64,000 nucleotides of DNA from Bradyrhizobiaceae bacterium. Lineage in GTDB: Bacteria; Bacteroidota; Ignavibacteria; Kapaibacteriales; Kapaibacteriaceae. The notes under the pieces are model-generated. The model ran no database searches and was not told the origin of the DNA. It worked only from the letters and a program-made list of their open reading frames with translations. The position numbers and the translations under genes were made by a program. The stretch lies in assembly GCA_024103135.1 (NCBI GenBank), contig JAGFIZ010000087.1:1-64000 (forward strand). Reading direction: 5' to 3'. Positions 1 through 64,000 of this stretch are shown piece by piece. Positions within the stretch are counted from its first letter, which is position 1. The number at the start of each line of letters is the position of its first letter.

Positions 1-744
1 AGCGACAACGCTGGCAAGGATTGGCAAGTAATCCTCTCACGCTCGCCAATGACCGTTACCCGCGCTGTTGCCAAGACCTCGGGCAGCACGACGCTGGTCA
101 CCACAGGACTTAACGTGGGACTGCTCACCTACAAGTATTCTGGTCCAAACGGTACGCGCATTGCAAGCTTAGCATCCGATGTTATCGACTACGGCACCTT
201 GGAAAGCGGTCAGAACCGCTTACGCAGCATCCGCGTAGAAAGCACAGGCGAATCAAGTGTTGCCATCACATCAAGGACGCTTACACCAGATGCGAGCACA
301 CCAGCCGATGCCTTTAGGATCGTAACTGAAATTGACTCGATTATCGAGGCAGGCAGCAGCGACAATCTTGGTGTGCGACTGTATGCAACCACCGTTGGCG
401 CTTATAGTGCAACCGTGACGTTTACAACCAATGCTCAAACAAACAGTACACTCTCCTGCTTGCTAAAGGCCACGGTACAAGAACCTGTTTCGGTAAATGA
501 CTTCACCGTCAGCCACACCGTACGACTCTACCCCAACCCATCAAGCAGTGAGCTAATGGTGGAACTTCCAGCGGATGCGACGTTGGACATGTACAACGTA
601 AACGGAGAACTGGTTGCACAACTTGGTTCATACCAAGCCGGCAACCAGTCACTTTCAGTTGCATCGCTCATTCCCGGCACCTACCAGCTTCGCATCCGCT
701 TTGCGCATGAAGAGATGCGCATACCATTCGTGCGAATACCCTAG
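1..744 (+). CDS. Secreted protein with T9SS C-terminal sorting domain (5' truncated)
   Basis: The reading frame is already open at base 1, so this is the C-terminal 247 residues of a longer protein; the first internal ATG is at 49. The last ~75 residues form a Por-type sorting domain: VRLYPNPSSSELMVELP, then a DMYNVNGELV strand and SLIPGTYQLRI, the usual YPNP / NG / L-P-GTY pattern that directs cargo through the type IX secretion system. The preceding ~100 residues are Thr/Ser-rich beta-sandwich sequence like the choice-of-anchor or ASPM/SPD-2 repeats common in such cargo. The function of the missing N-terminus is unknown. The TAG stop overlaps a copy of the AGCCCCCT octamer and is followed by a hairpin terminator. 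Confidence 0.8.
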   Translation, partial: SDNAGKDWQVILSRSPMTVTRAVAKTSGSTTLVTTGLNVGLLTYKYSGPNGTRIASLASDVIDYGTLESGQNRLRSIRVESTGESSVAITSRTLTPDASTPADAFRIVTEIDSIIEAGSSDNLGVRLYATTVGAYSATVTFTTNAQTNSTLSCLLKATVQEPVSVNDFTVSHTVRLYPNPSSSELMVELPADATLDMYNVNGELVAQLGSYQAGNQSLSVASLIPGTYQLRIRFAHEEMRIPFVRIP

Positions 745-751
745 CCCCCTA

Positions 752-1447
752 TCATCCAAACGAAGATCTCGACATGTCGGCGCCGCCCATTTCGCGGCGC
801 CTTCTTTTTGACCGAAGCCATACGTACAGGATGTAGCCACCACCAGCAACGAGCAGGAGGACAAAGAACAACTGTCCCCATTGGAACGTTCCAGGGTATA
901 CACCCACCGTACCGTCGGGATTTGTTACGGTGTACGGACGTGAGTAATAGAATGCCGGGTGGAATGGCATGCTGTAATACCAGGGGATCGAGCCCATCAT
1001 GTATCCCATCATGAAGCCATCGCCCATGCCGCCATAGCGGTGCACTTGGTACGTGGTATTGCCGGCAGACCCAGGGATTGTGGTGTTCTCGACCTTCCGT
1101 GGGACGCCATAGCGAGAGGTGTACTCTTGTGATGAGTTCAGTCGACTTCCACCAAACGAATTGCTGCGGACAGATTGCGAGCCATAGGTACTTGGCGACG
1201 TACTACGAGCTCGAGGCGCACTGTAGCTACGTGGTGCAGTACTTGGTTGCGAGCGCCGTGATCCACCAAACGATCCGCCACCCCGCGGCATCGAACGTGG
1301 AGCAGAAAACGACCGACCTGATGAACGACTACCACCAAACGACCCGCCACCGCGCGAACGCTGTGCAAATGCATCAAGTGGCGCAAGCGCCAAGAGTGTG
1401 GCGCAGACCATGAGCCACGATGCAAGTAGTCTAAACTGTTTACTCAT
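752..1447 (-). CDS. Ser/Gly/Arg-rich secreted or membrane protein
   Basis: 231 residues. The start at 1447 is supported by AAGGAG about 9 nt upstream and by the signal peptide that follows (SWLMVCATLLALAPLDAFAQ). Residues ~30-120 are low-complexity Ser/Gly/Arg (RGGGSFGGSR and variants), then a segment rich in Tyr/Met/Pro, then one transmembrane helix near the C-terminus (LFFVLLLVAGGGYILYVWL) and a basic cytosolic tail. This architecture resembles small proteins with a signal peptide, a GGSFGG-type linker and one membrane anchor, but I recognise no family. It follows the 141-aa gene by 1 nt and is probably co-transcribed with it. Confidence 0.75.
   Translation of the reverse strand: MSKQFRLLASWLMVCATLLALAPLDAFAQRSRGGGSFGGSRSSGRSFSAPRSMPRGGGSFGGSRRSQPSTAPRSYSAPRARSTSPSTYGSQSVRSNSFGGSRLNSSQEYTSRYGVPRKVENTTIPGSAGNTTYQVHRYGGMGDGFMMGYMMGSIPWYYSMPFHPAFYYSRPYTVTNPDGTVGVYPGTFQWGQLFFVLLLVAGGGYILYVWLRSKRRRREMGGADMSRSSFG
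779..809 (+). terminator. Rho-independent terminator after the T9SS cargo gene
   Basis: GGCGCCGC (779-786), 7-nt loop, GCGGCGCC (794-801), then TTCTTTTT. The 8-bp GC stem and T tract fit an intrinsic terminator for the plus-strand gene ending at 744. It lies inside the 3' end of the convergent minus-strand gene, so codon constraint could also explain part of it. Confidence 0.6.
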
Positions 1448-1448
1448 G

Positions 1449-1874
1449 TTAAAACACTCCTTCACGGGTAAGCTGTCCATCTTCTTCTCTGTAGGTAATC
1501 TCGGCTGTAAACTCGATCTCTGGCGGCGCCTTGATGCGCACGTACAGGCTGACAATTCCCTGTTGCTGCTCGCCATCAAGGGCGACGATGGTGTTCTCAA
1601 GAGATCCGTCGCTATCGATCGTAAGAAGACGCAGACTTTGCGCCTCTTCTTCGGTAAACGATGGCTCCCCGGTCGCCACATTGTCCAGGTATTCCTGAAG
1701 CACATTCTTGGTGTGCATCTGGCCGTCCGAGCCCTTGTACTGGAGGATGGCATCGAACGTACCGTTCTCGTCAATATTCAGCAATAGCTCCCGCACACCG
1801 CGAAGCTGTTCGCCGTTGTAGTACACTGCTGTAGTTTCCAGCAGACCGTTGCTTTCGATACTGAGTTCTGGCAT
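1449..1874 (-). CDS. Hypothetical acidic protein
   Basis: 141 residues, no signal peptide or membrane segment, acidic, predicted mostly beta strand with alternating hydrophobics (LLNIDENGTFDAIL, VSLYVRIKAPPEIEFTAEITY). No family recognised. It is first in a two-gene minus-strand operon with the Ser/Gly-rich membrane protein, whose start codon follows after 1 nt. Upstream on the minus strand TAGTTTG (1880-1886) sits 5 nt before the ATG, close to the TAnnTTTG -7 box but one base short, so the transcript may be nearly leaderless. Confidence 0.7.
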   Translation of the reverse strand: MPELSIESNGLLETTAVYYNGEQLRGVRELLLNIDENGTFDAILQYKGSDGQMHTKNVLQEYLDNVATGEPSFTEEEAQSLRLLTIDSDGSLENTIVALDGEQQQGIVSLYVRIKAPPEIEFTAEITYREEDGQLTREGVF

Positions 1875-1946
1875 ATCAGCAAACTACGACGTTCTACGGA
1901 AGCTCGGGTTGCATATCTTCCCATACTTTTTTCAAGGAGACTTCAG

Positions 1947-3197
1947 ATGGCAGCAGGTGATCCAGGCTTGTTGTTTGACGCAGGCAACCCCTACGAACGT
2001 CCGTCGTTCACGCTGGGAATCGAAGAAGAGTACATGGTACTCGACCCGCAGACCTACAACTTGCGGTCGCATGTTAACCTAGAGCTCATCAGCAAGGGCA
2101 GAGTCCTGCTCCATGAGCACATCAAACCAGAGATGCATGGCTCAATGCTGGAGATTGGTACGGCTGTGTGTAAGGACGTGAAGGAAGCGGCCTTCGAAGT
2201 CACCAAGATCCGCAGCATCGTCAACCACCTCGCCAAACAAAACGGTCTGCTGATTGGAGCTGCCTCAACCCACCCGTTTGCACACTGGGAAGATCAGGAC
2301 ATCTATCCCGACGATCGGTACCAGATCATTCTGGAAGACATGCAGTTGCTTGCTCGCTCACTGCTGATCTTCGGCATGCACATCCACATCGGCATCGAAA
2401 GTCGCGAAGTCCAGATCCAACTCATGAACGAAATGCGCTACTTCATGCCGCACGTTCTGGCCATCTCGACGAATAGTCCGTTCTGGGAGGGGGCTGATAC
2501 AGGACTCAAGAGCTTCCGTTCGAAAATCTTCGAACGATTCCCGCGGACGGCCTTGCCGGACATCTTTGCCGATTGGGGCGAGTACCAGCATTATGTGAAC
2601 CTGCTGGTGAAGACGGGCTCAATTGATAATGCCAAGAAGATTTGGTGGGATATCCGTCCGCACCCATTCTTCCCTACACTCGAAATCCGCATTTGCGATC
2701 TTCCGATGCGCATCGAAGAAACCATTGCCATCGCCGCGCTATGTCAGGCCATCGCTGCCAAACTCTACTCGCTCTACAGTCGTAACCTTTCCTTCCGACA
2801 GTACCGTCGGTCACTGTTGATGGAGAATAAGTGGCGTGCCGTACGTTATGGGTTGGACGGAAAACTCATTGACTGGGGCCGACAAAAGGAACTCCCCGCC
2901 CGCGACCTCATCAGGGAGCTGTTGGAGTTTGTCGACGACGTCGTGGATGACCTCGGATCTCGGAAGGAAGTGGAGTACATCCACACCATCCTCGAGAATG
3001 GCAGTGGTGCCGACAGACAACTCCGCGTCTTCAAAGAAACCCAAAGCATCGAAGCCGTCGCCCAATACATCCAGAAAGAAACCATGCATGGTCTGTTGGA
3101 CGACGTTACACCCTTCCTCGAAAGCGTTCACCCACCGTCGCCTGATGCGCTTGCACAAAAGGCAAGCTCTATCCGAAGCGAGAACGACCCCAACTAG
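1947..3197 (+). CDS. Carboxylate-amine ligase, YbdK / GCS2 family
   Basis: 416 residues. Glutamate-cysteine ligase family 2 proteins join a carboxylate and an amine using ATP; the true substrate of the YbdK branch is usually unknown. Family marks: TLGIEEEYMVLDP near the N-terminus, EMHGSMLEIGT, HIHIGI, and RPHPFFPTLEIRICDLP carrying metal- and nucleotide-site residues. Length is slightly above the usual ~370. The start is supported by AAGGAG 7 nt upstream. It is transcribed away from the operon ending at 752, and is followed after 24 nt by the S10 peptidase. Contains one AGGGGGCT octamer at 2488. Confidence 0.9.
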   Translation: MAAGDPGLLFDAGNPYERPSFTLGIEEEYMVLDPQTYNLRSHVNLELISKGRVLLHEHIKPEMHGSMLEIGTAVCKDVKEAAFEVTKIRSIVNHLAKQNGLLIGAASTHPFAHWEDQDIYPDDRYQIILEDMQLLARSLLIFGMHIHIGIESREVQIQLMNEMRYFMPHVLAISTNSPFWEGADTGLKSFRSKIFERFPRTALPDIFADWGEYQHYVNLLVKTGSIDNAKKIWWDIRPHPFFPTLEIRICDLPMRIEETIAIAALCQAIAAKLYSLYSRNLSFRQYRRSLLMENKWRAVRYGLDGKLIDWGRQKELPARDLIRELLEFVDDVVDDLGSRKEVEYIHTILENGSGADRQLRVFKETQSIEAVAQYIQKETMHGLLDDVTPFLESVHPPSPDALAQKASSIRSENDPN

Positions 3198-3221
3198 TTC
3201 AACACCTCTGCACTTCACACC

Positions 3222-4712
3222 ATGACCATGATCAAGACCTTGTTCGTGCTGCTTCTTTGCGCAACGGTTGCCAATGCTGCCGATTCAACAAAGGCCACAC
3301 TACCCATCTTCCAGGATCCTGTGACGACGTCACACTCCGTCGTCATCGGTGGGAAGACCATCGAGTACAATGCTACGGCCGGACATCTTACGCTAACCAA
3401 GGAAGATGGTACTATCCGGGCACGGGTGTTCTTCATTGCCTACACGAAGAAGAATGAGACAGACCCTAGCAAACGACCAGTGACCTTTTCATTCAATGGC
3501 GGACCCGGCTCGTCGAGCGTATGGCTCCACCTAGGTGTACTGGGTCCACGCCGCGTGAAGATGAACGACGATGGCACCACCCTACCTCCGCCATATCAAT
3601 TGGTCGACAATGAATACTCATGGCTCGACCTTACTGATCTGGTTTTCATTGATCCAGTAAGCACTGGTTATTCACGAGCAGCCGACGAGAAGACTGCAGG
3701 ACAAGAGTTTCATGGATATCAGCAGGACATCGAGTCCGTCGGTGCCTTTATCCGCAGGTGGATTGCAGACAACAAGCGTTGGGCGTCCGCCAAGTACCTC
3801 ATCGGCGAATCCTATGGCACAACGCGTGCATCGGGTTTGAGCGAGCACCTTCAGGGTCGGTACGGCATGTACTTGAATGGCGTCATCCTCGTTAGCGCCG
3901 TCCTGAACTTTCAGACCATCGATTTTGCCGAGGGGAACGATCTTCCCTATGCATTGTTTCTGCCCACCTACGTGGCCTCTGCACAGTACCACAAGAAGCT
4001 CGATGCTTCCGCTAATGCCGAGTCGATTGAGTCGCTCGTACAACGTGCACGCGACTATGCCGGGAATGCCTACACCGTTGCCCTACACCAGGGTTCTGCT
4101 CTCTCGGCCGCCGACCGCACATCAACCATCAATCAACTACAAAAGTTCACGGGGCTAAGTACGGACTATCTATCGAATACCGACCTGCGGTTGAACATTC
4201 ACAAGTTCTGTGCGGAATTGCTGCGTGACAGCGGACTAGCTATTGGTCGGTTTGATAGTCGCTACACCGGCCTCGTCGCAAACCGACTCTCGGAATGGAT
4301 GGAGCGCGATCCAAGCCATCAACCGGCCGTTGCAGGCTGCTTTTCGACGTGCATCAACGACTACCTCTCTCGTGAGCTTAACGTCAACACAACGCTGCCT
4401 TACGAGGTACTCACCGGTCGTGTATGGCCTTGGGACTACGGCAGTGCCAAGAACGAATACTTGAACGTTGCACCATCATTACGGAATGCAATTCTGAGCA
4501 ACCCCGACCTGAAGGTCTGGGTCTTGAACGGCTACTACGATCTTGCAACGCCGTTCTATGCCACGGAATACACGGTGCAACATCTGGGGTTGCCTGAACA
4601 GCTCCGAAAGAACATCAGCATGAGCTATTACCGTGCTGGACACATGATGTACCTTGTGAAGTCCGAACTCCAGCAAATGAAGAGTGGTGCTCAAGGATTC
4701 TACGGCAAGTGA
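3222..4712 (+). CDS. Secreted serine carboxypeptidase (S10 family)
   Basis: 496 residues with an N-terminal signal peptide (LFVLLLCATVANA). S10 enzymes remove C-terminal residues from peptides through a Ser-Asp-His triad in an alpha/beta-hydrolase fold. Visible are the oxyanion segment FNGGPGSSS, the nucleophile Ser197 in GESYGTTRASG, Asp440 in NGYYDLATPF and His474 in AGHMMYL, so the triad is complete. Probably acts in the periplasm or outside the cell. Stands 24 nt after the YbdK-like ligase, possibly co-transcribed, and converges on the membrane-protein gene ending at 4723. Confidence 0.92.
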   Translation: MTMIKTLFVLLLCATVANAADSTKATLPIFQDPVTTSHSVVIGGKTIEYNATAGHLTLTKEDGTIRARVFFIAYTKKNETDPSKRPVTFSFNGGPGSSSVWLHLGVLGPRRVKMNDDGTTLPPPYQLVDNEYSWLDLTDLVFIDPVSTGYSRAADEKTAGQEFHGYQQDIESVGAFIRRWIADNKRWASAKYLIGESYGTTRASGLSEHLQGRYGMYLNGVILVSAVLNFQTIDFAEGNDLPYALFLPTYVASAQYHKKLDASANAESIESLVQRARDYAGNAYTVALHQGSALSAADRTSTINQLQKFTGLSTDYLSNTDLRLNIHKFCAELLRDSGLAIGRFDSRYTGLVANRLSEWMERDPSHQPAVAGCFSTCINDYLSRELNVNTTLPYEVLTGRVWPWDYGSAKNEYLNVAPSLRNAILSNPDLKVWVLNGYYDLATPFYATEYTVQHLGLPEQLRKNISMSYYRAGHMMYLVKSELQQMKSGAQGFYGK

Positions 4713-4722
4713 CCCTACCTTG

Positions 4723-5073
4723 CTAGAACACCCGTAACGTAACCACGAGTGGAATTGCCGATGCTACAACAAGAAGCGTTGCCTTGAGGCGACGCTTCTT
4801 CATCATTAGCTGCGCACTATCAACACGTCCCGCGGTGCCAGCCATGGCAAACTCAAGTCCGCCACACACGATACCAAACAACAACGCAACGATCGCTGCC
4901 ATCGAGGGCACGAAGACGGCCGAGACAACGGCAAGGATCCACACCCATCGTCGGTAAGCCTTGCCCCGACGTTCATCGAAATACTCAACGACCGTCCTGC
5001 TTGTGAAGTAAGCAACTCCAAGCAAGATCGGCATGGTGATGATGAGCGTATTGTCAAGCACCGCAGGAATCAT
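4723..5073 (-). CDS. Small integral membrane protein
   Basis: 116 residues with about three hydrophobic helices (NTLIITMPILLGVAYF; WILAVVSAVFVPSMAAIVALL; ATLLVVASAIPLVVTL) separated by basic loops (DERRGKAYRR, KKRRLK). No family recognised. The start at 5073 overlaps the 3' end of the CDF transporter by 20 nt, so the two are probably translationally linked in the cdsA-CDF operon. Confidence 0.65.
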   Translation of the reverse strand: MIPAVLDNTLIITMPILLGVAYFTSRTVVEYFDERRGKAYRRWVWILAVVSAVFVPSMAAIVALLFGIVCGGLEFAMAGTAGRVDSAQLMMKKRRLKATLLVVASAIPLVVTLRVF

Positions 5074-6001
5074 TCAGGTTAGTGGATTCAATCTGGATGG
5101 TTGCATGGCTAACGCGATACTTCACGTTCAACACATCCTTAACCCGGGCTATCATCGTGTCGGAATGCTCCTCCGTAACCACATGCACGGTTGCACTCAA
5201 ATTGTCCTGACTCAACTGCCACACATGCACGTCGTGGACGTCGATCACCCCTGGTATGGTGGTAAGGTGCTCCGTTAGCTCCGTTACGTCAATCTCTTCG
5301 GGTGCTGACTCCATCAAAATGATCGAAGCCTCCTTGATCACGCGGAAGGCGCCACGCATGATCAACAATGCGATCACCAGACTCAACACAGGATCAACCC
5401 AGGTCCAGTCGGTCAGCAACAGGATGATTGCTCCGATAATGACTCCCGCACTCGACATCAGGTCAGTGAGCACATGCAGGTAGGCACTCCGCGTGGTTAT
5501 GTGCTGTGACTTCTGCAGATACCACGCACTAATGCCATTGGCGATGAAGCCGACGATGGCTACGTAGAGCATTTCGTGTGCGTGGACGTGTTCTGGCGAC
5601 GAGAAGCGTTCCACCGCTTCGATCATGATAAAGATGCACATCCCCACCAGGATGAAGCCATTGGTAAGGGCGGCGATGACTTCGAGCCGACGCAAGCCGA
5701 AGGTGTATCGCTCGCTATGCTGCTCCCTGTTACGGGCAGCAATGCGCAAACCAAAGTAGGCGATCAACAACGACGCAAGGTCAACAAATACATGACCCGT
5801 ATCGCTGAGCAATGCCAGACTGTTCGAGATTATGCCACCAATAAACTGTACCAACAACACAACGGTTGTCAGGACTATCGCTATGCGAATCGGTCTGATG
5901 TCGGCATGCTGACTGATGTGGTGATGATGGTGGTGACCATGCCCATGACCGTGTTCATGTCCATGGTCATGCGAACCAGGCGTATGAATGTGAAGCAGCA
6001 C
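5054..6001 (-). CDS. Cation diffusion facilitator (zinc efflux) transporter
   Basis: 315 residues. CDF proteins export Zn2+ and related divalent cations against protons. The N-terminus is an unusually His-rich tail (DHGHEHGHGHGHHHHHH), followed by six helices. The metal site is visible as SDTGHVFVD in TM2 and HVLTDLMSS in TM5, and the cytosolic C-terminal domain contains IDVHDVHVWQL. The start is a GTG at 6001, the only one possible because the upstream cdsA stop codon lies in the same frame 3 nt earlier. Co-transcribed with cdsA. Confidence 0.92.
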   Translation of the reverse strand: MLLHIHTPGSHDHGHEHGHGHGHHHHHHISQHADIRPIRIAIVLTTVVLLVQFIGGIISNSLALLSDTGHVFVDLASLLIAYFGLRIAARNREQHSERYTFGLRRLEVIAALTNGFILVGMCIFIMIEAVERFSSPEHVHAHEMLYVAIVGFIANGISAWYLQKSQHITTRSAYLHVLTDLMSSAGVIIGAIILLLTDWTWVDPVLSLVIALLIMRGAFRVIKEASIILMESAPEEIDVTELTEHLTTIPGVIDVHDVHVWQLSQDNLSATVHVVTEEHSDTMIARVKDVLNVKYRVSHATIQIESTNLNDSCGA

Positions 6002-6004
6002 TGT

Positions 6005-6847
6005 TTACTGTGTGATGATGGTTAAGTAGACGTACAAGGCCGGCGCCGCAAGAATAATACTGTCGAACCGATCCAGAAAACCTCCATGTCCGGGTATCAA
6101 TGCAGAACTGTCCTTCACGCCTGCATCCCGTTTGAAGAGCGATTCAACTAGATCGCCGAGCTGTCCAGTGGTGGCAATGATAACCCCAGCCCCCAGTGCC
6201 GACAACGCGGTTGCCCAAGGCATCAGCCACAGCATGAGGCCGACAACGGTTGTACACGAAACAATAAAGCCCGCTATAGCCCCCTCCCAACTCTTTCCAG
6301 GACTTACGCGAGGAAACAATTTGTGCTTACCGAAGCGCATGCCGACGAAGTAGGCAGCCGAATCGCAGACCCAGATGCCAATGAACATCACCAGTACAAG
6401 CGTCCACCCCACCGGCATTGCACTCCCATCAACATTTACCGACATCTGCCGTAATGCGATGAGTGTGGTCATCGGCACACTTACGTACAGTATGCCCAGC
6501 ACCGTAGCGGCAACATTCAACACGGGGTTTTCTCGGTTTCGGAACAGCTCGACAATCAACAGCACCACCATGAAGCCGATGCACACGACCTCCGTCGGCT
6601 GCCAGACAATGTCAGGCGCAAGAAGCAGCGCTGCAATGTGCGCCTGCAGTGCAACACCAAAGCCAATTCCCAGCAACCGATTTGCATAAGCATGCTTGGC
6701 ATCGCCAAGCACAAAGAACTCGTGCAAGGCCAGCGCCGAGATCACAACTACCAAGGCCGAAAACCACCAGCCCCCTAACCAAAGAAGACCTAAAATCAGT
6801 GGGATGCCGATGAGGCCAACCAGAATGCGTTTTATGAGATTGTTCAT
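6005..6847 (-). CDS. cdsA: Phosphatidate cytidylyltransferase
   Basis: 280 residues, polytopic. CdsA makes CDP-diacylglycerol from phosphatidate and CTP at the inner membrane, the branch point of phospholipid synthesis. The C-terminal signature is complete: SPGKSWEGAIAGF, then QLGDLVESLFKRDAGVKDSS and PGHGGFLDRFDS. ATG at 6847 gives the usual MNNLIKRI start; an in-frame ATG at 6883 would overlap the divergent gene. A TAGTTTTG -7 box lies 8 nt before the ATG. Two AGCCCCCT octamers fall inside the gene (6278, 6769). Confidence 0.93.
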   Translation of the reverse strand: MNNLIKRILVGLIGIPLILGLLWLGGWWFSALVVVISALALHEFFVLGDAKHAYANRLLGIGFGVALQAHIAALLLAPDIVWQPTEVVCIGFMVVLLIVELFRNRENPVLNVAATVLGILYVSVPMTTLIALRQMSVNVDGSAMPVGWTLVLVMFIGIWVCDSAAYFVGMRFGKHKLFPRVSPGKSWEGAIAGFIVSCTTVVGLMLWLMPWATALSALGAGVIIATTGQLGDLVESLFKRDAGVKDSSALIPGHGGFLDRFDSIILAAPALYVYLTIITQ

Positions 6848-6855
6848 ACCGACAA

Positions 6856-6863
6856 CAAAACTA
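6856..6863 (-). promoter_or_regulatory. Bacteroidota-type -7 box for cdsA
   Basis: Minus strand reads TAGTTTTG, matching TAnnTTTG. The start codon of cdsA at 6847 is only 8 nt downstream, so a transcript from it would have almost no leader. Confidence 0.5.
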
Positions 6864-6881
6864 CTCCCGTAAGTTCGTGTC

Positions 6882-7751
6882 ATGAAGGTTTTCACCCTAC
6901 CAGATGCCCGAGAACTAAACGTCCTGCTTAGTGGCGACCATGCATTTGTTGCCGAGTTTGAAGAACGTTTGCTAGATGCAAACATCAAGTATACCATCAT
7001 GCCGCAGATGGACGAGATCGATGAGCTCGACCTGGAAGTAAGCATGCTCGACCCTGAGTTCATGGCACCGGACCCTGACGTTGATATTGACTTCCCACCA
7101 TTCACCCGCACGGTGTTTGACGATATCCGCAGCAACGTCGACGCGTTTACCCATATCGTCGACCTAAGCGTTCGCTACCCGAACGAGAACAAGACCAACC
7201 TGGAGTTTGCAGCTCTGCACAACCCCAATGCTACCGTCATCTGCAACGTACTAGCCACCACGGCAACGGAGATCGGCTATTTGTCGGAAGTCGAACAACG
7301 CATCATCGGCGTTACTCTGGCACCATCAATCATTGCGAATGCAACGGTGGTTGACTATGCTGGCGGACTCAACACAACGCGCGAACATGTAGACCGTGCC
7401 GCTGCGCTGTTACGTGCCGTTGGATACACTCCGGAGCTCGTGGAGGACAGAGTCGCCTTGGTCCAGATGCGTATCCTGGTAATGCTCATCAACGAAGCGG
7501 CCTTTGCCGTGATGGAAGGCGTGGCATCACCTGCCGACATAGACAATGCCATGAAGCTTGGCGTCAACTACCCTAAGGGTCTGTTGGCTTGGGCCGACGA
7601 GATTGGTATCGCAATCGTAACGATCACCCTTGACTGTCTGCATCGCGAGTATTTGCAAGAACGCTACCGACCATGCATCCTGCTCAAGCAGTACATGCGC
7701 GCTGGATGGAATGGCAAGAGTGCTGGACGAGGGTTCTACAAGTACCAATGA
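6882..7751 (+). CDS. 3-hydroxyacyl-CoA dehydrogenase-like protein, probably non-catalytic
   Basis: 289 residues. The C-terminal half matches the helical 3HCDH domain: LVQMRILVMLINEAAFAVMEG, then GVNYPKGLLAWADEIG and GRGFYKY at the very end. The N-terminal half keeps the spacing of the Rossmann domain but has no GxGxxG (the first strand reads LNVLLSGDHAFVAEFEE) and carries a very acidic insert around residues 45-75. Where active enzymes have GMHFFNP...LVE, this one has GVTLAPS...VVD, so the catalytic His is absent. It is more likely a scaffold or a diverged enzyme than a dehydrogenase. Its stop codon overlaps the HAD phosphatase start by 4 nt. Confidence 0.75.
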   Translation: MKVFTLPDARELNVLLSGDHAFVAEFEERLLDANIKYTIMPQMDEIDELDLEVSMLDPEFMAPDPDVDIDFPPFTRTVFDDIRSNVDAFTHIVDLSVRYPNENKTNLEFAALHNPNATVICNVLATTATEIGYLSEVEQRIIGVTLAPSIIANATVVDYAGGLNTTREHVDRAAALLRAVGYTPELVEDRVALVQMRILVMLINEAAFAVMEGVASPADIDNAMKLGVNYPKGLLAWADEIGIAIVTITLDCLHREYLQERYRPCILLKQYMRAGWNGKSAGRGFYKYQ

Positions 7752-8449
7752 TTGTCATGCTGGACTTCGACGGCACGATTGCCGTCAACGATGTATGCGA
7801 TGCCCTCGTAGATGAGTTCGCCGACATTCAGCAACTCATGAAGTCACTCTCTGCGGGCGAGGTGACGGTTGCAGAATACTACCGGAATGCCTTTGCTGCG
7901 ATTGCTGACAAGTGTCCTCCCGATACGCTAACCCACTGGCTTTCCACACAGCCACTTGACCCTGGCTTAACGTCTCTCATCTCCTGGCTCAAGATCAAGG
8001 ACGTCCCAGTCAGAGTTGTCAGCGATGGGTTCGACATCTACATCAAGCCACTCCTAGCATCCGTCGGACTCGACACCATACCGGTATTCGCCAACGTTGC
8101 AACGTGGGATGGCCACGCATACGTTCCCAGGTTCCCGGGAGCTACCGAAGGCTGCACTTGCTTCTGTGCTTCGTGCAAGCGCAATGCCGTACTTCACGGA
8201 ATACCTGACGACGAGGTGGTCGTGTACGTTGGTGATGGTCGCAGCGATGCCTGTGCCGTGCAGTTTGCCGACATCGTCTTTGCAAAGGGCTACCTTGCCT
8301 CGTGGTGTACGGCTGAACGTATTCCGCACCATCCGTACAAGACGTTGGCAGACGTGCAGCGCATCCTTGCCAATATCCTCATGCGCAATCAAACACGTCA
8401 GCGTCGGCAAGCCACATTGGCCCGACGCAACGCCTATCTGCAAGAGTAA
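7748..8449 (+). CDS. HAD-superfamily phosphatase (MtnX / SerB-like)
   Basis: 233 residues from the ATG at 7748, which overlaps the upstream stop (ATGA). HAD phosphatases use an aspartyl-phosphate intermediate. Motif I is MLDFDGTIA at residues 4-12, motif II VSDGFD, and motif III/IV GDGRSDACAV. A Cys-rich stretch CTCFCASCKRN resembles the CG-CK segment of MtnX-like enzymes of methionine salvage and could bind zinc. The substrate cannot be assigned; no other methionine-salvage gene is nearby. An upstream ATG (7673) in frame is possible but lies within the previous gene. Confidence 0.8.
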   Translation: MIVMLDFDGTIAVNDVCDALVDEFADIQQLMKSLSAGEVTVAEYYRNAFAAIADKCPPDTLTHWLSTQPLDPGLTSLISWLKIKDVPVRVVSDGFDIYIKPLLASVGLDTIPVFANVATWDGHAYVPRFPGATEGCTCFCASCKRNAVLHGIPDDEVVVYVGDGRSDACAVQFADIVFAKGYLASWCTAERIPHHPYKTLADVQRILANILMRNQTRQRRQATLARRNAYLQE

Positions 8450-8531
8450 TCTCACCCGAATCAAACTCATGAATTAAACTCATTGGTGGTTTGTGCGACT
8501 GTGGCTCCAACATTTATCAAGGAGTCCCACC

Positions 8532-9428
8532 ATGACAAAATCATTGTTGGCAATTGCCAGCGTTCTTGCACTAGTCTCTGCCGCTCCACTGCATGCACAA
8601 CCGCGGCACGAGAAGCACCGTCCCTCTAAAGAAACCGTCGAAGCATTCCGTCAATGGTTCACCACTACCGTTGCCCCAACGCTTCTAACATGGCAACAAG
8701 AGTTTGATGCAACGCTAACATCTGCCGATCTCGCAACAGTCAAACGTTTGAGAACGGAACTCTCTCAGAAACGCGAACAGCTTGTGGCAGAGCTCAAGGC
8801 AAGCAGACCCGAAGGTAAACCCACGGCCGAGCAGCGGCAAGCACTAAAGGAGAAGCGCAAGGAAGGCATGGCCGATCTTAAGGAGATTGCCAAGCAGGTT
8901 AAACCCATCGCCGAGAAGTCAAAGGAGAACCTGCGTAAGATTCTCGAGGAACATGCATCACAAATGAAGGCATGGCGCGATGAAGCAGAACAGAAGTTCG
9001 GAGAAAAGACAGGCAGGATGCTGTCCATGCTAGGCGCCGACAAGCGAAAGAGTGCAATCCGATTCATTCTGTGGGACGGGAAAGCACCAGCACCGCCAGT
9101 TCAACCGAAGAGCGACGACAAATCATTCCAACAACACAAGACGGTGCAAGGATCGTACACCATCGAAGTTGCTCCTAATCCTGCTGAGTCGGTCACACGC
9201 GTTACAATGTCAACCAACGACAATCGCGACAACGTCAATGCAGGGTCGAGCGCAACCCTCGCTGTTGCAGACCTTAGCGGCAACGTGGTGAGCATGCATG
9301 AAACCTCGCTTGAGCATGGACGCATTGATACGATGTTGCCGACGAATACCTTGCAAAGTGGCACCTACATCCTTAACGTGATGGCCAACGGTGTACACCA
9401 GTCACACCCACTCATCGTTAGCCGATAG
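8532..9428 (+). CDS. Secreted helical protein with T9SS C-terminal sorting domain
   Basis: 298 residues. ATG at 8532 is preceded by AAGGAG and followed by a signal peptide (LLAIASVLALVSAAPLHAQ). Residues ~25-190 are charged and helical (Lys/Glu/Arg-rich, likely coiled coil). The last ~80 residues form a Por sorting domain: YTIEVAPNPAESVTRV, VADLSGNVV, LQSGTYILNV. It is therefore probably exported by the type IX system and anchored or released at the surface. The helical body belongs to no family I recognise, though LTxxQ-type periplasmic helical proteins look broadly similar. Confidence 0.78.
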   Translation: MTKSLLAIASVLALVSAAPLHAQPRHEKHRPSKETVEAFRQWFTTTVAPTLLTWQQEFDATLTSADLATVKRLRTELSQKREQLVAELKASRPEGKPTAEQRQALKEKRKEGMADLKEIAKQVKPIAEKSKENLRKILEEHASQMKAWRDEAEQKFGEKTGRMLSMLGADKRKSAIRFILWDGKAPAPPVQPKSDDKSFQQHKTVQGSYTIEVAPNPAESVTRVTMSTNDNRDNVNAGSSATLAVADLSGNVVSMHETSLEHGRIDTMLPTNTLQSGTYILNVMANGVHQSHPLIVSR

Positions 9429-9476
9429 ACCCAAGTTTTTTTGGCGTATGTCCGCCTTCGGATGCATTTTTAGGGA

Positions 9477-10196
9477 ATGGAACATGAAACCCTAACCCTA
9501 TTTCGTGCAGCCGAACGCGGACATCGCAATTTTGGCTGGCTTGATACCTATCATACCTTCAGCTTTGGAGAGTACCACAACCCCGATAGAATGGGCTTTG
9601 GAGCGCTCAGGGTGTTCAATGACGACGCCGTCATCGGAGGCGAAGGTTTCGGCACCCATCCGCATCAGAACATGGAAATCATTTCGATTCCATTGGAGGG
9701 GGCTCTGGTCCACGCAGATAGCATGGGGAATGAAAAGTCCATCCATACGGGCGAAGTCCAGGTAATGAGTGCCGGCAGTGGCATCACTCACAGCGAGTAC
9801 AACGGACATCGCGATCAACCGCTCAAGTTCCTGCAGATCTGGATTATCCCTAACGAGATTGGTGTTGAGCCACGGTATCAGCAGGTACACGTAGACCTAA
9901 AGCAGAATTTCGTTTCCGTTATCGTTGGCCCGAAGAATTCATCCTGTCCACTCTGGATACATCAAGATGCCTGGCTGTCGTTGCTTAAGCTCGAAGCTGG
10001 GAAGACGGCCCACTACACCTCGCACAGAGAAGGCAACGGAACGTTCACCTTTCTGATTGACGGTTCTGCATCAATCGAGGGTGTGGCTATGCAACCACGC
10101 GATGCCATCGGTATCGTCAACCCATCGACGATCGAAGTAGTGGCCGAGTCCGACGTCTATGCCGTGATCGTAGACGTGCCGATGATCAAGCGTTAG
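9477..10196 (+). CDS. Pirin family protein (bicupin)
   Basis: 239 residues. Pirins are iron-binding bicupins; some (YhhW) oxidise quercetin, others act as redox-sensitive co-regulators. Visible marks are the N-terminal RGHRNFGWLDTYHTFSFG, the metal-binding HPHQNMEIISIPLEG, and GSGITHSEYN, together giving the His-His-His-Glu iron site. The second cupin is present and shorter. Length is typical. No partner gene is apparent. Contains one AGGGGGCT octamer (9697). Confidence 0.92.
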   Translation: MEHETLTLFRAAERGHRNFGWLDTYHTFSFGEYHNPDRMGFGALRVFNDDAVIGGEGFGTHPHQNMEIISIPLEGALVHADSMGNEKSIHTGEVQVMSAGSGITHSEYNGHRDQPLKFLQIWIIPNEIGVEPRYQQVHVDLKQNFVSVIVGPKNSSCPLWIHQDAWLSLLKLEAGKTAHYTSHREGNGTFTFLIDGSASIEGVAMQPRDAIGIVNPSTIEVVAESDVYAVIVDVPMIKR

Positions 10197-10263
10197 TGCG
10201 AACAACCGTACTGACAATAGTCGTCACTGTACCGCCGGCATTAAGCATCGGCTGAATCGTACG

Positions 10264-10308
10264 ACGCTTGCTCGAACAACGCTTACTCGACCAGCGCTTA
10301 CTCGACTT
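10264..10308. repeat. 15-bp tandem repeat at a convergent junction
   Basis: Three copies of a 15-bp unit with core CGCTTACTCGA (first copy CGCTTGCTCGA), running into the 3' end of hutH. It lies between the convergent pirin and hutH genes. Confidence 0.7.
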
Positions 10309-11797
10309 CGAGTGTAAGTTGCTGTCTTGATAGCAATTGATAAACGGCTTCGATGTCCGTATGCAGTACCCTATCGTGTTCGGCATACGGTACAACGTTG
10401 CGGACTTGTTCGTGCACGGCTTGCAGTGCGCTGCTGGTACGCAGCGGTCTAAGCAGGTCGATTCCCTGTGCTGCACAGAGCAACTCGATGGACAATACCC
10501 GTTCGGCATTGGTGACCACTTGAAGCAGCTTTCGCGCTGCAATGCTGCCCATACTGTTGTGGTCCTCCTGATTGGCACTCGTTGGTATACTGTCGACGCT
10601 TGCTGGGTGGGCAAGTACCTTGTTCTCGCTTACCAACGATGCCGCCGTGTACTGGGCTATCATCATACCGCTGTGCAGACCACCATTCGGTGTAAGGAAC
10701 CTGGGCAAGCCCCCTAACATGTGATTCACCAACCGTTCTGTTCTACGCTCGCTTATGTTGGCGAGTTCGCTTGCTGCAATGGCCAGGAAGTCTAGGGCAA
10801 GGGCAAGGGGCTGACCATGGAAGTTGCCACCTTCGATGGCTACATCGTCATCTGCAAAAACAAGCGGGTTATCCGTAACACTGTTGATCTCACGCGACAG
10901 AACATCGGCCACATAGGCCGTTGCATCGCGTGAGGCGCCATGCACCTGCGGCATACAACGCAACGAATAGGCATCCTGCACTCGATTGTCGCCCACTCTG
11001 TGCGATTCCCTGATCTCGCTACCAGCAAGAAGCGTACGGAGATTGCGAGCAACGATTTGCTGACCCGGATGTGGCCGTGCAGCATGTAGTCGGGCGTCGA
11101 AGGCATTGTCCGTCCCCCGCAGTGCATCGGCACTCAGTGCACCGATAACATCGGCAGCCCGACAGAGGTACTGCACCCTATCGACAGCCAAACAACCAAT
11201 GGCGCTCATCATCTGCGTACCATTGATCAGTGCCAGACCTTCCTTTGCTGCCAACACCACTGGTTGCAATCCATGTTCGCGCATGCAAACAGCCGACGAC
11301 GTACCACTGCAGGTGCCTTCGCCGATGAGGGCGAGGGCTAGATGAGACAGCGGTGCGAGGTCGCCGCTTGACCCAACAGAACCCTGACTCGGAATGTCGG
11401 GAACTAGGTTGGCATTCAGCATCCCAAGCAAGGTTTCGAGCGTTTCCAGGCGTATGCCACTACGACCGCCAGCCAAGGCATTAGCTCTAAGCACCATCAT
11501 GGCGCGGACGATTGTTTCAGGCAACAGGTCGCCTACGCCAGCACTATGCGACCGGATGAGATTCACCTGAAGCTCCGCTGCCTTGTCGGCAGGGATCACG
11601 ACGTTGGCAAACTCACCAAAGCCGGTTGTAAGGCCGTAGATGACGCGTCCCTCTGCAATCCAGCGCTCGACGGCGCTCCGTGCCGTCTGCACATTTGTGC
11701 GAGCAGCCTCGGTTAGCCGTACGTTCACATCATGCGAGCGCGCAATGCGTACAACGTCCGCAATCGTAAGCTGACTTCCGTCAATAAGTACCTGCAT
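10298..11797 (-). CDS. hutH: Histidine ammonia-lyase
   Basis: 499 residues. HutH deaminates L-histidine to urocanate using the self-formed MIO cofactor. Diagnostic segments: YGLTTGFGEFANV, RSHSAGVGD, the MIO region GSVGSSGDLAPL, and SANQEDHNSMG with the Glu typical of His-specific enzymes. The first residue of the MIO tripeptide is Ser (Ser143-Ser144-Gly145) where Ala is usual. No hutU, hutI or hutG is seen here. The ATG overlaps the stop of the ATP-grasp gene by 1 nt, so translation is coupled to it. Contains one AGCCCCCT octamer (10709). Confidence 0.93.
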   Translation of the reverse strand: MQVLIDGSQLTIADVVRIARSHDVNVRLTEAARTNVQTARSAVERWIAEGRVIYGLTTGFGEFANVVIPADKAAELQVNLIRSHSAGVGDLLPETIVRAMMVLRANALAGGRSGIRLETLETLLGMLNANLVPDIPSQGSVGSSGDLAPLSHLALALIGEGTCSGTSSAVCMREHGLQPVVLAAKEGLALINGTQMMSAIGCLAVDRVQYLCRAADVIGALSADALRGTDNAFDARLHAARPHPGQQIVARNLRTLLAGSEIRESHRVGDNRVQDAYSLRCMPQVHGASRDATAYVADVLSREINSVTDNPLVFADDDVAIEGGNFHGQPLALALDFLAIAASELANISERRTERLVNHMLGGLPRFLTPNGGLHSGMMIAQYTAASLVSENKVLAHPASVDSIPTSANQEDHNSMGSIAARKLLQVVTNAERVLSIELLCAAQGIDLLRPLRTSSALQAVHEQVRNVVPYAEHDRVLHTDIEAVYQLLSRQQLTLEVE

Positions 11798-12729
11798 TAT
11801 TCAGGCCTACCGATAAACTCGCTCCACGTATACTGTGACGGCACTGCACGTCCTTGCTCGGCAAGCTCGATGAGGAATGAAGCCGTCGTCTTAAGCACCC
11901 ACTGGAAATTGTCCTCCTGCACGCTCGTGCGCTCTGCATCGGGAGCTGGGTTCATGTAGTCAATGGCATACGGTATGCCGTCGCGCACAGCGAACTCAAT
12001 CGTGTTGAAGTCATAGCCCAGCATCTGGCAAATCTTGATACACAGATCCGTGAGCGTATTGAGCATGGCCTTCGTTGGTGCAAAGCCCGCCTTATAGCGC
12101 AGGTGATGTGGGTTACGCGGCTCGTATGGCATGATGCGCACGTGCTTCTTGCCAATGCAGTAGCAACGATAGTATTCCGTGAATTCGATGCTTTCCTGCA
12201 ACGTCATCACAATCGTCTCCGTCTGACTGTACTGCTCGAAGAACTCGTCGATGGAGTTCACCTTGTACACATGTTTCCAGCCCCCTCCATCATAAGGCTT
12301 CAGCCATGACGGGAAGCCCACGTAATCAAAGATCTCTTGCCAGTTCAGCGGATACATCAGATTGCGGAAGCTCTCTGCCGTAGTGTCGCGAGGATGTTCC
12401 TTGCTCGGTAGGAGCACGGTTTTGGGGACGGGAATCCCGCTCTTATGGGCGATGGCATAGTTGAAGAACTTGTCATCGGCCGACCACCAGAACGGGTTGT
12501 TCACAACGCGTACACCATTCAAGGCAGCAATCTTGAGCATGGCTCGGTAGAACGGAACGTCCTGTGAGATCCTGTCCAGAATAACATCGTACTCGAACAG
12601 CTCCTCGAGCGTAATCCCTCCAATCTTGACAAACTCTGCCGATACGTCGGCATCACGACTATTGATCTCTTCGACCAAGGCCGGTGGGAATGACTGTTCC
12701 ATCCCGAATAGCAAGCCAATCTTTTTCAT
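11797..12729 (-). CDS. ATP-grasp domain protein
   Basis: 310 residues from the ATG at 12729, which overlaps the lpxH stop by 4 nt (ATGA). The order is N-terminal pre-ATP-grasp (MKKIGLLFGMEQSFPPALV), central ATP-binding region (KPYDGGGWKHVYKV as the glycine-rich loop) and C-terminal IEFAVRDGIPYAIDYMNPAPD carrying metal-binding Glu/Asp/Asn. RimK-like ATP-grasp enzymes join a carboxylate to an amine or thiol through an acyl phosphate; the substrate is unknown. It is sandwiched between lpxH and hutH with overlapping ends, which suggests one regulated unit, and has its own -7 box inside lpxH. Confidence 0.8.
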   Translation of the reverse strand: MKKIGLLFGMEQSFPPALVEEINSRDADVSAEFVKIGGITLEELFEYDVILDRISQDVPFYRAMLKIAALNGVRVVNNPFWWSADDKFFNYAIAHKSGIPVPKTVLLPSKEHPRDTTAESFRNLMYPLNWQEIFDYVGFPSWLKPYDGGGWKHVYKVNSIDEFFEQYSQTETIVMTLQESIEFTEYYRCYCIGKKHVRIMPYEPRNPHHLRYKAGFAPTKAMLNTLTDLCIKICQMLGYDFNTIEFAVRDGIPYAIDYMNPAPDAERTSVQEDNFQWVLKTTASFLIELAEQGRAVPSQYTWSEFIGRPE

Positions 12730-13538
12730 TCTGGCGTCCCCTGAAGTGTGTTCGGCAAATATAGAGGCACTTGCTTCAGGCAAGGCATCGCCGGTGGAGC
12801 ATACTCCCCATAGGTGATGGTAGAGCCCAACCAGTCCCCCAAATTGATGTACAAACCCTGTTGAATATGCTCTACGGTGGCACGATGGCGGTGTCCCATG
12901 ACCACCACATCGTACCCCTCGGCAATCCGTGCCTCAGCAAAATGTTTTAGTCCGTCCAACCCATAATCCCGTGCATCGGTATAGGCGCGGCTTCCGTGCG
13001 ACGTCCGACTAGCCAGCCCAATCCCCAGGTCGGGATGCAACCATCGGTACATGCGTTGTGCCAGACGGTTGCGTAGTACGGCACGGAGTAGCAAATACCC
13101 CTTGTCGTTGGCCGCCTTGCCATCGCCATGACTGATGTAGAATCGCTTGTCGGCAATCATCACGTCTAGATCGCCCCTTTCCACCTCGATCCCCAGCTCT
13201 TCCTTGAAGTAGGTGTGGTGACCGAAGTCGTGATTGCCCATCAGGTAGGTTATGGGGACGTGGTTGTCGAGCAGTTCGGCAAGTGCAGCGAGTGTGCGAA
13301 CGTGTTTTCTGGGTACTACATGACGGTAGTCAAACCAGTAGTCAAACAAGTCACCCACGATGAACAAGTGAGCCGTATTCCCCGGCAGGCCGCGCAGTAG
13401 AGCAATCAAGGCGTCTTCACGAATTCGATTGTCCGCCGCACTGCCCAATCCCAAATGCACATCGGACAAGAACACAACACGTTGAGTACTTGCCACCTCG
13501 ACCCTTAACTGTCGCAGCGAAACCACAGGTGAGAACAT
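12726..13538 (-). CDS. lpxH: UDP-2,3-diacylglucosamine pyrophosphatase (LpxH-like)
   Basis: 270 residues. LpxH hydrolyses UDP-2,3-diacylglucosamine to lipid X in lipid A synthesis, on the cytosolic face of the inner membrane. The calcineurin-type metal motifs are complete: FLSDVHLGLG, GDLFDYWFDY, MGNHDFGHH, SHGDG and VMGHRHRATVE, spaced as in LpxH rather than generic phosphoesterases. ATG at 13538 chosen; a longer upstream frame exists but runs into panB. The TATCTTTC box 4 nt before the ATG suggests a leaderless message. First gene of the lpxH, ATP-grasp, hutH unit. Confidence 0.88.
   Translation of the reverse strand: MFSPVVSLRQLRVEVASTQRVVFLSDVHLGLGSAADNRIREDALIALLRGLPGNTAHLFIVGDLFDYWFDYRHVVPRKHVRTLAALAELLDNHVPITYLMGNHDFGHHTYFKEELGIEVERGDLDVMIADKRFYISHGDGKAANDKGYLLLRAVLRNRLAQRMYRWLHPDLGIGLASRTSHGSRAYTDARDYGLDGLKHFAEARIAEGYDVVVMGHRHRATVEHIQQGLYINLGDWLGSTITYGEYAPPAMPCLKQVPLYLPNTLQGTPE
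12756..12763 (-). promoter_or_regulatory. Internal -7 box upstream of the ATP-grasp gene
   Basis: Minus strand reads TATATTTG, an exact TAnnTTTG, 26 nt before the ATP-grasp start and inside the 3' end of lpxH. It could give ATP-grasp and hutH a promoter of their own. Confidence 0.45.
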
Positions 13539-13542
13539 AGCC

Positions 13543-13550
13543 GAAAGATA
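13543..13550 (-). promoter_or_regulatory. Probable -7 box for lpxH
   Basis: Minus strand reads TATCTTTC (7 of 8 to TAnnTTTG), ending 4 nt before the lpxH ATG. Confidence 0.35.
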
Positions 13551-13573
13551 ATGCAGGGATGGGCCGCGTCGGC

Positions 13574-13581
13574 TATCTTTG
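13574..13581 (+). promoter_or_regulatory. -7 box for panB
   Basis: TATCTTTG matches TAnnTTTG and lies 26 nt before the chosen panB start. It would place the panB transcription start downstream of the alternative ATG at 13551, which favours the start at 13608. Confidence 0.5.
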
Positions 13582-13607
13582 CTATTCGTCTTTACAGAAA
13601 ACGCTAC

Positions 13608-14426
13608 ATGGCCCAAGCCCCAACCACACGGAAGCGAGTTACTACCCTTAGACTGGTAGAGATGAAGCGCGATGGAATTCCCATCGCATGCTTGACGGCG
13701 TATGATGCGATGACGGCGGCCATCATGGATGGAGCCGGGATCGACGTGTTGCTGGTTGGCGATAGCGTGGGGAACGTGGTACAGGGACATGATACTACCA
13801 TCCCCGTGACGCTTGAGCAGATGATCTACCACACGCAAACGGTTGTCCGCTCGGTAGATCGGGCCTTGATCGTGACCGACATGCCGTTCATGTCGTACCA
13901 AGTCTCGCCTCGCGAGGCCTTCCACAATGCTGGACGCCTGATGAAGGAAGCTGGCTGTGGAGCCGTTAAGCTGGAAGGGGGCTCTCGATGCGTCGAAGCC
14001 GTACGAATGATGACGGAGAGTGGCATTCCCGTGATGGGTCATCTAGGCCTTACACCGCAAAGCATCCATCAGTTCGGATCGTATCGGGAGCGCGGTATTC
14101 ATGCCGACGAAGCCGAAGCGATGAAGAAGGATGCCATGTTACTCCAGGATGCAGGAGCATTTGCCATCGTTCTCGAGAAGGTTCCTGCCGTGCTGGCTGC
14201 CGAAATCACCGCTGCACTCCACATCCCGACCATTGGTATTGGAGCAGGCAATCAGTGTGATGGACAGATCCTGGTATGGGCCGATATGATGGGAATGTCC
14301 ACCACCTTCCGTCCGCGCTTTGTTCGCCGTTATGCCGAGATGCATGACGTGATGACGTCAGCCGTTCAATCCTACATCACCGACGTACGCTCCAAAGATT
14401 TCCCAAGCACAGAGGAAAGCTACTGA
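13608..14426 (+). CDS. panB: 3-methyl-2-oxobutanoate hydroxymethyltransferase
   Basis: 272 residues. PanB transfers a one-carbon unit from methylenetetrahydrofolate to 2-oxoisovalerate, the first committed step to pantothenate. Motifs: LTAYDAMTAAIMDGAG, LLVGDSVGNVVQGHDTT, AVKLEGG, MGHLGLTPQS, IPTIGIGAGNQCDGQ; metal-binding Asp and catalytic Glu are in place. The ATG at 13608 gives the usual length. It is alone here among pantothenate genes. The stop overlaps the start of the cytochrome-like lipoprotein gene (TGATG), so panB leads the envelope redox run. One AGGGGGCT octamer at 13976. Confidence 0.95.
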   Translation: MAQAPTTRKRVTTLRLVEMKRDGIPIACLTAYDAMTAAIMDGAGIDVLLVGDSVGNVVQGHDTTIPVTLEQMIYHTQTVVRSVDRALIVTDMPFMSYQVSPREAFHNAGRLMKEAGCGAVKLEGGSRCVEAVRMMTESGIPVMGHLGLTPQSIHQFGSYRERGIHADEAEAMKKDAMLLQDAGAFAIVLEKVPAVLAAEITAALHIPTIGIGAGNQCDGQILVWADMMGMSTTFRPRFVRRYAEMHDVMTSAVQSYITDVRSKDFPSTEESY

Positions 14427-14812
14427 TGCAGCGCTGCATTGCCTGTGTTCTGTTAGTGCTTTCAACGCTGTTGCTTGCAGGATGTCCCACCAACATGATC
14501 AACAATCCCGACTCCATAGTATTCCCGGATAGTGCGGTAAGCTTTCGCAATCACGTGCAACCATTTCTTGGCACGCGGTGCATGCCTTGCCACGACAACT
14601 CCAACGTGGCTGGTGGCATTCGGCTCACGTCGTACAGCAATCTGATGTTCGACCGCCCAAATCTGGTAGTTCAAGGTAGCCCGGATCAGAGTTTGATTGT
14701 CCTGGCATTGGAACAGCAAATCGCTCACCTTTCTGGTAACTTTCAGAATATCCCTTCTTCTCAGATTCGTGGTGTACGAACATGGGTGGCGGAGGGGGCG
14801 ATGAACAATTGA
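14426..14812 (+). CDS. Cytochrome c-like lipoprotein (single CxxCH)
   Basis: 128 residues. Lipobox LLLAGC with the lipidated Cys20, then a short domain with one c-type heme site CMPCH (Cys52, Cys55, His56) in the context FLGTRCMPCHDNSN, as in planctomycete-type and other short cytochrome c domains. A distal Met ligand is not obvious. It is likely anchored at the periplasmic face of a membrane and carries electrons. Coupled to panB by a TGATG overlap, and 29 nt before the next lipoprotein gene. Confidence 0.8.
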   Translation: MQRCIACVLLVLSTLLLAGCPTNMINNPDSIVFPDSAVSFRNHVQPFLGTRCMPCHDNSNVAGGIRLTSYSNLMFDRPNLVVQGSPDQSLIVLALEQQIAHLSGNFQNIPSSQIRGVRTWVAEGAMNN

Positions 14813-14841
14813 AACGAACAGACAACATCAAGGATACTACA

Positions 14842-15867
14842 ATGACTTTGCTTCGCTCATTGATTGCTCTTACGCTGCTGGCTTCTATCATGTCGACCGG
14901 CTGCGTCAAGAAAGCAGAAACCACGCCTATCGATGGTCTTGAGCTTAAGAAGGATGATTTGCGCCACTTCGAAATCAAGGTACCATCGAACTGGATCATA
15001 CAGACGCAGAAGGGCGACCTTGTGCTTGCCACGTCGAAGCCCGGCATATCACGTCGCTTCCTGGACTTTGGTAAGGGCGAGGGTGGTGCAAAGGTAGAGT
15101 TGCGTGCCATCACGTTGGACAGTACACGCACCATCGATACGCTTATCAAGAACAGCAAGCTGGAGTTCGAAGACAAGCTCGATCGCTACAAGATCGAAAG
15201 CTCGACCCTCGGTGGGAAGCCAGCAAAGAAGTTGTTCGTGAAGTTCGACCAGGAAGATGGTGAGTACAAGTCAGAGGCCTACTTTGCAGAGAACGATAAC
15301 GTCGTAACCATCGTAACGTTTGCTGCCTTTGGCAATACGTTCGACGAGTATGCAAACGAGTTCAAGGACATCCTTGCATCGGTAAAACTTGCACGTAGGC
15401 CTGATGCACCAAAGGGTCCAGATACGCTGGCACCTACAGGTCCAGAGCCCCCTTCCGACACCTTGCGCTCATACAGTGCTCCGGACTTCACCATTCAGAT
15501 TCCGCAGAACTTCGAAGGGAAGAAGTCGGCCACCGGTGGTATGCTTAGCAGCGTGAACTTCTTTGGCTCACGCCTGGACTGCAACATTCAGGTAGATGTG
15601 TTCGATGCTTCAAAGCAGAAGAACCTCGAGAAGATCCTGCTCCAGAACAAGCCAAGTTATGGTGGCAAGGACCCGAAGGGACTTACGCTTAGCGGCGCAA
15701 AGTCAGCCTACTTCAGCTACGATCCAAGCGCTACGGTAAGCTCACGGGCATACTTCACGGTAAAGGGCAACAAGCTGTTCCGCATCACGGTGAACTGGTA
15801 CAAGCCAGAACAGAACGTCTACCTTCCAATCTTTGAGAAGTGCATCAACAGCATTTCGCTCAAGTAA
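14842..15867 (+). CDS. Lipoprotein of unknown function, two related halves
   Basis: 341 residues. ATG at 14842 is followed by a lipoprotein signal ending LLASIMSTGC. The mature part seems to hold two similar beta-rich domains separated by a Pro-rich linker (LAPTGPEPPSD near residue 205): the first has FEIKVPSNWIIQTQ, the second APDFTIQIPQNFEGKK, each followed by a motif about Lys, Phe and Tyr. This resembles PsbP/MOG1-like folds seen in lipoproteins, but I cannot assign it. A clear terminator follows at 15920, so the panB unit probably ends here. Confidence 0.75.
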   Translation: MTLLRSLIALTLLASIMSTGCVKKAETTPIDGLELKKDDLRHFEIKVPSNWIIQTQKGDLVLATSKPGISRRFLDFGKGEGGAKVELRAITLDSTRTIDTLIKNSKLEFEDKLDRYKIESSTLGGKPAKKLFVKFDQEDGEYKSEAYFAENDNVVTIVTFAAFGNTFDEYANEFKDILASVKLARRPDAPKGPDTLAPTGPEPPSDTLRSYSAPDFTIQIPQNFEGKKSATGGMLSSVNFFGSRLDCNIQVDVFDASKQKNLEKILLQNKPSYGGKDPKGLTLSGAKSAYFSYDPSATVSSRAYFTVKGNKLFRITVNWYKPEQNVYLPIFEKCINSISLK

Positions 15868-15919
15868 GGAATTCTTAAAACGCTTGTAACAATTTCCTCT
15901 TTGAATGGTTGGTAACATT

Positions 15920-15947
15920 GCGGCGGTCTGATGACCGCCGCTTTAGT
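15920..15947 (+). terminator. Intrinsic terminator
   Basis: GCGGCGGTC (15920-15928), loop TGAT, GACCGCCGC (15933-15941), then TTTAGT. The 9-bp GC stem is strong; the T tract is short. Confidence 0.7.
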
Positions 15948-15979
15948 ATTGTCCAAACGTGTGTTTACACAAGAAACCG

Positions 15980-17152
15980 ATGCACAGACTCGTCGCCCTT
16001 TCTATTCTACTGCTCACTTCGGCATCCAGCGCATGGAGCTTGCCACAGTTTGCCTTGCTTGGTGGCGTGCGATGCAGTAGCTGCCACGTATCCCCTGCCG
16101 GCGGAGGATTGCGAACGGAGGGTGGTTGGTATGCCATGCATGATGTAGGCATGGCATCACGTGAATCGCTTGATTGGTTGTATTCGGATGAGCAGACGAA
16201 TACGCTTGCCGACAACACGGTACTCTTTGGAACGGACATGCGCCTGCAGTCTACCCGGTCGTTTATTGACAGTGCTGCCTCGCGAGTCTACATCCCTATG
16301 CAGGTGGCCTTGTACGGTGCCTATCAACCGGCGAAATGGCTAATCGTCGAGGGATCACTGAACCTTGCTTCATTTGTCCGCCGCAGCGGCGCACAGGTCC
16401 GCTTCCCTGGTCAGCAACCAGGCACGCTTAGTGCAATGATCAAGCCTGATGCGCAGTGGCCGTCGATTCGCCTGGGCTTGTTTCGGCCAGCAGTGGGCAT
16501 GCGCTATGATGATCATACGGTCTTCCCAATTTCCTATGCAACACCACGGGCTCGCACAAACTACCTGCCGCCGGACTGGGCTGAATGGGGCGCTGAAGTT
16601 ACGTGGGAGTCGCTGAAGTGGCTCACGATTCAAGGGGGCGTCTTTGATAGGTCTGCCCTTGGACAGGTGACGTTATCGGATGGACTGGACTACAGCAGGG
16701 CATTGACTGGCTATGGTCCAACGCTCACGGGCAAGGTGGTATTGTGGAATCGATTTGCCGACAATGAACTGGCCACGTATGTGGGTGGTTCGATACTGGA
16801 GACGGGTGCTGCTACGATGGTTAGTGGTTTTCTTGGCATTGGATATAAGGACGCCATGTACTGCATGGCCGAGGTCACTCAGACGGACCTACCAGAGGTA
16901 ATCAACAGCACCATGGGCTTGGTTGAACTCGGTTGGCAGGTCGTCTCCCCGATGATTCTCTATGCACGATACGAGCATGGACAGGCGACTCAAGCAGCAC
17001 TACAAGGACCTTCTGTTCTAACAAGCGTCATCCTTGGTGCCCAACTATTTCCAATACCGTTCGTGGAAATTCGACCTGAATACCGCATGTTCGATACGTT
17101 CTACGATGGTGTAAACACTCGTTGGAACGTTCAACTTCACGTGTTCTACTAA
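15980..17152 (+). CDS. Outer-membrane beta-barrel with N-terminal heme-c motif
   Basis: 390 residues. ATG at 15980 begins a signal peptide (LVALSILLLTSASSAWS). Directly after it comes CSSCHVSPAGGG (Cys32, Cys35, His36), a c-type heme site, and then a long series of alternating amphipathic strands (QVALYGAYQPAKWLIVEGSL, ITVTW-like segments) ending in the C-terminal aromatic VQLHVFY typical of outer-membrane barrels. This suggests an electron-accepting plug joined to a barrel. It may pair with the neighbouring CxxCH lipoprotein and the Rieske protein. I know of no named family; the barrel prediction is by eye. Confidence 0.7.
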   Translation: MHRLVALSILLLTSASSAWSLPQFALLGGVRCSSCHVSPAGGGLRTEGGWYAMHDVGMASRESLDWLYSDEQTNTLADNTVLFGTDMRLQSTRSFIDSAASRVYIPMQVALYGAYQPAKWLIVEGSLNLASFVRRSGAQVRFPGQQPGTLSAMIKPDAQWPSIRLGLFRPAVGMRYDDHTVFPISYATPRARTNYLPPDWAEWGAEVTWESLKWLTIQGGVFDRSALGQVTLSDGLDYSRALTGYGPTLTGKVVLWNRFADNELATYVGGSILETGAATMVSGFLGIGYKDAMYCMAEVTQTDLPEVINSTMGLVELGWQVVSPMILYARYEHGQATQAALQGPSVLTSVILGAQLFPIPFVEIRPEYRMFDTFYDGVNTRWNVQLHVFY

Positions 17153-17162
17153 CGGAGGCCGT

Positions 17163-17468
17163 ATGCTTTGGAAATCTCTCATCGTTATAGCCGTACTCGC
17201 CATCATCGCTGGTGGTGCGGTGTGGATTTCACATGGATCGCACACTCTTACGAAGGATAGAGAGAAGGTTGTCACACTCGAGAAGGACGAGCTCTTTGGT
17301 ACAACCCACGAAAAGGTTGAATGGGTCGAAAAGTTCACCTACGGATTCTTTCCTGACGACACTGCCGTCACCACCGTATACCGCGGTTATGTCTTCGTGT
17401 TAGGATCATCACTAGCCGTCATCGCACTCAGTGTTGTTATGCTGCGACGACAAAAGAAACAGGCATAG
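17163..17468 (+). CDS. Small two-helix membrane protein
   Basis: 101 residues: an N-terminal helix (SLIVIAVLAIIAGGAVWI), a periplasmic loop of about 50 residues rich in Lys/Glu, and a second helix (YVFVLGSSLAVIALSVVML) with a basic tail. The start at 17163 has GGAGG upstream (spacing about 6). It lies 10 nt after the heme-barrel gene and 37 nt before the Rieske gene, so it is probably part of the same redox unit. No family recognised. Confidence 0.7.
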   Translation: MLWKSLIVIAVLAIIAGGAVWISHGSHTLTKDREKVVTLEKDELFGTTHEKVEWVEKFTYGFFPDDTAVTTVYRGYVFVLGSSLAVIALSVVMLRRQKKQA

Positions 17469-17505
17469 CCAGCGCTGATAGTTCCCACCACTACCACACT
17501 GCATC

Positions 17506-17991
17506 ATGAGTCCAGAAAACGAACAGCACAGCCGACGCACCTTCTTACGCAATGCAACAGCATCCATCGGTCTTGCCTTGAGCGCAACGACCATTGCATC
17601 ACTCGTCGACGGATGCGAGTACACGGAGTCGAACCCAACTGGTCCTACCAAGTCATTCACTTACGACGTCTCCAACAACCCCGACATTCAGGTTGTTGGA
17701 GGCGTAGGGATCGATCTAGTTCCTGGATTGAACAACGACCAACCGGTGTTTATCTCACGCGTTGCGCAGAATGCCTTCGTCGTCTTTAGTGCTGTTTGCA
17801 CACACCAAGGTGCCATCGTCAACCCGCCTGCAGCACCTGGCGAGGACTGCATCTGCCCGAATCATCACAGTCAGTATTCACCGGTCGATGGACACGTAAC
17901 CAAGCAGCCAACGTCGGGAAGTGCAACGGATCTTCCCAAGTTTGCATCATCATTCGATGCAGCAACCAACATTCTCACCATCGTGGGCTGA
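17506..17991 (+). CDS. Tat-exported Rieske [2Fe-2S] protein
   Basis: 161 residues. N-terminal twin-arginine signal SRRTFLRNATASIGLALS, then DGC, possibly lipidated. The Rieske cluster ligands are Cys98 and His100 (CTHQGA) and Cys117 and His120 (CPNHHSQYS). The second box is CPNHH where many have CPCHG, and the disulfide partners are not obvious: the Cys before (Cys115) lies close to the second box. The protein is likely to be an electron carrier on the periplasmic side. Overlaps the following methyltransferase gene by 35 nt. Confidence 0.88.
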   Translation: MSPENEQHSRRTFLRNATASIGLALSATTIASLVDGCEYTESNPTGPTKSFTYDVSNNPDIQVVGGVGIDLVPGLNNDQPVFISRVAQNAFVVFSAVCTHQGAIVNPPAAPGEDCICPNHHSQYSPVDGHVTKQPTSGSATDLPKFASSFDAATNILTIVG

Positions 17992-19072
17992 CCAGTTCGC
18001 CAAAGCATTCCGTCGTATCACGTCGGCCAATGCTCACCTCAATGCTCACCTCAATGCTCACCTCAATGCTCATCACAAAGCTCATCTTAACACAGAGCTC
18101 GAGCAGCTCTTTCAATCACTCAATCCATCGGCCAACGATGCAGCATTGTTGCGTCATAGACTCTTCCAAGCTCTCCGCTACAACGATGTCAACGGGGCTT
18201 GGGAGGGGGCTTGGGACTACGTTGTCGACCCATCACGAGCATACCGACCGTCATGGTGTACGTTACCGGCTGACGATGACGCCTGGCTGCGTGATGCACC
18301 GGTATTCGTTCGGGTAAACACGCTGCGTACGAGTGTTGACGAGTGCTTTCGTGCCCTAGCCCCCTTCCAACCGATGCATCTTCACCATGAGTGTATTCGC
18401 CTTGATGCGCCGTTTGGCATGTTCAAGTCCACCGCATTTTCAAATGGGTGGTTCGAACAGCAGGATCTCAACTCGCAACGTGTGGGGCAGACAATCAGTG
18501 AGCAGGTCTTCCAAAAGTATCAGCCGAAGTACGTCGTCGACCTCTGTGCTGGCACTGGTGGGAAGACGCTGCACCTTTCTGCGTGCTTGAAGAATCGTGG
18601 ACGCATCATAGCACTCGACATTCACGAGGGTAAGCTCGAGACGCTACGCCGTCGTGCAACACGAGCAGGGGCAACAAACATCGAGACTCGCCACATCAGT
18701 TCGACAAAGGTGGTGAAGCGACTTGCCGGCAAGGCTGACCTTGTGCTTGTGGACGCGCCCTGTAGTGGCAGTGGCGTGATTCGAAGGAAGCCCGACATTC
18801 TCTATCACCAGCACCAAGCATCAGTGGACGAGTTGGTGTCTACGCAGCGACAGTTACTTCACAGGGCAGCGTCGATCTGCAAACCAAACGGCTACGTTGC
18901 CTATGTAACATGCAGCCTGCTCGATCAGGAATGCACGGAACAGCGCAACTACATGCTTGCAGAATGTCAGTCCACCCTGATAGATGAGTGGCGTACGACT
19001 ATCGGTCAAGACAACGGCGATGGTTTTTATTTCGCACTATTCCGCACTCCTGCGACGGTGCCTGCTGACTAG
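17957..19072 (+). CDS. RNA (cytosine-C5) methyltransferase, RsmB/NSUN family
   Basis: 371 residues from ATG 17957 (an ATG at 17921 would overlap more of the Rieske gene). The SAM-binding site VDLCAGTGGKTLHLS, the catalytic DAPCSGSGVIRRKPD and YVTCSLLDQEC, with both conserved Cys, identify the Nol1/Nop2/Sun fold that methylates C5 of cytosines in rRNA or tRNA. The N-terminal linker holds a run of NAHL repeats (residues ~25-45) made by a 12-bp DNA repeat at 18029-18075. Ends 4 nt inside the convergent gene at 19069. Contains two octamers (18204, 18358). Confidence 0.9.
   Translation: MQQPTFSPSWADQFAKAFRRITSANAHLNAHLNAHLNAHHKAHLNTELEQLFQSLNPSANDAALLRHRLFQALRYNDVNGAWEGAWDYVVDPSRAYRPSWCTLPADDDAWLRDAPVFVRVNTLRTSVDECFRALAPFQPMHLHHECIRLDAPFGMFKSTAFSNGWFEQQDLNSQRVGQTISEQVFQKYQPKYVVDLCAGTGGKTLHLSACLKNRGRIIALDIHEGKLETLRRRATRAGATNIETRHISSTKVVKRLAGKADLVLVDAPCSGSGVIRRKPDILYHQHQASVDELVSTQRQLLHRAASICKPNGYVAYVTCSLLDQECTEQRNYMLAECQSTLIDEWRTTIGQDNGDGFYFALFRTPATVPAD
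18029..18075. repeat. 12-bp in-frame repeat in the RsmB-like gene
   Basis: Four copies of AATGCTCACCTC followed by decayed ones, encoding NAHL units. It adds a His/Asn-rich segment to the N-terminal region of the methyltransferase. Confidence 0.8.
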
Positions 19073-19782
19073 GAGATCAGCACACGCATCAACTTGCGCT
19101 TGGCAACGGGGAGTATCGTCTCGTCGAACGGGAAGTCCAGATCGGTCGACATGTAATACGTCGCCGGATTCGGCAAATCGGAATGGTCACGCACCAGACC
19201 AATCTTGATCGATTCGGGTGACGGCATGGTTGTAGAGAGTTTGCGAGGTTCCAGCTCGTATGTTTTCAGTGCCCGATACTTATCGCCATCGGCGGTGTAG
19301 AGACTCATCTCGTAGCGGAGTACGTGGAGTAGGTGACGTCGCTCATCGGGTATTAGAGCATATCCTTCGTCGCGATACAGCGGCATGATTCCCACGACGT
19401 CGACGTTGAGGCTGTTGGTAACGAAGTCAAACATGACCACGCCTTCTTCGGTAACTGCCTGCATGAGCGGCAGTGCCCAGTCAACCAGTACAAACATCTT
19501 GTTGATGATGTCGGGTTCCGTTGGAAGTGCGTCGAACTTCAAGGTGCGATTGTCAAGGTCAACACCCGTCAACTTTCGTGGCAGCGATGTTGTGTATTGA
19601 GCTCTGTTTGACCGCAGCGTATCCAATGCATTCGTCAGCTCTATCAACTCTGCCAGTCCTGGATAGAGTCGATTCTTTCTAAACGATGCAGTGATATGCT
19701 CAAGGGCTGCTGCAATCGTCATTTGCGCACGTTCTGGGTCCTGTGCCCCGTTGGTGAACGTTTCCAGATCAAGTGATGCCAT
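19069..19782 (-). CDS. Hypothetical cytosolic protein
   Basis: 237 residues. The start at 19782 has an excellent AGGAGG 5 nt upstream, stronger than the longer frame to 19872. No signal peptide or membrane helix. An N-terminal helical part (QMTIAAALEHITASFRKNRLYP) is followed by mixed sequence with several acidic stretches. It matches no family I know. It stands alone between the convergent methyltransferase and the divergent DCC-family gene. Confidence 0.75.
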   Translation of the reverse strand: MASLDLETFTNGAQDPERAQMTIAAALEHITASFRKNRLYPGLAELIELTNALDTLRSNRAQYTTSLPRKLTGVDLDNRTLKFDALPTEPDIINKMFVLVDWALPLMQAVTEEGVVMFDFVTNSLNVDVVGIMPLYRDEGYALIPDERRHLLHVLRYEMSLYTADGDKYRALKTYELEPRKLSTTMPSPESIKIGLVRDHSDLPNPATYYMSTDLDFPFDETILPVAKRKLMRVLIS

Positions 19783-19914
19783 CTCGACCTCCTGTTCGCA
19801 TTGGTATGTTGTACAAGAAATAACAAACTGTACGCCAATTTTGTTACAGAGAAACTGATTTCTTCTCCACAAGAACCTTTGAACGTGAGTGAATCAACGC
19901 AGGACCAGCACTTG

Positions 19915-20325
19915 ATGTCGCATAGCTCCGAACACACGATTGTCATCTTTGATGGTGTATGCACACTCTGCAACTCTGCGGTGGACTTTCTTATCCGACA
20001 CGACAGAACGGAGCGACTAGTGTTTGGTTCGTTTCAGAGTGCCGAGGGTCAGCATGTTCTACAAAAGTTCGGACTCACAGAACCGCCTGATACGATCTAC
20101 GTTGTCCACGACGAACGGTTGTACAAGGAGTCCGATGCCGTGATGTTACTCTCCGGGTTCTTACAGCCATGGTATCTACGGGTAGCAGGGATGTGTGGAC
20201 GAGTGGTACCGAGGGGCATTCGAGATTTGTTGTACCGTTGGGTTGCCCGGAACCGTTATCGCTGGTTCGGGAAGAAGGAAAGCTGTCGGCTACCAACACC
20301 AGAAGAACGCAAGCGATTTCTTTGA
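19915..20325 (+). CDS. DCC-family thiol-disulfide oxidoreductase-like protein (DUF393)
   Basis: 136 residues from the ATG at 19915; a GTG at 19885 and an ATG at 19801 are alternatives. The family mark is FDGVCTLCNSAVDFLIRHD near residue 11, the DxxCxxC that gives the family its name, followed by FGSFQSAEGQ and the C-terminal YRWFGKKESCRLPTPEERKRF. DCC proteins are thioredoxin-like and poorly characterised. It is the last clear housekeeping-type gene before the repeat-rich island. Confidence 0.88.
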   Translation: MSHSSEHTIVIFDGVCTLCNSAVDFLIRHDRTERLVFGSFQSAEGQHVLQKFGLTEPPDTIYVVHDERLYKESDAVMLLSGFLQPWYLRVAGMCGRVVPRGIRDLLYRWVARNRYRWFGKKESCRLPTPEERKRFL

Positions 20326-20349
20326 ACCACGGTGGTGTTGTCGGTGAGC

Positions 20350-20495
20350 ATTAGGACCTCACGGTAATCATTGCGGAGGCTATGTCCACACACATTCCTA
20401 CGGTATGCATGGTATGCATGGTGTGCGTGGCGTGCATGGTATGCATGGTGTGCATGGTGTGCACGGCGTGCACGGTGTCCGCATCACGATGCTCG
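20350..20495 (+). pseudogene. Relic of the 3' end of a second DUF4143 ATPase gene
   Basis: This stretch aligns with the last ~30 codons of the intact ATPase gene (22452-22542): shared words include CTCACGGTAATCA, GGCTATG and CACACAC. It ends in VRITMLGI-stop against VVPITMLGA-stop in the intact gene. The GVH codons near the end have expanded into a 9-bp repeat. Everything upstream of it has been lost. Followed by copy 1 of the 300-bp repeat, exactly as the intact gene is followed by copy 2. Confidence 0.75.
20402..20480. repeat. 9-bp tandem repeat, about 8.7 copies
   Basis: Units are GGTATGCAT or GGTGTGCAC-like, eight full copies and a partial. In the frame of the ATPase relic they read Gly-Met/Val-His repeats, so they are an expansion of the GVH codons present once in the intact ATPase gene. 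Confidence 0.85.
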
Positions 20496-20529
20496 GCATC
20501 TAACGAATGCGGGCATGCTTCACTAGCAC

Positions 20530-20830
20530 CTCCCCACCGCGAATTGCGTCGAGGGATTCGTCGCCACGGAAACTATCGCCCCCTGCTGCCATAACGCTTT
20601 GCACAACCATCGCGTCGGCGTTGTCACACTACGTATGCTTCGCACCACTACACTCACACATCACTCCACACACTCACGTCATGCATGCCGGGCGGGAGAG
20701 TGCCATGTTCCGAGCTGACCCATTGTACTGGTCAAAAGCGGACAGGAGGAGTGTGTATGCTGGTGCCTGCGGGACTTTGGCGGCGGCGGCGGGGGGAGGG
20801 CCCGCAGGGATAGTAGGGGGCTTTGAGTTT
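20530..20830. repeat. Direct repeat copy 1 (301 bp) upstream of the DUF4143 ATPase
   Basis: Nearly identical to 22572-22871, from CTCCCCACCGCG to GGGGGCTTTGAGTTT. It contains GTTCCGAGCTGACCC, GGTCAAAAGCGGACAGG, a GGC trinucleotide run and an AGGGGGCT octamer at 20815. No convincing gene is read in either strand. Confidence 0.9.
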
Positions 20831-21050
20831 CGATCTCTCCATAGCTGACACTCCCAGTAGTTGATCACCCCAGAGTCATAGTCGCCCCGTTGAAACACCC
20901 TCTAGCCCGTCAGTACGATCGGTTGCACAGCGCGCACAGCCAGTGTTAAGGAGTTGTTGATCTTCTCACGATTGCGACGCTGACAGTATCCACCTGTCTG
21001 GCGTTCGTGTTGGTTTCGGAGTATCGTCCTTCAAAGTACTGCCACATTTA

Positions 21051-21252
21051 TTCTCTTGAATTCAGAGCATAGTTTCTCCCGAGTTCAGAGCAGTATTTCT
21101 CCCCCATTCGCCATCGTTTCGCCACCAGCTAGGGGCTTGTTTAGCCTTTTCTGAGAGATCATTTTCTCTACATTCGTGGAGTTATTCTCTCTACATTCGT
21201 GGAATTATTTTCTCTATATTCGTGGAATTATTTTCTCTGCATTCAAGGCATT
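21051..21252. repeat. 23-bp tandem repeats upstream of the ATPase gene
   Basis: Four good copies at 21161-21252 with core TTTCTCTACATTCGTGGA, and about three diverged copies at 21051-21120 (TTCAGAGCA versions). The unit length is not a multiple of three, so this is not coding. It ends 16 nt before the ATPase start codon, so copy number or bound factors could affect its expression. Confidence 0.8.
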
Positions 21253-21267
21253 ATTTTTCTCACACTT

Positions 21268-22542
21268 ATGCTCAGCTACGTTAATCGCCTTGTTGATCAA
21301 GAACTTAGAGAGATGCTTGCAAGATCTGGCGCAGTCGTCATCGAAGGTCCAAAAGCCTGCGGGAAGACGCTAACTGCCAGACAACTTGCGCATAGTGAGG
21401 TTCGGGTCGACGCAGATCCAACCGTACGGACATTGTTGAGCACCTCACCTGCGATTGTCCTTGAAGGTCCAACGCCGCGACTGTTTGACGAGTGGCAGGT
21501 GGTGCCTACTCTCTGGAACGTAATCCGTCATGCCGTGGACGATCGGCAATCCACAGGACAGTTCATCCTCACTGGGTCTGCAATGCCGGCGGACGATGCG
21601 ACGCGTCACTCCGGAGCCGGTCGGTTTAGTCGACTGCGAATGCGCCCCCTAACCAGTCTCGAGTCAGGCTTATCCAACGGATCGGTCAGCATTCAACATC
21701 TTGCAACGGGCAGCGTAACGCTTGCACTACCGCCCACAGAGCACTCACTAACAGACATCGTCGATGTCATTTGCGTAGGGGGCTGGCCAGCAAATCTCGG
21801 CAAGCCCAAGGATCAGGCAATCCGGAGTGTACATGAGTATGTTGACGAGATCACGCGGATTGACATCGCGACGTATGAAACTGGCCAGAAGCCCCGCGAC
21901 CCAGAACGCATTGCTGCCGTGATCCGTTCGATCGCTCGCGGAATAGGATCAGCAATCAAGACCACCACCATTACCAAGGACGTTAATGGCACTGAGGGCA
22001 TCCACGGTACCGTTGTTTCGCAGAAGACAGTCAGTACATACCTGGAAGCAACCTCCAAGGTGATGATCCTGGAACATCTACCTGCATGGCGGACACACTT
22101 ACGATCCCGAGCCATCCTTCGGAATTCTCCGAAGTTGTACTTCGCCGATCCATCTATCGCTGTAGCAGCATTGCGAGCCACACCGAAGGGGCTGTTGACC
22201 GACACTGCCTTGCTGGGACAGCTCTTCGAGAATCTTGTGATTCGTGACTTGTTGGTCTATGCACAGCATATTGACGCAACTGTTAGCTTCTACCGCGACA
22301 GCAACGGTCTGGAGGTGGACGCCGTAGTGGAGCATACCGACGGTGCGTGGCAAGCATTCGAGGTCAAGTTGAGCATGGAAGCTGTCGACGCCGCTGCTGC
22401 CACACTGCTGAACTTTGCTGCCACCGTCGACACATCCAAACGCGGTGAACCCAAGGCCCTCACAGTAATCACCAGCGTGGGCTATGCCTACACACGTCCC
22501 GACGGTGTACACGTTGTCCCCATCACGATGCTAGGTGCCTGA
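21268..22542 (+). CDS. AAA+ ATPase with DUF4143 domain
   Basis: 424 residues. Start at 21268; an ATG at 21199 lies in the 23-bp repeats and is unlikely. Order: AAA_14 ATPase (Walker A GPKACGKT at residue ~29, Walker B LFDEWQ, sensor region ILTGSAMP), winged-helix-like middle, C-terminal DUF4143 (LYFADPSIAVAALRAT, LFENLVIRDLLVYA, FYRDSNGLEVDAVVE, AFEVKLS), which looks like a PD-(D/E)xK-type nuclease fold with E-V-D and E-V-K residues. The family is widespread, usually orphan, function unproven; links to defence or toxin systems have been proposed. It sits between 300-bp direct repeats. Confidence 0.9.
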   Translation: MLSYVNRLVDQELREMLARSGAVVIEGPKACGKTLTARQLAHSEVRVDADPTVRTLLSTSPAIVLEGPTPRLFDEWQVVPTLWNVIRHAVDDRQSTGQFILTGSAMPADDATRHSGAGRFSRLRMRPLTSLESGLSNGSVSIQHLATGSVTLALPPTEHSLTDIVDVICVGGWPANLGKPKDQAIRSVHEYVDEITRIDIATYETGQKPRDPERIAAVIRSIARGIGSAIKTTTITKDVNGTEGIHGTVVSQKTVSTYLEATSKVMILEHLPAWRTHLRSRAILRNSPKLYFADPSIAVAALRATPKGLLTDTALLGQLFENLVIRDLLVYAQHIDATVSFYRDSNGLEVDAVVEHTDGAWQAFEVKLSMEAVDAAAATLLNFAATVDTSKRGEPKALTVITSVGYAYTRPDGVHVVPITMLGA

Positions 22543-22571
22543 CGGAAGTAGTCATGCTTCCTATTGTTATT

Positions 22572-22871
22572 CTCCCCACCGCGAATTGCGTCGAGGGATT
22601 CGTCGCCACGGAAACTGTCGCCCCCTGCTGCCATAACGCTTTGCACAACCATCGCGGCGGTGGTGTCACATAACGTATGCTTCGCACCACTACACTCACA
22701 CATCACTCCACACACTCACTTCATGCATGCCGGGCGGGAGAGTGCCATGTTCCGAGCTGACCCATTGTACTGGTCAAAAGCGGACAGGAGGAGTGTGTAT
22801 GCTGGTGCCTGCGAGACTTTGGCGGCGGCGGCGGGGGAGGGCCCGCAGGGATGGTAGGGGGCTTTGAGTTT
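22572..22871. repeat. Direct repeat copy 2 (300 bp) downstream of the DUF4143 ATPase
   Basis: Matches 20530-20830 with a handful of substitutions. With copy 1 it brackets the ATPase gene at 21268-22542. Carries an AGGGGGCT octamer at 22856. Confidence 0.9.
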
Positions 22872-22902
22872 AGGTGAATTGTGGGTTGTCAATTCAGCTT
22901 TA

Positions 22903-23103
22903 TTCGATCTCCGTCAGTCGTGCTGGGTGGTACGCCATGCCAAAGGCACCACGTGCAAAGCCCGTGTTGGGTCCGCTTTCCGCACCATCACCCCCTGGAT
23001 CGTGATCTGGCTGCAGCGACGGCATGTTGATGCCCTTGAGCCATCCGTTGATCGTATATGCGTAGTCGATACCTTGCACGCTGTCTTGTCCTAGCTCCAG
23101 TCG
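22903..23103 (-). pseudogene. Fragment of an Rhs-repeat protein gene
   Basis: About 65 codons read RLELGQDSVQGIDYAYTING then WLKGINMP and FARGAFGMA, the conserved core that precedes the toxin tip in Bacteroidota Rhs/YD-repeat proteins. Homology stops abruptly on both sides (left at a stop codon at 22900, right near 23103), so this is a remnant. It abuts copy 2 of the ATPase-associated repeat. Confidence 0.75.
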
Positions 23104-23447
23104 TTGGTGTGTTCCCTTTTGTCTACACAGCAATTGATTGAATATACAATCATGGAGTCCTTCTACAGCAATATTCTGGGAGGGGCTAGAAAGATACATT
23201 GCCTCTACTCAATTGGCGGCAGACCATCCGTCTTATGTGCACAATCATTGACCACAATCCGCTCGATACATTCCGCCACGATTGACCGGACGAACCACCA
23301 CCAACCCATTACATGTTGGCTTTCTAAACATTCTCGGCCGAGATAATCTAGATCCGGTGCCGAACACCTTAGAACACACACTGAATCTGATTGAATTGCT
23401 CTTACTAGGGTATTGCAGCAGACGACTCGTTCTACAAAAAGTCGGAC
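23104..23447. other. Non-coding stretch in the accessory island
   Basis: No frame here resembles a protein and no hairpin or repeat stands out. It is likely decayed sequence between the Rhs fragment and the NYN gene. Confidence 0.5.
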
Positions 23448-24032
23448 CTAGAAGCTGTAAATCACGTGTCGATCACTATGCTCAACCAGACTGTGTAACG
23501 AGGTACTTCCAATACCGACAATCCAAACCTCTACACCCTCCGTTCTAGCTAGTTTCATAGGGGCAATGAAATCCGAGTCTCCAGTCACCAAAACAATCGA
23601 ATCCACGATCTTTTTGGTTGCAAGCCAAGCCACGTCCAGACCGATCTTCATGTCAACGCCCTTTTGAACAAACCGGGGTGTTGAAGTTTTACCATTAACA
23701 TCCCAGCCTCTGAACTTGATTTCACCCCTTCGAACTGCTATACTTTCCATTTTAGACAAGTCTTGAAGCAGCTTCTTTTGGTAGCGATACTGGTTGCTTT
23801 TACTGAAGTCGACCGGGGATCCATTTGGCGGCGATTGCGTGCCCGAATACGGATCGCAATCGTAGAAATAGGTTCTTAGTAATCGAATGCCGGAATGAAC
23901 GGAATCCAGGTTGCGATGTATCTCAGCAATGAGTTTTGCAACGTCTGATGCACCCGGGACCTTTGATGCTTTTTTGTGTTTTTGCCATTCCGCCTTGAAA
24001 TAGCCGCCGTCAATCAAGGTTGCGTATTTCAT
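23448..24032 (-). CDS. NYN-domain (PIN-like) putative ribonuclease
   Basis: 194 residues from ATG 24032. The NYN fold is marked by ATLIDGGYF at the N-terminus (first metal Asp), KGVDMKIGLDVAWLA in the middle and VLVTGDSDFIAPMKLAR near the C-terminus, giving the acidic residues of a metal-dependent RNase site. LabA/DUF88-like members occur in phage-defence islands and as stand-alone RNases. Its position in a repeat-rich island next to the DUF4143 ATPase and an Rhs remnant fits a defence or accessory role, but that is inference. Confidence 0.88.
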   Translation of the reverse strand: MKYATLIDGGYFKAEWQKHKKASKVPGASDVAKLIAEIHRNLDSVHSGIRLLRTYFYDCDPYSGTQSPPNGSPVDFSKSNQYRYQKKLLQDLSKMESIAVRRGEIKFRGWDVNGKTSTPRFVQKGVDMKIGLDVAWLATKKIVDSIVLVTGDSDFIAPMKLARTEGVEVWIVGIGSTSLHSLVEHSDRHVIYSF

Positions 24033-24251
24033 GTCTGCAAAAAAAGGTTGACCCCCACCTGTTTCCAAGTGGAGGTCTTTAGTACCTGCCTACAGGTGTA
24101 ACGGTTAATTTTCGCATTGTTCTTACTTCCGCCAAACTACGCAAGTTGTTTCGCAAAAGCAATGGCAGAGGTCAAGAGTACGATGGTCGACCCGGCAGAT
24201 GCTGTTCCCAAAAGCCCCATAGGTGAGCCATGTTGGAAAAATCGACTGCAG

Positions 24252-24491
24252 TCAAGCGCCAACTTTCACGATGGTTGATGTTCCACTCGGATACATCTCA
24301 ACGTTAACGTCTGCACCTTCTTCAATCGCGTTACCAACTAATGTATCTGCACCAGTTCTCCCGAGCAGATACGTTGATTGGACCTGCTCTGTCGACTCTG
24401 ACTTCCTAACCATCTGTTGTGCAGGCAGTAAAGATGGAAGCACTACTAACAGCAGGAATGCAAGTCCATGATATATTCTGATGTTTCTCAT
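24252..24491 (-). CDS. Small secreted protein
   Basis: 79 residues: signal peptide (GLAFLLLVVLPSLLPAQ) followed by ~55 polar residues, Gly/Thr/Glu-rich, with a possible beta-hairpin (DVNVEMYPSGTSTIVKVG). No family recognised. It lies 37 nt downstream of the SUMF1 lipoprotein gene on the same strand and may be co-transcribed with it. Confidence 0.55.
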   Translation of the reverse strand: MRNIRIYHGLAFLLLVVLPSLLPAQQMVRKSESTEQVQSTYLLGRTGADTLVGNAIEEGADVNVEMYPSGTSTIVKVGA

Positions 24492-24528
24492 TGGCTACGC
24501 TAGATCGTATTGTGGGCTAAGAACAGAC

Positions 24529-25653
24529 CTAGTTGGTTCGGACGATTCTAAATCCAGTTGTCCAATTTTGTCTAGTCCTCGGACCACCAGTCTCTCGGTC
24601 AGACAGCGTTGTCTGCCCCCCTTCACTACCACATGCACCACCTCGCAACACTGTTTTGAGAGGATCGTGCTCGACATAAGGGTCGGTAACCGCATCATTA
24701 GTATAATCAGCATATCCATCAATGACCACTTCAAAAAGGTTACCGATAACGTCATGGAGACCCAATGCATTCGGCTTTTTCAAACCTACAGGCTGCGGCA
24801 TTGCATTATCCGGCAAGTACTCTGGTGCAGGGCTCGTGTTGTAGCGATACCAAGCGATCTCATCAAGAACTGCACTCGGATTCTTGCCATCGTAGTAACC
24901 GTTATATGTATTGTTGGTGTCACCGGCCCGAGCGGCATATTCCCATTCTGCGTTTGTCGGCAGTCTGTAACCATTTGCACTGCGATCCCATGTGAAGTTC
25001 GGACTGTTGATGGTGTATGCACGCTGAAGTCCCTCGGCGTCTGAAAGCTTATTGCAATATTCGACCATGTCGATGAATGTCACACAAGAGACTGGCCCAT
25101 TGACGATCGTGTCTCTTGACGGATTGAAGCCCATGACGCTCGTGAACTGCTCTTGAGTGACCTCGGTCTTTGCAACGAGAAAAGATCTCGTCAATGTTAC
25201 TTGATGTTTGGGCCATTCCCCGGTGCTACCGACTCTGCCTCTTGTCCCTCCCATCATAAACGTTCCCGCTTGCACGAGGATCATTTCTGGATGTGAGGGA
25301 ACGATCTTGTCGCCAGCAATAACGAAGTCCTGATCGGTAACGTTTGCATTGGAAACGGTTGCCGTTCGTGTTGGAGGTGCGAAGCTATTGTCGGGCTTTG
25401 CTGGACTAATGGTGTACGTGCCTGGTTCAAGACCAGATAGTGACCAGTTGCCGCTGACATCCGTGGTGTCCTTGCGCGAGCCGACGGTGACGACCACACC
25501 CTCAACGGACTCGGCTGCCGTTGGTGTAACCTTGCCACTGATCGAATACGTTGTTCCGGGTGGGGTTGGACTATCGGATCCACATCCAACGATGATGCAG
25601 GAAAAGATGAGTAGTGCGAAGAACGACGACGCATGTGTTAGAGAGCGAATCAT
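24529..25653 (-). CDS. SUMF1/FGE-domain lipoprotein with carboxypeptidase-like repeat
   Basis: 374 residues. Lipobox FSCIIVGC (lipidated Cys24), a carboxypeptidase-regulatory-like beta-sandwich (residues ~35-110: YSISGKVTPTA, DTTDVSGNWSLSGLEPGTYT), then a formylglycine-generating-enzyme-like fold: FMMGGTRGR, TKTEVTQEQF-like, RLPTNAEWEYAARAG, LHDVIGNLFEVV, LRGGACGS and FRIVRTN. The reactive Cys pair of true formylglycine-generating enzymes is not seen at its usual place, so it is probably not a sulfatase activator; many surface SUMF1 domains bind ligands or have unknown roles. Confidence 0.85.
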   Translation of the reverse strand: MIRSLTHASSFFALLIFSCIIVGCGSDSPTPPGTTYSISGKVTPTAAESVEGVVVTVGSRKDTTDVSGNWSLSGLEPGTYTISPAKPDNSFAPPTRTATVSNANVTDQDFVIAGDKIVPSHPEMILVQAGTFMMGGTRGRVGSTGEWPKHQVTLTRSFLVAKTEVTQEQFTSVMGFNPSRDTIVNGPVSCVTFIDMVEYCNKLSDAEGLQRAYTINSPNFTWDRSANGYRLPTNAEWEYAARAGDTNNTYNGYYDGKNPSAVLDEIAWYRYNTSPAPEYLPDNAMPQPVGLKKPNALGLHDVIGNLFEVVIDGYADYTNDAVTDPYVEHDPLKTVLRGGACGSEGGQTTLSDRETGGPRTRQNWTTGFRIVRTN

Positions 25654-26119
25654 GGTTTGAGCTTTCTCAAGTCGATGATGGAATAATCGTTGATGGAATA
25701 ATCAACATTCGGGTGTTCGTTGAATCCAGGGTTACGTTCTTGTAACGACAAGGAAACTCTGCCCCACACGACTGCACAAGATACATTGGCGAACCTGGCA
25801 ATCAAAGTATGGCGTCTGCGTAGTGCCGGGCCGATGTAGTGACCGAAAACTACTCATACACCAGACTATCCATCGGTTCGCCGCTGACATCGACGGTGCT
25901 CCAGGCCGATGCACCGGTGTATGTGTCACCCGAAAACAATGGTACCACGGCTGACCTCGCTCGTAAATCCAGCCCCCGGATACCAGACAACTCAAAACAG
26001 CCCCCACAAAAACCCCCTTTTCCAGACAGCTTCTAACAACGCCCCCTTTCCAGAACAGCCCCTAAAAACGCCCCAGTTATCAATTTTCCAGCCACCGTCG
26101 CCGGAAAGAACCTTTCCCG
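25654..26119. other. Intergenic region with C-rich degenerate repeats
   Basis: No gene recognised. A short minus-strand frame near 25848-25945 (SGDTYTGASAWSTVDV) could be a relic of a secreted protein but has no start. From ~25968 to 26080 the plus strand holds repeated C runs (CAGCCCCC, ACCCCC, CGCCCCC, CAGCCCC) spaced 20-30 nt, several one base off the AGCCCCCT octamer; the minus strand would be G-rich enough for a quadruplex. It precedes the rpoZ promoter. Confidence 0.6.
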
Positions 26120-26127
26120 TATATTTG
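26120..26127 (+). promoter_or_regulatory. -7 box for the rpoZ-coaBC unit
   Basis: TATATTTG is an exact TAnnTTTG match, 26 nt before the rpoZ ATG, which also has AGGAG. No clear -33 TTG was found. Confidence 0.6.
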
Positions 26128-26153
26128 TCGTTCGGTTTAAACTTAGGAGTCAA

Positions 26154-26450
26154 ATGAGCACCTACATCGTTAACCCAGTCGAAGTGCGCATGGAAGAAAG
26201 CGCCAAGGGATCCATCTACGAAAGCATCGTAGCTATGGGGCAACGGTCACGTCAGATTAATGATCAGATTAAGACGCAGATTTATGAGCGTTTGGCGGAC
26301 GTGATTGTGGATTCCGATGAGGCCGAAGGACCAAATCTGGATCAGATCGCCATTAGCAAGGAATTCGATCGTGTGCCTAAGCCAACCTTCCTGGCAATGA
26401 GCGAAATGGTGGGTGGTCAGATTCACGTTAAATCAGAACAAGCTGAATAA
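26154..26450 (+). CDS. RNA polymerase omega subunit-like protein
   Basis: 98 residues. Contains SIYESIVAMGQRSRQIND, the N-terminal omega/Rpb6 helix that clamps the beta-prime C-terminus, then ERLADVIVDSDEAEGPN. The sequence is typical of the short omega-like proteins annotated in Bacteroidota, and its place just before coaBC matches the rpoZ-coaBC order common in bacteria. Good Shine-Dalgarno (AGGAG, spacing 4). An intrinsic terminator follows, so it is partly separated from coaBC. Confidence 0.82.
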   Translation: MSTYIVNPVEVRMEESAKGSIYESIVAMGQRSRQINDQIKTQIYERLADVIVDSDEAEGPNLDQIAISKEFDRVPKPTFLAMSEMVGGQIHVKSEQAE

Positions 26451-26466
26451 CATCGTAACGACTTAC

Positions 26467-26500
26467 AAAAGCCATCCGGTTCACCGAGATGGCTTTTTTT
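26467..26500 (+). terminator. Intrinsic terminator after rpoZ-like gene
   Basis: AAAAGCCATC (26467-26476) pairs with GATGGCTTTT (26488-26497), with inner CGGT/ACCG pairing, followed by T residues to 26500. Confidence 0.8.
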
Positions 26501-26532
26501 GTCTGGAGTCGTTCTTGCGACAACGATACATC

Positions 26533-27858
26533 ATGAACATCGTACTTGGTATCACTGGCTCTGTCTCGGCGTATAAGACGCCATGGCTGGTACGCGACCT
26601 ACAGCGTGCTGGACATACGGTTCGTGTGGTCACCACGGTGAGTGCTACGGAGTTTGTTGCACCGCTTGCCCTTGAAGCTACGAGCAGACATCCTGTTGTC
26701 ACCGACGCATTTGCTGCCGACATTCAGGAAAGGGGCTCCTGGCACGTACACCTGGCCCAGTGGGCCGATGTGATGCTTGTTGCACCGTGTAGTGCGTCGA
26801 CGCTTGCCAAGCTTGCAACGGCTATGTGCGACAATGCTGTGGTACTCGTGGCATGCTCTCTGCCTAAGACTACACCACTGATTGTAGCACCAGCAATGGA
26901 CGCCGACATGTGGCAGTTGCCTGCCACCCAGCGTAATGTGGAGCGCCTTTCTGCCGATGGTATGGTGGTGCTTCAGCCAGAACATGGCGAGTTGTCGTCC
27001 GGCTTGATCGGAAGCGGCAGACTCCCGGAGCTTCATGCGATTGTGGACGTGGTTAACCAACACGACATCACGTCCAACAACAGGCAACGTCCGACCGATG
27101 CTGGCTTAGTAAATGACATTCCTGCTCACGATCAAGATCAATCGTCAATTCCGGAATACACAAAGGATCAACCACGGGCAGTACACGTTGTGATCACCGC
27201 TGGTCCTACCCACGAACCGATTGATGCTGTCCGAAGCATCGTCAACCATAGCACCGGCACGATGGGCTTTGCCCTTGCCCGCGCTGCCGCCGATCGTGGT
27301 GCGCTGGTAACGCTTATCACGGGTCCGGTTAACCTGCCAACTCCGCGTGGTGTGCATCGTGTTGACGTAACCACTGCCCAAGAGATGTACCACAGCGTAC
27401 AGCAACACCGTTCCGCCGATCTGTTTGTGATGGCTGCTGCCGTGGCCGACTTTACACCTGCGCAGCCACAGGACACCAAGATCAAGAAGGACAGCGTGGG
27501 CAGTACGGGGCTAACCCTACAGCTTGTGCCAACCAAGGACATCCTTGCCTCCGTGGGTGCAAACAAACTCCCCCATCAAGTGGTTGTTGGATTTGCATTG
27601 GAAACGGAAAATGTCGTGGAGTATGCACAGAGGAAGCTTGTTGCAAAGAATGCCGACATGATTGTGGCCAATCAGGCTGGCATCGAGCATAGCGGCTTTG
27701 GTCCAGGCATGAATACCATTACACTCGTTACTGCAGATTCCATAGCCCCCTACCCAGCCATGCCAAAGGTTGCATGCGCCGAAGTTGTTGTAGATGCTGC
27801 CTTTGCCATGCTGCAGCAGAAAACCCGTGCTGACTCGTCCTCTAGGCCCACATCATGA
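26533..27858 (+). CDS. coaBC: Bifunctional phosphopantothenoylcysteine decarboxylase/synthase
   Basis: 441 residues from ATG 26533. CoaB joins cysteine to phosphopantothenate with CTP and CoaC decarboxylates the product with FMN, giving phosphopantetheine. The flavin domain shows GITGSVSAYK and the active-site His in HVHLAQWADVMLVAPCSA with the PAMD segment; the synthase domain shows VITAGPTHEPIDAVRSI, NHSTGTMGFALA, and FVMAAAVADFTP. A linker of about 40 residues near 195-235 is polar and longer than usual. The stop overlaps the ABC-F start (ATGA). Confidence 0.95.
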   Translation: MNIVLGITGSVSAYKTPWLVRDLQRAGHTVRVVTTVSATEFVAPLALEATSRHPVVTDAFAADIQERGSWHVHLAQWADVMLVAPCSASTLAKLATAMCDNAVVLVACSLPKTTPLIVAPAMDADMWQLPATQRNVERLSADGMVVLQPEHGELSSGLIGSGRLPELHAIVDVVNQHDITSNNRQRPTDAGLVNDIPAHDQDQSSIPEYTKDQPRAVHVVITAGPTHEPIDAVRSIVNHSTGTMGFALARAAADRGALVTLITGPVNLPTPRGVHRVDVTTAQEMYHSVQQHRSADLFVMAAAVADFTPAQPQDTKIKKDSVGSTGLTLQLVPTKDILASVGANKLPHQVVVGFALETENVVEYAQRKLVAKNADMIVANQAGIEHSGFGPGMNTITLVTADSIAPYPAMPKVACAEVVVDAAFAMLQQKTRADSSSRPTS

Positions 27859-29879
27859 TTACCCTTCAAAACGTAGAAATGGATCTTGGCACACGCATGC
27901 TGTTCAAGAACGTAAGCTTCTTGTTACAGCGTGGCGATCGTGTGGGTCTGGTTGGTCGGAATGGGGCTGGGAAGAGCACCATGCTTGGTGTGATCCATGG
28001 CGACAGGACGGCAACAGGCGGAGAGATTCACAAGCAGAACAACATTCGCATTGGACTGTTGAGTCAGGACCTGACGGTCGACGTGGGTCTTTCACTCCGC
28101 GAAACGGCAACCCATGCTTTCGACGAAGTGCTGCTGATCCAAGCACGCATCGACGAGTTGCATAAGGAGATCGACAGCCGTACGGACTATGACAGTGACG
28201 ACTACATGGCAACCGTACAGCGATTGACGGATGCCCACGAGCAGTTTGAACGGCGTGGTGGCTTTACCATGCATGCTAGTATCGAACGAGTGCTAACTGG
28301 CCTTGGCTTCGAAGCACAAGACCTGGATAAGCCGCTCACAAGCTTCTCTGGAGGTTGGCAAATGCGTGCCGAGCTGGGGAAGCTGCTCTTGAGTAAGCCT
28401 GACGCTCTGTTGCTTGACGAACCAACCAACCACTTGGACATCGAAAGTGTTCAATGGTTGGAAGAGTTCTTGCGAGAGTACGAAGGCGTAGTCGTCCTAG
28501 TCTCTCACGACCGAACCTTCCTTGACAACGTCACCAACCGCACGATCGAGATCACGCCGTTGCGCGTGTATGATGTGCCGGCAGCGTATAGCGACTACGA
28601 GCAACTTCGTGACGAACGTTTGGAACAGCAGCGAGCTGCATCCGTTCGTCAGGCACGCGAGCGCGCACATGCACAGAAGTTCATCGACAGGTTTCGGTAT
28701 AAGTCATCCCTTGCGTCACGTGTCCAGAGCCGCATCAAGCAGTTGCAGAAGATCGAGCTCGTAGAGGTCGACACACTCGACACCGCCTCCATGCACTTCC
28801 ACTTTCCGCCAGCACCTCGGTCTGGACGAGTAGTTGTGGAGTGTACCAATGTTGTGAAGGACTACGGTGCCAAGCACGTACTCAAAGGCGTCGACTTTGT
28901 CCTGGAGCGTGGCGAGAAGGTTGCCTTCCTCGGGAAAAACGGCGAAGGCAAGTCAACCCTTAGCAAGATCATCATCCAGCAAGAATCCGTTACCCGTGGC
29001 GAAGTCAAACATGGCTATGGCGTGAGCTTTGGGTATTACGCACAGCAGCAAGCCGACTTGCTTGCCGGACAGCATACGGTGTTGGAGTCGCTTGAGAAGG
29101 CAGCCCCTCCGGAGATGCGCGCTCGCGTCCGCTCATTGCTCGGTGCCTTCTTGTTTAGCGGCGACGATGTGAACAAGCGCGTGAGCGTGCTATCAGGTGG
29201 CGAGAAGAGTCGCCTTGCCCTTGCCCGCTTACTGCTTCAGCCAGTGAACCTACTTGTACTTGACGAGCCGACGAATCACCTGGACATGCTCAGCAAGGAA
29301 GTGCTTAAGCAGGCACTGATGGAGTACGATGGCGCCATGATCGTGGTCAGCCACGACAGAGACTTCCTGGACGGTCTCACTGACCGTGTGATCATCTTCA
29401 AACATGGGAAAACGCGTGAGGTTATCGGCGACTATGAGGACGCTTATCGTAGCGTCACCACCATAGAATCCAGCAACTCCACCATTAACGGCAACGCAAC
29501 AATCAACGATGGATCAAGCCCCTTTCCATCATCCAGCAGTGTTACGAACAGCACCTCGAACACTGCCTCTACGTCGGCCGGCAACGGCAATTCATCGCCA
29601 CGGCACACGTCCGATGCACTTTCGCGTGAGGAGCAGAAAGCGCGTGCTAGGGAGCGCAAGAAACTTGAGCAGCGCGTGGTTGACATTGAGCGACAGATCA
29701 CGGTGCAGGAGAAGACCATCGCCGAGTGTGAAACAGCATTGGCCGATCCGGACTTGTACAAGGATCCCGTGCTACAGCACAAAACCACAACGCGCTATGA
29801 AACCGCCCGGACACTTCTAAGCTCTCTCATGGCTGAATGGGAAACAGTTCAAGAAACATTGGAGAAAGAATCGTCATGA
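27855..29879 (+). CDS. ABC-F family ATPase
   Basis: 674 residues, two ABC cassettes in one chain and no membrane domain. ABC-F proteins act on the ribosome (translation rescue, antibiotic protection) in the Uup/EttA/YheS branches. First cassette: VGRNGAGKST, signature FSGGWQ, LLDEPTNHLD; second: LGKNGEGKST, LSGGEKSRLALA, VLDEPTNHLD. The inter-domain linker (QRAASVRQARERAHAQ) is basic and helical. A Ser/Asn-rich spacer (residues ~535-590) precedes a C-terminal coiled coil like that of Uup. Coupled at both ends by ATGA overlaps to coaBC and the SIMPL gene. Confidence 0.92.
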   Translation: MITLQNVEMDLGTRMLFKNVSFLLQRGDRVGLVGRNGAGKSTMLGVIHGDRTATGGEIHKQNNIRIGLLSQDLTVDVGLSLRETATHAFDEVLLIQARIDELHKEIDSRTDYDSDDYMATVQRLTDAHEQFERRGGFTMHASIERVLTGLGFEAQDLDKPLTSFSGGWQMRAELGKLLLSKPDALLLDEPTNHLDIESVQWLEEFLREYEGVVVLVSHDRTFLDNVTNRTIEITPLRVYDVPAAYSDYEQLRDERLEQQRAASVRQARERAHAQKFIDRFRYKSSLASRVQSRIKQLQKIELVEVDTLDTASMHFHFPPAPRSGRVVVECTNVVKDYGAKHVLKGVDFVLERGEKVAFLGKNGEGKSTLSKIIIQQESVTRGEVKHGYGVSFGYYAQQQADLLAGQHTVLESLEKAAPPEMRARVRSLLGAFLFSGDDVNKRVSVLSGGEKSRLALARLLLQPVNLLVLDEPTNHLDMLSKEVLKQALMEYDGAMIVVSHDRDFLDGLTDRVIIFKHGKTREVIGDYEDAYRSVTTIESSNSTINGNATINDGSSPFPSSSSVTNSTSNTASTSAGNGNSSPRHTSDALSREEQKARARERKKLEQRVVDIERQITVQEKTIAECETALADPDLYKDPVLQHKTTTRYETARTLLSSLMAEWETVQETLEKESS

Positions 29880-30574
29880 GAACCCTGCTTGTTGCCTTGT
29901 TGTTAGGGGGCTTGGTATCTGTATCAATGCAAGCCCAATACGTCGATACTCGTCGCCTGATCAACGTGTCGGGTGAAGCCAGTGCAAGCGTCGTACCTGA
30001 CCATGCCGTGGTGAGCATCGGCGTCGAGACGTCGGGCCTGGACATCGCCAAGCTTAAGGCCAGCAACGATCAAAAGGTCCGCGCTCTGCTCGATGGCGTC
30101 AAGGGCCTAGGCATTCCAGCAAAGGATGTGCAGACGTCAAGACTGAGCATCGACCCCGTCTACGACTATAGCAACGGCAAGCAGGAACTGCTTCGATATC
30201 GCATGATCAACATCGTTACGATAGTTGTCAAGGATCTCTCGAAGGTCGAGCACGTTGTAAACGTTGGTGTTGCCAGTGGCAGCAACATGCTCCAAGGACT
30301 AGCCTTCCGTTCAAGTAAGGAGCAATCACTCCGCGACAGTCTACGCATTGCCGCAGTAGTTAACGCCAAGACTCGTGCAACGGCACTCGTCGAAGCAGTT
30401 GGATCACAGCTAGGCAAGGTGGTGACCATCAATCAGGTGGCCAATCACCAACGTGAGTACAACACGTATATGATGGCTAAGTCAAGCCGGGCCGACGAAG
30501 GCGGCACACCCATCGAGGCAGGAGAGCTGGAGATTACGGAACGGGTCGACGTGACGTTCTACGTCGAAGGATAG
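29876..30574 (+). CDS. SIMPL-domain (DUF541) periplasmic protein
   Basis: 232 residues from ATG 29876, overlapping the ABC-F stop by 4 nt. Signal peptide (TLLVALLLGGLVSVSMQAQ), then the SIMPL domain: INVSGEASASVVPDHAVVSI, QKVRALLDGVKGLGIP, VQTSRLSIDPVYDY, ending FYVEG. SIMPL proteins (BP26, YggE) form ring-shaped oligomers in the periplasm and are linked to oxidative stress; function is otherwise unclear. Octamer AGGGGGCT at 29905 lies in the signal-peptide codons. Confidence 0.88.
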   Translation: MRTLLVALLLGGLVSVSMQAQYVDTRRLINVSGEASASVVPDHAVVSIGVETSGLDIAKLKASNDQKVRALLDGVKGLGIPAKDVQTSRLSIDPVYDYSNGKQELLRYRMINIVTIVVKDLSKVEHVVNVGVASGSNMLQGLAFRSSKEQSLRDSLRIAAVVNAKTRATALVEAVGSQLGKVVTINQVANHQREYNTYMMAKSSRADEGGTPIEAGELEITERVDVTFYVEG

Positions 30575-30659
30575 GCCACACATTACACATCAGCAGGTGT
30601 TGTGCTGTCTCACGGATGGACCAACACGAGCAACCGTCGCTCTAGAAGGTGTACAAGCG

Positions 30660-31604
30660 TCAACGGTGACCAAGGCCAACGTTGACGTTCATCCCGTTGG
30701 CCTTGGCATGTTCTACGAACATCTGGATCTTGGACACCAGCGTATCCATTGACTTTCTAAAGGATTCATCGTAGAGCACGGCATTAAGTAGACTACGGTT
30801 GGTCTTGACCTCGGTAACAATGCCATTGATGGAGGCAATCATACTGTCGGCCTGTACGATCACCCGATTGCCATTGCTTACAACACCTTCCAGTTCCGTA
30901 AGGCGACTGTCGAGCTTATTGAGTACGGATGTAAGTTTTGGCTCAGATGTGTTCACAACACGGCGGACATCGACCAAGGCACCTTTCAGCTCAGTGATTG
31001 AGGTAGAGAGCGTGGCTTGGTGCTGTTGTAACCAAACACGTGCATCATGAGCAAGAACAGCTCCGTCAGCAGCAATGGACTTAAGGTTTGTTGCTAGCGT
31101 ACCATCGGCCATGAGGGAATTCAGAGCTGCAGTGACGGTATCAAGACGACGAAGCAACGTCACCAGCTCACCACTCACGTCACCCACAATAGTTACCAAG
31201 CCCCCTACATCAATCGCCGCTCTACCGGGCAGTGGTTTGGAGGGATCAAGTGGCGTTGTGGAAGTGCCTGGGAAGATTTCGAGTTTTTTGCCGCCGGTAA
31301 TCTCCAGGATGCTCACGAGGGCATGTGCATCGGCATGCAGGTCGTCGGCCCTATCTACCTCGACGGTTGCCATCACCTTGTCGGCATGCGGTTCCACGCC
31401 AACGACCTTACCACGTTTTACGCCGTTAACAACGACGGGCGATCCCTGCTCAAGACCACCGCTACTTTGCAACAGCACATGCAGCGTCTGCACGTTGGCA
31501 GAAAACGAGCAACCCTTGCCGAGGAGGATCCCCACAATCAACAGTGCAGCACCAACAATGCTTACAAGACCTACAGCAAATTCTGTCCGACGCGTTTCTT
31601 CCAT
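30660..31604 (-). CDS. MCE/MlaD-family lipid-transport protein
   Basis: 314 residues. One N-terminal helix (VGLVSIVGAALLIVGILLG), then the MCE domain (VLLQSSGGLEQGSPVVVNGV, KRGKVVGVEPHADKVMATVEVD), then a long helical tail with heptads (LRRLDTVTAAL, LNKLDSRLTELEGVV). MCE proteins form hexamers that shuttle phospholipids between membranes with an ABC transporter; the usual mlaE and mlaF neighbours are absent here. ATG at 31604 is preferred to 31610 because the TAGTTTTG box would start transcription near 31606. Confidence 0.88.
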   Translation of the reverse strand: MEETRRTEFAVGLVSIVGAALLIVGILLGKGCSFSANVQTLHVLLQSSGGLEQGSPVVVNGVKRGKVVGVEPHADKVMATVEVDRADDLHADAHALVSILEITGGKKLEIFPGTSTTPLDPSKPLPGRAAIDVGGLVTIVGDVSGELVTLLRRLDTVTAALNSLMADGTLATNLKSIAADGAVLAHDARVWLQQHQATLSTSITELKGALVDVRRVVNTSEPKLTSVLNKLDSRLTELEGVVSNGNRVIVQADSMIASINGIVTEVKTNRSLLNAVLYDESFRKSMDTLVSKIQMFVEHAKANGMNVNVGLGHR

Positions 31605-31611
31605 AAGCATG

Positions 31612-31619
31612 CAAAACTA
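31612..31619 (-). promoter_or_regulatory. -7 box for the MCE gene
   Basis: Minus strand reads TAGTTTTG, exact TAnnTTTG, 8 nt before the ATG at 31604. Implies a leaderless transcript. Confidence 0.5.
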
Positions 31620-31732
31620 CGTTAGCACAGGCCGACTGCGTTGCATATCCGTTTGCTTACCACGCAACCACGAAGGTGAAGTCTATGTGTGGATGCCTTG
31701 GCCGTGTATGAACAGGTGACGGTACCGGCTAC

Positions 31733-32134
31733 TTAGAACGGAACGTCGTCGGAGGTATGGGCTTTGTCAACCTCGCCGTTTACTCCCGGACCATCATGCT
31801 TACGAGCATCAAGTAAGAGGATGTTGTCGGCAACGATTTCGGTAACGGATCGCTTGTTACCTTCCTTGTCGTCATACTGTCGATTCTGGATCTTCCCTTC
31901 CACGTAGACGCGTGATCCACGATGCACTAATCGTTCGACAACATCGGCCAGGCCACGCCATGCGATAACGGTATGCCAATCGGTCTGCTCTTGTAGTGCC
32001 CCCTCCTTGTCCTTCCACGTCTCCGTCGTCGCCATACGGAACTGTGCTACCTTGATACCAGTGTTGGTGAAGTTCACGTCGGGATCCTTTCCCACGTTAC
32101 CAATCAGCATTGCTTTGTTGAGCGTACGAGACAT
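31733..32134 (-). CDS. ssb: Single-stranded DNA-binding protein
   Basis: 133 residues, one OB fold: NKAMLIGNVGKDPDVNFTNTG, VAQFRMATTETW, TDWHTVIAWRGLADVVERLV, GSRVYVEGKI, EIVADNILLLDAR, and the acidic C-terminal tip DDVPF that recruits partner proteins. The linker is short (about 20 residues) compared with E. coli SSB. The start is supported by GGGAGG (spacing 7). Stands alone, upstream of the MCE gene on the same strand by 123 nt. Confidence 0.95.
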   Translation of the reverse strand: MSRTLNKAMLIGNVGKDPDVNFTNTGIKVAQFRMATTETWKDKEGALQEQTDWHTVIAWRGLADVVERLVHRGSRVYVEGKIQNRQYDDKEGNKRSVTEIVADNILLLDARKHDGPGVNGEVDKAHTSDDVPF

Positions 32135-32271
32135 GGCATACCTCCCTGAGTTTCACCGACCATCGTATGTGGTGCGATGTTTTGTCGAATATAGTGAGCA
32201 ACCTCACCCGCTGTACCACACTTGTAGCATTTCCAGTAAAAAACGTGACATGTTTGTGTATGAACTGTACC

Positions 32272-33009
32272 ATGACTGTCGACTCAGTGACGTATGCGGT
32301 GGACCTCTCGCAACCTGCCGACATTACCATCCCCGTAGCGCCGGCCCCTACGGTCAACGCCTTCCATCTTCCACCGGCATCATTCGAACCGTTCCGCATG
32401 GGAACGTTTGTAGGAAGTGTCGAACAGGGTGGACCAGTACGATGTGACGTCGTAACCCTTGCGCCTCACGGCAATGGCACGCACACGGAATGTGTTGGTC
32501 ACATCGCCGGCAGCAGCTACAGTCTTCGCCGAACGCTCACATCGTATCTGGGCATGGCTCAGCTTGTTAGTGTTGATCTTGTGAATGCCGATAAGGGGCT
32601 GATGGTTTCGCTGGATGCTCTCCGGCAGTCAACATCCACCATCAACGCACCCGTCCTCATCATCAGAACCTTGCCTAATCCCGTTGCCAAGCGCACCATG
32701 CAGTGGTCGGGTGCCGAGCCGCCGTACATCCACCCGGATGCCATGCAGTGGATTGTTGACCAAGGTGTAGAACACCTTGTGGTAGACCTGCCAAGCGTAG
32801 ATCCGGAAGAGGACGGTGGAGCCTTGCTCTCACACCACATCTTTTGGCAATGGCCAGATGCGCCTCGGGTCGGCAGTACCATTACCGAACTGGTGTACGT
32901 ACCCAACACACTTGCGGACGGGATGTATGGTGTGAGCTTTGGCATAGCACCGTTCGACGCCGACGCAGCACCAAGCACGATAACGCTCTATCCGGCTGCC
33001 GTGCTGTAA
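32272..33009 (+). CDS. Cyclase family protein (kynurenine formamidase-like)
   Basis: 245 residues. The cyclase/KynB fold hydrolyses amides or cyclises polyketides using a Zn site in HxGTHxDxxxH. Here it reads APHGNGTHTECVGHI, so the Asp of the family motif is Glu. VIRTLP-like and LVVDLPSVDPEEDGG with later HHIFW match the rest of the fold. ATG 32272 chosen; upstream ATGs at 32167 and 32260 give no better context. The substrate is unknown; no tryptophan-degradation gene is nearby. Confidence 0.82.
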   Translation: MTVDSVTYAVDLSQPADITIPVAPAPTVNAFHLPPASFEPFRMGTFVGSVEQGGPVRCDVVTLAPHGNGTHTECVGHIAGSSYSLRRTLTSYLGMAQLVSVDLVNADKGLMVSLDALRQSTSTINAPVLIIRTLPNPVAKRTMQWSGAEPPYIHPDAMQWIVDQGVEHLVVDLPSVDPEEDGGALLSHHIFWQWPDAPRVGSTITELVYVPNTLADGMYGVSFGIAPFDADAAPSTITLYPAAVL

Positions 33010-33082
33010 GGTGTAGTGACGGACTGCATAGCAGCGTTTTGCAAGCCTCGTCGAGGGCATCTGTTGTCACCCCTTTCATAAA

Positions 33083-33195
33083 CGTAGGGCTTCCTTCAAT
33101 CAACGCTTGCAATGCATCCACGCATCGCTTGCCACCCTTACTACCGGCGTAGGGCTCCTTCAATCGACACTTGCAATGCATCCTTGCATCGCTTG
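33083..33195. repeat. 65-bp tandem duplication at a convergent junction
   Basis: Two copies beginning CGTAGGGCT at 33083 and 33148 and ending GCATCGCTTGC, each containing CTTGCAATGCATCC. Lies between the convergent cyclase and sigma-54 activator genes. Confidence 0.75.
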
Positions 33196-33206
33196 CTGGC
33201 AGCACC

Positions 33207-33238
33207 AAAAAGAAAAGGCCTCCTGCAAGCAAGAGGCC
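33207..33238 (-). terminator. Intrinsic terminator of the patatin-to-activator operon
   Basis: Minus strand: GGCCTC, 10-nt loop, GAGGCC (33238 to 33217), then TTTTCTTTTT. Located 36 nt beyond the activator stop. Confidence 0.75.
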
Positions 33239-33273
33239 ATCAATTGCGATTGTCGGCAAAGTATTTTCTAGCG

Positions 33274-34464
33274 TCAGTTCAAGCCGAACTCATCAATCTT
33301 TCTGTACAGCGTCCGCTCGCTGATACCAAGCAACTTAGCTGCCTCACGACGCTTACCTTGAGCCTTACGCAGAGCAAGTTCGATGGCCACCTTCTCGATG
33401 CGTTCGAGGTTCAACTCGTCGTCACCAATCATGCTCTTAGGAGTATGTCCATTAGATGCTGCCGATTCATCACCGACCGTATAGCCATTGGTTTGCTGTG
33501 GTTCAAAGGTCATCGAAAGCAAGTGCCTTAGCACGTTCTTCATTTCGCTCACATCGGCCGTGAGCTGTAGCATGGATTTGTACAACATAGTAGCGTCGAT
33601 TGAATCTGGCGTGGTTGGCACTTCCGACATGCGTACCAACGCCGTAGATGATTGAGGAAATTCTGGTTCTGGGTTCAAGTATGGCTCGACCATGCGTGCC
33701 GTAATCTTCTTGCCACGTTCGAGAGCGATGACGGTTTCGACAACATTGCGCAGTTCGCGTACGTTGCCAGGCCACGGTTGCATTTCCAGCAGCCGTAGGG
33801 CCTCGTCGTCGATCCCCTCGTACACATAGCCTGCCTTTGCACTGGCACGCGTTCCGAAGAACTCGACCAACCGTGGGATATCGGTCGGATGCTGGCGCAG
33901 CGGCGGTAGGTGGATGTTTACACTGTTCAATCGGTAGAACAAGTCCTGACGGAAACGTCCTTGTTTGACTTCGTACTGGAGGTCGCGATTGGTTGCTGCG
34001 ATTACGCGTACGTCGACCTGTTGTACCGTCGACGAGCCAAGCCGAGAGAACTCGCCGCTCTCAAGAATGCGCAGCAACTTTACCTGCGTACCTATTGGCA
34101 TCTCGCCAATCTCGTCCAGAAAAATGGTGCCTCTATCGGCTGCTTCGAAAAAGCCCTTACGCTTCTCGTCAGCCCCCGTATAGGCGCCCTTCTCTGCACC
34201 AAACAATTCGCTCTCAAGCAACGTTTCGGGTATTGCTCCGCAGTTCACGCTCACGAACGGGTATCGCTTGCGCATGCTCATTGCATGGAGCGATTGCGCA
34301 AAGACTTCCTTACCTGTCCCCGTTTCACCCGTAAGCAGAACCGTAAGATCGGTAGGTGCAACCTGCACGAGCTTGGCCATGGTCGTTGCCATGGGTAGAC
34401 TCTCGCCTACCAGACCAAAACGCTGCTCCAGTTGCTGTAAGATGTCTGTGCTTAACGCTGGCAT
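33274..34464 (-). CDS. Sigma-54-dependent transcriptional activator
   Basis: 396 residues from ATG 34464. It begins almost directly with the AAA+ domain: Walker [20 protein letters not shown], the sigma-54 loop GAYTGA (usually GAFTGA), Walker [11 protein letters not shown], and [10 protein letters not shown] with arginine fingers. The C-terminus has a Fis-type helix-turn-helix ([20 protein letters not shown]). There is no receiver or sensor domain, so it resembles constitutively active or partner-controlled activators. The region between (about 245-345) is variable. Last gene of a four-gene minus-strand operon. Confidence 0.93.
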
Positions 34465-34489
34465 GGTGTACTGACCTCTCCAGTGCCAA

Positions 34490-35620
34490 CTATTGTTTTG
34501 ACGAGTTTTTGCGCGACCATTCAGCCCATCCACCAGTGAAGATGTAGATGGGTCCATACCCGAACTGTTTGAGGGCATTTGCCACGTGATGGCTGAGTTC
34601 ACATTCTCCCCCGTCGCAGTAAATGAGTATAACCCTGTCTGTGGGAACCATCCCCAAGAGTTCGGGGATTCGCCCTTCGACCTCACCACCGTAAACGTTC
34701 ACTGCAGAGCCGATATGTCCTTTGCTGTACGACTCAGGCGTCCGCGCGTCGATCAGGTAGTGCGATCGGTGAAGTAATTGCTCGAACTGCGCCATGTTGA
34801 TCTCCATTACCACACCTGGCTGTGCTTTGAATGCAGGTGCCTTGGTTTCAGATGACTGCACTTCGGGCTTTGTAGACTCAACGCCGGTTGCGGCGTTTGG
34901 TTTCTCGGGAATTTTTTCCGGCAGGGTTTCGGGCACGTCTGACGCACTGGTTTTTCCCTCAACCACAGGGGTTTGCGGCTGCTCAGGAACTGTGGATAAT
35001 CCAAGCATTTCGTCCGTGGCAACGGTCTTCTCAAAGGCCGGTTTCACCCACGGAATCTGTTTTGGATTCATCTGGTTAAAGCCGATGGCCAAACCAATTG
35101 CTGCTACGGTAATGATCGCCACCTCGCGAGCCATGCTCTTGCTAAAGAGTTTGGAAAGGGGCTTGGTAGCGGTGGTTTCTGTGGCTGTGGCTGTGGTTGT
35201 GGCTGTGGCTGTGGCTGTGGTTGACGATGGCGCTGGCGACTGAGCGACAGATGCTGGAGCTGACTCTCCGGAGACATTGATGTGCCGGGTCATCGGACCT
35301 AGCTCCGATCCGCCCAACAGGTGGAAATGGAGGTGAAACACCGTCTGCCCTGCATGAGCATTGACGTTGCTTACTACTCGATAGCCGTCTTCGTCAACAC
35401 CAAACTTTCGTGCTAGGTCGCGGGCAACTAGGAAAATCTTTCCCACGAGGACTTGATCCTCGGCCTGCAGTTCGTTGATGCTTGGGATGACCTTCTTGGG
35501 GATGATCAGGATGTGCACTGGTGCATTGGGTGCGATATCCCTGATGGCAATGACGTCGGAGTCTTCATACTCAATCGTTGAAGGTATTTCACGTGCTATG
35601 ATGCGCTCAAAGATGGTCAT
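34490..35620 (-). CDS. HIT-domain / membrane helix / rhodanese fusion
   Basis: 376 residues. N-terminal HIT domain (residues 1-~112: ILIIPKKVIPSINEL, VFHLHFHLLGG with the His triad), then an Ala-Thr repeat linker from a GGCTGT hexamer repeat (35170-35222), one transmembrane helix (VAIITVAAIGLAIGF, ~175-190), a Pro/Glu/Lys-rich spacer, and a C-terminal rhodanese domain (~280-376: LIDARTPESYSKGHIGSAVNV, LIYCDGGECE with catalytic Cys, TGGWAEW). HIT would lie in the cytosol and rhodanese in the periplasm. ATG 35620 overlaps the J-domain gene stop by 4 nt; GGAGT upstream. Confidence 0.88.
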   Translation of the reverse strand: MTIFERIIAREIPSTIEYEDSDVIAIRDIAPNAPVHILIIPKKVIPSINELQAEDQVLVGKIFLVARDLARKFGVDEDGYRVVSNVNAHAGQTVFHLHFHLLGGSELGPMTRHINVSGESAPASVAQSPAPSSTTATATATTTATATETTATKPLSKLFSKSMAREVAIITVAAIGLAIGFNQMNPKQIPWVKPAFEKTVATDEMLGLSTVPEQPQTPVVEGKTSASDVPETLPEKIPEKPNAATGVESTKPEVQSSETKAPAFKAQPGVVMEINMAQFEQLLHRSHYLIDARTPESYSKGHIGSAVNVYGGEVEGRIPELLGMVPTDRVILIYCDGGECELSHHVANALKQFGYGPIYIFTGGWAEWSRKNSSKQ

Positions 35621-35994
35621 GGTTGACTCCGTAGTAGAACGTAGGCGGCATTGATCTCGCGAGTTTTCCTTGCAGCTTCCTGTTGCTCGGCTGACGTGGC
35701 TTTGACGAATAAGTCGGGATGCCATTTGAGGAGTGCCGAACGCCAGGCCGATCGAAGTTGTTCGGGACTGTGCTTCCGCGGAATCCCCAGCAAGGCACAG
35801 GCAGCATCAAACTCATCGGGCTGCTTCTGTCTTGCTTCGACTACGGCTTGGTCAATTGCCCGACGCAGCTCATCATCACCATCGAGAGAAAACAGATCAT
35901 CCATGGAGAACGATCCATGCTCTCCTGTTCGGCGACTGCGGCTGTCTTGCATTTCGGCTGCAAGAATTCGTTGGATGCGATCGAGTATGGACAT
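35617..35994 (-). CDS. Small J-domain protein
   Basis: 125 residues from ATG 35994. The C-terminal ~65 residues look like a J domain: ALLGIPRKHSPEQLRSAWRS, then LLKWHPDLF holding the HPD tripeptide that stimulates DnaK, and ARKTREINAAYVLLRS. The N-terminal ~55 residues are helical and acidic. No G/F region or zinc domain, so it is a type III J protein that would deliver a specific client to Hsp70. Lies between patatin and HIT-rhodanese genes with a 4-nt overlap downstream. Confidence 0.82.
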   Translation of the reverse strand: MSILDRIQRILAAEMQDSRSRRTGEHGSFSMDDLFSLDGDDELRRAIDQAVVEARQKQPDEFDAACALLGIPRKHSPEQLRSAWRSALLKWHPDLFVKATSAEQQEAARKTREINAAYVLLRSQP

Positions 35995-36016
35995 ACGATG
36001 CGTGGTACAAAGCCCC

Positions 36017-38500
36017 CTACAGTCTGACGCCAATGGCAAAGTATAGCATGGGGTCTGCCGTGGCAACGCTTGCAGGGTTCTCGAGGAATCTGAACCGCTG
36101 GCCAAGAGAGAACCGGGCTGGACCGATCGGGGTGTCGAGTCCGACGGTTGCTCCAATGCCATGCTGGAACGCTGCAAACTTAATTTGTTCGGGCACGGCC
36201 CATACGGCACCAAGGTCGTAGCGCAGACTTAGGTAGGTTGGGAAAATGATGTCAATAGGCAAGCGATAACGCACGGCTAGATTTCCTAGGGCGATCTGCC
36301 TTCCACGTTCTTCGTCTTGCCTCATTCCAAAGAACAGGTCTTGTCCACCTAGCGAAAAGAGCTCTGCACCCGGCAAGGTCTTGTCGGCAGCGCCAACAAA
36401 CATGGACGGTAGCAAGGCAAACTTGCCCATGGGGATGACCGAGCCAAGCTTGGCGTAGACCTTTGTAAAGGAAATGCCGTTGCTGTACTGCAGCACGGAC
36501 GACTCGAAGACGAGGTCGATGACGCGTCCGCGGCTGGCAAAGTCAATCCTGTCTCTGTCATCCCATCGTATCACGCCACGCACGGTGGTGAGTGGCTGGA
36601 ACTCGGGAGCAGGAATGGCGTCGAGGTCGCGATACCGTTGTTCTTCGTACCGTAGCTCTGCAAGGATTACACCGTTGCGCTCAAGCTGACGTCCGGCACT
36701 GAGCGTAACACCGATGCGATCTTCCGAGTATTCGTTCACTCGATTGCGCGTTACATCCGTTCGTGCATTGGTCAGGTCGTTCTGGTAAATCCACACATGG
36801 CGTACACTGTAGTATGGTCGCAGACTAGCAGTCCACAGTGAGTTCATGATGCGTGGCATTTCGAGGTTCATGGACAAGCCACCCGTTCGAGCTGAGTACA
36901 GTCCATGCACGCTCACTCGGAGTCCGGTACTGGCAAGGTTCTGATGGATGAAGTCGATGCTACCTTGAAGATATCGTTCGTTGTCGACCCGTGCGCCAAC
37001 ACGGAGCAATTGATTGCCAAGGTCGGAAGCACCTACAAGTACGTCGATGCCACTGTCAGCTGCAGGCACAAGGGCAAGGTCAACGTCGGCAAACAACTCG
37101 CTTGCACGCAACCTGTCAACCGATCGTGAGAGGTCGGTATTGGTGATGGCATCGCCATTGGACATGGAGAATTCATGGACAACGTCGTTGTACGACACCG
37201 GACGTTGCTTGTCGATGCGCACTGCCTGCAAGCGTCCAGGGTCGATGATAACGGTAAGCTGATTCCGCGTACTGTCAAAGGCCATGGCTCTGATGTAGGC
37301 AAAGGGCCATCCTTGTTCATGCAAGGTGCGATGCAAGGTCCAACGCCAATGTCGTGCAAAGTGGTCGCTCCAGGACCGACCGGACATTTCCGTTATGAGC
37401 GAGTCGATCGTTCGATTCTGTTTGATTGCTGGTGGTGCGCTCACGTCGATACCCAGGATCATGCTGTTCTTGAGTATACTGTCCGACTGTTCAGGAGTTA
37501 GTGTTTCTTCGAGCTGCCGGTTGCGAATCCGTGCTCGTTGGACGACTGCCTGAATGCGCGGTGCCATCTGGCGCACGGCTTCGACACCTGCTTCGATGCT
37601 TTGCGGAACCTGACTAAAGTCGAACGTGGTTATGGCTGCTAGCTCAGGCGTCACCACAACATCGGCTCGTTGCAGGTTGATGGAATCTCGTTGCTTCATG
37701 GCTGCCATCAGTGCTTGATCAGCTACATCAAGTGCGTTCTGCAACTTGTCGGCCGGGATGTAATCGCTTACGGTGTTGATGACGATGACAACGTCGGGCG
37801 ACATCTGCAGCGCAGCATCAATGGGGATATTGGCAACGAGTCCGCCATCTACCAGTACGGCCGAGTCCATCGTAACCGGTGCATAGCGGAGCGGGAATGT
37901 TGCGCTTGCCTGTATTGCTGTGGCAAGGTTGCCGGACTTAAGAGCCACCCATGAGCCATGTGCAAGGTCCGTGGCTACGGGTCGGAACCGAAAACGTAGC
38001 TCGTCGAAGTTGGATGTAGAGTTGTATGGACTGTTCCAGAGTAGCGACTGAAGTACAGTCGAAAACCGCGCACTGCCACCAAGACTCTTTGGTGGTAAGA
38101 ACGAGAAGTCGCGGAAACGAAGCTTGAGCAGACTCCTGTCGTCCTCTGCTTTTTGTGAGAAGAAGAGCGTTTCACGTTTTGTATCGTCCACCAAGCTCGT
38201 TACGTAGTCCCAATCCACCGTGCGCATCACACTGTCGAGCTCGGCCCCCGTATATCCTGCTGAATAGAGTCCGCCTACCACAGCCCCGATACTACTGCCG
38301 ACAACAATCGATGGGGTTATTCCCATACGCTCGAGTTGCATGATGGCTCCTACTTGAGCCATACCTCGAGCTCCGCCACCGGTGAGGACCAATGCCACAC
38401 GCACGTCTTGTGCAGTGGTGGAGACGGTTCCATAGCCCCCTAACAAAAGCAGGACAAGGAGTAGTCTACACCGCAATACATGTGCTAAATGGTGACGCAT
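36017..38500 (-). CDS. Patatin-like phospholipase fused to an outer-membrane surface-antigen barrel
   Basis: 827 residues from ATG 38500 (38533 is also in frame). Signal peptide (CRLLLVLLLLGGYGTVSTT), a patatin domain (GGGARGMAQVG oxyanion loop, GSSIGAVVGG with the Ser nucleophile, VDGGLVANIP with the Asp), a POTRA-like part about residues 400-480, and a C-terminal 16-strand-type barrel ending YFAIGVRL. This matches PlpD-type (type Vd) autotransporters, in which the lipase is exported through its own barrel. It leads the operon. The stop is TAG overlapping an AGGGGGCT octamer. Confidence 0.9.
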   Translation of the reverse strand: MRHHLAHVLRCRLLLVLLLLGGYGTVSTTAQDVRVALVLTGGGARGMAQVGAIMQLERMGITPSIVVGSSIGAVVGGLYSAGYTGAELDSVMRTVDWDYVTSLVDDTKRETLFFSQKAEDDRSLLKLRFRDFSFLPPKSLGGSARFSTVLQSLLWNSPYNSTSNFDELRFRFRPVATDLAHGSWVALKSGNLATAIQASATFPLRYAPVTMDSAVLVDGGLVANIPIDAALQMSPDVVIVINTVSDYIPADKLQNALDVADQALMAAMKQRDSINLQRADVVVTPELAAITTFDFSQVPQSIEAGVEAVRQMAPRIQAVVQRARIRNRQLEETLTPEQSDSILKNSMILGIDVSAPPAIKQNRTIDSLITEMSGRSWSDHFARHWRWTLHRTLHEQGWPFAYIRAMAFDSTRNQLTVIIDPGRLQAVRIDKQRPVSYNDVVHEFSMSNGDAITNTDLSRSVDRLRASELFADVDLALVPAADSGIDVLVGASDLGNQLLRVGARVDNERYLQGSIDFIHQNLASTGLRVSVHGLYSARTGGLSMNLEMPRIMNSLWTASLRPYYSVRHVWIYQNDLTNARTDVTRNRVNEYSEDRIGVTLSAGRQLERNGVILAELRYEEQRYRDLDAIPAPEFQPLTTVRGVIRWDDRDRIDFASRGRVIDLVFESSVLQYSNGISFTKVYAKLGSVIPMGKFALLPSMFVGAADKTLPGAELFSLGGQDLFFGMRQDEERGRQIALGNLAVRYRLPIDIIFPTYLSLRYDLGAVWAVPEQIKFAAFQHGIGATVGLDTPIGPARFSLGQRFRFLENPASVATADPMLYFAIGVRL

Positions 38501-38645
38501 TTTCGAGTACAAAACAACGGAATGAACGTGCATAACAGACTACCAAGCACTGGGTTTTTTATACACGCATACCAAGTGCACCGTCAGCTGTTCGAGACCA
38601 CATGCAAGGTAGAGGCAAGACGAGATTCGATGTGGTATGCTGACG

Positions 38646-39497
38646 TTACCTGCCTTCCATGATCTCGGTCATGGCCAACCACAATGCTCGATGCTGATCT
38701 TCCAGGTGCATCCTGTTGACGTTTGCCATGACGGCCAGTTCTTCGGTCCCGTCGTGAGTATACACGTCGTTCGAGCGTCCACGCTCAATTGCCTCAACAA
38801 TACACTGTGCTGCGGAGTCAGAGCTAATGAGTTTCTTCAGCGGTGCCAACGGCAGTTGATTATCACGGGCAATCTCTCTTGATCGTGGTATGGCCTTGGC
38901 ATAGAGGTCGTTGATCGATCCTCCGTCGGTGGCATCGCCCCATTCGCTTGCAACACCGCTTGGGCACACCACGGTGGCGTGAATGTTGGTTCCGATCAGT
39001 TCGGACCGTAAGCCAGCAACGAAGCCAACCAGGGCATGTTTTGCTGCAACGTATGCAGCATTGTAGGGATAGCCGATCTTTCCTGCCATGCTGCTCACAA
39101 AGATGAGATGTCCACCCTGTTGTTTCCGGAATCGCGGGAGCAGTTGCTGCGTAAGCAAGTATGGTGCATCAACGTTGAGCGCAAACATGCGTCGCCATTG
39201 TTCGAGCGACGTGTCCTCGACCGAGGCAAGGTGTCCTCTCCCTGCATTGTGCACAACCACCTCGATACGATCTAGGGTTTCCAGTATATGTGCCGCTAAA
39301 CGCAACACTTCTGCAGGTTGCTCGAGGTCGGCCGGAACAACGTGTACGATATTTCCGCTTGAGCGTAGACCTGATGCCAGGTCATCCAACCGATCTGCAC
39401 GCCGTGCAACGAGAATCAATTCTGCCTTGCCATTGGCAAGACGCCGCGCTAGGGCTTCGCCGATACCAGACGATGCACCCGTGATAACTGCTTTCAT
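38646..39497 (-). CDS. Short-chain dehydrogenase/reductase
   Basis: 283 residues from ATG 39497. Classical SDR: TGASSGIGEALARRL (cofactor loop TGxxxGIG), NNAG counterpart HNAGRGH, catalytic Ser in FVSSMAGK and the YVAAKHALVGF Tyr-Lys pair. The Arg in LVARR after the second strand suggests NADPH. A C-terminal extension of ~50 residues is helical. The substrate is unknown. Overlaps the acylphosphatase stop by 4 nt; third of three minus-strand genes. Confidence 0.9.
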   Translation of the reverse strand: MKAVITGASSGIGEALARRLANGKAELILVARRADRLDDLASGLRSSGNIVHVVPADLEQPAEVLRLAAHILETLDRIEVVVHNAGRGHLASVEDTSLEQWRRMFALNVDAPYLLTQQLLPRFRKQQGGHLIFVSSMAGKIGYPYNAAYVAAKHALVGFVAGLRSELIGTNIHATVVCPSGVASEWGDATDGGSINDLYAKAIPRSREIARDNQLPLAPLKKLISSDSAAQCIVEAIERGRSNDVYTHDGTEELAVMANVNRMHLEDQHRALWLAMTEIMEGR

Positions 39498-39766
39498 AGA
39501 ATTCTGAATCCAGTGTATATGCGTGACGAGGTTTCGAGATCTACACACTCAACATCGGTCACCTCGCTATGGATCGGACCTTGCCTTAAGAGCATTTCCA
39601 GAGTGTTGATGTCCGCTACATCCCCTTGCGCCACACACTCTACGGAACCATCGTCGTTATTTGTTACAAAGCCCCTTAACCCCAACTGCATGGCATGGTG
39701 GAGGACAAAGCGTCTAAAGCCGACGCCTTGAACACGTCCGCGAATGAAGTACTGTACTGTTGCCAC
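39494..39766 (-). CDS. acyP: Acylphosphatase
   Basis: 90 residues, normal length. Hydrolyses carboxyl-phosphate bonds such as acetyl phosphate and 1,3-bisphosphoglycerate. Active-site segment RGRVQGVGFRRFVLHHA with the catalytic Arg, and GFVTNNDDGSVECVAQG with the Asn. No signal peptide, cytosolic. Sits between two SDR genes: 1 nt after the upstream one and overlapping the downstream one by 4 nt. Confidence 0.95.
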   Translation of the reverse strand: MATVQYFIRGRVQGVGFRRFVLHHAMQLGLRGFVTNNDDGSVECVAQGDVADINTLEMLLRQGPIHSEVTDVECVDLETSSRIYTGFRIL

Positions 39767-39767
39767 C

Positions 39768-40532
39768 CTAGACCTTCTTGTTCACGTGATGAATGGTTGC
39801 CTGATCGGTAGGCATAATCAGGATGTCTTGCAGGGTTACGTGTTGCGGACGTGTAGCGGCAAAGACAACAACGTCGGCCACATCATCACCAGAGAGTGGT
39901 GTAAGCCCTTGATACACCCGAACTGCCCGCTCCATGTCGCCCCGATATCGTACCTGACTGAACTCCGTATGCACCATGCCGGGATCAACATTGCACACAC
40001 GTACGCCGCTGCCCAGGAGATCGATCTGCATGGTATCGCTAAGCATCTTGACTGCTGCCTTGGTAGCACAATACACGTTACCGCCACGGTAGGCCTCGAT
40101 ACCCGCCACTGATGCAATGTTCACGATCGTACCCCGATGGCGTTCAACCATGCCGGGAAGTATCTCGCGGGTTACCCAGAGCAAACCCTTTAGGTTGGTA
40201 TCGATCATCTCCTCCCAATCCTCGTCGACTCCCTCGTGCAAAGGATTTAGTCCTCTCGACAACCCAGCATTATTCACAAGAATGTCGATCTCCGACCACG
40301 GTCTGCCCTGAGCCGACGTTCCGCGATGCAACTGCTCGACTGCATGTTTGACTGCATCGTGTGATCGCACATCCACGTGCTGGTGTATAAAGCGTCCGCC
40401 TAGGTGCTCCGGCACTTCTACGGGACGTCTGGACCATCCGATGACGTTGGCACCGCGTTGCAGGAATTGCATCACACAGGCCAGGCCAATACCCGATGAT
40501 GCTCCGGTTACAAGTACTGTTGTTGCGTTCAT
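39768..40532 (-). CDS. Short-chain dehydrogenase/reductase (NADP-serine dehydrogenase-like)
   Basis: 254 residues from ATG 40532. Motifs TGASSGIGLACVMQFL, NNAGLSRG, and YCATKAAVKMLSD with the catalytic Tyr-Lys; GWSRRP after strand 2 fits NADP(H). The C-terminus resembles YdfG-type 3-hydroxy acid dehydrogenases (PGMVHTEFS, DVADVVVFAATRPQHV), which oxidise serine and related acids. Divergent from the M16-like gene, whose start is 18 nt away; TAAATTTA, palindromic, lies between the two starts. Confidence 0.9.
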   Translation of the reverse strand: MNATTVLVTGASSGIGLACVMQFLQRGANVIGWSRRPVEVPEHLGGRFIHQHVDVRSHDAVKHAVEQLHRGTSAQGRPWSEIDILVNNAGLSRGLNPLHEGVDEDWEEMIDTNLKGLLWVTREILPGMVERHRGTIVNIASVAGIEAYRGGNVYCATKAAVKMLSDTMQIDLLGSGVRVCNVDPGMVHTEFSQVRYRGDMERAVRVYQGLTPLSGDDVADVVVFAATRPQHVTLQDILIMPTDQATIHHVNKKV

Positions 40533-40549
40533 GCTGGTAAATTTATCGA

Positions 40550-41896
40550 ATGGATACAACGCCCCCACTTTCAACACAACCTCTTGAGTTCACCATGCCA
40601 CGGGTAGAAACCGTCGTTCTACCCGATGGAACACCCGTCTACATCGTGCCAAAGGCCAACGAAGATTTGATTACCGTGCAGGTTCATCTGCGGTCGGGTG
40701 CGGCACACGACGTCTATGCTGGTGCCACGAACTTCATGGCAGAGCTGCTTACGCGAGGAACGACGTCGCTTTCTCCCGAAGAGTTCGACGATAAGGTCGA
40801 GTCGCTCGGTTGCAGCATTCGCGCATCGGGCGGACGTACCAGCGTCACCCTTACCGGCGTTGGTCTGCGCGAGCACTTGCACGCACTCGTGGGCTTCATG
40901 GCTGACTGTTTGCACAACCCGTCGTTCCCGGAGCATGAGTTGGAGACGTTGCGGGGCCGACAGCTTTCAGAGCTCAGCATCAATGAACGTGATCCTGATT
41001 GGCTTGCTGGTCAGGCAAGTAATCGTGTGTGCTATAACGGACATCCATACGCATGGCCGATTACCGGCACAAGAGAGCAGATGATGGCCATCGGCCGTGA
41101 CAACATCATCCATGCCTACGAACGAGTGATCAGGAGCCATCGGTACATCGTCGTTGCCGGCGATGTCCACGTAGAGCAGGGCGTCGATCTGTTTGCGCAG
41201 TTGACGAGTGGACTCCCCTCGGCATCGTTCGATGCTACGCTTCCTATGGCTACGATGCGGACAGGGCATGCCGTCGTTGCCGTGAATAACGAGGCTGTGC
41301 AGAGTGCCCTACGTATCTCACTACCATCGGTTGACTACCACAATGCCGATTGTTCCGCAATACAGTTGATTTCGACGGTGTTGGGTGGCTACACCCTGGC
41401 ACGACTGTTTAGTGTGCTACGTGAACAGAAAGGGTACACCTACGGTGCATACTGTACACCCAGTATCCGTCACCATTCCCAAACCATTGACATTTTCACC
41501 AGTGTAGGCAACGAGCATACGGCCGACACGATCAAGACCATTGCCGAAGAACTACGAGCCATTGCAACAGAGCGTATTCCTGACGAAGAACTGGAGTATG
41601 CTCGGCAGCAGATCCTGGGTTCGTTTGCTCGCAGTAACGAGACGCCGCAGCAGACGGCTAGCCTGGTCTCTACCATCGTATCGTTCGGCCTTCCAATGGA
41701 CTACTACGAGCAGCATGTTGCACGGCTCCAGTCCTATCAGCCTGATGATCTCATACCTGTGCAGCAGCGATACTTCTCGCCTGACAACTGGGTCGTGGGC
41801 TGCAGCGGCATCCCTGACGTGCTACGGAGTGCTCTAGCAGAGTACACTGCGGCAGTCGAGATATGGGATCCCGCATCACCAGTTCAACAAGAATGA
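40550..41896 (+). CDS. M16-family peptidase-like protein lacking the zinc motif
   Basis: 448 residues. The insulinase/MPP fold is clear: PDGTPVYIVPKANEDLITVQ, LVGFMADCLHNPSFPE, LREQKGYTYGAYCTPS with the Arg-Tyr pair, and RYFSPDNW at the end. At the place of HxxEH it reads GATNFMAELLTRGT (Asn61...Glu65), so zinc and activity are lost. Such non-catalytic M16B subunits normally dimerise with an active HxxEH partner, which I do not find in this window. No signal peptide, so probably cytosolic. Coupled to the DcuC-like gene by an ATGA overlap. Confidence 0.88.
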   Translation: MDTTPPLSTQPLEFTMPRVETVVLPDGTPVYIVPKANEDLITVQVHLRSGAAHDVYAGATNFMAELLTRGTTSLSPEEFDDKVESLGCSIRASGGRTSVTLTGVGLREHLHALVGFMADCLHNPSFPEHELETLRGRQLSELSINERDPDWLAGQASNRVCYNGHPYAWPITGTREQMMAIGRDNIIHAYERVIRSHRYIVVAGDVHVEQGVDLFAQLTSGLPSASFDATLPMATMRTGHAVVAVNNEAVQSALRISLPSVDYHNADCSAIQLISTVLGGYTLARLFSVLREQKGYTYGAYCTPSIRHHSQTIDIFTSVGNEHTADTIKTIAEELRAIATERIPDEELEYARQQILGSFARSNETPQQTASLVSTIVSFGLPMDYYEQHVARLQSYQPDDLIPVQQRYFSPDNWVVGCSGIPDVLRSALAEYTAAVEIWDPASPVQQE

Positions 41897-43167
41897 TTCG
41901 TACTGCGCTACACCATCTTGCGCGCATTGATGTTCGACTGGTTCTCATGCTGGCCGGCTTTGTCCTCGTATCAATTGCCGGCGATCCGCTGGCATTGTTC
42001 GATACGATTCAGAGCATGTTCAGCAAGGGCGGCATCATCGGACCAATCTGTTCGGCCATGGGCTATGCCTATGTGCTCAAACAAACGGAATGCGACAAGC
42101 ACATGGTCATGTTGCTCACGCGTCCACTCCAACGTGTAGGATGGCTCCTGATCCCTGGTGGTGTGGTTGCAGGTTTCTTCACGAACATGGCCATCACCAG
42201 TCAGACGGCATCGGCTGCTGCTCTTGGTCCGATCCTCTATCCAATTCTACGTTCAGCCGGACACTCGCCCGTTGTTTCTGCTGCCACCATCCTTATTGGC
42301 TGTAGTGTAGGTGGCAACCTCTTTAACCCTGGTGAGCCGGACATTGTGGCCATCGGCGCAGCTACCCATGCGCTTACCGGAACGGTAATCAACGTAGCAC
42401 TGCTGCCAAATCTTGTTGCTCTTGCGGTGGCAACCATAACACTAGTCCTTACTTCGCCCAAGCCCACGGTGAATGCCGACGAGCACCATGAACAAGAGCA
42501 AGTCAATATTGTCAAGGCCCTCATGGGTCCGCTCCCCGTCGTCATCCTACTCGTCCTTCAACCAGCGATTGGGTTAGCCCCCTTCCTCAACACACGCTAT
42601 CCAACAGGTGTGCATGTGAGCATGGTCATGGTGGCATGTACGGGTTTGGTGATGCTCGTAACGTCGCCTGGCTGGAGGGGGCTAAGTAGTCACCTGACCT
42701 CCATAACGGTTGCATTCTTTGACGGCATGGGCTATGCCTTTGCAAAGGTGATTTCCATCATCATTGCAGCGTCGTGTTTTATTGGCGGACTCAACGCCAT
42801 TGGCGCGCTTGATGCCTTGTCCGACATCATGGGTGCGAACAGTGCACTAGCCGTATCCCTTGCTCCACTGCTTACGTGGATCATGGCTGCCGTCGGCGGG
42901 TCTGGTACCGCACCGAGCGTTGCCTTTTCGCAGGCGATGTTGCCCGACCTTGCAGCGCAGAACGTTGATACGGCCGTTAACGCTGGCGTGGCCGCTGCCA
43001 TTGGCGCAAACGTTGGACGAACGATGAGTCCGGTTGCTGCAGTCGTCCTCTTCAGCAGCGCCCTTTCAGACGTTCCCGTCGTCGACCTTTTACGCAAGGT
43101 TGCCCCCTGCATGATTGCCTCGGTGATAGCCACCATGCTTTTGGGACTTATTTTACACGTCTCATGA
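41893..43167 (+). CDS. DcuC-type C4-dicarboxylate transporter
   Basis: 424 residues with about 12 hydrophobic helices. DcuC-family carriers exchange or export C4-dicarboxylates such as succinate in anaerobic metabolism. Marks: SKGGIIGPICSAMGYAYVLK, NMAITSQTASAAALGPILY, GCSVGGNLFNPGEPDIVAI and AAVGGSGTAPSVAFSQA, corresponding to paired substrate-loop motifs. The ATG overlaps the M16 stop (ATGA) and the stop overlaps the cysteine desulfurase start. Two octamers of opposite orientation lie 100 nt apart in the gene (42576, 42676). Confidence 0.85.
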   Translation: MIRTALHHLARIDVRLVLMLAGFVLVSIAGDPLALFDTIQSMFSKGGIIGPICSAMGYAYVLKQTECDKHMVMLLTRPLQRVGWLLIPGGVVAGFFTNMAITSQTASAAALGPILYPILRSAGHSPVVSAATILIGCSVGGNLFNPGEPDIVAIGAATHALTGTVINVALLPNLVALAVATITLVLTSPKPTVNADEHHEQEQVNIVKALMGPLPVVILLVLQPAIGLAPFLNTRYPTGVHVSMVMVACTGLVMLVTSPGWRGLSSHLTSITVAFFDGMGYAFAKVISIIIAASCFIGGLNAIGALDALSDIMGANSALAVSLAPLLTWIMAAVGGSGTAPSVAFSQAMLPDLAAQNVDTAVNAGVAAAIGANVGRTMSPVAAVVLFSSALSDVPVVDLLRKVAPCMIASVIATMLLGLILHVS

Positions 43168-44318
43168 TCTACGTTGATTACGCAGCAACGACTCCGGTCG
43201 ACCCAAGAGTGGTCGACGCCATCCTTCCGTACATGACCGATGTGTTCTACAATGCATCAAGCGTCCACCAAGCCGGACTTACGGCACAACATGCCGTGAT
43301 GAAGTCTCGGTATATGATTGCAAAGCACATCGGTAGCAAGATGGACGAGATTGTGTTTACCAGCGGAGCAACCGAAGCGATTTCTTTGGCCGTCCTTGGA
43401 CTCTTCCGTCGCATGGCCACACCGGAGCGCAATGCCTTTGTAACCTGCGCCACCGAACATGCTGCCATGATCGACGTTGCCAATGAGCTCAAGGAAGAAG
43501 GATACACCGTCCACATCGTTGGCGTCGACAATAACGGCCTCATCAACATGGACGAGTTGCGGCGTGTGGTGGACAGGTCGACCCTGCTTCTCTCCGTCAT
43601 GGCCGTAAACAACGAGACTGGTGTTTGCCAGGATCTGGCGCAACTCTCAGCAATAGCCCATCAACATGGCGCCTTGTTCATGACCGATGCAACGCAGGCC
43701 TACGGCAAGATTCCGCTCAACGTCAATGAACTTGGTATCGACCTCATGAGCTTTTCGGCACATAAGATTTATGGACCGAAGGGGGCTGGGGCTCTGTACC
43801 ACCGCATGCGAGGAACGGTTACGGAGTTGAAGCCACTGCAGTATGGCGGCGGACAAGAAGGTGGCGTCCGCAGTGGCACCCTTAACGTCCCCGGCATCGT
43901 TGGCCTTGCTACAGCCGGTGAACTTGCACTTACCGAACACACGGAAGAATCAGCGCGCATCAATGCCTTGCGCGAGCGGTTCGAACAAGCCATGATCGAG
44001 TTGGGCGCGACGATCAACGGACGCGGCGCACCGCGCAGTTACAACATTTGTAATCTGACCCTGCCAGGCATTCACGGACACGAACTCCAGGTGCAGATGG
44101 AGCATGTTGCCTGCAGTCAGGGCAGTGCCTGCTCCAGCGCCAAGACCAAACCAAGTCATGTACTTACGGCCATGGGTCGCACCCCCGATCAAACCGAGTG
44201 TTCACTACGATTCTCTTTCGGTCGTTATAGCACCGATGCAGAGGTGAGCGAGTTGATCTCGTCGATCAACCAAGCAATCGAGGTCATCCGACATCACACC
44301 ACGATGCCCTCTGCATGA
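43164..44318 (+). CDS. Cysteine desulfurase (NifS/IscS class)
   Basis: 384 residues. PLP enzyme that takes sulfur from cysteine onto its own Cys for Fe-S cluster or thio-nucleoside synthesis. Marks: MIYVDYAATTPVDPRV, FTSGATEAISLAV, THEHAA counterpart CATEHAAM, DATQAYGK, SFSAHKIYGPKGAGAL with the PLP Lys, and the flexible active-site loop QGSACSSAKTKPS with the sulfur-carrying Cys. The C-terminal end lacks a long IscU-binding tail. Last of three genes joined by 4-nt overlaps. Octamer at 43780 next to the PLP lysine codons. Confidence 0.93.
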   Translation: MIYVDYAATTPVDPRVVDAILPYMTDVFYNASSVHQAGLTAQHAVMKSRYMIAKHIGSKMDEIVFTSGATEAISLAVLGLFRRMATPERNAFVTCATEHAAMIDVANELKEEGYTVHIVGVDNNGLINMDELRRVVDRSTLLLSVMAVNNETGVCQDLAQLSAIAHQHGALFMTDATQAYGKIPLNVNELGIDLMSFSAHKIYGPKGAGALYHRMRGTVTELKPLQYGGGQEGGVRSGTLNVPGIVGLATAGELALTEHTEESARINALRERFEQAMIELGATINGRGAPRSYNICNLTLPGIHGHELQVQMEHVACSQGSACSSAKTKPSHVLTAMGRTPDQTECSLRFSFGRYSTDAEVSELISSINQAIEVIRHHTTMPSA

Positions 44319-44352
44319 CATTTCGCACAGTTACCAAGCCCCCTACAAATCC

Positions 44353-45333
44353 ATGAGTGAACTAGAGCAGATTCAGCGTCTTGCGGCGCGCATTAACGAT
44401 GTACGAACGGAAATCGGGAAGGTCATCATTGGTCAGCGTGACGTTGTTGACCAGTTGCTGATTTCGCTCTTTGCAGGCGGACACAGTCTGCTGGTGGGCG
44501 TACCAGGTCTGGCAAAGACCTTGCTCATTCGCACACTGGCGAGCACCTTGGACTTGTCGTTCTCGCGCATCCAGTTTACACCTGACCTGATGCCAGGTGA
44601 TATCACTGGCACGGAGGTGATCGAGGACGACCGGTCTACTGGACAGAAGGCCTTCCGTTTTGTGAAGGGTCCGGTCTTCGCCAACATCGTACTTGCCGAC
44701 GAGATCAACCGTACGCCACCAAAGACGCAGGCTGCCTTGCTCGAGGCAATGCAGGAGCATAACGTCACGGCATCTGGCACTACGTACCAGTTGCCGCAGC
44801 CATTCTTCGTACTGGCAACACAGAACCCGATCGAACAAGAGGGAACCTACCCGCTGCCCGAAGCGCAGCTAGACCGTTTCATGTTCAACCTCCGGCTTGA
44901 GTACCCTTCGTTTGAAGAAGAGGTAAGCGTTGTCCGCAGCACAACGTTGGAGAAGATGGCCACGGTGCAGCGTATTATGGGGGCGGACGAGATCATTGCT
45001 GCACAAACCCTGGTACGTCGTGTACCGGTGGCCGACAACGTACTCCAGCATGCCGTTCGGTTGGTCCATGCTACACGTCCAGGCACACATGCATCCAAGC
45101 GCGTCAACGACTTCGTTGGCTATGGGGCTGGTCCACGCGCCTCGCAATACCTTGTACTCGGTGCCAAGGCTCGTGCAGCATTGAGTGGCAGACCAACGCC
45201 AGAGATTGCCGACGTGAATGCTGTAGCCCTACCCGTGCTACGCCATCGCATCGTAACCAACTTCAACGCCGAAGCCGAAAGCGTTACTACCGACATGCTC
45301 ATTGCAGAGTGTGTTGCTGGCAAGGCATCCTAA
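44353..45333 (+). CDS. MoxR-family AAA+ ATPase
   Basis: 326 residues. MoxR chaperones help maturation of metal-containing or membrane complexes, usually next to VWA-domain and DUF58 genes. Walker A GVPGLAKT, Walker B VLADEINRTPPKTQAALLEAMQE, LATQNPIEQEGTYPLPEAQLDRF as the sensor region. The usual DUF58 and VWA partners are missing here: the next genes are der and others. An AGCCCCCT octamer sits in the 34-nt gap after the desulfurase gene. Confidence 0.93.
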   Translation: MSELEQIQRLAARINDVRTEIGKVIIGQRDVVDQLLISLFAGGHSLLVGVPGLAKTLLIRTLASTLDLSFSRIQFTPDLMPGDITGTEVIEDDRSTGQKAFRFVKGPVFANIVLADEINRTPPKTQAALLEAMQEHNVTASGTTYQLPQPFFVLATQNPIEQEGTYPLPEAQLDRFMFNLRLEYPSFEEEVSVVRSTTLEKMATVQRIMGADEIIAAQTLVRRVPVADNVLQHAVRLVHATRPGTHASKRVNDFVGYGAGPRASQYLVLGAKARAALSGRPTPEIADVNAVALPVLRHRIVTNFNAEAESVTTDMLIAECVAGKAS

Positions 45334-45630
45334 GATCTCTCCTTGGCATGATCAACAACTGCTGATGTCTTGTGTACTGTAGGTAGAGCGACTTAGACGT
45401 CACCGTCGCTACCATATTCATCAACTACAACGCACCAGCGTGTTCAGCAAGCAGCCACAACCAGTGCTAGCATGAGCTCTCCTGTTGCACAAGTCGTCGT
45501 AGCACGGGTTGCTGAAACACGAGTTGCTGTGGTATGTACTGCAAAGCTTTGTTGATACGACACACCCACCGATAATGCCGAACAGTCTGGCTTTCCGGTG
45601 GGGTTTATCCGCTTCATGGTAGCTTTGTGC
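45334..45630. other. Intergenic region before der
   Basis: No gene recognised. It holds a short imperfect repeat (TAGCACGGGTTGCTG / AACACGAGTTGCTG near 45497-45530). Nothing resembling a TAnnTTTG box was found close to the der start. Confidence 0.5.
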
Positions 45631-46944
45631 ATGGGGCTAGTAGCAATCGTTGGCCGACCCAATGTTGGCAAGAGTACACTCTTCAATCGAATCATCGAAG
45701 AACGTCATGCAATCGTCGAAAGCGAACCAGGTGTTACGCGCGACCGGTTGTATGCCAAGGGTGAGTGGGCCGGCAAGTCATTTCAGCTTGTGGATACAGG
45801 CGGTATCGTGCCGGACAGCGAAGAGTTGTTCGACAAGGCCATCCGTGAGCAAGCGATGCTGGCCATTGACGAGGCCGATCACATCATCTTCGTCGTTGAT
45901 TCACGCGATGGTGTAACACCCGTCGACGCAGAGATTGCCAGCCTGCTAAGGCAGAGCAAGAAGCCCGTGACGCTTGTCGTGAATAAATGTGATGCACCAA
46001 ATAGCGACCTCTATGCATCGGAGTTTTACAGTCTTGGTCTAGGCGATCCGTTCCCCATTAGCGCGTTGAACGGACGCAGTACGGGCGACTTCCTGGATCA
46101 GGTTGTGGCAGACTTGCCAACGGAACATGACGAAGAAGATTCACGATTGAAGATCGCCGTCGTGGGCCGACCTAACGTAGGCAAGAGCTCGCTGACCAAT
46201 GCCTTGCTTGGCAAGGACAGGATGGTGGTAACACCTATTGCCGGAACAACGCGTGACGCAATCGACAGCATCGTCACCTACTACGGCCAGGAAATCGTCC
46301 TCATCGACACCGCTGGTCTACGTCGGCGTAGTCAGATCAAGGAAAGCGTCGAGCTCTACTCCACCATGCGTACGTCCCGAGCCATTGAGCGTTGTGATGT
46401 GGCCGTAGTCATGATCGACGCCACCCAGGGTCTGGAGCATCAGGACAAGCGCATACTCAGCGAAGTCGAGGCAGCACGAAAAGGCATCATCATTGCCGTG
46501 AACAAGTGGGACCTTGTCGAGAAGGACACGAAGACTGCCGATGCCTTTACTGCAAAAATCCGTGAAGAGCTCCGCACCCTGGACTACGTACCAGTCGTCT
46601 ACATCAGTGCCGTTTCCAAACAGCGCATTACCAAGGTGTTGGAGATGGCCAATGCCATCCAGGAGCGAAGGCTTGCGCGCATACCGACTCATGAAATGAA
46701 TGAGCGCTTGATTGACATTCTGGAAAAGACTCCACCACCAAGCATTCGTGGTCGTGACCTTCGCATCAACTATGTTACACAGGTGCGCAGTGCGCCGCCA
46801 GTATTTGCATTCTTCTTGAACTTCCCCGACCTCTTGCCCGATAGCTACAAGCGTTACATCGAACGTCAGCTTCGAAAACTTTACGACTTCGAAGGCGTGC
46901 CAATATCGTTTCTGTTCCGCAAGAAGAGCAAGGACAGGGAGTAG
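45631..46944 (+). CDS. der: Ribosome-assembly GTPase Der (EngA)
   Basis: 437 residues from ATG 45631, which begins MGLVAIVGRPNVGKS directly as in the family; a GTG at 45598 is also in frame. Two tandem GTPase domains: G1 GRPNVGKST, G3 DTGG, G4 NKCD; then G1 GRPNVGKSS, G3 DTAG, G4 NKWD, plus the C-terminal KH-like domain ending DFEGVPISFLFRKK. Acts in maturation of the 50S subunit. It stands alone, and converges with the TauE/SafE gene across a short repeat-bearing gap. Confidence 0.96.
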   Translation: MGLVAIVGRPNVGKSTLFNRIIEERHAIVESEPGVTRDRLYAKGEWAGKSFQLVDTGGIVPDSEELFDKAIREQAMLAIDEADHIIFVVDSRDGVTPVDAEIASLLRQSKKPVTLVVNKCDAPNSDLYASEFYSLGLGDPFPISALNGRSTGDFLDQVVADLPTEHDEEDSRLKIAVVGRPNVGKSSLTNALLGKDRMVVTPIAGTTRDAIDSIVTYYGQEIVLIDTAGLRRRSQIKESVELYSTMRTSRAIERCDVAVVMIDATQGLEHQDKRILSEVEAARKGIIIAVNKWDLVEKDTKTADAFTAKIREELRTLDYVPVVYISAVSKQRITKVLEMANAIQERRLARIPTHEMNERLIDILEKTPPPSIRGRDLRINYVTQVRSAPPVFAFFLNFPDLLPDSYKRYIERQLRKLYDFEGVPISFLFRKKSKDRE

Positions 46945-47029
46945 TTGGTGTGCTCACCAACGTCCGCCTTTAGCGTAACGCATTCACATCCACGTTGATC
47001 AGCCATACTGCCAGCATAGCTACCAAGGT

Positions 47030-47120
47030 CGCTGCAGCCGAGCATTGCCAACGAACGCTGCTGGCGATTACTGCCAACGAGCACTGCCAACGAGCACTGC
47101 CCAGCACTGCTGGCGAGCGC
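47030..47120. repeat. Short degenerate repeats at a convergent junction
   Basis: Repeated words GCACTGCCAACGA and GCACTGCTGGCGA in several partial copies between the convergent der and TauE/SafE genes. No regular unit length is clear. Confidence 0.6.
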
Positions 47121-47151
47121 CGACGACGAACACTGCGTACTACCTAGCCCC

Positions 47152-47937
47152 CTACCCTAACAAGCCATCATACAGTTCGATGGCCAGGACGGTAACACCG
47201 ATGGCAATGACTACATAGCCGAAGAGTTTACGCAGACCATCTGCGTGAACTCGTTGATGTAGCCATCCGCCGATGATGATTCCTGCAGTCGTGATACCGG
47301 TAAAGGTGAGCACCAAGGGCCAGTCGTAGGCGGCACCACGCGTGAGGTCACCTACCACGCCAGCCGCACTATTCACGCAGATGAGAGCGATTGAGGTTGC
47401 CACGGCAACCTTCATTTCGATTCGGCCCCATACCACCAAGGCAGGTGTAATCAAGAAGCCACCACCCACACCTAGGAAACCGGCAATCGTGCCAACGCCG
47501 ACGCCAGTTGCAGCCAGCTTGAGTGGATGTGTGGGTGCTTGTCCGTGGAGTGACGGTTTATGCCGAAGCATGAGAGCACCGGCCGTAAGCAGTACTATGC
47601 CAAAGACCAGCATGAGGAGTACGTCCACGTCGACCTTCCATGACATCATCATGAACTCTTCTGGAAGAGCTGGCATGATCCAATAGCGAATACCAAAGAC
47701 TGTAAGGAAGGTCGTGGAGCCAAACGTCAGGAAAGCAGGCCAATGCACTGCCTTGCGTCGTAAGGCCGGTATGGTTGCAACGAACGTTGCCACCATCACC
47801 ACAAACAATGCATAGCCACTGGCATCGGTTGGGTCAACCCCGCCTACATACACAAAGGCAGGTACGGCCACGATCGCTCCGCCTGCACCGAGCATGCCTA
47901 GCGTTATCCCAAGGAGCAGTGCAATGACGAAGAGCAT
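47152..47937 (-). CDS. TauE/SafE family sulfite/sulfur-compound exporter
   Basis: 261 residues, about eight helices in two homologous halves: LLGITLGMLGAGGAIVAVPA and TIAGFLGVGGGFLITPALVV hold the paired glycine-rich motifs. Members export sulfite, sulfoacetate or related anions. Located last in the run crp, MBL-rhodanese, rhodanese, tauE, overlapping the rhodanese stop by 1 nt, so it probably removes sulfite or thiosulfate made by that module. The TAG stop shares its AG with an AGGGGGCT octamer (47146). Confidence 0.9.
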   Translation of the reverse strand: MLFVIALLLGITLGMLGAGGAIVAVPAFVYVGGVDPTDASGYALFVVMVATFVATIPALRRKAVHWPAFLTFGSTTFLTVFGIRYWIMPALPEEFMMMSWKVDVDVLLMLVFGIVLLTAGALMLRHKPSLHGQAPTHPLKLAATGVGVGTIAGFLGVGGGFLITPALVVWGRIEMKVAVATSIALICVNSAAGVVGDLTRGAAYDWPLVLTFTGITTAGIIIGGWLHQRVHADGLRKLFGYVVIAIGVTVLAIELYDGLLG

Positions 47938-48230
47938 TACCAGGTAAGAATCCCACCTCTCATATTCACAGGATTGGTAAAGCCAACGATTTGCAGGAAC
48001 ATGCATGCCTGCGAAGAACGATTACCCGACCTGCAGTAGACCACGATCTCGTGGTCCTTGTGTTCGGACAGTTCTTCCCACCGGTCTTCCAAGTCATGCA
48101 GTGGGATGTGGATGGCATTATCGATGTGAAACTCGTCCCACTCTTCCTGTCTGCGTACATCAAGGATGGTGAGCTTCTCACCAGCCTCAAGGCGTTGCTT
48201 AACCTGTGCTGCAGTAATCTGTGTAAACAT
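47937..48230 (-). CDS. Single-domain rhodanese
   Basis: 97 residues. TILDVRRQEEWDEFHIDNAIHIP and active-site loop VVYCRSGNRSSQAC with the catalytic Cys, ending MRGGILTW. Transfers sulfane sulfur between thiols, thiosulfate or persulfides. No signal peptide. Start at 48230 has AAGGAA (spacing 5). Lies between the MBL-rhodanese gene (11 nt gap) and the TauE/SafE gene (1 nt overlap). Confidence 0.92.
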   Translation of the reverse strand: MFTQITAAQVKQRLEAGEKLTILDVRRQEEWDEFHIDNAIHIPLHDLEDRWEELSEHKDHEIVVYCRSGNRSSQACMFLQIVGFTNPVNMRGGILTW

Positions 48231-48241
48231 CGGTTCCTTAC

Positions 48242-49666
48242 TCACGATTCTGAAACAACGCCCTCTTCGGTCTCGACTGGCATGTTCGCTGCACGCCATC
48301 CTGCAAACCCGGGTGTGAAGTTCACAAGGTTGGTATAGCCAGCACGTTGCAGCACACTTGCTGCGATGTTGGAGCGGTCGCCACCGGCACAACTTAGGAC
48401 AACCGTCCCACTATGCGGTATTCTGTCGAGATTCTGCTCAAGATGTCCAACATGTATGTTGATGGCGCCAGGTATATGACCACGCTCATACTCGGATGCA
48501 CCGCGAACATCGATCACCGTAACGTTTGGATTCTGATGTTCGGCACCGAGGGTGACAGCGTCCATAAGCTCGACGTCCTGACTTGTGCCTCCTTGCGTGA
48601 ACCACGGTGCTGGATCGGGTAAGTAGCCGGCAATGGCATCGATTCCGATGCGCATCAGCTTGCGGGTAACGTCGGACGCATGCTCCTTGTCCACGATGAG
48701 CGTACAGGGCTTGTCGTATGGCAGGAGCCAGCCAGCCCACGTGCTGAACGACTTGGTGTTTGGTATGCTCAGTGTTCCAGGGATGTGTCGCTCTGAATAC
48801 TGAAGCTTTGATCGTGTGTCAACAACTGGTTCGGCTCGTTCAAGTGATGCAGCAATGTCTTGGACCTGTACTTCCTTCAGCTCGGGGACGTGCGTGCAGA
48901 GTGGACGTGGCACCTTGTTCAGCTTCTTCATCATGGCAAAGTAGTGTGGTGGCTCTGGTTGTCCGCTGAGCAACTCCGCGATGAAGGCCTCTTCATCCGT
49001 ATGCTTCAATGCCCAGTTCACCAACTTCTCGTAACCAACCGTGCTGGACGGGATGGCACCAAGTGCCTTGCCGCAAGCACTACCAGCCCCATGCGCTGGG
49101 TGCACTTGAACGTGGTCCGGCAATGCGCGGAAGCGTTGTAGGGATGACCATAACTGGTGTGCTCCAGCAACCATCGTACCTTGTATGCCTGCTGCCTTCT
49201 CAAGCAGGTCGGGTCGGCCTACATCTCCAACAAACACAAAATCACCAGAGAACAACATGATTGGCACATCTGGATTTGCAGGAACGTCCGTGACCAGGAA
49301 GGAGATGTGCTCCGGTGTATGACCAGGAGTGTGAAGCACCTCCACCTTGATGTTGCCAACCATGAACACCTGATTGTCGCGCAACCCAATGTGATCAAAC
49401 TCATACTGCCAGTCGGGTCCACCTTCATCGCTCAAATACATTGGCGCCGACGTGAGTGCATTGAGTTCTCGCGTACCCGAGAGGAAGTCGGCATGAATAT
49501 GCGTCTCCGTCAGATGCGTTATACGCAGTCGTTCTGCCTTGGCAATCTCAAGGTATGTATCCACATCGCGCTTGGCATCAATCACCAGGCATTCACCGGT
49601 TTTCTGACAACCAATCATGTACGATGCGTGGGCAAGTCCTGGTTCGTAGATCTGCTTGAAAAACAT
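48242..49666 (-). CDS. MBL-fold hydrolase with two rhodanese domains (persulfide dioxygenase-like)
   Basis: 474 residues. An N-terminal ETHE1-like metallo-beta-lactamase domain (THIHADFLSG, HTPGHTPEHI, GDFVFVGDVGRPD, VHPAHGAGS) that in relatives oxidises glutathione or CoA persulfide to sulfite with a single iron. Two rhodanese domains follow: the first (ILVDTRSKLQYSERHIPG) lacks a Cys in its loop, the second (VIDVRGASEYERGHIPGAIN, LSCAGGDRS) keeps it. This is the CstB/BLH-like arrangement. The product sulfite would be handled by the rhodanese and TauE exporter encoded next. Confidence 0.9.
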   Translation of the reverse strand: MFFKQIYEPGLAHASYMIGCQKTGECLVIDAKRDVDTYLEIAKAERLRITHLTETHIHADFLSGTRELNALTSAPMYLSDEGGPDWQYEFDHIGLRDNQVFMVGNIKVEVLHTPGHTPEHISFLVTDVPANPDVPIMLFSGDFVFVGDVGRPDLLEKAAGIQGTMVAGAHQLWSSLQRFRALPDHVQVHPAHGAGSACGKALGAIPSSTVGYEKLVNWALKHTDEEAFIAELLSGQPEPPHYFAMMKKLNKVPRPLCTHVPELKEVQVQDIAASLERAEPVVDTRSKLQYSERHIPGTLSIPNTKSFSTWAGWLLPYDKPCTLIVDKEHASDVTRKLMRIGIDAIAGYLPDPAPWFTQGGTSQDVELMDAVTLGAEHQNPNVTVIDVRGASEYERGHIPGAINIHVGHLEQNLDRIPHSGTVVLSCAGGDRSNIAASVLQRAGYTNLVNFTPGFAGWRAANMPVETEEGVVSES

Positions 49667-49734
49667 AGGTCAAACTCGTTAACGGTTATGGTAATCGAAC
49701 TCTTTCATTGAAACGGTGATGGTTGCAACCTTAC

Positions 49735-50412
49735 CTACGCATGTGCCGATGGATGGTGCTGACTACATGCTCGGGCCAGAGCCTTGCGATCGGTAATCTT
49801 CACGTTGCCTCGAGAGAGGGCTACAAAGCCGCGCTGACTAAAGTCATGTAACAGTCGCGTAACAACCTCTCTCGCCGTACCGGTTTCTTCGGCCAGCTGT
49901 TCGTGGGTAATGGCAATGTCTGACGTCTGCAAGCGCATGCCATGCTCCAACAGTACGGCAGCCAGACGCTCATCCATCTTCTGAAATACCACTTCTTCGA
50001 CCAACAGCATCGTATCGGTCAATCGTGCTGCAAACGATTCCAGTACAAAGTCACGTGCTTCCCTGTTCTTGTCAAGCAAATGCTGAAACTCCTCCAGGCC
50101 AAGCGTATAGACCTCGGCATCCTCTTCAACAATCGCTGATGCTTGATGAATGGGGCTATGGAGTGCGCAGCTCATCGAGAGTGTACAGGCGTCGCCCTTT
50201 CCTAGACGGTAGATCGTGATCGACCGACCACTGGGATGTTCCTTGAACACACGGATGCTGCCCGAGCGGACGAAACCGACGCGACCACACCCTTCATGCT
50301 CGCGGAAAACCCACGTCCCCGCCGGCATGTACACAAGCTGGGCATTGGTTCCCTTGAGGAACGAAAAGCCCAGTCGAGCAAGATCTTCATCGGTACTAGG
50401 TGTTGTTACCAT
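49735..50412 (-). CDS. Crp/Fnr family transcriptional regulator
   Basis: 225 residues. ATG 50412 preferred: GAGGA lies 6 nt upstream, while the ATG at 50418 abuts it. An N-terminal cyclic-nucleotide-like beta barrel (YMPAGTWVFREHEGCGRVGFV, GDACTLSMSCALHSP) and a C-terminal winged helix (ITHEQLAEETGTAREVVTRLLHDF). Cys in GCGR and CTLSMSC may sense thiol-reactive sulfur, as in other sulfide-responsive Crp-like regulators; this is inference. It heads the sulfur operon and is divergent from the sigma-like gene. Confidence 0.9.
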   Translation of the reverse strand: MVTTPSTDEDLARLGFSFLKGTNAQLVYMPAGTWVFREHEGCGRVGFVRSGSIRVFKEHPSGRSITIYRLGKGDACTLSMSCALHSPIHQASAIVEEDAEVYTLGLEEFQHLLDKNREARDFVLESFAARLTDTMLLVEEVVFQKMDERLAAVLLEHGMRLQTSDIAITHEQLAEETGTAREVVTRLLHDFSQRGFVALSRGNVKITDRKALARACSQHHPSAHA

Positions 50413-50543
50413 GATCATTCCTCATTCTCATACAACGATACGCCACTTTCGTGAATTGAATTGCCGCATTCGCTAATAACGGGTTGATGCGTGACCGGGT
50501 ATCAACGATGTTCGCAACCCATTATTTCCAAGGAGTACCCACC

Positions 50544-51047
50544 ATGAATGCTGAATTCTACGACGTCTATCGGAATGTTCGGAATAAGTATCGCATGGCC
50601 ACGAACGAGGATGTGGAAGATGCACTGGCCGAGGCACGCATTGCCCTTTGGCTGTCAAAACGCAGAGGACAGACCATTCGGTGCGTTCGCGCCTTTGCCA
50701 CCTGCGTTGCACAGCGGTATGTGTGGAGTGCGATGAGAAGGCGGACGAAGTACCAGTATCCCGACGGCGATGATTGCGGGGCATGGAGCAACCTGGAGGC
50801 CACGGTGTCTCAGCTCATGGTATACCCCGAGCATCAGAACCACCTGGATGCACAAACGGTGTTGCACGAGAGTCCAGCCCACTACGCCGAAGTGCTGCGT
50901 CGGCACTACCTGGAAGGCGAAACCCTTGAACAGATTGCCCAGGACATCGGTGCTACGGCTGCCTGTGTGCGCAAGAGACATGAGCGTGCACTCAACTGGG
51001 CACGAAAACACTTCAAGTCAGACAAGGAGTCGTTCAAAAAGAAGTGA
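50544..51047 (+). CDS. Orphan sigma-70-like (ECF-type) factor
   Basis: 167 residues from ATG 50544, with AAGGAG upstream (spacing 8). The C-terminal part looks like sigma region 4 (YAEVLRRHYLEGETLEQIAQ, DIGATAACVRKRHERALNW) and the middle like a shortened region 2 (RAFATCVAQRYVWSAMRRR). No anti-sigma gene is seen. The C-terminal tail is Lys-rich. The last 24 codons plus the stop are duplicated downstream (51078-51160), with a stop created in the second copy. Confidence 0.8.
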   Translation: MNAEFYDVYRNVRNKYRMATNEDVEDALAEARIALWLSKRRGQTIRCVRAFATCVAQRYVWSAMRRRTKYQYPDGDDCGAWSNLEATVSQLMVYPEHQNHLDAQTVLHESPAHYAEVLRRHYLEGETLEQIAQDIGATAACVRKRHERALNWARKHFKSDKESFKKK

Positions 51048-51160
51048 TTGACGGTGAGTGCTAGGCGCCTTGGATGTAAGAGACATGAGCGTGCACTAAA
51101 CTGGGCACGAAAACACTTCAAGTCAGACAAGGAGTCGTTCAAAAAGAAGTGATTGGCGGT
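50973..51160. repeat. 105-bp tandem duplication of the sigma gene 3' end
   Basis: 83-bp copies at 50973-51055 and 51078-51160 are almost identical (AAGAGACATGAGCGTGCA to GATTGxCGGT), followed by the similar TAGGxGCCTTGGAxGTA. A C-to-A change in copy 2 makes a TAA. Confidence 0.9.
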
Positions 51161-51514
51161 AGGTGTTAGGTGTTAGGTGCCTTGGACGTAGAGCGGTGAG
51201 CCTTGGATGTTGGGCGTTGGTCCTTGAACCTTAAATGATGTGTGCCAAGCGAGTTGAAACATTGGATGGTCGGCCTTAGACGCTAGACGCGGTAGACGCT
51301 AGATACTAGGTGCGTTGGGTGTTTGGTGCCATGCGCTATGGGCGTTAGATGCAAGACGCATTAAGCGTCGGGGCCAGGTGGGTTGTGCGTCAGGTGCTAC
51401 ACGCGTTGAGCATGAGGGGTCAGTTGAGTTAGGTGAATGCAGCTGTGTTCACAGCAGGGATGTTTGTATGCGGACATTAGGTACAGTGCATGCAGTGTTT
51501 GCATTGACAACATA
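51161..51514. other. Degenerate G/T-rich repetitive region
   Basis: The plus strand is full of variants of TAGGTG, GGCGTT, CTTGGA and TAGACGC without a clear unit. Probably decayed copies of the adjoining repeats. No gene recognised. Confidence 0.5.
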
Positions 51515-51880
51515 AGCGGCGAGGTGTTCACGGTCATTGTACGCACACCGCGCCCATCAAGACACGTACGGCCATTGCATTCGCGCCGTAAGCAGCAAGG
51601 CTCTCGCACTCACTGCATACGCGCCTTATCTGGCGAGGTCCTCACGATCATTGCCCTCACACCGCGCCCATCAAGACACGTACGGCCATGGCATTCGCGC
51701 GTTAAGCCGCTAGACTCTCGCACTCACTGCATACGCGCCCAATCTGGCGAGGTGTTCACGGTCATTGCCCTCACACCGCGCCCATCGAGACACGTACGGC
51801 CATTGCATTCGTGCGGTAAGCCGCTAGACTCTCGCACTCACTGCATACGCGCCCAATCTGGCGAGGTCAGGACAATCGTA
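51515..51880. repeat. 114-bp tandem repeat, just over 3 copies
   Basis: Units start at 51515, 51629, 51743 and 51857 (partial), each beginning with a GGCGAGGT word and containing ACACCGCGCCCATC, CGTACGGCCAT and CACTCACTGCATACGCGCC. The unit is 38 codons, so a 227-codon frame stays open through it, but that is a consequence of the period. Confidence 0.9.
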
Positions 51881-51917
51881 TTGACACCTCGTGATTGTGA
51901 CGTTCGGCGATGCTCTA

Positions 51918-52136
51918 GGATTCCCGCTGCGCAAGCCCCCTTTCATAAGCCAGTGGATGCTTCAGGAATCCCGTCCTACATGCCCCGCTTCATGAGCCAA
52001 TTACCCCATCAGATTTCCCGTTCCAAACGCCCCCTTCAAAAGTCGATGAACGCGTTAGAATTCTCGCTCTGCATGCCCCCTTCAAAAGCCGATGAGCGTA
52101 TCAGGATTTCCGTTCTGTAGGCTCCTTTCGTGGGTA
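51918..52136. repeat. 46-47 bp tandem repeat, about 4.7 copies
   Basis: Units start at 51918, 51965, 52012, 52058 and 52104 with GGATTTCCCG-like heads and CCCCCTTCAxAAGCC centres. Each copy carries a version of the AGCCCCCT octamer, exact in the first (51934). It runs up to the stop codon of the UbiA-like gene. Confidence 0.85.
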
Positions 52137-52991
52137 TCAGGCAAGGAAGCCAAGAAGTAGGACGCCTTCCAGAACCAGTCGCGCAAAATCAGGTGAACGC
52201 GGCTGACGGTAGAGCAAGAGAAGGTAGGAGGCCGACATGGCAAGGAGTACGAGGGACGGACGCAAACGTCCTCCAATAAACAGTCCACCGGTTGACGAGG
52301 CAAGCCATAGGGTCAGACTAATGACCACGGCCAGGGCAATCAGCACGATGACTGCCACGGACGTATGCTTGCCAAGAGCTACGGCAATCGACGGCATACC
52401 TTTGGCAGCATCGATTTGTGCGTCGATTCGGCTAAGCAGTACAACGTCGGCAAGGACCAGACAGAGCAAGGCAATGAAGACCAGTATGGCATACACCGTA
52501 CCGTGGATGTGCAGCGAAATGTCCAGCGGTTGGTTCTCGTGCAGGCGGATGATTGCCGGGATGATCCATGCTGCAGCAGTGTACGCAACAGCAACGTTCA
52601 CGTCCTTTGTTACAGCCACTGCAGTCGAATACTTACGTTGTAGCAAGCCATGCATGGCAAGCAGCATGCCCAGTCCACCGGCAGCAACCCAATACGTCCA
52701 CGGAAAGTAGACCCATGCCATCACCAGGCAAACCACCAGTACCAACGCAGCGAGCAGTCCAAGTGGTTTACGGTGTTTTCTGTGGAAGGCATGTCGGCCC
52801 GACTCTGGTTGACTGTTCGCTGCGCGAGTATCATACAGTCGATCAACCGTGTAGAGTGCCCACGTTGCAAGTGGCACGATCACGTACCACGTCCACGGAA
52901 GGGTAACGCCTAGCGCCTGGCTTGCTAGATGCGCAAGGGCTACGATACCCAACGTCACTTCAAGATTCAGGTAGCGCATCGTTGCATCCAC
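52137..52991 (-). CDS. UbiA-like prenyltransferase family membrane protein
   Basis: 284 residues, about eight helices. The first Asp-rich motif of UbiA enzymes appears as LYTVDRLYDTR (usually NDxxD), and a second, weaker one as ADVVLLSRIDAQID. UbiA family proteins attach prenyl groups to aromatic acceptors or haem. The motif is weaker than in characterised members, so it may have another lipid substrate. No partner gene; the repeats on both sides suggest a recombination-prone setting. Confidence 0.72.
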   Translation of the reverse strand: MDATMRYLNLEVTLGIVALAHLASQALGVTLPWTWYVIVPLATWALYTVDRLYDTRAANSQPESGRHAFHRKHRKPLGLLAALVLVVCLVMAWVYFPWTYWVAAGGLGMLLAMHGLLQRKYSTAVAVTKDVNVAVAYTAAAWIIPAIIRLHENQPLDISLHIHGTVYAILVFIALLCLVLADVVLLSRIDAQIDAAKGMPSIAVALGKHTSVAVIVLIALAVVISLTLWLASSTGGLFIGGRLRPSLVLLAMSASYLLLLYRQPRSPDFARLVLEGVLLLGFLA

Positions 52992-53144
52992 CGTTGATCA
53001 ATGCACTGGTATTGGCGTGTAATCACGTGTCCTCTTATCAAACAACCATTGAGTGTACGAGCTGACGACGGTAACATACGAGGACTGTTGGTTTCATGCA
53101 CACTGTTAGTGGCGGACAGTCACGACCACGTTCACAGGATAAGA

Positions 53145-53430
53145 ACCAACGTACTGGCCAAGGTAACGGCAACGTTCACACGGGACTAATCAATGTACAG
53201 GTAAAGGTATCGGCAACGTTCACAACCGATTAACCATTACTGGTCAGGGTAATGGCAACGTTCACACGGGACTAATCAATGTACAGGTCAAGGTAACGGT
53301 CACGTTCACAACCGACTATCCATTACTGGTCAAGGTAACGGTCACGTTGACACGGGACTAATCAATGTACAGGTCAAGGTAACGGTCACGTTCACAACCG
53401 ATTATCCATGGTACTGGTAAAGGTCACTGT
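53145..53430. repeat. 86-bp tandem repeat made of two ~43-bp halves
   Basis: The word GGGACTAATCAATGTACAGG recurs at 86-bp steps (53183, 53269, 53355). Each 86-bp unit has two related halves, one ending ACACGGGACTAATC and the other ACAACCGATTATCC, both containing CAAGGTAACGGTCACGTTC or close variants. Sits upstream of the UbiA-like gene on the minus strand; no coding frame is evident. Confidence 0.85.
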
Positions 53431-53484
53431 TATGACACTGCGCCGCATCTACAATGTGTAAGCAGCAATGCTTGCCAGCCGTTG

Positions 53485-53901
53485 CTATTTGCGAGCGTCG
53501 CGTTGAAGATCCTTGATTCGCGCCAAGTCGTGCGAAAGATCCACAAGATTTCTCATCACCCCTTGTGTGAGTCCGAAGTACACATCATCGAACCGCTTGA
53601 GCACGTCATCCGATACCGGCTCCAGCAGCGTAGCCATGAGCTCTCTTAGCGAGTTCAGCTGAAGGGCGAACTCTTCTTCGAGTTGACGGTATCCAGTATC
53701 GCCTGGCTTCTTATGGCGGAGCACACCGTACACCTTCCACACACCGGTGCCTGCAGTCACGATGTTGTTAAACAGATCGGGCTGGTTTGATGCAGCACCC
53801 GTTTCCAGAAGCACACCAACATCATTGCGTTTACGCAAGCCCCCTTCCACCATCTCGCTCAAGTGGGTGAGTACTGCTTCGGTATCGGCGGAGAGTTGCA
53901 T
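53485..53901 (-). CDS. Hypothetical helical protein
   Basis: 138 residues, soluble, mostly helical with Leu-rich heptads (EEEFALQLNSLRELMATLLEP, LSHDLARIKDLQRDAR). No signal peptide or known motif. The start overlaps the stop of the preceding lipoprotein gene by 1 nt, so it is the last of the dcd operon (dcd, DUF1684, lipoprotein, this gene). It could be a cytosolic partner of the envelope genes; function unknown. Confidence 0.7.
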   Translation of the reverse strand: MQLSADTEAVLTHLSEMVEGGLRKRNDVGVLLETGAASNQPDLFNNIVTAGTGVWKVYGVLRHKKPGDTGYRQLEEEFALQLNSLRELMATLLEPVSDDVLKRFDDVYFGLTQGVMRNLVDLSHDLARIKDLQRDARK

Positions 53902-54536
53902 CAGTATTGAATTGTGGCAAGGATGGACTTGAAGAGTTGTTCTTGAACGCGTTCCGTTGGAAGCTCGCGTCCTTGCGTTTGCAGCGGAATCACTGCGAAC
54001 TCATAGTGATTGCCAAGCGTGCTCGTATACACCGCACATCGTGCACTCGTTGTTGCAGACGCATAGCGATAGGTGCCGAACATGCGAGTTCCCAGCGTAT
54101 CGATTGCATAGCTCTGGACCAACGAAACATTACCACCTGTTTTGCGCTGATGATTGCCGAATGCAATGCGCGCCAGCCCCAGCAAACCGTCGGCCTCTAC
54201 AGCGCCCGTCGTTGCAGGCGTTACGGGGATCGAAGCAAACACGGCCGACATCGTATAGTCAGGATCCACGGCAACGGCAAGCACATCATCGCTCCCTGCC
54301 GTGGTCGGGTCCAGCAGCACCCATCCCTTTGGCAGAAGCGAAATCATATCGCCCTTTGCTGTCCTTACCAACTCATCGCCCATGAGGATGGCTGGAAGGG
54401 GGCTTTGTTCTACGTGGTCAACCTGCGGTGATTCCTTCTTAGGTGCCTTTACAAACAGGCATGATTGCAGACACACTCCACCGATCAACAAACAAGAGAC
54501 TAATAGCGAACGTCGCGCAACGATGCCTAGTGCCAA
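53901..54536 (-). CDS. Lipoprotein of unknown function (TTG start)
   Basis: 211 residues. The best start is TTG at 54536: GGGGAG lies 6 nt upstream and the signal sequence follows at once (ARRSLLVSCLLIGGVCLQSC with the lipidated Cys). An ATG at 54596 would overlap DUF1684 by 70 nt and place ~20 odd residues before the signal. The mature part is beta-rich (GWVLLDPTTAG, FASIPVTPATT, GTYRYASATTSARCAVY) with no family recognised. Overlaps the DUF1684 stop by 10 nt. Confidence 0.75.
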   Translation of the reverse strand: MALGIVARRSLLVSCLLIGGVCLQSCLFVKAPKKESPQVDHVEQSPLPAILMGDELVRTAKGDMISLLPKGWVLLDPTTAGSDDVLAVAVDPDYTMSAVFASIPVTPATTGAVEADGLLGLARIAFGNHQRKTGGNVSLVQSYAIDTLGTRMFGTYRYASATTSARCAVYTSTLGNHYEFAVIPLQTQGRELPTERVQEQLFKSILATIQY

Positions 54537-55117
54537 GATTTCTCCCCAGCGGTGACGGGTACGGAGAGCGTGTTGTAGTACGGGACTAGCGGACAAGAGT
54601 AGTCGTAGTTGTAGGCGCAGAACGGATTGTAGGCCATGTTGAAATCGATCATTGATACGCCCTTGATTGGCATTGGCACTTCTACATACCGACCTAGCTC
54701 ATAGCTTTCTGCACCATTGGTAACATCCTTGAACGGCACAAAGTATTCGCTGGACGCCGTTGGTTCGATAAGTTGAAATGCCCAGAGCGTTTGCTCCTTG
54801 CCGGCAATCGTAAAAACGAATTTCCCGGGTCTGATCGCTGTCCGCAGCTCGTCCTTCGACGTACTCATGAGCACCGTATCGACATGTTCTGCAGGAACGA
54901 AGCGTGCCTTGACGTACCACGTTGCGCTGATGGGGAAGTAGTTGAGTCCTTTGAATGACATACGGTCATCAATAACCAGCGGACTCCACGTTTCCTCGAT
55001 GAAGGCGCGATTTTTTTCTTTCCTGAACTCTTTCACCCGATCCGATTGAAAGCCGTCCTGTGCCTTGGTACCGCAGCCAAAGCCCAACACAACAAGAATG
55101 CATAGGATGTATCGCAT
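54527..55117 (-). CDS. DUF1684 lipoprotein
   Basis: 196 residues from ATG 55117, supported by GGAAGGAA upstream; an ATG at 55141 includes that sequence as codons. Signal with LGFGCG. The family is recognised from WSPLVIDDRMSFKGLNYFP, YFVPFKDVTNGAESYELGRY and DFNMAYNPFCAYNYDYSCPL ending VTAGEKSW. DUF1684 proteins are common secreted proteins of Bacteroidota and actinobacteria without a known role. Second gene of the dcd operon. Confidence 0.9.
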   Translation of the reverse strand: MRYILCILVVLGFGCGTKAQDGFQSDRVKEFRKEKNRAFIEETWSPLVIDDRMSFKGLNYFPISATWYVKARFVPAEHVDTVLMSTSKDELRTAIRPGKFVFTIAGKEQTLWAFQLIEPTASSEYFVPFKDVTNGAESYELGRYVEVPMPIKGVSMIDFNMAYNPFCAYNYDYSCPLVPYYNTLSVPVTAGEKSWH

Positions 55118-55137
55118 CAGACCGTATTCCTTCCTTG

Positions 55138-55674
55138 TCAAAAAGTGTTTCTAAACATCATCGACTCAACAGGAAGGGGCTGTCTGTCTGTATACTTTGC
55201 CGATGCTTTCCGATTGTATGGGTTAATAACCGCGCCCTGTACTTCGAAGTAAATAAGCTGTCCGATGGGCATACCGGCATACACTCTCACCGGAAGCTTA
55301 ACGCTGATTTCAAGCGTCCAGAAATTGCAGAAGCCGACGTCGCCCTTACCAGCCGTTGCATGGATGTCGATGCCAAGTCTGCCAACGCTGCTCTTCCCCT
55401 CAAGGAACGGAACATGATTATGCGTCTCGGTGTACTCTTGCGTCACCCCCAAGTACAGCATATTTGGCTGGAGCACGAATCCCTCGTCAGGAATCTCGAA
55501 TGTCGCAATGGTATTGTGTTTACGGGCATCCAGCGTAGCGTCGACGTACGTGGCTAACGTCCTCCCAAGATGCACGTCGTACGAATTGCTTCCAAGACAA
55601 GCCGGCGAAAACGGCTCAATGACTATTGTACCGGCTTCAATCTCGGCAAGTATCTGTCCATCGGTAAGTATCAT
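55138..55674 (-). CDS. dcd: dCTP deaminase
   Basis: 178 residues from ATG 55674. Converts dCTP to dUTP for thymidylate synthesis. Marks: MILTDGQILAEIEAG, CLGSNSYDVHLG, the active-site GKSSVGRLGIDIHATAGKGDVGF with catalytic Glu (in LEGKSSVGR), and GQLIYFEV. A longer frame to 56073 is only open because the palindromic repeats upstream have no stops and should not be used. First gene of a four-gene minus-strand operon. Confidence 0.95.
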   Translation of the reverse strand: MILTDGQILAEIEAGTIVIEPFSPACLGSNSYDVHLGRTLATYVDATLDARKHNTIATFEIPDEGFVLQPNMLYLGVTQEYTETHNHVPFLEGKSSVGRLGIDIHATAGKGDVGFCNFWTLEISVKLPVRVYAGMPIGQLIYFEVQGAVINPYNRKASAKYTDRQPLPVESMMFRNTF

Positions 55675-55725
55675 ACGCAAAACTAGACAACTGGGCGAAA
55701 GGCAGAAGCAGATAACAGTGTTGAT

Positions 55726-56055
55726 AATAGTGCCGGGGTGTGAACACCCCGGCATGAAATGATGCTTTACGTGGAAAATGCCAACAACAGTGCCGGGGTG
55801 TTCACACCCCGGCACTGTTTCATGAACAAATCCGAAAGGCATGTTCGGTGCTACAAGGACTAAAGTCATAACAATCAACGAGTTACCCAATTGAGTGAAA
55901 AAATAGTGCCGGGGTGTTAACACCCCGGCACTGTACTTAGGTATTTCGCACCAAGTACCACTTTCAGTGCCGGGGTGTTCACACCCCGGCACTGTTCTTA
56001 GGAGTTTCGCACCAAGTACCACCTTCAGTGCCGGGGTGTTCACACCCCGGCACTG
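55726..56055. repeat. Palindrome array 1 (five 26-30 bp palindromes, ~59-61 bp period)
   Basis: Imperfect palindromes with stem GTGCCGGGGTG/CACCCCGGCAC start at 55729, 55788, 55905, 55965 and 56026; a slot at ~55847 is empty, so the period is 59-61 bp. Centre orientation varies: GTGTTCACAC or its reverse GTGTGAACAC, or the perfect GTGTTAACAC. Bases 55726-55997 are about 93% identical to 58819-59090. The spacers are similar to each other, which is unlike a CRISPR. Confidence 0.92.
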
Positions 56056-56127
56056 ACTTGGCGACAGATTCAATCAGACAGTTAGGAGAAATTGAGGTGC
56101 AGCCGAAGATTCAACATCACAACCTGC

Positions 56128-56149
56128 ATCCCCGCTTTCGCGGGGATGG
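56128..56149. repeat. 9-bp stem hairpin between BNR gene and palindrome array
   Basis: CATCCCCGC, loop TTTC, GCGGGGATG. No T tract, so not a clear terminator; it lies downstream of the BNR-repeat gene on the minus strand. Confidence 0.6.
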
Positions 56150-56201
56150 CGTAGCGAGGGACCTGGAATGACCGTGGCATGAATGCAGCATGTACAGAAT
56201 G

Positions 56202-58531
56202 CTACCAGCTGCTGAGAACGAGGATGGTCATCTGTGTTGCGCCACTATCACTGATTGCTGAAACGTGATACACGCCCGGAGTCAGTCCTGTGGTGGCAAG
56301 TAGCTGTGGTCGCCCTCGGGATACACTGAGAGTGCAAAGCACCTACCATTGATGTCAGTTGCCGACGCTTCCGAGGCATTGATTGCGCCAACATCTACCA
56401 TCGTTCCCACGACTACAGCACGCGCTTCATGCTGTGGGCTTTCCGCTCTGTGTTCGGGAACATCGGACGGCACCCCTGGTCCCGTGATCAGGTAGTTATA
56501 TCGTATACCGCCAGCGAAGTATTGATTGTTACCTAGACAAGTGAATGAACTTAGTCGGAGAATGTTCTGTTTGACTGAACCACAACGGTCGAGTTCATAC
56601 CATGTGGCATAGGGAGTCGACGATACTTTCACGCCAAACTCATTCACGCAGACCCCAACACCATGATCGACAACCAGCTTCATGATTGGAGCAGTCATCA
56701 TAGGGTTGAATCGTAATCCGTCTATACTGGCAACCTGGTGCGTTGAAGGATTGTACCGCACAACAGTTGAACGCAATCCAATCCAAATGCTCGTGTCGTC
56801 GACGAATAGTATTGTAGCGCCGTATCCTACGTCGGTCTTGATAAGGTCGGTTATGTCGGTCGTGTGGATTTGATTCGCCGTTACGTCCCACGCTATGATG
56901 TGCGACGTTTGCGGGATCCAGTTTGTATCTGTAACATGATACATCGAATACACCGTGTTATGTCTTACAAACGGCTTGGTAACAACATCATTATGAGCAT
57001 CGTTTGGCAGTGGACAGACCGTGATCTCGCCCAGTTTGTTGAGCGTCATGATTTTGCCATTACGTTTACCACTATCGCTTGATCTTCTTACGCTGGAGAA
57101 CAAAACAAACTCGCCGCCTACGATGCCCCCTTCAATAGCCAGAAAGTTGGTCTTGAATGCGGTGTCGACAAACATTCGTTCGGAGAAACTACTTCCCCAA
57201 TCCGTCGACAAGTAAACAGATCCACTATCAGCGCTTACAAGGATTGAACTACCTGCCACGGCGATTGACCAACAGGTTGATGGCATCGTAGCTATCTCCT
57301 CCCAAGTCTCTTCTTTGTTCGTACTGCGTACAAGTTCTGTTTCTGCTACTTCATTGCCAACTGCGTATCTCCATTGTTGAAGGCCATACAATATTCCATC
57401 TGAGGTGTCAGCCGCTACTAAGCATTGCTGTACAAGTTCTGGAGAGCCGTAGCGGGCATAGTACCTTGAAGGAGCACCGAGCACCATAGTGTCAGGATGT
57501 AGAGTATCAGAGGTTTCGAGGTGCACACACGAAAGCATCACACAACGTTCTGGGTCTGAGATGTATAGGCGCATTGTTGAGTCGGCGTCAAGGCAAAGCG
57601 CTTGCGGATGAATAGTAGAGGCGGTCATACCGTGCAGATAGTATGCCGATGAATCCCAGGTTGTGCCCCAATCGTCAGTCCAATACAGATTAAAATGCCG
57701 TTCGTCATAAATCGGCGTGATAAACCCAGTACAGTACACCCGATTCCCTAAATGCGAAACACACGAGAGTGCATCTGCTTCTCTTAGTTTCTGTGAAGAA
57801 TAGGACTTGATTTTCTTTCTTGCCTTGACTAGTCGACCGTTGTTCGTCGTTAACAGTACTTGCGTCTTGTAACAGGACAGCACAAGGATTGAGTCGTTAA
57901 CTCTATAACAGGCAGCAAAATCGTCTGTACTGTCAAAAGGCGTGCGTTGCCATGACTCTCCTCTGTCGGTGGTGTGCACCATGACTCCACGACGGCCTAT
58001 TGCGGTTAACTCGCCTTGATGATAGTCCAAACCTCTGAACTGTATTCCCGCTTCCGAATAGAGTGGTCGTTGATTGCCCTTGACAAGATCGATCAAGTAA
58101 ACAACGCCATTGTCCGAACAAGCAACAACACTGTTGTCGTCCAGACCAACCATGGCTGTGATTACATCTTCAATATCGGTAAGTGATGACCACGTTACAC
58201 CGCCATCAGTACTTTGGTGGATTGTCCCATCCATGCACCCTACGAGGATCGTTGTTCCTGCCTTGGCAATTGCCACTATGTCAGAACATGTACCGATGTC
58301 GTACTGCTCAATCTCTTTTGCTGCATCAGACAGCTTCACTACGGTACCGTTAGACGAACCAACCAGCCAATAGTCGCCGATTTGTAAGGGGGCTGTCCAC
58401 ACAAATCCTATATCACGCTGACCTACCCTTTCCATGGTCCACCCGTCTGCACATAGCACCATCACTGGAAGGTACAACATGCCAAGAACGGTAAGAACGA
58501 CCCTGCCAATCATTGCTTTATAAGTACTCAT
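56202..58531 (-). pseudogene. BNR/sortilin-like repeat T9SS protein with a 3' frameshift
   Basis: The frame from ATG 58531 (GGAG 6 nt upstream) reads 749 codons to a TGA at 56282. Signal peptide (VVLTVLGMLYLPVMVLCADG), then repeated blades with DGGVTWSS, DRGESWQR, DDWGTTWDS, DWGSSFSE, the Asp-box pattern of BNR/Ycf48-like propellers. Near the end it reads TDINGRCFALS; the -1 frame from there continues LSVSRGRPQLL, TGLTPGVYHVSA and ILVLSSW to TAG at 56202, a perfect T9SS tail. One indel between about 56300 and 56340 thus cuts off the sorting signal. It could be a real loss, phase variation or a sequencing error. Confidence 0.85.
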
Positions 58532-58758
58532 AGCGAACTCCACATCACTCTACAGTATTGCAAAAACGTTTCGGCGGAGAGTTGCTTTGCTGATTCCGCG
58601 TAATCTATCGTCTTGATTCTAACGCTCCAAAGGTTCGAGCAGTTGGAAGTACAGGTGTCACCCACACGATCTTGGTTGTTGCATTCATGTGACAGCCTAT
58701 CCGACTTCCCATAATCGCAATACTCAATCACCCGACTTCTGAATTGCGATGTAAACAA
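58528..58758 (-). CDS. Possible small Cys-rich protein (weak)
   Basis: 76 codons with five Cys (YCDYG, ECNNQ, DTCTSNCS, QYCR) ending in a TGA that overlaps the ATG of the BNR gene. No signal peptide or known family. The overlap would couple translation, but the frame may be chance. Confidence 0.25.
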   Translation of the reverse strand: MFTSQFRSRVIEYCDYGKSDRLSHECNNQDRVGDTCTSNCSNLWSVRIKTIDYAESAKQLSAETFLQYCRVMWSSL

Positions 58759-58818
58759 AACTCCGTCTCACAGGCTTGGTTACGACCAAGAGCGTTAGGA
58801 TCCCTACCCTACCGCATC

Positions 58819-59090
58819 AATAGTGCCGGGGTGTGAACACCCCGGCATGAAATGATGCTTTACGTGGAAAATGCCAACAACAGTGCCGGGGTGTTCACAC
58901 CCCGGCACTGTTTCATGAATAACTCCGAAAGGCATGTTCGGCACTACAGGGGCTAACGTCATAACCTTCAACGAGTTACCCAATTAAACGAGAAAATAGT
59001 GCCGGGGTGTGAACACCCCGGCACTGTACTTAAGTATTTCGCAGCAAGTACCACTTTCAGTGCCGGGGTGTTCACACCCCGGCACTGTTC
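58819..59090. repeat. Palindrome array 2 (four palindromes), near-copy of array 1
   Basis: Palindromes start at 58822, 58881, 58998 and 59058, the same spacing as the first four of array 1, including the empty third slot. With array 1 it brackets the BNR gene as 272-bp direct repeats. Lies upstream of both the BNR gene (minus) and the methyltransferase gene (plus). Confidence 0.92.
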
Positions 59091-59188
59091 CCAGCTATGT
59101 TTGCTGAAATTCGCATGCACCCTGACGTAGCAACCGTCTTTCTACATGACCATTGTCTGTGGTGCAGTTCCAATCAATCAAAGCCACG

Positions 59189-59869
59189 ATGTCAACCTCA
59201 AGTACGCCGATAACGCCAGAGATTAACGCATACATTCAATCGCTGTTCAGCAGTGAGGACGCATTCCTGCAGCAGCTCAATAAGGAGGCTGAGCGGGAAG
59301 GCATACCGCCTATCAGTATTGCGCCGGAGCAGACTCGATTGCTGCAGGTGTTGCTCAGGGCAATCGACGCTAGAGTGGTGATTGAGATTGGCTCGCTTGC
59401 AGGGTACAGCACCATTGCGATGGCTAGAGCACTTCCGAACGATGGAGTGCTGACGGCGTTGGAGATGGAACCACGTCATGCTGCCTTCATTCGCAAGAAG
59501 GTTGCCGAAGCGAGTCTCGATACCATTACTGTCGTTGAGGGTGCTGCTCTCGACACTCTTCCAGGCGTCATTTCAATGTTGCAAGAACGCTTCAATACGT
59601 CTACTCCCGTTGATGCGGTGTTCATCGATGCCGACAAGCCCAACTACGAGAACTACCTCGCCATGGTCCTCCCTGCTGTGCGAAAGGGTGGCTTGATTAT
59701 GGGCGACAACGCACTGGGGTTCGGATACATCGCCTCGGACCCGCCCGCTGATGAGCTGCACAATGTTCAAGCTATGCGGTCGTTCAATCACACCATGTCC
59801 GCCCACCCACAACTACTCAGCACGTTGATTCCACAAGGCGACGGTATCACCATAGGTGTCGTTCGATGA
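59189..59869 (+). CDS. O-methyltransferase (CCoAOMT-like)
   Basis: 226 residues from ATG 59189. Class I SAM fold of family 3 O-methyltransferases: VVIEIGSLAGYSTIAMA (SAM loop), LTALEMEPRHAAF, and DAVFIDADKPNYENYLAMVLP with metal-binding Asp, DNALGFGY. These cation-dependent enzymes methylate catechol-like hydroxyls. The C-terminus matches the family (LIPQGDGITIGVV). Its stop overlaps the VWA-OmpA start by 4 nt. Confidence 0.93.
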   Translation: MSTSSTPITPEINAYIQSLFSSEDAFLQQLNKEAEREGIPPISIAPEQTRLLQVLLRAIDARVVIEIGSLAGYSTIAMARALPNDGVLTALEMEPRHAAFIRKKVAEASLDTITVVEGAALDTLPGVISMLQERFNTSTPVDAVFIDADKPNYENYLAMVLPAVRKGGLIMGDNALGFGYIASDPPADELHNVQAMRSFNHTMSAHPQLLSTLIPQGDGITIGVVR

Positions 59870-61314
59870 CGGTACGAATGTTCGCAACTCCATCGACTCT
59901 TCGCGTCATCCTACTCGCTTGTGCTGTTGCATGCATCACACTCTGCACCAACGCCTGCAAAAGCTCACACACGCTGGGTCAAATTCTTGATTTGAGGGAA
60001 GGGGGCGAACGAGGAAAGGTCCTCCGCTTTACTGGTACCAGACATATCGATTCTGCCGACCTTGCGGCGATCACGACGGACATCTGGCGTATCGAACATT
60101 ACACCTTCCCCGATAGCATACGACTGTTTGTGCGTGTGCTCGATACCAATGGCTATGTGGTCACCCACATGGCACCGCCCTACAAGATACCTTCCGCACC
60201 CGACTACTTCGCAAAACTGGTTGAACGCGTGGGCTCTTCACGTCGAAGAGAGAAAACGTACTCCATAGCCCCCTTCACTGTTCGCGAGTTTGGCGAACAG
60301 GATAGCATCCCTACCTCCATTGCCCTTGTGCTTGACCAAAGCGGTAGCATGAAAGGCGTCAAACAGGTACTTGACTATGGCACGGAGATGTTTATCGGGA
60401 TGAAACGGAAGTGCGACTTCATCTCGCTTACGGGCTTCAACAAGGACGTACAGCGCGTCTTTCCACTCACGGCCGATACGACGATGGCTCTGGCTGAATT
60501 CCGTCGATACAAGCTCACGTCGCAAGGACTGTTCACGCGCGCAAACGATGGCATCATGAGCGCCCTTCAATCGCTTTCCGATGTGCCTATGGACCAGCCA
60601 AAGGTATGCGTGGTGTTTTCCGATGGTGACGAGAATACGTCACAAGCCAAGAGTGCCGATATCTACGAGTATGCAACCCGACATAACATCAGCATCTACT
60701 GCGTGGGCTTTGCCTATGCGAACGACGAGGAGTTGCAATCGCTGTCTCTCTACACTGGAGGCAAGTACTACCGTGCTTACACGAAAGCCGATCTGCTGGC
60801 CATCTTCATGGACATCTATCGATCACTCCAGAACTTCTATCGCATAACCTACACGCCACCAAATAAGCCAACCATACACCACGTCGACGTAAGCGTCGCA
60901 ATTCCTACACGCGATACATTGCTGGCTCAAGGGATGTACGACAAGAGCGATATGCAACAGTTCGATACCGTTGGATCGGAGTTCACCAAGTACATCCTGT
61001 TTGCCTACAAGAGCGCAGAGATTGATAGCGTGTCCAATCCAATGCTCGATCAAATCGCTGCCGATATGGAGCGGTTTCCTCGCGTGATGCTTGAGGTTCA
61101 GGGGCATACGGATAACATAGGCGGACCCGACTACAACCAGAAGCTCTCGGAAGATCGCGCCAACGCCGTTCGCAATGCCCTTATCCAACGTGGCGTAGAA
61201 CCAGAACGTCTTCGCATCAAGGGCTTCGCCTTCTTCATGCCCGTTGCTTCCAACGATACCGAAGAGGGACGCGCAAAGAACCGACGTACGGTCTTTAAGA
61301 TTCTGCGGAAGTAA
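59866..61314 (+). CDS. VWA-OmpA domain lipoprotein
   Basis: 482 residues. Lipobox near residue 29 (LCTNAC). A von Willebrand A domain in the middle (MIDAS DQSGS starting at Asp157, FSDGDENTS, VGFAYANDEEL) and a C-terminal OmpA-like peptidoglycan-binding domain (LEVQGHTDNIGGPDYNQKLSEDRANAV and RIKGFAF, NRRTVF). It likely ties an envelope complex to peptidoglycan; MIDAS suggests protein binding. Similar VWA-OmpA lipoproteins occur next to gliding/T9SS genes in the phylum, though none is here. Octamer at 60267. Confidence 0.92.
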   Translation: MTVRMFATPSTLRVILLACAVACITLCTNACKSSHTLGQILDLREGGERGKVLRFTGTRHIDSADLAAITTDIWRIEHYTFPDSIRLFVRVLDTNGYVVTHMAPPYKIPSAPDYFAKLVERVGSSRRREKTYSIAPFTVREFGEQDSIPTSIALVLDQSGSMKGVKQVLDYGTEMFIGMKRKCDFISLTGFNKDVQRVFPLTADTTMALAEFRRYKLTSQGLFTRANDGIMSALQSLSDVPMDQPKVCVVFSDGDENTSQAKSADIYEYATRHNISIYCVGFAYANDEELQSLSLYTGGKYYRAYTKADLLAIFMDIYRSLQNFYRITYTPPNKPTIHHVDVSVAIPTRDTLLAQGMYDKSDMQQFDTVGSEFTKYILFAYKSAEIDSVSNPMLDQIAADMERFPRVMLEVQGHTDNIGGPDYNQKLSEDRANAVRNALIQRGVEPERLRIKGFAFFMPVASNDTEEGRAKNRRTVFKILRK

Positions 61315-61330
61315 AGACCGATGTTATCCT

Positions 61331-61480
61331 AGAGTAGCTATTCACGGGATGCTATTCCAGAGCAGTTGTTCCTAAGCTGTTTTCCTAATCTGCTATCCCA
61401 GGGTAGCTATTCAAGGGGTGCTATTCCAGAGCAGTTGTTGCTGAGTAGTTGTGCCTGAGCTGCCATTCCTGATCTGCTAT
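61331..61480. repeat. 69-bp degenerate tandem duplication at a convergent junction
   Basis: Two copies beginning AGAGTAGCTATTCA (61331) and AGGGTAGCTATTCA (61400), each with GCTATTCCAGAGCAGTTGTT and several internal GCTATTCC words. Runs into the stop codon of the next minus-strand gene. Confidence 0.75.
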
Positions 61481-62820
61481 TTCTTGTTCAGTGCTTGCCA
61501 CACGTGCATCGAAACCAGTTGATTCTCTCGCAATTGGTACATTCTTATGCCCAGGCCACCTTTATCGTAGTTGGGAACTGCGATAACATTTGCAGGGTGG
61601 TACACTAGCGGGGAGCTTCTAACACCAAGAGAAGAGACCAGGACACTTACTAGCATGCCGTCGCCATTTTCATAGGTAAGTAGCACTTTGCCGTTTAAGG
61701 CGATGCATCGAATTAAACTTGACTCACGATGTAGGTATGGAAGCGTATGAAGGTGCAGAAGTCCTTCACTCTTCGTAATACGAACCCAACCAGAATCACT
61801 TGAACATAGGTACATGGTGTCCGATGTTCCGTCCGCTTGTGCAGGACTTATCGGGAAGTACTTTGCTGGTATGCTGTCAGCAAACGGTGTGCGCTCTGCT
61901 GTAGAAAACGGGTTGCAGGATTCCAATGCAAAATGTGTTGGTACCTCTTCGGATTCAATTTCGGGCACAACCATCATCTGAGTACTGCTCACCATCCACA
62001 TTCCAAAAACACGCAGTGCGGGAGGAACTTGTACCACTCGATTCACCAGTGTTGGTGCTGTGCTAATCGTTGATTCCCAGGTTCGCGAAGCAGTATAGAG
62101 TTTTGCTACTTCACCATTGATCACTGTATCAATGGGTTTCTCTGCTGTGATGACTTGATAAACAGCTCTTTCCTGATTGACAACTGCCATGCGTTGTGGA
62201 ACTACCAGATACTGCTTAAGCGAATCAGGGAAATCGCGCAGATATTGTGGTAACACGAACGCCGTGTCTTTGCGTACAACTGCAGCTCTGTCCTTGGCAA
62301 GCAAGGCAAACCACTGTCCATCATCAAACATGTGAACCTGTGTTGCTTGGTTGGTCTGCAGGTACGTCTTCAGTTGATACGTCCGGTCGCTGACAACGGA
62401 ATCCACCACGATGGGGTTGCCCAGTGCATCAACAGAGTCGATAAAGTCGACAAGTCTATGAACGCCTTCCGGAAGCTTGAACGCGGACAATGGCTTGGGT
62501 GAAGTTGAGACAAACACCTCACCTTTTTCATTGGTCTGCAGTCGTGAGACCGAATGGATCTTAACCAAGTTGGTATCCTCGATCACTTCTCGCACCCTAC
62601 GCACGGCAACTTTACTATCCGTAATCACCTGGATGCCAATTCTGTCTTGCAACGCTCCAATTCGATCGAGTTTAAGCGACAATAGTCCTTTTATGCAAGG
62701 TACACACGACTCAGCTCGTAGGTGAAGCTTGATGGTGTAGTGTTCCTGACTCCACACCGGAGCTGCTACCCAGGTAAGTATGAACATCAGCCATGCAATC
62801 AACACAAGACGTCGCTGCAT
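61477..62820 (-). CDS. Secreted protein of unknown function with N-terminal CxxC
   Basis: 447 residues from ATG 62820, which begins a signal peptide (LVLIAWLMFILTWVAAPVWSQ). Just after it HLRAESCVPCIKGLLSLKLDR has a thioredoxin-like CVPC followed by a helix, but the rest of a thioredoxin fold is not evident. The middle and end are beta-rich, with repeated segments about 40 residues long suggestive of a propeller or a set of sandwich repeats. No T9SS tail is seen. Possibly a periplasmic redox-linked surface protein; function not assigned. Confidence 0.65.
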   Translation of the reverse strand: MQRRLVLIAWLMFILTWVAAPVWSQEHYTIKLHLRAESCVPCIKGLLSLKLDRIGALQDRIGIQVITDSKVAVRRVREVIEDTNLVKIHSVSRLQTNEKGEVFVSTSPKPLSAFKLPEGVHRLVDFIDSVDALGNPIVVDSVVSDRTYQLKTYLQTNQATQVHMFDDGQWFALLAKDRAAVVRKDTAFVLPQYLRDFPDSLKQYLVVPQRMAVVNQERAVYQVITAEKPIDTVINGEVAKLYTASRTWESTISTAPTLVNRVVQVPPALRVFGMWMVSSTQMMVVPEIESEEVPTHFALESCNPFSTAERTPFADSIPAKYFPISPAQADGTSDTMYLCSSDSGWVRITKSEGLLHLHTLPYLHRESSLIRCIALNGKVLLTYENGDGMLVSVLVSSLGVRSSPLVYHPANVIAVPNYDKGGLGIRMYQLRENQLVSMHVWQALNKK

Positions 62821-63019
62821 TACAACGTGCTTTCGGATTACGTACTTGTGAATCATGCTCATACTCAAATGCGATGCCGATACCTAGTAAAGCTCAAGAC
62901 GGAAGCAACAATGAAGTCAGATTAGTGGACTTCCTTCAACTTAGAAAGCAGAGAACTATTCTAGTGTACCATACTTGCTCAGAATCACTTCGCTTAATGA
63001 CATCTCACCAGACTCCCCC

Positions 63020-64000
63020 CTACCACTGCTCTCCGATTGCTCGGGCAACGCGCTGTCCATCTAGTGCGGCGCTCATGATACCACCTGCATAGCCGGCTCC
63101 TTCACCACAGGGATAGAGACCTACCATTGATGTTGACTGTAGTGTCTGCGAGTCGCGTGGAATGCGAATAGGACTGCTCGTGCGACTTTCAGTTGCTACG
63201 ACGATGGCTTCATTCGTTAGGTAACCGCGCATCTTCTTGTCGAACTGCCGGAATGCATCGCGAAGTCTGCTCGCAACATCAAATGGAAGTACTGCATCCA
63301 TCTCGACTGAGGCAACGCCTGGTATGTATGAGGTACTGGGAAGGTTGATGCTTTGCTTCTGATTCACAAAATCAACTAGTCGTTGGGCTGGTGCACGTTG
63401 GGTGTGTCCGTCTACAGAGGCAAAGGCGCGTTGCTCCACAGAACGCTGCAAGGCCACACCACCGGTGACCTCGACCACCACTCCAGAGTTGGCATAAAGC
63501 GAGTCACGTCTGCTCATGCTCATGCCGTTGACGACGATCTCGCCGGGTGCCGTTGCTGCGGGGACGATAATGCCACCAGGACACATGCAGAAGGAAAACA
63601 CTCCTCGGCCGTTGCTCTGACATGTAAGACCGTAACTGGCTGCAGGCAAATGCAAGTCTCGGGGTGACTGATGATACTGAATCTCGTCGATCAATGCCTG
63701 CGGATGCTCAACGCGTACACCAAGTGCAAAGGACTTCTCCTCTATGCTCACTCCACTATCGGCACACAGGGTAAAGATGTCACGAGCACTATGTCCCGTT
63801 GCAAGGATCACCGCATCACCCAGGAACTCACGTCCATCCAGCAACCCTACGCCCTTGATTGTAGGCTGACCCCGCTGTTGACTCACTAAAAATGCATTCA
63901 CGTTTGCATCGAAGTGGACGCTGCCACCATGCTCCAGGATGGACTCGCGTATCCGCTGCACCACCAGCCAGAGCTTGTTCGACCCCACATGTGGATGAGC
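63020..64000 (-). CDS. FAD-dependent oxidoreductase (5' end beyond window)
   Basis: At least 326 residues, open to the window edge. Reads AHPHVGSNKLWLVVQRIRE then ILEHGGSVHFDANV, AVILATGHSARDIFTLC, RVEHPQALIDEIQYH, FSFCMCPGG, and a C-terminal LYPCGEGAGYAGGIMSAALDGQRVARAI that places the FAD dinucleotide motif near the end. This is the pattern of the large NAD(FAD)-utilising dehydrogenase group with unknown substrate (BF..., YPR-type). No membrane helix. An ORF starting at GTG 63988 is only an in-frame codon. Confidence 0.85.
   Translation of the reverse strand, partial: AHPHVGSNKLWLVVQRIRESILEHGGSVHFDANVNAFLVSQQRGQPTIKGVGLLDGREFLGDAVILATGHSARDIFTLCADSGVSIEEKSFALGVRVEHPQALIDEIQYHQSPRDLHLPAASYGLTCQSNGRGVFSFCMCPGGIIVPAATAPGEIVVNGMSMSRRDSLYANSGVVVEVTGGVALQRSVEQRAFASVDGHTQRAPAQRLVDFVNQKQSINLPSTSYIPGVASVEMDAVLPFDVASRLRDAFRQFDKKMRGYLTNEAIVVATESRTSSPIRIPRDSQTLQSTSMVGLYPCGEGAGYAGGIMSAALDGQRVARAIGEQW

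Follow-up and report, generated by a model that had tools for sequence, protein, structure and literature searches.

The window, by which is meant the whole stretch of 64,000 nucleotides analysed here, contains two arrays of short palindromes (55726-55997 and 58819-59090) that bracket a single gene. As originally predicted, the two arrays form a direct repeat of 272 bp with 94% identity, the copies being 3093 bp apart. Nine palindromes of the window match GTGCCGGGGTGTKMACACCCCGGCAC with at most one mismatch in a search that permitted up to three, and none is expected from 100 shuffles. The original prediction had called these palindromes imperfect; they are real and near-perfect, each possessing 10-bp core arms, usually extended by AGT/ACT, around a 2-nt centre. 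It had also closed the left array at 55997 and had missed a fifth palindrome at 56028-56053, the array reaching 56053.

The palindromes were located by pattern match and are given no strand, nor are the arrays. The left array (55730-56053) consists of five palindromes spaced 60, 116, 61 and 61 bp apart. Palindrome 1, GTGCCGGGGTGTGAACACCCCGGCAT, lies at 55730-55755 and is followed by a short spacer of 38 bp (55754-55791, minus strand) that faces outward, that is, away from the long spacer. Palindrome 2 (55790-55815) and palindrome 3 (55906-55931) enclose the long spacer of 94 bp (55814-55907, plus strand), beyond which come an outward short spacer of 39 bp (55930-55968, plus strand), palindrome 4 (55967-55992), a second 39-bp short spacer (55991-56029, plus strand) that is a tandem copy of the preceding one, and palindrome 5 (56028-56053). 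The right array (58823-59085) is oriented as the left one and has four palindromes, at 58823-58848, 58883-58908, 58999-59024 and 59060-59085, with spacings of 60, 116 and 61 bp. Its long spacer (58907-59000, plus strand) shares 86% identity with its counterpart on the left and at most 63% with any other. The wide gap in each array had been read as an empty third slot; no palindrome has been lost there, the position being occupied by a distinct conserved spacer of 94 bp with homologues of 93-95 bp in other arrays. Folded as single-stranded DNA, a window array gives a z-score of -13.4, with its palindromes paired with each other.

The bracketed gene (56282-58543, minus strand) encodes a BNR/beta-propeller protein of 753 amino acids, of which a close homologue was not found in five congeners (best identity 31%). 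Its original description as a BNR-repeat gene of the type IX secretion system (T9SS) holds for the BNR/beta-propeller part; an in-frame T9SS tail was not detected by Pfam or NCBIfam. A T9SS-like C-terminal tail, LATTGLTPGVYHVSAISDSGATQMTILVLSSW, does follow the gene in another reading frame (window 56200-56330), which points to a frameshift close to the end of the gene or to an assembly error. Other repeats are present as well. A palindrome resembling CGTC-type REPs, ATCCCCGCTTTCGCGGGGAT, occurs near the arrays at C5 and C22 (window 56128-56147; L037:7044-7061), and a degenerate relative of it lies inside the C121 bracket. An unrelated direct repeat without palindromes (20530-20802 and 22572-22844; 273 bp, 96% identity) has an AAA_14/DUF4143 protein encoded between its copies (21199-22542), and tandem repeats with periods of 114, 86, 14 and 9 bp are found at 51518-51877, 53108-53409, 61322-61478 and 20397-20477, respectively.

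The genome-wide search for the palindrome that the original prediction had proposed covered 2.71 Mb in 137 contigs and returned 43 palindromes, grouped into 12 arrays and distributed over nine contigs, with zero matches to a reversed-pattern control. Exact copies make up 36 of the 43 and the other seven carry one mismatch; copies with two or three mismatches, though permitted, number zero. The palindromes are 22-30 nt long, two to six occur per array, and their start-to-start spacing is 60-61 bp in 18 cases, 115-117 bp in 12 and 127 bp once, at C10. All arrays are positioned between main ORFs, except for a 14-bp overlap with the end of a predicted ORF at C22; small ORFs read through the arrays, and several arrays begin 11-33 bp past a stop codon. 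The family has the properties of REP sequences, which are repeated, mostly intergenic palindromes of 20-50 nt. A tetranucleotide tag at the foot, sought in 14-nt flanks, was rare or absent (GTAG in 4 of 86, CGTC in 0 of 86), the feet being mostly (C/T)AGT on both sides; the family thus lies outside the GTAG and CGTC superfamilies and is REP-like in the wider sense. Among 59 relatives, five of them congeners, the family is absent, with only stray chance matches at three mismatches.

Spacers fall into two main classes, 38-39 bp (n = 18) and 93-95 bp (n = 12), with a single spacer of 105 bp. Long spacers are homologous between loci and share short conserved blocks (CTAA, TCAA and GTTA), yet identity between unrelated loci is only about 40-63%; the short spacers are likewise homologous between loci. 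On either side of the long spacer the short spacers face away from it, C10 being the exception, and their orientation contrast amounts to 396 versus 150 ± 28 in shuffles (shuffle maximum 246). Full arrays are consequently built as inverted repeats and resemble a compound REPIN. The complete form, exemplified by the right array of the window, reads palindrome, short spacer, palindrome, long spacer, palindrome, short spacer, palindrome; the most frequent version consists of three palindromes with a short spacer at one side only. This layout is that of REPINs and BIMEs, in which two inverted palindromes around a spacer can fold as a single hairpin. The orientation of the palindromes themselves cannot be read directly because they are self-symmetric. 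Inverted centres had been offered as a sign of insertion in both orientations, a weak argument given that the centre dinucleotide varies freely (TC 20, GA 14, TT 4, TA 3 and GC 2 among the 43 copies); two orientations are better backed by the outward short spacers.

Palindromes and spacers differ sharply in conservation. Between loci the palindromes are about 99% identical, with approximately 7 of 860 non-central positions changed, whereas the spacers are only about 50% identical, with the lengths of the long spacers kept. The sole recurrent departure from the consensus is one stem mismatch, present in seven copies and always in a palindrome between a long and a short spacer. Selection, homogenisation or recent exchange of palindromes are candidate causes of this contrast. 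A structured long spacer was considered and rejected, RNAalifold giving zero consensus pairs, and so was an RNA family, the matches in Rfam being only to sub-threshold long-hairpin models, mostly miRNA.

Evidence for insertion comes from the array at C116, where a xerD-like gene and an oxidoreductase-like gene (names assigned by sequence inspection) lie 293 bp apart with the array between them. Without its array of about 203 bp the gap would measure about 90 bp, and among the congeners it is 91 bp long in G005, about 31 bp in both G001 and G003, and only about 18 bp in G004. By this comparison, C116 appears as one clean empty site in the congeners, relative to which the array has evidently been inserted. 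The genes flanking the window locus are about 17 kb apart in G005 and in another relative orientation, so the window site cannot be read as empty, and at C81 the sequence downstream of the array has no match at the same place in congeners, so that this locus yielded no empty site. Paired array copies agree as far as the outer palindromes and diverge past them, and the palindromes therefore appear to bound the mobile unit.

Half of the arrays (6 of 12) form three direct-repeat pairs with members 1.7-5.1 kb apart, at C5 (the window), C27 and C121, and the members of each pair are each other's closest relatives. At least three such close pairs among 12 random sites would be expected with p = 0.0014. 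The suggestion that one array had been duplicated with the gene lying between is borne out in that pair members are closest relatives, but beyond the palindromes the sequences are unrelated, which indicates that the element was copied and no larger segment; segmental duplication was rejected on the same unrelated flanks. Other bracketed genes code for a dioxygenase-like protein, whose T9SS tail is weak, and for two large proteins that are probably located at the surface; in one of these two, a Por_Secre_tail exceeds the Pfam cut-off.

The window has no Y1 transposase, in line with the original statement that a local RAYT is lacking, but the genome does have one, directly beside another array. 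Its Y1 (IS200-like) genes comprise one clear member, of 201 amino acids on contig C10 (L036:1398-2003), and one other weak match. The C10 enzyme scores 43.8 bits against Pfam Y1_Tnp (cut-off 23) and matches the NCBIfam REP-associated tyrosine transposase NF047646 with E = 7e-21 and 74.6 bits, below the equivalog cut-off of 80. Its motifs, NHFH, FQ and YIHANP, show the features of a RAYT/TnpAREP protein, namely HUH and a single catalytic tyrosine with Y---NP (class 2). Among published subclasses it fits TnpAY1 subclass 2.1 / RAYT group 1 best, as judged by motifs, those of that group being NH[YF]H, FQ and Y[IV]HxNP (PMC6006769). The RAYT start codon (ATG) follows the C10 array at a distance of 92 bp; this array is present only upstream of the gene and is atypical in its 127-bp spacing and diverged spacers. 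The arrangement is that of a REPtron, a RAYT with adjacent repeats that are probably cognate.

RAYT homologues with 31-46% identity are present in 10 of 23 genomes of the family, the source genome included, and palindromes with GCCGGG- or CCGGG-type stems, of a sequence particular to each genome, adjoin the RAYTs of several relatives. Genome-wide, TGCCGGG..CCCGGCA palindromes number 54 in G003 and 43 in G009, against 0 and 1 in controls. The association is not uniform: several relatives carry RAYTs but few palindromes of the GCCGGG pattern, and G001 has 32 palindromes, yet a RAYT homologue was not found in its assembly, which is 80% complete. A geometry shared with G009 was rejected, the palindromes there being mostly single or 82-111 bp apart and having a different asymmetric tail. 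Many of the distant homologues in Flavobacterium and Patescibacteria have palindromes at both sides of the gene. The palindromes around the RAYT homologues of Flavobacterium have the sequence CCTAACAGGTTTnnAAAACCTGTTAGG and frequently come in pairs 60-79 bp apart (L101, L105, L108, L109, L113, L127, L141 and L144, near 4840-5000 and 5580-5710).

Several known systems are similar in part. In the REPINs of Pseudomonas fluorescens SBW25, palindromes are likewise paired in inverted orientation with constant spacing (71 and 110 bp, compared with 60 and 115 bp here), the ends are conserved and the spacer varies; the elements also form tandem clusters, each RAYT has a cluster next to it, and the spread is intergenic (PMC3116915). 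Unlike in SBW25, a unit here has up to six palindromes and spacers of two classes, the family is small, with 43 copies, and identity among the long spacers has fallen to about 50% without a comparable change in the palindromes. TIRtrons (TIRYT) also combine a RAYT-like gene flanked by palindromic repeats lacking GTAG with moderately abundant repeat families occurring as dimers or clusters (PMC3733652), although here the array is only upstream of the gene. The TnpAREP/BIME system of E. coli shares the Y1/HUH enzyme, intergenic palindromes in opposite orientations and the REPtron layout (PMC8266576), and the recurrent stem mismatch recalls the E. coli REP bulge. The GTAG foot is absent here, however, the enzymes are 22% identical over 137 aligned positions, and the E. 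coli subclass has DHLH, WE and YIHYNP in place of NHFH, FQ and YIHANP (PMC6006769). REP-like sequences were not found with subclass 2.1 in a published survey (PMC6006769), whereas a palindrome family adjoins the gene here, the subclass being assigned by motifs only.

Other explanations of the arrays have been weighed. Repeats of about 28 bp at a spacing of about 60 bp recall a CRISPR array or a CRISPR-like memory, a reading to which we assign next to no credence and which was rejected: the spacers are homologous between loci, the repeats are dispersed over 12 loci, the match to Rfam CRISPR-DR29 (25.6 bits) is below the gathering threshold of 39, and the spacers gave zero matches to phage, plasmid and viral-contig sequences in place of the unique foreign-derived spacers of a CRISPR. 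The original view that related spacers set the arrays apart from CRISPR is confirmed, and of the two observations it had named as contradicting a mobile element, an array confined to this locus and spacers matching phage or plasmid DNA, neither was made. It is also unlikely that the arrays are selected host features, whether they bind a chromosomal protein or act in RNA as hairpins that protect transcripts or terminate them, with a functional spacing and only ancient mobility. The near-invariant palindromes beside drifted long spacers of constant length, the confinement of the single change to one position in the module, the starts shortly past stop codons and two window palindromes that are terminator-like on the minus strand would all suit such a role. 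Known REPINs, however, keep their ends and vary their spacer (PMC3116915), so that the contrast requires no host role; the family occupies only 12 places in 2.7 Mb and is absent from 59 of 59 relatives, as is the array from the congeners at C116. Terminator-like sites, five versus 3.6 ± 2.1 in shuffles, show no excess, and simple terminator arrays were rejected as an explanation.

The direct-repeat pairs raise another prospect, that a circle carrying a gene and one array crossed into a resident array, or that genes were lost by the reverse event. The close spacing and mutual relationship of the pair members, the BNR gene lacking a close homologue in congeners and the probable T9SS export of some of the bracketed proteins are compatible with such an exchange, but local copying of the element also yields pairs, and an allele with a single array or without the gene was not seen, the window locus being rearranged in G005. 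Local copying is the simplest cause of the pairs; cassette exchange is improbable as the principal explanation, but could coexist with REP/RAYT-type mobility.

The arrays are, with high probability, non-autonomous mobile palindromic elements of the REP/REPIN/BIME type, with the RAYT-like Y1/HUH enzyme on C10 as the likely partner. A mobile element of this kind had been proposed originally, and the 43 copies in 12 arrays, the empty site in congeners and related spacers with no foreign match support it. At the level of sequence, the reading draws on the family and its architecture, on an array inserted where congeners have none, on the position of another array next to the only clear RAYT and on the association of RAYTs with palindromes in relatives. 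Mobilisation by the C10 enzyme is suggested by adjacency, co-occurrence and analogy with TnpAREP (PMC8266576), and would involve recognition of the palindromes, single-strand cutting and the local copying behind the direct-repeat pairs. The module comprises a palindrome, a 94-bp spacer and a palindrome, plus at least one outward 60-bp unit (a 38-bp spacer and a palindrome) on one or both sides. When its strand is single, probably as lagging-strand template, the palindromes would form hairpins, single-stranded GTGCCGGGGTGTnnACACCCCGGCAC being the candidate substrate. The enzyme would then cut beside an outer hairpin and rejoin the single-stranded module elsewhere, often nearby, and additional 60-bp units may arise by tandem duplication. 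A bolder proposal, to which we give little weight, is that an enzyme of subclass 2.1 type maintains the compound 60/115-bp module and that recombination at paired modules, bracketing genes for exported proteins, leads to the gain and loss of these genes.

This type of mobile DNA is itself already known, and what is unusual here is the regular composite layout with its drifting spacers. We conclude that the family is a new composite form of this type, marked by the absence of a GTAG or CGTC tag, by modules that reach six palindromes and by an enzyme whose motifs resemble those of subclass 2.1. The arrays widen the range of REP/RAYT-type elements to a lineage that has exported proteins of the T9SS type, with tag-less repeats beside an enzyme that matches, by its motifs, a subclass reported to lack REPs. 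Frozen palindromes alongside drifting spacers of fixed length lend themselves well to the question of how the REPs of one genome stay alike, and the direct-repeat pairs around single genes offer a testable route for the gain or loss of accessory genes.
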